Source: Candidatus Altarchaeota archaeon (GTDB taxonomy: Archaea; Altiarchaeota; Altiarchaeia; IMC4; DAOVSA01). Taken from it: a stretch of 12,897 bases of DNA. Both the position numbers and the translations under genes were made by a program. Positions 1-12,897 of the stretch are shown one piece after another (position 1 is the stretch's first letter; every line of letters starts with the position of its first letter). The notes under the pieces were generated by a model, which worked only from the letters and a program-made list of their open reading frames with translations, was not told where the DNA came from and ran no database searches. The stretch covers positions 1 to 12,897 of the forward strand of contig DAOVSA010000004.1 in NCBI GenBank assembly GCA_030633635.1, given 5' to 3'.

Positions 1-947
1 ATCTCAAATACAATCCCGGTGTAATATGCGAGACCCCTAGTTCTTCCAAGGTCTATAACAATGTCGATATCGTCCAAATCCTGGAAGTTCCCGAGATAAC
101 TGAGGGTATTTTTTAGATCCCGGAGTAATCGGGTGGATAAGTTCTCCTTTACCAGAATTTTTTCAATTTTCCCAATGGTTTTGGCATTTGGCTTTCCATT
201 AATATTAAGCAGTTTTTCAATGACATCCAGGATATTTTTTACATCTTCGATTTTCACCCCGGCATATCCCAGTTCCTCGCTTATTTTCTCGATTTTTCGT
301 TCCTTTATTTCATCCAATAGATTTATGATGCGTTCTCTGACAAAAGACTCGGTTTTTTCGTTCTCAAAGATCTCATGCAAAAAACCTAGATGACCTATAA
401 AGACCTTAAAATTCTTTAGTTTGAGTTTTTTTACACAGTCAAGTGCTATTGAGATTATTTCAGCATCCGATACAGGATTTTTACAATCGATAAGTTCGAT
501 TCCGGCGTGCCAAAACTCCCTATACCTTCCTTCCTGTGGCCTCTCATACCTAAATGCCTGGCCAATATAATATAATCTCATTGGTTTGGGAAGCATGCTC
601 CATTTATTGCAGTAGGCTCTTGCGATTGATGCGGTAAATTCCGGCCGTAAACAGATAGTTCTTCCACCCTTGTCCTCAAATAGATATATCTGCTGCCGTA
701 TGCTGTCCCCACTTCTCTCCGAATACATCCTATATCGCTCTATAACGGGTGTTATCACCTCAGCATATCCATAGGCCTCAAAAACTGTCCTGACCTCTCC
801 TTCCACGTGTTTAATCTTTGCCACCTGCTCTGGTGGGATATCTCTCACGCCAGTCAATGGTTCGGTTGATAACGACTTCTTTTTGAACTTTTTTAGTTTT
901 ATTCTCGTTTCTTCCTCAAAGAATGGTAATTTTGCATCGGATGTCAT
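1..947 (-). CDS. hisS: Histidyl-tRNA synthetase, 5' part (C-terminus beyond window edge)
   Basis: This cytosolic class II enzyme charges tRNA-His with histidine. The first 315 residues are present, and the gene is cut only by the window edge. Visible signatures are LTGVRDIPPEQ near residue 31, LRPEFTA at 100-106 (the substrate-pocket loop after motif 1), motif 2 with FRYERPQEGRYREF at 132-145, and the histidine-specific RGLAYYTGIVFE at 304-315, which separates it from other class II synthetases and from HisZ-type paralogues. About 28 lysine-rich residues precede the usual start of the family. I chose the ATG at 947, which has a weak GGA motif upstream. An in-frame ATG at 959, four codons earlier, is equally possible if the mRNA is nearly leaderless. 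It lies about 300 bp downstream of the RING-like gene on the same strand and probably has its own promoter. Confidence 0.93.
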   Translation of the reverse strand, partial: MTSDAKLPFFEEETRIKLKKFKKKSLSTEPLTGVRDIPPEQVAKIKHVEGEVRTVFEAYGYAEVITPVIERYRMYSERSGDSIRQQIYLFEDKGGRTICLRPEFTASIARAYCNKWSMLPKPMRLYYIGQAFRYERPQEGRYREFWHAGIELIDCKNPVSDAEIISIALDCVKKLKLKNFKVFIGHLGFLHEIFENEKTESFVRERIINLLDEIKERKIEKISEELGYAGVKIEDVKNILDVIEKLLNINGKPNAKTIGKIEKILVKENLSTRLLRDLKNTLSYLGNFQDLDDIDIVIDLGRTRGLAYYTGIVFE

Positions 948-985
948 CTTGATCCACATACTTTTATACTATTTTAGATATTAAT

Positions 986-995
986 CTATTTAATC
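986..995 (-). promoter_or_regulatory. Candidate TATA box for hisS
   Basis: On the minus strand this reads GATTAAATAG, an acceptable archaeal TATA element. Transcription starting about 25 bp downstream would fall near 962, giving an almost leaderless mRNA for the ATG at 959 or a leader of about 15 nt for the ATG at 947. The call rests on position and composition only. Confidence 0.35.
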
Positions 996-1181
996 TTTGT
1001 AATTTCCCAAAATAATTTCACTTTCGATAGATAATTTTCGGAACAGGTAAAAATACAGATGAGTATTCATGCTTGCCACTGGAACACTATTTCTTTCCAA
1101 GTTTTTCGCGGGAATATGGTTAGAATTCTTCTAAAGTATACTTACAAGTAAAACATACAAAAACTTTGCATCTTCTTCCAA

Positions 1182-1239
1182 GCTTGTCTTATAATGTATA
1201 ATGGGGCATCGCTTGTCTTGTGATGTATAATGGGGCATC
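1182..1239. repeat. 29-bp tandem repeat, two copies (27 of 29 bases match)
   Basis: Copy 1 is 1182-1210 and copy 2 is 1211-1239. They differ by two A/G changes at unit positions 10 and 12. Each contains GTATAATGGGGCATC. The array begins 14 bp past the stop codon of the RING-like gene, so it would lie in its 3' untranslated region. There is no spacer between copies, which makes this a tandem duplication rather than a CRISPR-type array. Confidence 0.9.
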
Positions 1240-1252
1240 TACTGGAAAACTC

Positions 1253-1408
1253 CTAGTGTAAGGGCCACCCACATATTGGACATGTTTTACGTCTCCATGA
1301 AAGGAGTCTACCACCAAGACATGATGCGCATATCCAGTGCCCATCTTCACATTCCTTTCCCCCAGCTTCATCCCTTTCTTCGCCACATTTAGAACATATT
1401 CTTGTCAT
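1253..1408 (-). CDS. 51-residue RING-finger-like zinc protein
   Basis: The product has seven cysteines and one histidine spaced C5-x2-C8-x11-C20-x3-H24-x2-C27-x2-C30-x12-C43-x2-C46, which fits the classical C3HC4 RING consensus and predicts two zinc ions in a cross-brace fold. RING-typical neighbours are also present: GHW before the third zinc pair, CASCL after it, a tryptophan (W38) in the loop before the last pair, and CPICGWPL at the end. The whole protein is essentially the domain. Against E3 ligase activity, the hydrophobic residue usual between the first two cysteines is Ser-Lys here, and the usual Arg after the last cysteine is Gly47. The start is well supported: an AGGTGAT Shine-Dalgarno sequence lies 5 nt upstream and an in-frame TAG precedes the start by two codons. 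It is divergent from the LOR/SDH gene. It could instead be a two-zinc ribbon in which zinc ligands pair sequentially. Function is unknown; the family assignment is by pattern only. Confidence 0.8.
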   Translation of the reverse strand: MTRICSKCGEERDEAGGKECEDGHWICASCLGGRLLSWRRKTCPICGWPLH

Positions 1409-1413
1409 ATTCT

Positions 1414-1420
1414 ATCACCT
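1414..1420 (-). promoter_or_regulatory. Strong Shine-Dalgarno site of the RING-like gene
   Basis: On the minus strand this reads AGGTGAT, a seven-base match to the anti-Shine-Dalgarno region of 16S rRNA, with a 5-nt spacer to the ATG at 1408. It fixes the start and argues that this short frame is translated. Confidence 0.8.
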
Positions 1421-1472
1421 CTTTTTTCTAACCAAATAATTTTTCGCTCATCTATAGAAGATTATTGCCAAC

Positions 1473-1482
1473 ATAAAAATAT
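1473..1482 (-). promoter_or_regulatory. Candidate TATA box for the RING-like gene
   Basis: The minus strand reads ATATTTTTAT in an AT-rich stretch. A start about 25 bp downstream would give a leader of roughly 40 nt, enough to carry the Shine-Dalgarno site. This is inferred from position. Confidence 0.35.
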
Positions 1483-1493
1483 ATTACCCAGAT

Positions 1494-1520
1494 TATTTAA
1501 AAGCAATTTAAGGTATTTAT
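1494..1520 (+). promoter_or_regulatory. Candidate promoter elements for the LOR/SDH-domain gene
   Basis: Two TATA-like stretches lie here: TATTTAAAAG at 1494-1503 and GTATTTATG at 1513-1521. Either would put the transcript start between about 1522 and 1542, ahead of the ATG at 1563. A further AT-rich block at 1537-1550 could act instead. The sequence does not decide between them. Confidence 0.35.
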
Positions 1521-1562
1521 GCATGGTTCTATAGTTATTAATTAAAATTATTCATCAAAAGC

Positions 1563-2801
1563 ATGGAAAATGCAGAATGCAAAATGACCGTTTCAGAGGA
1601 AATTGAATTAAAGGGACATATTATAGACTCTATTATCCTTCCAAGAGTCTTGGATGCAATAATGGATATGGAGGGTGATTTTGAGATCCTGTCACTGGAT
1701 GTTGGAAAGAAAAAAACAGATATAAGCACGGCGAGGATGGTAATCCGGGGCAAAGACCATGAACACCTGGATAAACTCCTCGATGAATTACAAATGCTTG
1801 GGGCTGTTCTTCCGGTGAAAAATGTCGAAACAGAAGTCGCACCAAGGGATAAGATCCTACCTGATAAATTTTATTCGACCACACATCACCCGACCTATGT
1901 TAGAATAAAGGACAGATGGATGAGGGCTAAAGACATTGAGATGGATTGTACCATAGTTATCGAGGATGAAAGAGCCATATGCAAAAGGCAGGGACTGGTA
2001 AAAAAGGGCGATAGGGTTGTTGTTGGCCATTCTGGAGTTAGAGTTGAACCACCTGAAAGATCCAGAAAACCAATGGATATTTTTGGATTCATGCAAAGCG
2101 ATGTTTCACCAGAAAAACCGATCAACTCCTATATCGTAGATCTGGCGAAAGAAATGAATCAAATCAGGGAGAATAATGGGAAGATCATAGTTGTCGCAGG
2201 TCCGGCGATAGTCCATACTGGTGCAGATAAATCTCTGGCGGAACTTGTTAGAATGGGGTATGTACAGGTACTGTTCGGTGGAAACGCACTGGCAGTTATG
2301 GATATAGAAAAACAATTGTTTGGAACTTCTCTTGGAATGGATGAGCACACAGGGTTGGTGCTTGAGAGAGGATATAAAAGTCATTTAGTAGCAATAAATG
2401 AGATCTGGAAGGTTGGAAGTATAAAAGATGCCGTTAAGAGGGGCATAATAAAAGAGGGAATAATGTATGAGTGTGTGAAATGTGAGGTTCCCTATGTGCT
2501 TGCAGGTTCTATAAGGGACGATGGGCCGCTGCCGGAGGTAATAACCGATGTCATGGAGGCTCAGGACGAAATGAGAAAGTACATCCAAGATGCGGATATG
2601 GTGATAATGACAGCTTCTATGCTCCACTCGATTGCAACCGGGAATTTATTACCCTCATGGGTTAAGACAGTTAGCATAGATATAAATCCCTATGTTGTCA
2701 CAAGATTGCAGGACAGGGGAACAAGTCAGGCTTTGGGTATAGTCTCTGATCCAGGAATGTTTTTGCCCAGATTGGTCGAGGAGTTGAAAAAGTTGGAATG
2801 A
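1563..2801 (+). CDS. LOR/SDH-domain protein, TIGR00300 type; probable alternative ornithine cyclodeaminase
   Basis: Archaeal members of this family have been linked to conversion of ornithine to proline with release of ammonia, using NAD, and are related to the C-terminal half of cyanobacterial arginine dihydrolase/ornithine cyclodeaminase. Residues 10-100 form the LOR/SDH conserved region (EIELKGHIIDSIILPRVLD onward). A conserved middle segment with GHSGVRVEPPER lies near 155-166. From about 205 to 405 there is a Rossmann-like nucleotide-binding half with KIIVVAGPAIVHTGADKS and LFGGNALAVMDIE. The length of 412 is normal for the family. Homologues usually begin close to EIELKGHI, so the ATG at 1584 (Met8) is a good alternative start. 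It stands alone on this strand and converges with the membrane-protein gene, with only 9 bp between the stops. Family membership is fairly sure; the enzymatic role comes from family knowledge. Confidence 0.8.
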   Translation: MENAECKMTVSEEIELKGHIIDSIILPRVLDAIMDMEGDFEILSLDVGKKKTDISTARMVIRGKDHEHLDKLLDELQMLGAVLPVKNVETEVAPRDKILPDKFYSTTHHPTYVRIKDRWMRAKDIEMDCTIVIEDERAICKRQGLVKKGDRVVVGHSGVRVEPPERSRKPMDIFGFMQSDVSPEKPINSYIVDLAKEMNQIRENNGKIIVVAGPAIVHTGADKSLAELVRMGYVQVLFGGNALAVMDIEKQLFGTSLGMDEHTGLVLERGYKSHLVAINEIWKVGSIKDAVKRGIIKEGIMYECVKCEVPYVLAGSIRDDGPLPEVITDVMEAQDEMRKYIQDADMVIMTASMLHSIATGNLLPSWVKTVSIDINPYVVTRLQDRGTSQALGIVSDPGMFLPRLVEELKKLE

Positions 2802-2810
2802 TCCCATCAA

Positions 2811-3155
2811 CTACTTCGTTACTGCTCCTTTTTTAATCTTTTTGAACGGATGAATCATTGAGTATAAACCATATGATATAGTTATGGAAGCGAGTACGCC
2901 CACAATCCCGGATATCTCCAGCATCATAGATTCATCTACTGCTATAACGATTAAGGTCTCCCTGATCGCCCATAGCATTATACCAATAAACATTATCTTC
3001 CATGCCCTCACAAATTTGTCTGAATTAAGGTAGAGAATTGCACTAATCGCCTTTGCCATCTTCTTGTCTGTAAATGTCTTTATTATATCTCCTATTATGT
3101 ACAGGCACACCAGAAGGACGCCCATATTCATAAGTCCCCATATGAAGTTTTCCAT
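2811..3155 (-). CDS. Small membrane protein with three predicted helices, unknown function
   Basis: This 114-residue protein has hydrophobic segments at about 4-25, 52-73 and 80-101, a basic loop between the first two (TFTDKKMAKA, then K47 and R50) and a basic tail (PFKKIKKG). The positive-inside rule predicts N-terminus out and C-terminus in. There is no signal peptide cleavage site and no catalytic motif. Each of the second and third helices is preceded or interrupted by charged residues (R65/E66, E80), which suggests helix packing rather than a simple anchor. It is transcribed divergently from the GTPase operon across 141 bp, so a shared regulator is possible. I do not recognise the family. 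The reading frame is supported by the clean hydrophobic pattern and the TATA-like site at suitable distance. Confidence 0.75.
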   Translation of the reverse strand: MENFIWGLMNMGVLLVCLYIIGDIIKTFTDKKMAKAISAILYLNSDKFVRAWKIMFIGIMLWAIRETLIVIAVDESMMLEISGIVGVLASITISYGLYSMIHPFKKIKKGAVTK

Positions 3156-3184
3156 TTTTATCTCATACCAGATCTCTACGAATT

Positions 3185-3192
3185 ATTTATAT
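3185..3192 (-). promoter_or_regulatory. TATA box for the small membrane-protein gene
   Basis: The minus strand reads ATATAAAT about 30 bp upstream of the ATG at 3155. Initiation about 25 bp downstream gives a leader of only a few nucleotides, a common archaeal arrangement. Confidence 0.5.
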
Positions 3193-3210
3193 TATTATTC
3201 ATCAAGTATT

Positions 3211-3268
3211 ATTCAGTCATATTCATATAAATAGATTATATTCAGTCATATTCATATAAATAGATTAT
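3211..3268. repeat. Exact 29-bp tandem duplication carrying a TATA box
   Basis: Copies at 3211-3239 and 3240-3268 are identical over all 29 bases. Each includes ATTCAGTCATATTC followed by a TATA-like ATATAAATAG (3225-3234 and 3254-3263). The perfect identity suggests either a recent duplication or selection on both copies. It lies in the divergent region between the membrane-protein gene and the GTPase operon. Confidence 0.95.
3254..3263 (+). promoter_or_regulatory. Probable TATA box of the GTPase-roadblock operon
   Basis: ATATAAATAG in the second repeat copy is centred about 38 bp before the ATG at 3297, placing initiation near 3285 with a leader of about 12 nt. The upstream copy at 3225-3234 would start a transcript with a leader of about 40 nt. 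A third AT-rich match at 3281-3290 is too close to the start codon to serve that ATG. Confidence 0.55.
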
Positions 3269-3296
3269 AAATAATATAGCATATAAATATTCTAAG

Positions 3297-4451
3297 ATGC
3301 TGTTACCCACTGGAATACCAAAACTGGACGAACTCATGGGAGGGGGAATAGAGAAAGGGGCATCAATATTATTTAGTTGTATTCCTGGAGTCCAGGGAGA
3401 ACCCCTTGTCGAGCATTTGCTTTATACAAGGCTGAATGTCGGCGATAAGTGTACATATCTGGTCAATAATAAAAAACCAAGCGATGTGAAACGAAGCATG
3501 AAAGATCTTGGGTGGGATATCGAGAGCCTTGAAAAAAAATTATCGTTCATAGATTCTTATTCTGGATTCATGGGCATACAAGGTGAGGAAAAATATATGA
3601 TCAGTGACCCATCCAATCTTGAAGATCTTGATTCTATGTTAATGGAGCTATTCTCAAAAATAAAAAATCAGGTGTTTATATTCGATTCATTGAGTACTTT
3701 GATTGATGTTCATGGGAATCCTAAAGAAATACAAGAAAAATTAATTAAATGGGTCCTTCTGTGTAAGAAAAGAGATATCACCTCGGTATATTTGTTCACT
3801 AGGTGGCCTTATGGCGATATCAAAACAATTGAAAATATCTTCGACGCCGTGATAAACCTAAAGACGATGGAAGAAAGAGTCATTTTCAGTCAATACTTCG
3901 AATTATCGAGAGCGAACTGGGCAAAACCTGTCAATAAAAGAATACCATTCAAGGTTGCGATGGGAGGGGTCCATGTGTATATGCCAAAGATACTGGTTAC
4001 AGGACCACATAATGCTGGAAAATCTTCTCTTGTTGAGGCATTATCCACGAAATCTATTAGTGTGGATAGACTGGGGACTACAATTGCTTTGGATCACGGT
4101 AAAACCTGTTATAATGGATTTATGGCAGAGTTATTCGGCACACCCGGGCAGGAGCGGTTCGATCCGATAATAAAACTGTTGAGTGGGGAGGCTTTGGGTG
4201 TTTTATTGATTATAGATAGTACCCAGCCGGAGACCTTTACGAGGGCCAAGGATATAATATCCATGACAAAGGCAAAGGGGTTACCCTATGTTGTGGTAGC
4301 AAATAAACAGGATTTACCGGACGCATTGAATCCAGCACAGATCAGAGATAAAATGAAACTCCCTGATGAAGTAAAAATAATTCCGGTTGTGGCAACCCAA
4401 AAGAAGGATGTTTTTAAGGCATTAGATGCATTATTTGAGCAATTAATTTAA
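3297..4451 (+). CDS. Degenerate KaiC-like domain fused to a Ras/MglA-like GTPase
   Basis: Residues 1-225 follow the KaiC/GvpD/RAD55 pattern: TGIPKLDELMGGGIEKG at 5-21, a Walker-B-like VFIFDSLSTL at 126-135, and a closing strand segment around 203-228. The P-loop position (SCIPGVQGEP, 27-36) lacks the lysine and Ser/Thr, so ATP binding there is doubtful. Residues 229-384 form a small GTPase: G1 GPHNAGKS at 236-243, G2 threonines at 261-262, G3 GTPGQERF at 281-288, G4 NKQD at 336-339 and a G5-like VATQKKD. The G3 aspartate is glycine while Pro-Gly-Gln is kept, resembling MglA and the COG2229 GTPases. The GTPase half should bind GTP and act as a cytosolic switch. It heads a three-gene operon with a roadblock protein (its likely partner) and a second KaiC-like protein. 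Domain assignment is firm; the cellular process is not known. Confidence 0.88.
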   Translation: MLLPTGIPKLDELMGGGIEKGASILFSCIPGVQGEPLVEHLLYTRLNVGDKCTYLVNNKKPSDVKRSMKDLGWDIESLEKKLSFIDSYSGFMGIQGEEKYMISDPSNLEDLDSMLMELFSKIKNQVFIFDSLSTLIDVHGNPKEIQEKLIKWVLLCKKRDITSVYLFTRWPYGDIKTIENIFDAVINLKTMEERVIFSQYFELSRANWAKPVNKRIPFKVAMGGVHVYMPKILVTGPHNAGKSSLVEALSTKSISVDRLGTTIALDHGKTCYNGFMAELFGTPGQERFDPIIKLLSGEALGVLLIIDSTQPETFTRAKDIISMTKAKGLPYVVVANKQDLPDALNPAQIRDKMKLPDEVKIIPVVATQKKDVFKALDALFEQLI

Positions 4452-4473
4452 TTTGGTTGAAATAATATGTAAA

Positions 4474-4845
4474 ATGGCGACAAAAAAGGAAGAATTAGAG
4501 GAAATTTTGAGTAAATTGAATAATGTGGGGGGTATAGAAGGGGGCTCTGTCGTCAGTAGAGACGGTTTGGTGATGGCATCCAATTTATCTGGCAACGTTG
4601 ACCCCGAGGTTTTTGCTGCGATGTCTGCCACCATGCTCGGGGCAGCTGAAACGGCAGTTTCAGAACTTGCTAAGGGAGAAACGGGGAGAGTTATCGCAGA
4701 ATCAGAGCAAACAAAGTTAATTGCAACTGGTGCGGGTCCTTTAGCCCTATTGGTGGTAATGACATCTCCCGATGCGACTCTGGGGCTGGCCCTTGTAGAG
4801 ATGCAAAAAGCTGCGAATAAGATAATAAGCGTCTTAAGTACTTAA
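4474..4845 (+). CDS. Roadblock/LC7 (MglB-like) protein
   Basis: About 123 residues from the chosen ATG cover one complete roadblock/LC7 domain: an N-terminal helix (KKEELEEILSKLNNV), the strand pair GGSVVSRDGLVMAS, a central helix (AAMSATMLGAAETAVSEL), then strands including KLIATGAGPLALLVVM and a C-terminal helix. Such proteins dimerise and bind MglA/Ras-like GTPases as activators or scaffolds; the GTPase encoded immediately upstream is the obvious partner. A longer form from TTG at 4453 adds seven residues and would leave one base between genes, but ATG at 4474 matches where the domain starts in relatives, so I prefer it. No membrane segment is present. The gene ends two bases before the next start, which implies co-translation in one operon. 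Confidence 0.88.
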   Translation: MATKKEELEEILSKLNNVGGIEGGSVVSRDGLVMASNLSGNVDPEVFAAMSATMLGAAETAVSELAKGETGRVIAESEQTKLIATGAGPLALLVVMTSPDATLGLALVEMQKAANKIISVLST

Positions 4846-4847
4846 AA

Positions 4848-5552
4848 ATGTCTCAAAAAGCAGTTAGTGGGATATCCAAATTGGATTCAGAATTGCACGG
4901 AGGTTTCGATGCTCCATCTACTATATTAGTATGGGGACCTCCAATGTCTGCAAAGGATATATTCGTGGAACAATTCTTTTGCAATGGCTTAAAAAAACAA
5001 GAAAGTGGTGTTTTCATAACGATCGATAAATCTGCCGAGGACATAATCTCCGAGATGAATGGGATGGGATATTCTCTAGATGAATATAAATCAAAAAAGA
5101 GTATAAAATTCATAGATTCATACTCCCGGCACATAGGCGATGAAAAACCGAGTGATGAGATATTTATTAGGGTTGAGGGACCCATGGCATTGAGTAAAAT
5201 CTGTACAGAGATTTATATGGCTAATGCTGAATTATCCAAGTTGGATAACCCTGTACGGAATGTAATACATTCAGTATCCTCTTTACTACTCTATAATAAT
5301 CCAGATACAATATTTAGATTTTTACAGGTCTTACTGGGGAAGATAAGTCGTTCTGGTGTCGTTATGATGATAACATTGGAGAAGGGAATGCATGATCCTC
5401 AAGTGGAAGCAACACTACAACATCTAGTCAATACTATCGTAGAATTTGATATCAAGAATGATCAGAACGTTATGCGGGTTGTAGGAACAAGGATGCGAAC
5501 TGATTGGATGCCATTTATAGTAACTCCCTCTGGAATTGTGATGGGGTTGTGA
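4848..5552 (+). CDS. Degenerate KaiC/RecA-superfamily protein
   Basis: The 234-residue protein is a single KaiC-like domain: SGISKLDSELHGGF at 7-20, a P-loop region GPPMSAKD at 30-37, the FITIDKSAEDI segment after it, and a Walker-B position reading NVIHSVSSLLL at 138-148. In active relatives the P-loop ends GK[ST] and Walker B has Asp; here Lys36 stays but the Ser/Thr is Asp37, and the Asp is His141. It is therefore likely a pseudo-ATPase, or at best a weak nucleotide binder. It resembles the N-terminal part of the upstream fusion protein in size and order, which suggests the two descend from one domain and may pair. It begins 2 bp after the roadblock stop and converges with rad50, with 17 bp between them. 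The role is unknown. Confidence 0.82.
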   Translation: MSQKAVSGISKLDSELHGGFDAPSTILVWGPPMSAKDIFVEQFFCNGLKKQESGVFITIDKSAEDIISEMNGMGYSLDEYKSKKSIKFIDSYSRHIGDEKPSDEIFIRVEGPMALSKICTEIYMANAELSKLDNPVRNVIHSVSSLLLYNNPDTIFRFLQVLLGKISRSGVVMMITLEKGMHDPQVEATLQHLVNTIVEFDIKNDQNVMRVVGTRMRTDWMPFIVTPSGIVMGL

Positions 5553-5569
5553 TAGGAATGAAATAAAGG

Positions 5570-8278
5570 TCATGCAACCACACATATCGAACTCCCGTCT
5601 TTTCGTTCGATCTTGAATAATTGATCTGCCGCACCCTCAAGCTCCTGATCGTGAGTAACCAGGATCACCTGGGGCAACATGGTGAGTTTTCTGAATATCT
5701 GTACCAGTTCCTGCCGCCTGTAGGAATCCAGATGAATCGTTGGTTCATCTAATATCATTAACTCACTTTTCCCTCTGGACAAAACCCTTGCTATTCCCAG
5801 CCTTAATGCCAGCGCGACTGCTATTTTTTCCCCACCAGAGATCATATCAATTGATTTTGAACCATCCATGCCGTACATCATGATGTTGTAATCATCATCA
5901 ATGGTGATGTTGGAATAGCCCATGTCAAAACCGCTGAATATCTCCCTGGTGAACCGCTCAATGGCAGGTCTTGCCCGGATTCTCAATTTTTTCTGCAGAT
6001 TATCTTTATCGAATAATTCCCGTAGCTGGGATAAGAAGGAGATAAAGTTTTCCAGTTTCTTTAATTCCTTTTCCTTGAGCGTTAATTTCTCTAAGTTCTG
6101 CTTTAATTTCCTGATATCGCCTATAGTTCCCTCTATCTCCACCTCAAGTTTTCCTTTCATGTTTTTTAGATCGTGTAGTTTTTCCTGATCTATTTCCCGT
6201 GATTTCTTTATTGTTTCGTGTTCTTCTTTATTGTATTGCAATACATCGATCTCCCGGGATAATCTCCTTATTTTCTCCTGGTGTTCCGATATCCTTGCCC
6301 TTGCCTCGTCTAACTCACTCTTTAGAGATTCTTTTCCCGCGATAACGCCCGATAGTTCGTCATATCTAGTCTTGCATCTTCTCAATATATCTAACTCCTT
6401 TCCGATGTCTTCTGGTATGGTTTCCAGTTTACTTGCATAACCTTGATACTCTCCTCTGTTCTTGATTAGCTTCTCTGTTTCTGATCTAAGAGATGTCTCC
6501 AGTCCGGGTTTGTTTTTCCCGTATTTCCCTAAGAAGTCCTGTGCTGACCTGTATTTTTCATAATCTGCTTCCAATTCTTTCATTAATTTCTCTTTTTCAG
6601 ACAGAATGGAATTGATTTCGTTTAACTTTTTGATCTCCCCCTGAAATTGCTCTTTTTCAATTGTTTGTTCCTTGATTTCCGTTCTTCTCTCCTGAATTGT
6701 TCTTGAGTTAGATTCAAGTAGATCGATAGGGATTGTGTTTATCGATTTTTCCATATCGGAAAGTCCCTTTCTCTTTAGTTCAATATCTTCTGCCGCTAAT
6801 CCAAGTTGTTGTATTTTTTGATCATTTGATGTTTTTTGGGTATTATATTCATCCAGAAGTCTTGTTCTATGCCCCTCTGTAAGTGATGCACCACATATCG
6901 GGCATTTTCCTCGGGCTTGATCTAATCCAGTTATTGCTTTTTTCAACTCCCAATTACGTACATTCAAACCCGAGATTTTATCCCTTAGTTCTCTTATTTC
7001 TTTTTCTCTACGATCAGAAGTCTCCTCTAAATTTACATTCTTCCAAGTAAGAATCTCCCTTAACTTTTCTATAGAATCTATCCTGCAACCAAGTATGGAG
7101 GATGCGTTTTGTAATGCTTGAGATATTTCATCAGTAAGTTTCTTTATGTTTTCTTGAAATCTATGGATATTGCTCTCTACCTGCTTCAATTCCCTGTCAG
7201 AACCTGCATATTTATCCCTCCTCCTTGTGATTTCCTCTATCTCGACCTTTATCTGGCAATATTTATTATAATTTGCTTGTGTTTCTCTGAGTGTTTTTTC
7301 AGATTCTGTTATTTGTTTTAAATCCTTTCGCACACCATCTAATCGTTGGACCAAAAATTCATTTTTAGTTTTTAGTTGTTGAAGTTTTTCCAGAAGTGGT
7401 ATTCGTTCAATCTTTGGTTTTAAGTCTTTTATTTCCTCTTCTGCTCTAGCTATGTCCTTTAAGTTGGATGAAAGAGTTGATTCCCTACTATTTTTCTCTT
7501 TCAAACCTTTCTCTTGGTTGTCCACATCACTGGATATCTTTAGAAACTTCTCCCTTTTCTCATCATACTCCTTTTTCCTTTTCTTAAGTTCTTCTACCGC
7601 CTCTTCCTGTAGAGAGATCTCCTCCTGTTTTTTGATTTTATCTTTCTCTTTTGCCTCCAGATCTTTGTTATTATTCTGTAGGTCTGTTTCTAACTCCCCT
7701 CTTCCTGCAAGTTCCCCTTCGATTACATCTCTTCTCGATTCAAAATCCTTAATGACCTCTGGCATCTTAGCCCATGCCTTTTGCAATGCATCAATACCAA
7801 GTAATCTTCCGACAATGTTTTTCCGTTCAGATGCGGTAGCGTCCAGCAGCCTTGCGATTTCGCCCTGCCGGATATACATCGCATGAAGAAATAGTTTGTC
7901 ATCTGTCTGTAGGATCTTTTTTATTTCTTCTGTAACTGCTCTATCGCCTTCCTGAATCATGTTTCCAAGGAATGTGCCGTTATTCTTTTTGAATAATCTC
8001 GATTCCGGGGCAAAATTCTCTCTTTTTTTACGAATAACCTTGTATTCTACCCCATTATGCTCAAAGATCAGCTCTACTTCCAGTTCATGAGTTTCTCTCT
8101 TGATCAAGTCGTCTATTCTTGCCACATGCTGTTTGAAGAGTGCAAAGGATATTGCTTCTAAAATGCTTGTTTTACCGGCCCCATTTTCACCGACCAGTAC
8201 GGAGATCCCTGTATCAAAATTCAATTCAGTATTTTTGTGGGACCTGAAGTTTTTAAGTTTAATATATTTTATAATCAT
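5570..8278 (-). CDS. rad50: DNA double-strand break repair ATPase Rad50
   Basis: Rad50 is the SMC-like ATPase of the Mre11-Rad50 complex that tethers and processes DNA ends. The 902-residue protein is complete: N-terminal ATPase half with Walker A GENGAGKTS at 30-38, long heptad-rich coiled coils on both sides of a zinc hook CPIC at 459-462, then the C-terminal half with signature SGGEK at 814-818, Walker B LMILDEPTIHLD at 840-851 (catalytic Glu845) and a final H-loop region around VILVTHDQELE. It is at the long end for an archaeal Rad50 because of extended coils. The start overlaps the mre11 stop in an ATGA, which fixes it and implies coupled translation. It is last in the nurA-herA-mre11-rad50 cluster. 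Confidence 0.98.
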   Translation of the reverse strand: MIIKYIKLKNFRSHKNTELNFDTGISVLVGENGAGKTSILEAISFALFKQHVARIDDLIKRETHELEVELIFEHNGVEYKVIRKKRENFAPESRLFKKNNGTFLGNMIQEGDRAVTEEIKKILQTDDKLFLHAMYIRQGEIARLLDATASERKNIVGRLLGIDALQKAWAKMPEVIKDFESRRDVIEGELAGRGELETDLQNNNKDLEAKEKDKIKKQEEISLQEEAVEELKKRKKEYDEKREKFLKISSDVDNQEKGLKEKNSRESTLSSNLKDIARAEEEIKDLKPKIERIPLLEKLQQLKTKNEFLVQRLDGVRKDLKQITESEKTLRETQANYNKYCQIKVEIEEITRRRDKYAGSDRELKQVESNIHRFQENIKKLTDEISQALQNASSILGCRIDSIEKLREILTWKNVNLEETSDRREKEIRELRDKISGLNVRNWELKKAITGLDQARGKCPICGASLTEGHRTRLLDEYNTQKTSNDQKIQQLGLAAEDIELKRKGLSDMEKSINTIPIDLLESNSRTIQERRTEIKEQTIEKEQFQGEIKKLNEINSILSEKEKLMKELEADYEKYRSAQDFLGKYGKNKPGLETSLRSETEKLIKNRGEYQGYASKLETIPEDIGKELDILRRCKTRYDELSGVIAGKESLKSELDEARARISEHQEKIRRLSREIDVLQYNKEEHETIKKSREIDQEKLHDLKNMKGKLEVEIEGTIGDIRKLKQNLEKLTLKEKELKKLENFISFLSQLRELFDKDNLQKKLRIRARPAIERFTREIFSGFDMGYSNITIDDDYNIMMYGMDGSKSIDMISGGEKIAVALALRLGIARVLSRGKSELMILDEPTIHLDSYRRQELVQIFRKLTMLPQVILVTHDQELEGAADQLFKIERKDGSSICVVA

Positions 8279-9411
8279 TTTCTCCTGTAAAATTCATGAT
8301 CTGCCATCTGCTTTGCTTCATCCACTTTATCTGATGAAAGCTTGTGAAATAATTCAACGGCAAAATCCACTCTCTCTTGGCTTTCTTTGCTTGTATTCAA
8401 GGATTCCTTGATGAGGTCTGAGATATCAAATTCCCCGGATACTGAGACATCAATTGATTCAACCTCTGTGGTGTAGTCTGGTTTCAGGTAGAGGATCATA
8501 TCCCTGAATGCAGAATTTATTTTGTTATGGATGGTCGGCCGGTCATATGATTTCCCGGAGATGTTCAGGCAGAGGATGGGTTTCCTGTTGAGTTCTTGTA
8601 TCCTGTTTTTGATTGCCTGTATGCGGTCATCTAATTCCGAAACGTTGAAAGATTCTTTTATAAAGGGTCTTATCGTTTCCAGGTTTATTGGTTGTATGTC
8701 CAGCTCGTCCCCACCCATATCCACGACATAGAATCCTTTACCCTTATTTTTGTAATCTTCATATTCATCTATCCTCCAGATCTCTGTAGACCCCGGGTAA
8801 ACCAATTTACCCTGACCATAATTTTGAATTATGCGCCTGTGGATATGTCCAAGGGCATAGTAATCGAAATTTGTAGGTAGTTCGCCGATTTTCAACTCGT
8901 AGGATCCGTTGAATGATAGGTATTTGTCTATTCCCTGGTGTAGGAGCAAAATTTTCTTTCTGTGGTTTTCGGCCTTTTTGCTTAATTGCTCTAAACTTTC
9001 CTTGAGGATGTTGGTATAGAATCTTGAGCAGTAGGGCACGCCGCCGATAAATATTTCCTTATGAACGTAGAATGGATTTTTATTCCTTCCAATAACCTTG
9101 ATCAGACCCCTGAAGAGTAATTGTGGCGGCAGGGCATCTTTTCTCATAGATATATCGTGGTTCCCAGGGATTGCATAAACCAGAATTCCCTTTTCCTTCA
9201 GTCTCCTCAGTCCATCTAAAACAGTGAGTAGTGCTCTTATCGGCGGTTTTGGAAACTCGAATATATCCCCCGAGTGTACGACAAAATCAACCCTCTCCTC
9301 GATGATCTTATCTATGACTTCACTGAAATTATCATAAAAGTCCGTTTCCCGGTCCGAAAGGTTGTATTGCATGTATCCCAGGTGGTTATCTGCAAGGTGC
9401 GCAAATTTCAT
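8275..9411 (-). CDS. mre11: DNA repair nuclease Mre11
   Basis: Mre11 is the manganese-dependent exo/endonuclease partner of Rad50. All phosphoesterase motifs are intact: D8 and H10 in ADNHLG, D49 in HSGDIF, N84/H85 in PGNHD, H158 in LLHQG, and H189/H191 in LGHIH. Residues from about 205 to 300 form the capping domain, and the C-terminal stretch (residues about 315-378, including SDLIKESL and VDFAVELFHKL) should contain the Rad50-binding helices. The 378 residues match archaeal family members. It is preceded by a repeat-rich 96-bp gap after herA and followed by a 4-bp overlap with rad50. The first ten codons and the bases just before them have a decayed copy in the nurA leader. Confidence 0.98.
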   Translation of the reverse strand: MKFAHLADNHLGYMQYNLSDRETDFYDNFSEVIDKIIEERVDFVVHSGDIFEFPKPPIRALLTVLDGLRRLKEKGILVYAIPGNHDISMRKDALPPQLLFRGLIKVIGRNKNPFYVHKEIFIGGVPYCSRFYTNILKESLEQLSKKAENHRKKILLLHQGIDKYLSFNGSYELKIGELPTNFDYYALGHIHRRIIQNYGQGKLVYPGSTEIWRIDEYEDYKNKGKGFYVVDMGGDELDIQPINLETIRPFIKESFNVSELDDRIQAIKNRIQELNRKPILCLNISGKSYDRPTIHNKINSAFRDMILYLKPDYTTEVESIDVSVSGEFDISDLIKESLNTSKESQERVDFAVELFHKLSSDKVDEAKQMADHEFYRRK

Positions 9412-9420
9412 TTTCTTTTC

Positions 9421-9504
9421 TGTACTATGTTCTGTATTATTGTACTATGTTTTCTGTACTATGTTTTACTTCTCTATACACTCTTTTACTGTTCTATACA
9501 CTCT
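9421..9504. repeat. Clustered short direct repeats between herA and mre11
   Basis: Three copies of TGTACTATGTT start at 9421, 9441 and 9455. Next to them is a 20-bp tandem pair (9465-9484 and 9485-9504; 18 of 20 bases match) built around CTATACACTC. Together they fill nearly all of the 96-bp gap between the herA stop and the mre11 start. The minus strand is A-rich and G-poor here, so the transcript would be largely unstructured. No clear TATA box was chosen within it. Confidence 0.85.
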
Positions 9505-9507
9505 GGT

Positions 9508-11079
9508 CTACCAACCCCCCTGACTACTTTTCAGATTTTCTTTTTCCTCATGTAGATTTTCTTGTTGTGTTTCATAGGCTTCATTCCATTCTTTAACAAC
9601 ATCCGGATCGCTTCCGGAGATTTTGCCTTTGAATTCATCGATTTTAACCAGCACAGGGATTTTTGTCATCAATCCAAGTATTATGGCTTCGCCTACGCCC
9701 AGGGAGGGTAGCTGTGATTTCAGATCCCCGCTTAGTTGTTCGCTTGCTTCCTGCACATAATTTATGTCAGATGGCTCAACCAGTCTCAGGATTATCTTGT
9801 TGTTTGTTTGCGACAGGCTGTTTGGATCCAGGGATTTTGGTCTCTGGCTTACCAGGCAGAGCCCGACACCGAATTTTCTTCCTTCTTTTGCGATTCTTGT
9901 GATCTGGTATTTCGAGTCAGTATCCCTGTCTTTTGGTGCCAGAAGGTGTGCTTCTTCCAGGATTGTGAAAACAGGGAATTGTAATCCTTCCGTTATATCT
10001 CCTTTTCTCGTTGACTTGATATGTCTTTTTCGCCCAGCCAATATTTTCTGCAAGGTATGGCTGACTATTACATCTATTGCCTGTTCATCCAGCGCACCAA
10101 GATCTATTATGTTCACAGAACCCACTTTTATAGTGCTTATGATATCAGGGGCGTTCATGTCAAGTACTGAGCCGTATCTTCTCCCCATGTGTCTGATCTT
10201 GTTAACCGCCCGGAGTATGGATTCCCGGTCCTTTACCGTGGAGTCCTCCAGATGGGCTTCCATCTTATCTCCCAGTTCCTCCAGATAATTTGTCTGGGTT
10301 CTATCAACCTTATCCCATGCCTTTTTAAGGTATTCCTCTTGCACATAGGCACCTTTACTGCCGATATTTGCGAGATTTGATAATTCAGAGAATCTGAGAT
10401 ATATCGGATTAATTTTTGCAGGTATTCTGTTTATTCTTCCCTCTCCAAATCCTGCCTCCGAATACTCGGAATGTATATCAAATAAGACTATAGCGCTCTT
10501 GTATTTCAGGAGACCATCAATTATAACAGCAACCGTGTTTGATTTTCCTCCCCCGGTGATAGATAGGATTGCAAGGTGTTTGGTCACCATTTTACAGACG
10601 TTGGCAAATACGGGGACGTCCGGTTGTGTTATAAGATGCCCTACCCGTATACAGCTATCGGTCATATCGTCTTTATTTTCCTGTTTGCTTTCGCTGTTTT
10701 CACCGAAAACCGCTCTTAGTATGTCTGAACCCGCCTTTTTAACTGTGGTTCCGGGTAGTGCCGGCACTCTTGGAATCTTAAGATTGTTGATATCTCTGAT
10801 GTCACCCAGTATCTTTATGTTGCCTGTAATGTAGTAGTCATCGCCCTCGATTTGTTTTATCCGATCTATAATGGTCGGATCATATATATCCTCCCCAATT
10901 GACGTGCTTCCCCTCATCAGGTTTTCGATCATACCTAAAACCTTTTGTCCTTCATATTCCAGAATGACAAATTCACCAACACTTGGCATCTTTTTTGAGA
11001 TAAACCCAACAGATGTTGGTGTTGCCTCACCTAAACATCTCCCTATTACATCACTACTTCCTATTACATCACTACTCAT
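9508..11079 (-). CDS. herA: Bipolar DNA helicase HerA
   Basis: HerA is a hexameric FtsK/VirB4-like translocase that drives NurA during end resection. The N-terminal HAS beta-barrel spans about residues 12-110 (GRCLGEATPTSVGFISKK onward). The motor follows: Walker A TGGGKSNT at 175-182, Walker B FTILEEAH at 371-378 with E375/E376, the conserved ITRIAKEGRKFG at 393-404 carrying the likely arginine finger, and SQRPKSLDPNSLSQ at 411-424. The first P-loop glycine is replaced by Ser173, a position that varies in the family. The 523 residues are normal. The ATG overlaps the nurA stop as ATGA. An 18-bp tandem duplication at the start gives the protein a repeated SSDVIG ahead of the barrel. An acidic, glutamine-rich tail follows residue 490. 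Confidence 0.97.
   Translation of the reverse strand: MSSDVIGSSDVIGRCLGEATPTSVGFISKKMPSVGEFVILEYEGQKVLGMIENLMRGSTSIGEDIYDPTIIDRIKQIEGDDYYITGNIKILGDIRDINNLKIPRVPALPGTTVKKAGSDILRAVFGENSESKQENKDDMTDSCIRVGHLITQPDVPVFANVCKMVTKHLAILSITGGGKSNTVAVIIDGLLKYKSAIVLFDIHSEYSEAGFGEGRINRIPAKINPIYLRFSELSNLANIGSKGAYVQEEYLKKAWDKVDRTQTNYLEELGDKMEAHLEDSTVKDRESILRAVNKIRHMGRRYGSVLDMNAPDIISTIKVGSVNIIDLGALDEQAIDVIVSHTLQKILAGRKRHIKSTRKGDITEGLQFPVFTILEEAHLLAPKDRDTDSKYQITRIAKEGRKFGVGLCLVSQRPKSLDPNSLSQTNNKIILRLVEPSDINYVQEASEQLSGDLKSQLPSLGVGEAIILGLMTKIPVLVKIDEFKGKISGSDPDVVKEWNEAYETQQENLHEEKENLKSSQGGW
11042..11077. repeat. 18-bp tandem duplication inside the start of herA
   Basis: Units 11042-11059 and 11060-11077 match at 17 of 18 bases and encode two SSDVIG-type blocks directly after the initiator Met of HerA. 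Being a multiple of three, the duplication keeps the frame and the ATGA overlap with nurA. Confidence 0.9.
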
Positions 11080-12125
11080 AGTATTTCTCTCCCTGTTTTT
11101 TCGATTATACCTAACATTCTTGATATTTTATTTATATCTTTATTTTTAATTACAACGTCATTGTGCGCCTTTTTTAGTAGATATGGGTAGCCCCCGGTAG
11201 AAATTGCCTTGAGTTTCGATAGAATCTGCTTTATTTCTTTTTCTTCAATCTTTCCCGGGATCTCAAACTTAAGAACGGTTGCATTATCCTCCAATCGTGC
11301 ATAAAAGATTGTGAACTCCAAACCGTCAAAGAATTTATGGGATATCGGCAGTCTCCGAAGTGCCCTATCGATTGAAACCAATTTTGGCTTGGAATATCCC
11401 TCTGATCTCGTTAGTTTCTCGAATATGATGATGTCAGGGAGATCGGATTCAAAATACTCTGCCCCGGTCGAGGTCTTGGATATTCCCACAGGGTGATGTA
11501 TTAAAAGTTGCTTAATCGACAGGAGGTATTCCAGGTACTCCAGATAGATGTTTGGGTCTATTTTTATATCGCCCGACTCTGTGTTAACTTTGACCTCATC
11601 TTTGAACCGCTTTACGGAGATTTCCCCGGTTGAATATATTGATTTAATTTTTGGCAGATATTCCTCCTCAATTTTTATTCGATGCGTGGGTGGTATGTAA
11701 CTTGCAGGGATTAGGGATCTGACTAATTCGCTTATCAATGAACCATCCATCAGGAAAATATCTGGATTGAATTTTTCTATAGATTTTAGGGATACCTTGA
11801 ATTCGTACAGTGACATATAGAGCCTTAATCTGTTTTCGATGAATGATTGCCTTGGAAATATGCCAACATCACCTGCCGAGGTGGAATTTAGTGTTTTGCC
11901 ATCAAAGGTTAATGCCTCGGCATCTACAGCGTAGAGAACGGATCCCTTGAATTCTTTTTTGTTCATGCTTCCGTCTTCTGCGCCGATTATAGCATGGGGG
12001 TCTTCATCAATGGAATCATTGTTCCAATAGTTATGAACCTCCTTTGCATCTGTCTTTACTTCCTCTATGCCCTGGATGATCTGTTCTTTATTCCTGAGGG
12101 TTGCCTCATAGAGCTCGGATAGCAT
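11076..12125 (-). CDS. nurA: 5'-3' nuclease NurA
   Basis: NurA is the toroidal nuclease partner of HerA, degrading the 5' strand after Mre11-Rad50 processing. The 349-residue protein shows the two DGS-type signatures expected of the family: IIGAEDGSMNKKEF with D51, and FLMDGSLISELV with D127. Both Asp are candidate metal ligands, and between them lies the conserved IENRLRLYMSLYEF segment (96-109). A late region including SYIPPTHRIKIEEEYLPK precedes the C-terminal half, which ends in basic helices. The ATG at 12125 is the first sensible start. It heads the resection operon and overlaps herA by 4 bp. Its transcript probably begins near 12285 and so carries a leader of about 160 nt that includes a 21-codon mre11-like mini-frame. 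Confidence 0.93.
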   Translation of the reverse strand: MLSELYEATLRNKEQIIQGIEEVKTDAKEVHNYWNNDSIDEDPHAIIGAEDGSMNKKEFKGSVLYAVDAEALTFDGKTLNSTSAGDVGIFPRQSFIENRLRLYMSLYEFKVSLKSIEKFNPDIFLMDGSLISELVRSLIPASYIPPTHRIKIEEEYLPKIKSIYSTGEISVKRFKDEVKVNTESGDIKIDPNIYLEYLEYLLSIKQLLIHHPVGISKTSTGAEYFESDLPDIIIFEKLTRSEGYSKPKLVSIDRALRRLPISHKFFDGLEFTIFYARLEDNATVLKFEIPGKIEEKEIKQILSKLKAISTGGYPYLLKKAHNDVVIKNKDINKISRMLGIIEKTGREIL

Positions 12126-12167
12126 TTTAGTGTCTATTATCTATAGTTTGGTGTCTATTATCCAACG
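12126..12167. repeat. 21-bp imperfect tandem repeat just upstream of nurA
   Basis: Units 12126-12146 and 12147-12167 match at 17 of 21 bases, sharing GTGTCTATTATC. They abut the nurA start codon, so the first copy occupies the place where a ribosome-binding site would lie. The minus strand reads GATAATAGACAC, which contains no good Shine-Dalgarno match. Confidence 0.75.
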
Positions 12168-12206
12168 TCTAATCTCTATGCGATGGTTTTCATCTTTTTT
12201 TGATAA

Positions 12207-12272
12207 TTACTCTAGATGTTCCTTAGAGATGGTGTGGATAAAAGGGTTATTTGCAACGTGTGCAAATTTCAT
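12207..12272 (-). pseudogene. Decayed copy of the mre11 start, now a 21-codon mini-frame in the nurA leader
   Basis: The mini-frame begins MKFAHVANN, against MKFAHLADN in Mre11. At DNA level 12245-12277 matches 9384-9416 at 30 of 33 bases, covering the first nine codons, part of the tenth, and a few bases before the ATG. Similarity ends abruptly after that, and the rest (to TAA at 12207) is unrelated. The catalytic Asp8 codon has become Asn, so this is no functional Mre11. It lies downstream of the likely nurA promoter and may be translated as a short leader frame; no strong ribosome-binding site precedes it. Confidence 0.75.
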
Positions 12273-12307
12273 TTTCTATTTCCCAGCTTTCTGAACTTAA
12301 AGATGGG

Positions 12308-12316
12308 TATATAAAA
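12308..12316. promoter_or_regulatory. Symmetric TATA element between nurA and pyrB
   Basis: TATATAAAA contains the self-complementary TATATA, so it can be read from either strand. On the minus strand it would start a nurA transcript near 12285. On the plus strand it would start a pyrB transcript near 12337 with a leader of about 35 nt; a second plus-strand candidate, CTAAATAGAA at 12331-12340, would shorten that to about 10 nt. Confidence 0.45.
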
Positions 12317-12346
12317 ATGTGTTCTAATTTCTAAATAGAAGATTGA

Positions 12347-12897
<551 letters not shown>

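Follow-up and report, generated by a model that had tools for sequence, protein, structure and literature searches.

A 51-residue RING-like protein encoded in an altiarchaeal genome: probably a zinc adaptor that stands alone, rather than a ubiquitin ligase

Introduction

The srfp protein of Caldiarchaeum subterraneum is described as a small archaeal RING protein that is needed for ubiquitylation in vitro (PMC5654768). aS34 is reported as a beak protein of the Saccharolobus 30S subunit of about 80 residues, with two zinc sites, seven cysteines and similarity to RING fingers (PMC11698992); it shows that a RING-like archaeal micro-protein can be a ribosomal protein. Micro-proteins that carry a pair of C(P)XCG motifs are common in archaea: in Haloferax they are counted as 43 of the 282 proteins no longer than 70 residues, and deletions of zinc-finger micro-protein genes are reported to give phenotypes in 12 of 16 cases (PMC6562870); of the haloarchaeal C(P)XCG proteins described as purified, five of 14 were zinc-free (PMC11241148). 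Among the titles and abstract openings listed from open-licence papers, none mentions an altiarchaeal RING protein.

Here we analyse a short frame with RING spacing in a 12,897-base stretch of DNA (the window) from a Candidatus Altarchaeota archaeon. An earlier note, made from the letters of this DNA, had proposed that the frame encodes either a minimal E3-like adaptor or an orphan zinc protein. Our results indicate that it is very probably a gene, and that its product probably acts as a small zinc adaptor on its own and not as a ligase for ubiquitin.

Results

A very probable minus-strand gene behind a strong Shine-Dalgarno site

The ORF list and direct reading agree on a 51-residue frame, on a strand that had not been given before, with its start codon ATG at 1408-1406 and its stop codon TAG at 1255-1253 (Table 1). 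From stop to stop the frame is only 52 codons long, opening one codon before the ATG, and thus the finger fills it. Shine-Dalgarno sites pair with the 3′ end of 16S rRNA, and the strong site claimed for this gene is indeed present: GAGGTGAT was, by eye, the strongest Shine-Dalgarno-like site among the 12 starts compared. Searched with a regular expression that encodes the canonical RING spacing, the six frames of the window gave a single match, and 1000 first-order Markov sequences of equal length gave none. Using a codon table built from the 11 other window genes, we obtained a synonymous codon score of 0.150 for the frame, 3.7 sd above random synonymous choices (-0.107, sd 0.069), the 11 genes themselves scoring 0.009 to 0.114. 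Other coding signs are less clear. By codon log-odds the true frame (0.093) is barely ahead of frame +1 (0.039), and the G+C content of its three codon positions is 0.47, 0.61 and 0.29, compared to 0.47, 0.32 and 0.41 in the other window genes, a deviation that we ascribe to the many cysteine and glycine codons. We accept the frame as a gene, very probably, because of the unique spacing match, the Shine-Dalgarno site and the codon choice; conservation is no part of these grounds.

Table 1. Coordinates of the RING-like gene and its immediate surroundings in the window
Feature	Position	Strand	Basis
Gene for RING-like, putatively zinc-binding protein, 51 residues	1253..1408	minus	ORF list, spacing, Pfam, decoys, model
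Shine-Dalgarno site GAGGTGAT, ending 5 nt before the ATG of the RING-like gene	1421-1414	minus	Read directly
Spacer between the RING-like gene (minus) and the LOR/SDH-ArgZ-like gene, which runs divergently on plus from 1563	1409..1562		ORF list, Pfam
29-bp unit, two head-to-tail copies, between the RING-like gene and hisS	1182..1239		Tandem Repeats Finder

Putative zinc ligands and the RING profile signal

The eight putative ligands C5, C8, C20, H24, C27, C30, C43 and C46 have exactly the C3HC4 spacing that had been claimed, C-x2-C-x11-C-x3-H-x2-C-x2-C-x12-C-x2-C, and the translation contains the expected contexts DGHW, CASCL and CPICGWPL. This set fits the RING consensus C-x2-C-x(9-39)-C-x(1-3)-H-x(2-3)-C-x2-C-x(4-48)-C-x2-C, used here as printed in PMC11354881. 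With the proline taken as optional, the 51 residues also contain the two motifs of a C(P)XCG micro-protein, CSKCG at 5-9 and CPICG at 43-47. Residues 1-24 are acidic (-3.4) and residues 25-51 basic (+3.8).

The proposed profile search gave a match to Pfam zf-RING_5 (PF14634) of 27.2 bits (E 3.8e-6), from residue 5 to 47 of the query and from position 2 to 42 of the 43-position model, 0.7 bits below the curated cut-off of 27.9. The next best model, zf-C3HC4_3, scored 20.6 bits and the best ribbon model 16.8 bits. Since the best RING model falls below its cut-off, we file the protein as RING-like only. As a control we scanned nine shuffled decoys in which Met1 and the eight ligands were kept fixed: one of the nine reached zf-RING_5 (10.2 bits), and the maxima were 12.0 bits for any RING model and 16.4 bits for any family. 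These far lower scores indicate that the residues between the ligands carry RING-like information. Across 29 genomes, zf-RING_5 had matches at E 1 in 14, none over the cut-off, with our frame best at 25.3 bits and the runner-up at 17.9; weak matches were also present in 8 of 14 control genomes. The best NCBIfam score was 14.7 bits against a cut-off of 600, the best PHROGs match had E 0.075, and PADLOC returned no family.

Predicted fold

A single-sequence AlphaFold2 model (pLDDT 80.7) has the treble-clef order, and a helix begins at its ligands 5 and 6. When the model was used in a Foldseek search, RING-type structures accounted for 43 of the 50 rows listed, with modest structural scores. The ribosome chains 9nri_BV and 9qf4_BV were among the matches listed, and 9fhl chain a, which is probably aS34, ranked second among the VIA rows. 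At the sequence level aS34 gave no match to the window protein at E up to 10, and Zn-ribbon RNA-binding chains gave weak matches only (E 3.7 to 7.3). The Pfam signal, the decoys, the single-sequence model and the structure search together support a predicted RING-like fold.

Ubiquitin-system genes and E3 contact residues

As noted before, the window is without ubiquitin-system genes, as judged by a Pfam scan of ten of its other proteins (all except pyrB). We extended the search to the genome with three models, UQ_con (E2), ThiF (E1) and PF00240 (ubiquitin). UQ_con matched none of the 29 genomes at E 1, our own included, in a set with no E2-bearing positive control. ThiF had no match at E 0.001 in our genome; it had matches at this threshold in nine of the 29, five of which pass the cut-off. 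PF00240 had no match at E 1 in our genome and none over the cut-off across the 29, in 19 of which there are matches at E up to 1. Since our assembly (868,591 bases in 193 contigs) is 70.95% complete, the lack of E1, E2 and ubiquitin matches in it is provisional.

The residues by which RING E3s contact E2 and ubiquitin are likewise missing: there is no hydrophobic residue in zinc loop 1, no helix tryptophan and no arginine or lysine linchpin after the last cysteine, and the contact positions hold K7, R34 and G47. In many E3s the position of R34 is a tryptophan and that of G47 the linchpin arginine or lysine; we take the exact places of both relative to the ligands to be those of c-Cbl. UBR4 is described as touching the E2 through Ile4840, between Cys4838 and Cys4841, where our protein has K7, and as working without a linchpin (PMC10873205), so linchpin loss by itself is no proof against an E3. 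In Arkadia the linchpin arginine is reported as required and the helix tryptophan as used (PMC9954413), and in Caldiarchaeum srfp the substitution I30Q is reported to abolish the reaction and W58A and R69A to impair it (PMC5654768). With no E2, E1 or ubiquitin match in its own, incomplete genome and K7, R34 and G47 at the contacts, the suggestion of a minimal E3-like adaptor finds no support. The other suggestion, an orphan zinc protein, is supported by the RING-like profile and fold signal, from which zinc binding may be expected.

Relatives and gene neighbourhood

A search of 61 genomes (our own and 60 others) at E 0.01 matched two, our own and G042, where query residues 11-50 align to a 437-residue frame (E 0.0048) that has no Pfam match; a search of the G042 phylum, consisting of one genome, gave no match. 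The search of our phylum, which returned the same 29 genomes as that of the class, matched three at E 0.1: our own, G016, where the match falls in an Nre protein, and G013, where it covers 27 residues and runs antisense to a long open frame. In none of the 28 relatives is a match convincing, and among the 61 genomes above this holds for our own only excepted. In another archaeal phylum, none of 151 genomes matched at E 0.001; empty genome searches such as these, with no positive genome, are weak evidence. Pattern scans depend on an exact 8-residue word, which limits them to near relatives; they returned 589 stretches in genome contigs and 57 in viral contigs, none of them confirmed. By tblastn one phage record (best E 0.1) and two plasmid records were found, the best of the latter (E 0.05) being a bacterial RING-domain protein. 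Among 67 records (the window and L001-L066) the RING consensus occurs only in the window, L001, L003 and L032, all at one place.

Conservation beside hisS, put forward earlier as a check, was not observed: in 25 other genomes of the class, none from the same family, no such frame lies within about 1.5 kb on either side of hisS, some of these spans being cut short by contig ends. As the set contains no other genome of the same family, lineage restriction and recent gain are indistinguishable. Of the relatives with a name the nearest is 'Candidatus Altiarchaeales archaeon isolate B52_G2' (G013 above, judging by identical hit coordinates), in which the query reaches only E 0.095 and 0.149. The LOR gene is present there with 68% DNA identity, but another gene lies upstream of it, and that place contains no short frame rich in cysteine.

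Several other features of the window were recorded. The hisS gene (3-959, minus) has at most 43% identity to its matches in the 25 other class genomes, and HerA has 85% identity (best segment) to the B52_G2 copy; since hisS identity is low while that of HerA on the same contig is high, the sequence comparison suggests that hisS may be a paralogue or acquired. HerA, Mre11 and Rad50 lie together both in the window (5570-11079) and in B52_G2 (L029, 7279-16007), where genes named by eye as exonuclease-like and helicase-like lie between HerA and Mre11; beyond Rad50 the gene order differs. At 3297-5552 (plus), Pfam identifies a 384-residue protein in which a KaiC-like ATPase is fused with a small GTPase of the Arf/Ras-like kind; the genes for a Roadblock/LC7 protein and another KaiC-like protein come immediately after it, and the whole looks like a compact GTPase-Roadblock cassette. 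Between this and the LOR/SDH-ArgZ-like gene sits a 114-residue protein (2811-3155, minus) that looks hydrophobic by eye and matches no Pfam family at E 0.001. Intergenic duplications at 1182-1239, 3210-3269 and 9464-9504 (units of 29, 29 and 20 bp) account for three of the 14 tandem-repeat rows; RNA folding of 1180-1260 (minus) gave no hairpin support for the first of them (z -0.21).

Discussion

The explanation that we favour, and hold to be reasonably probable, is a zinc micro-protein of RING-like fold, restricted to its lineage, that serves as a binding adaptor. C5, C8, C27 and C30 would hold one zinc ion and C20, H24, C43 and C46 the other, and the rigid finger thus formed would offer the basic, tryptophan-bearing loop behind the helix (RLLSWRRK, residues 34-41) to a partner, either a protein or a ribonucleoprotein. 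The role would most likely be a non-catalytic one. We prefer a stand-alone adaptor over a ubiquitin ligase because no ubiquitin system is seen in the incomplete genome. The lack of conservation, the sub-threshold Pfam score, the modest structural scores and the use of a single-sequence model count against the adaptor, as do the zinc-free cases among the purified haloarchaeal C(P)XCG proteins (PMC11241148).

Of the alternatives, a ribosome-associated RING-like protein, either a functional analogue or a remote relative of aS34 in the Saccharolobus 30S beak, stands best, and is still unlikely; the structure search lists a chain that is probably aS34, and the sequence search finds no match to it. 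Next comes another zinc arrangement, such as sequential zinc ribbons like those of C(P)XCG proteins or HVO_2753, in which case the RING spacing would be a coincidence. Two motifs of the CSKCG and CPICG kind in fewer than 70 residues are, as we read the published accounts, the mark of haloarchaeal zinc-finger micro-proteins (PMC6562870, PMC11241148), and both the weak matches to Zn-ribbon RNA-binding chains and the listed ribosome chains would fit; the lead of the best RING model over the best ribbon model and the predicted treble-clef order speak against ribbons, which we likewise regard as unlikely. A chance open frame with no gene would account for the absence of a homologue from any search made, for the different gene upstream of LOR in B52_G2 and for the unclean log-odds and codon-position G+C, but it is hard to reconcile with the Markov sequences, the Shine-Dalgarno site, the synonymous codon score and the decoy control, and is very improbable. 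Least probable of all is a minimal RING E3 of an unseen ubiquitin-like system in the manner of srfp, a reading to which the C3HC4 spacing, the RING profile signal, the incomplete genome and the srfp precedent itself lend something, and against which stand the absence of E2 matches from all 29 genomes, the lack of ThiF and ubiquitin matches in our own, and the residues at the three contact positions, whose srfp equivalents are reported to matter.

The finding means that a full C3HC4 layout is possible in an archaeon whose available, incomplete assembly has no sign of E1, E2 or ubiquitin, and hence that a RING-like archaeal frame is by itself no evidence of ubiquitin signalling. If the protein were bound to the ribosome or a nucleoprotein, this would support the idea that RING-like fingers have served broadly as scaffolds for binding, outside any E3 role. 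A bolder version, doubtful and less likely than the ribbon arrangement, is that the protein is a ribosome-bound counterpart of the Thermoprotei aS34 specific to Altiarchaeota, in which case RING-like fingers may have been recruited to archaeal translation more than once, with no link to ubiquitin.

Compared with the described systems, the protein resembles srfp of Caldiarchaeum subterraneum in being small and archaeal and in its RING-type order of eight ligands. However, srfp is assigned to the RING-H2 (C3H2C3) class and not to C3HC4, is described as an E3 in vitro whose operon also encodes ubiquitin, E1 and E2, partners that our data do not contain, and has isoleucine, tryptophan and arginine/lysine contact residues that the window protein does not have (PMC5654768). 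With aS34 of Saccharolobus solfataricus it shares small size, archaeal origin, two zinc sites and a RING-like structure (the last two predicted here); unlike our protein of 51 residues, aS34 has about 80, with one tryptophan, and is in that account reported only from Thermoprotei (PMC11698992). The C(P)XCG micro-proteins of Haloferax volcanii are likewise archaeal and stand-alone, with fewer than 70 residues and two CXXCG motifs, which are there thought to hold one zinc ion (PMC6562870, PMC11241148), whereas the window protein has four additional putative ligands, C20, H24, C27 and C30, which bring it into the RING order.
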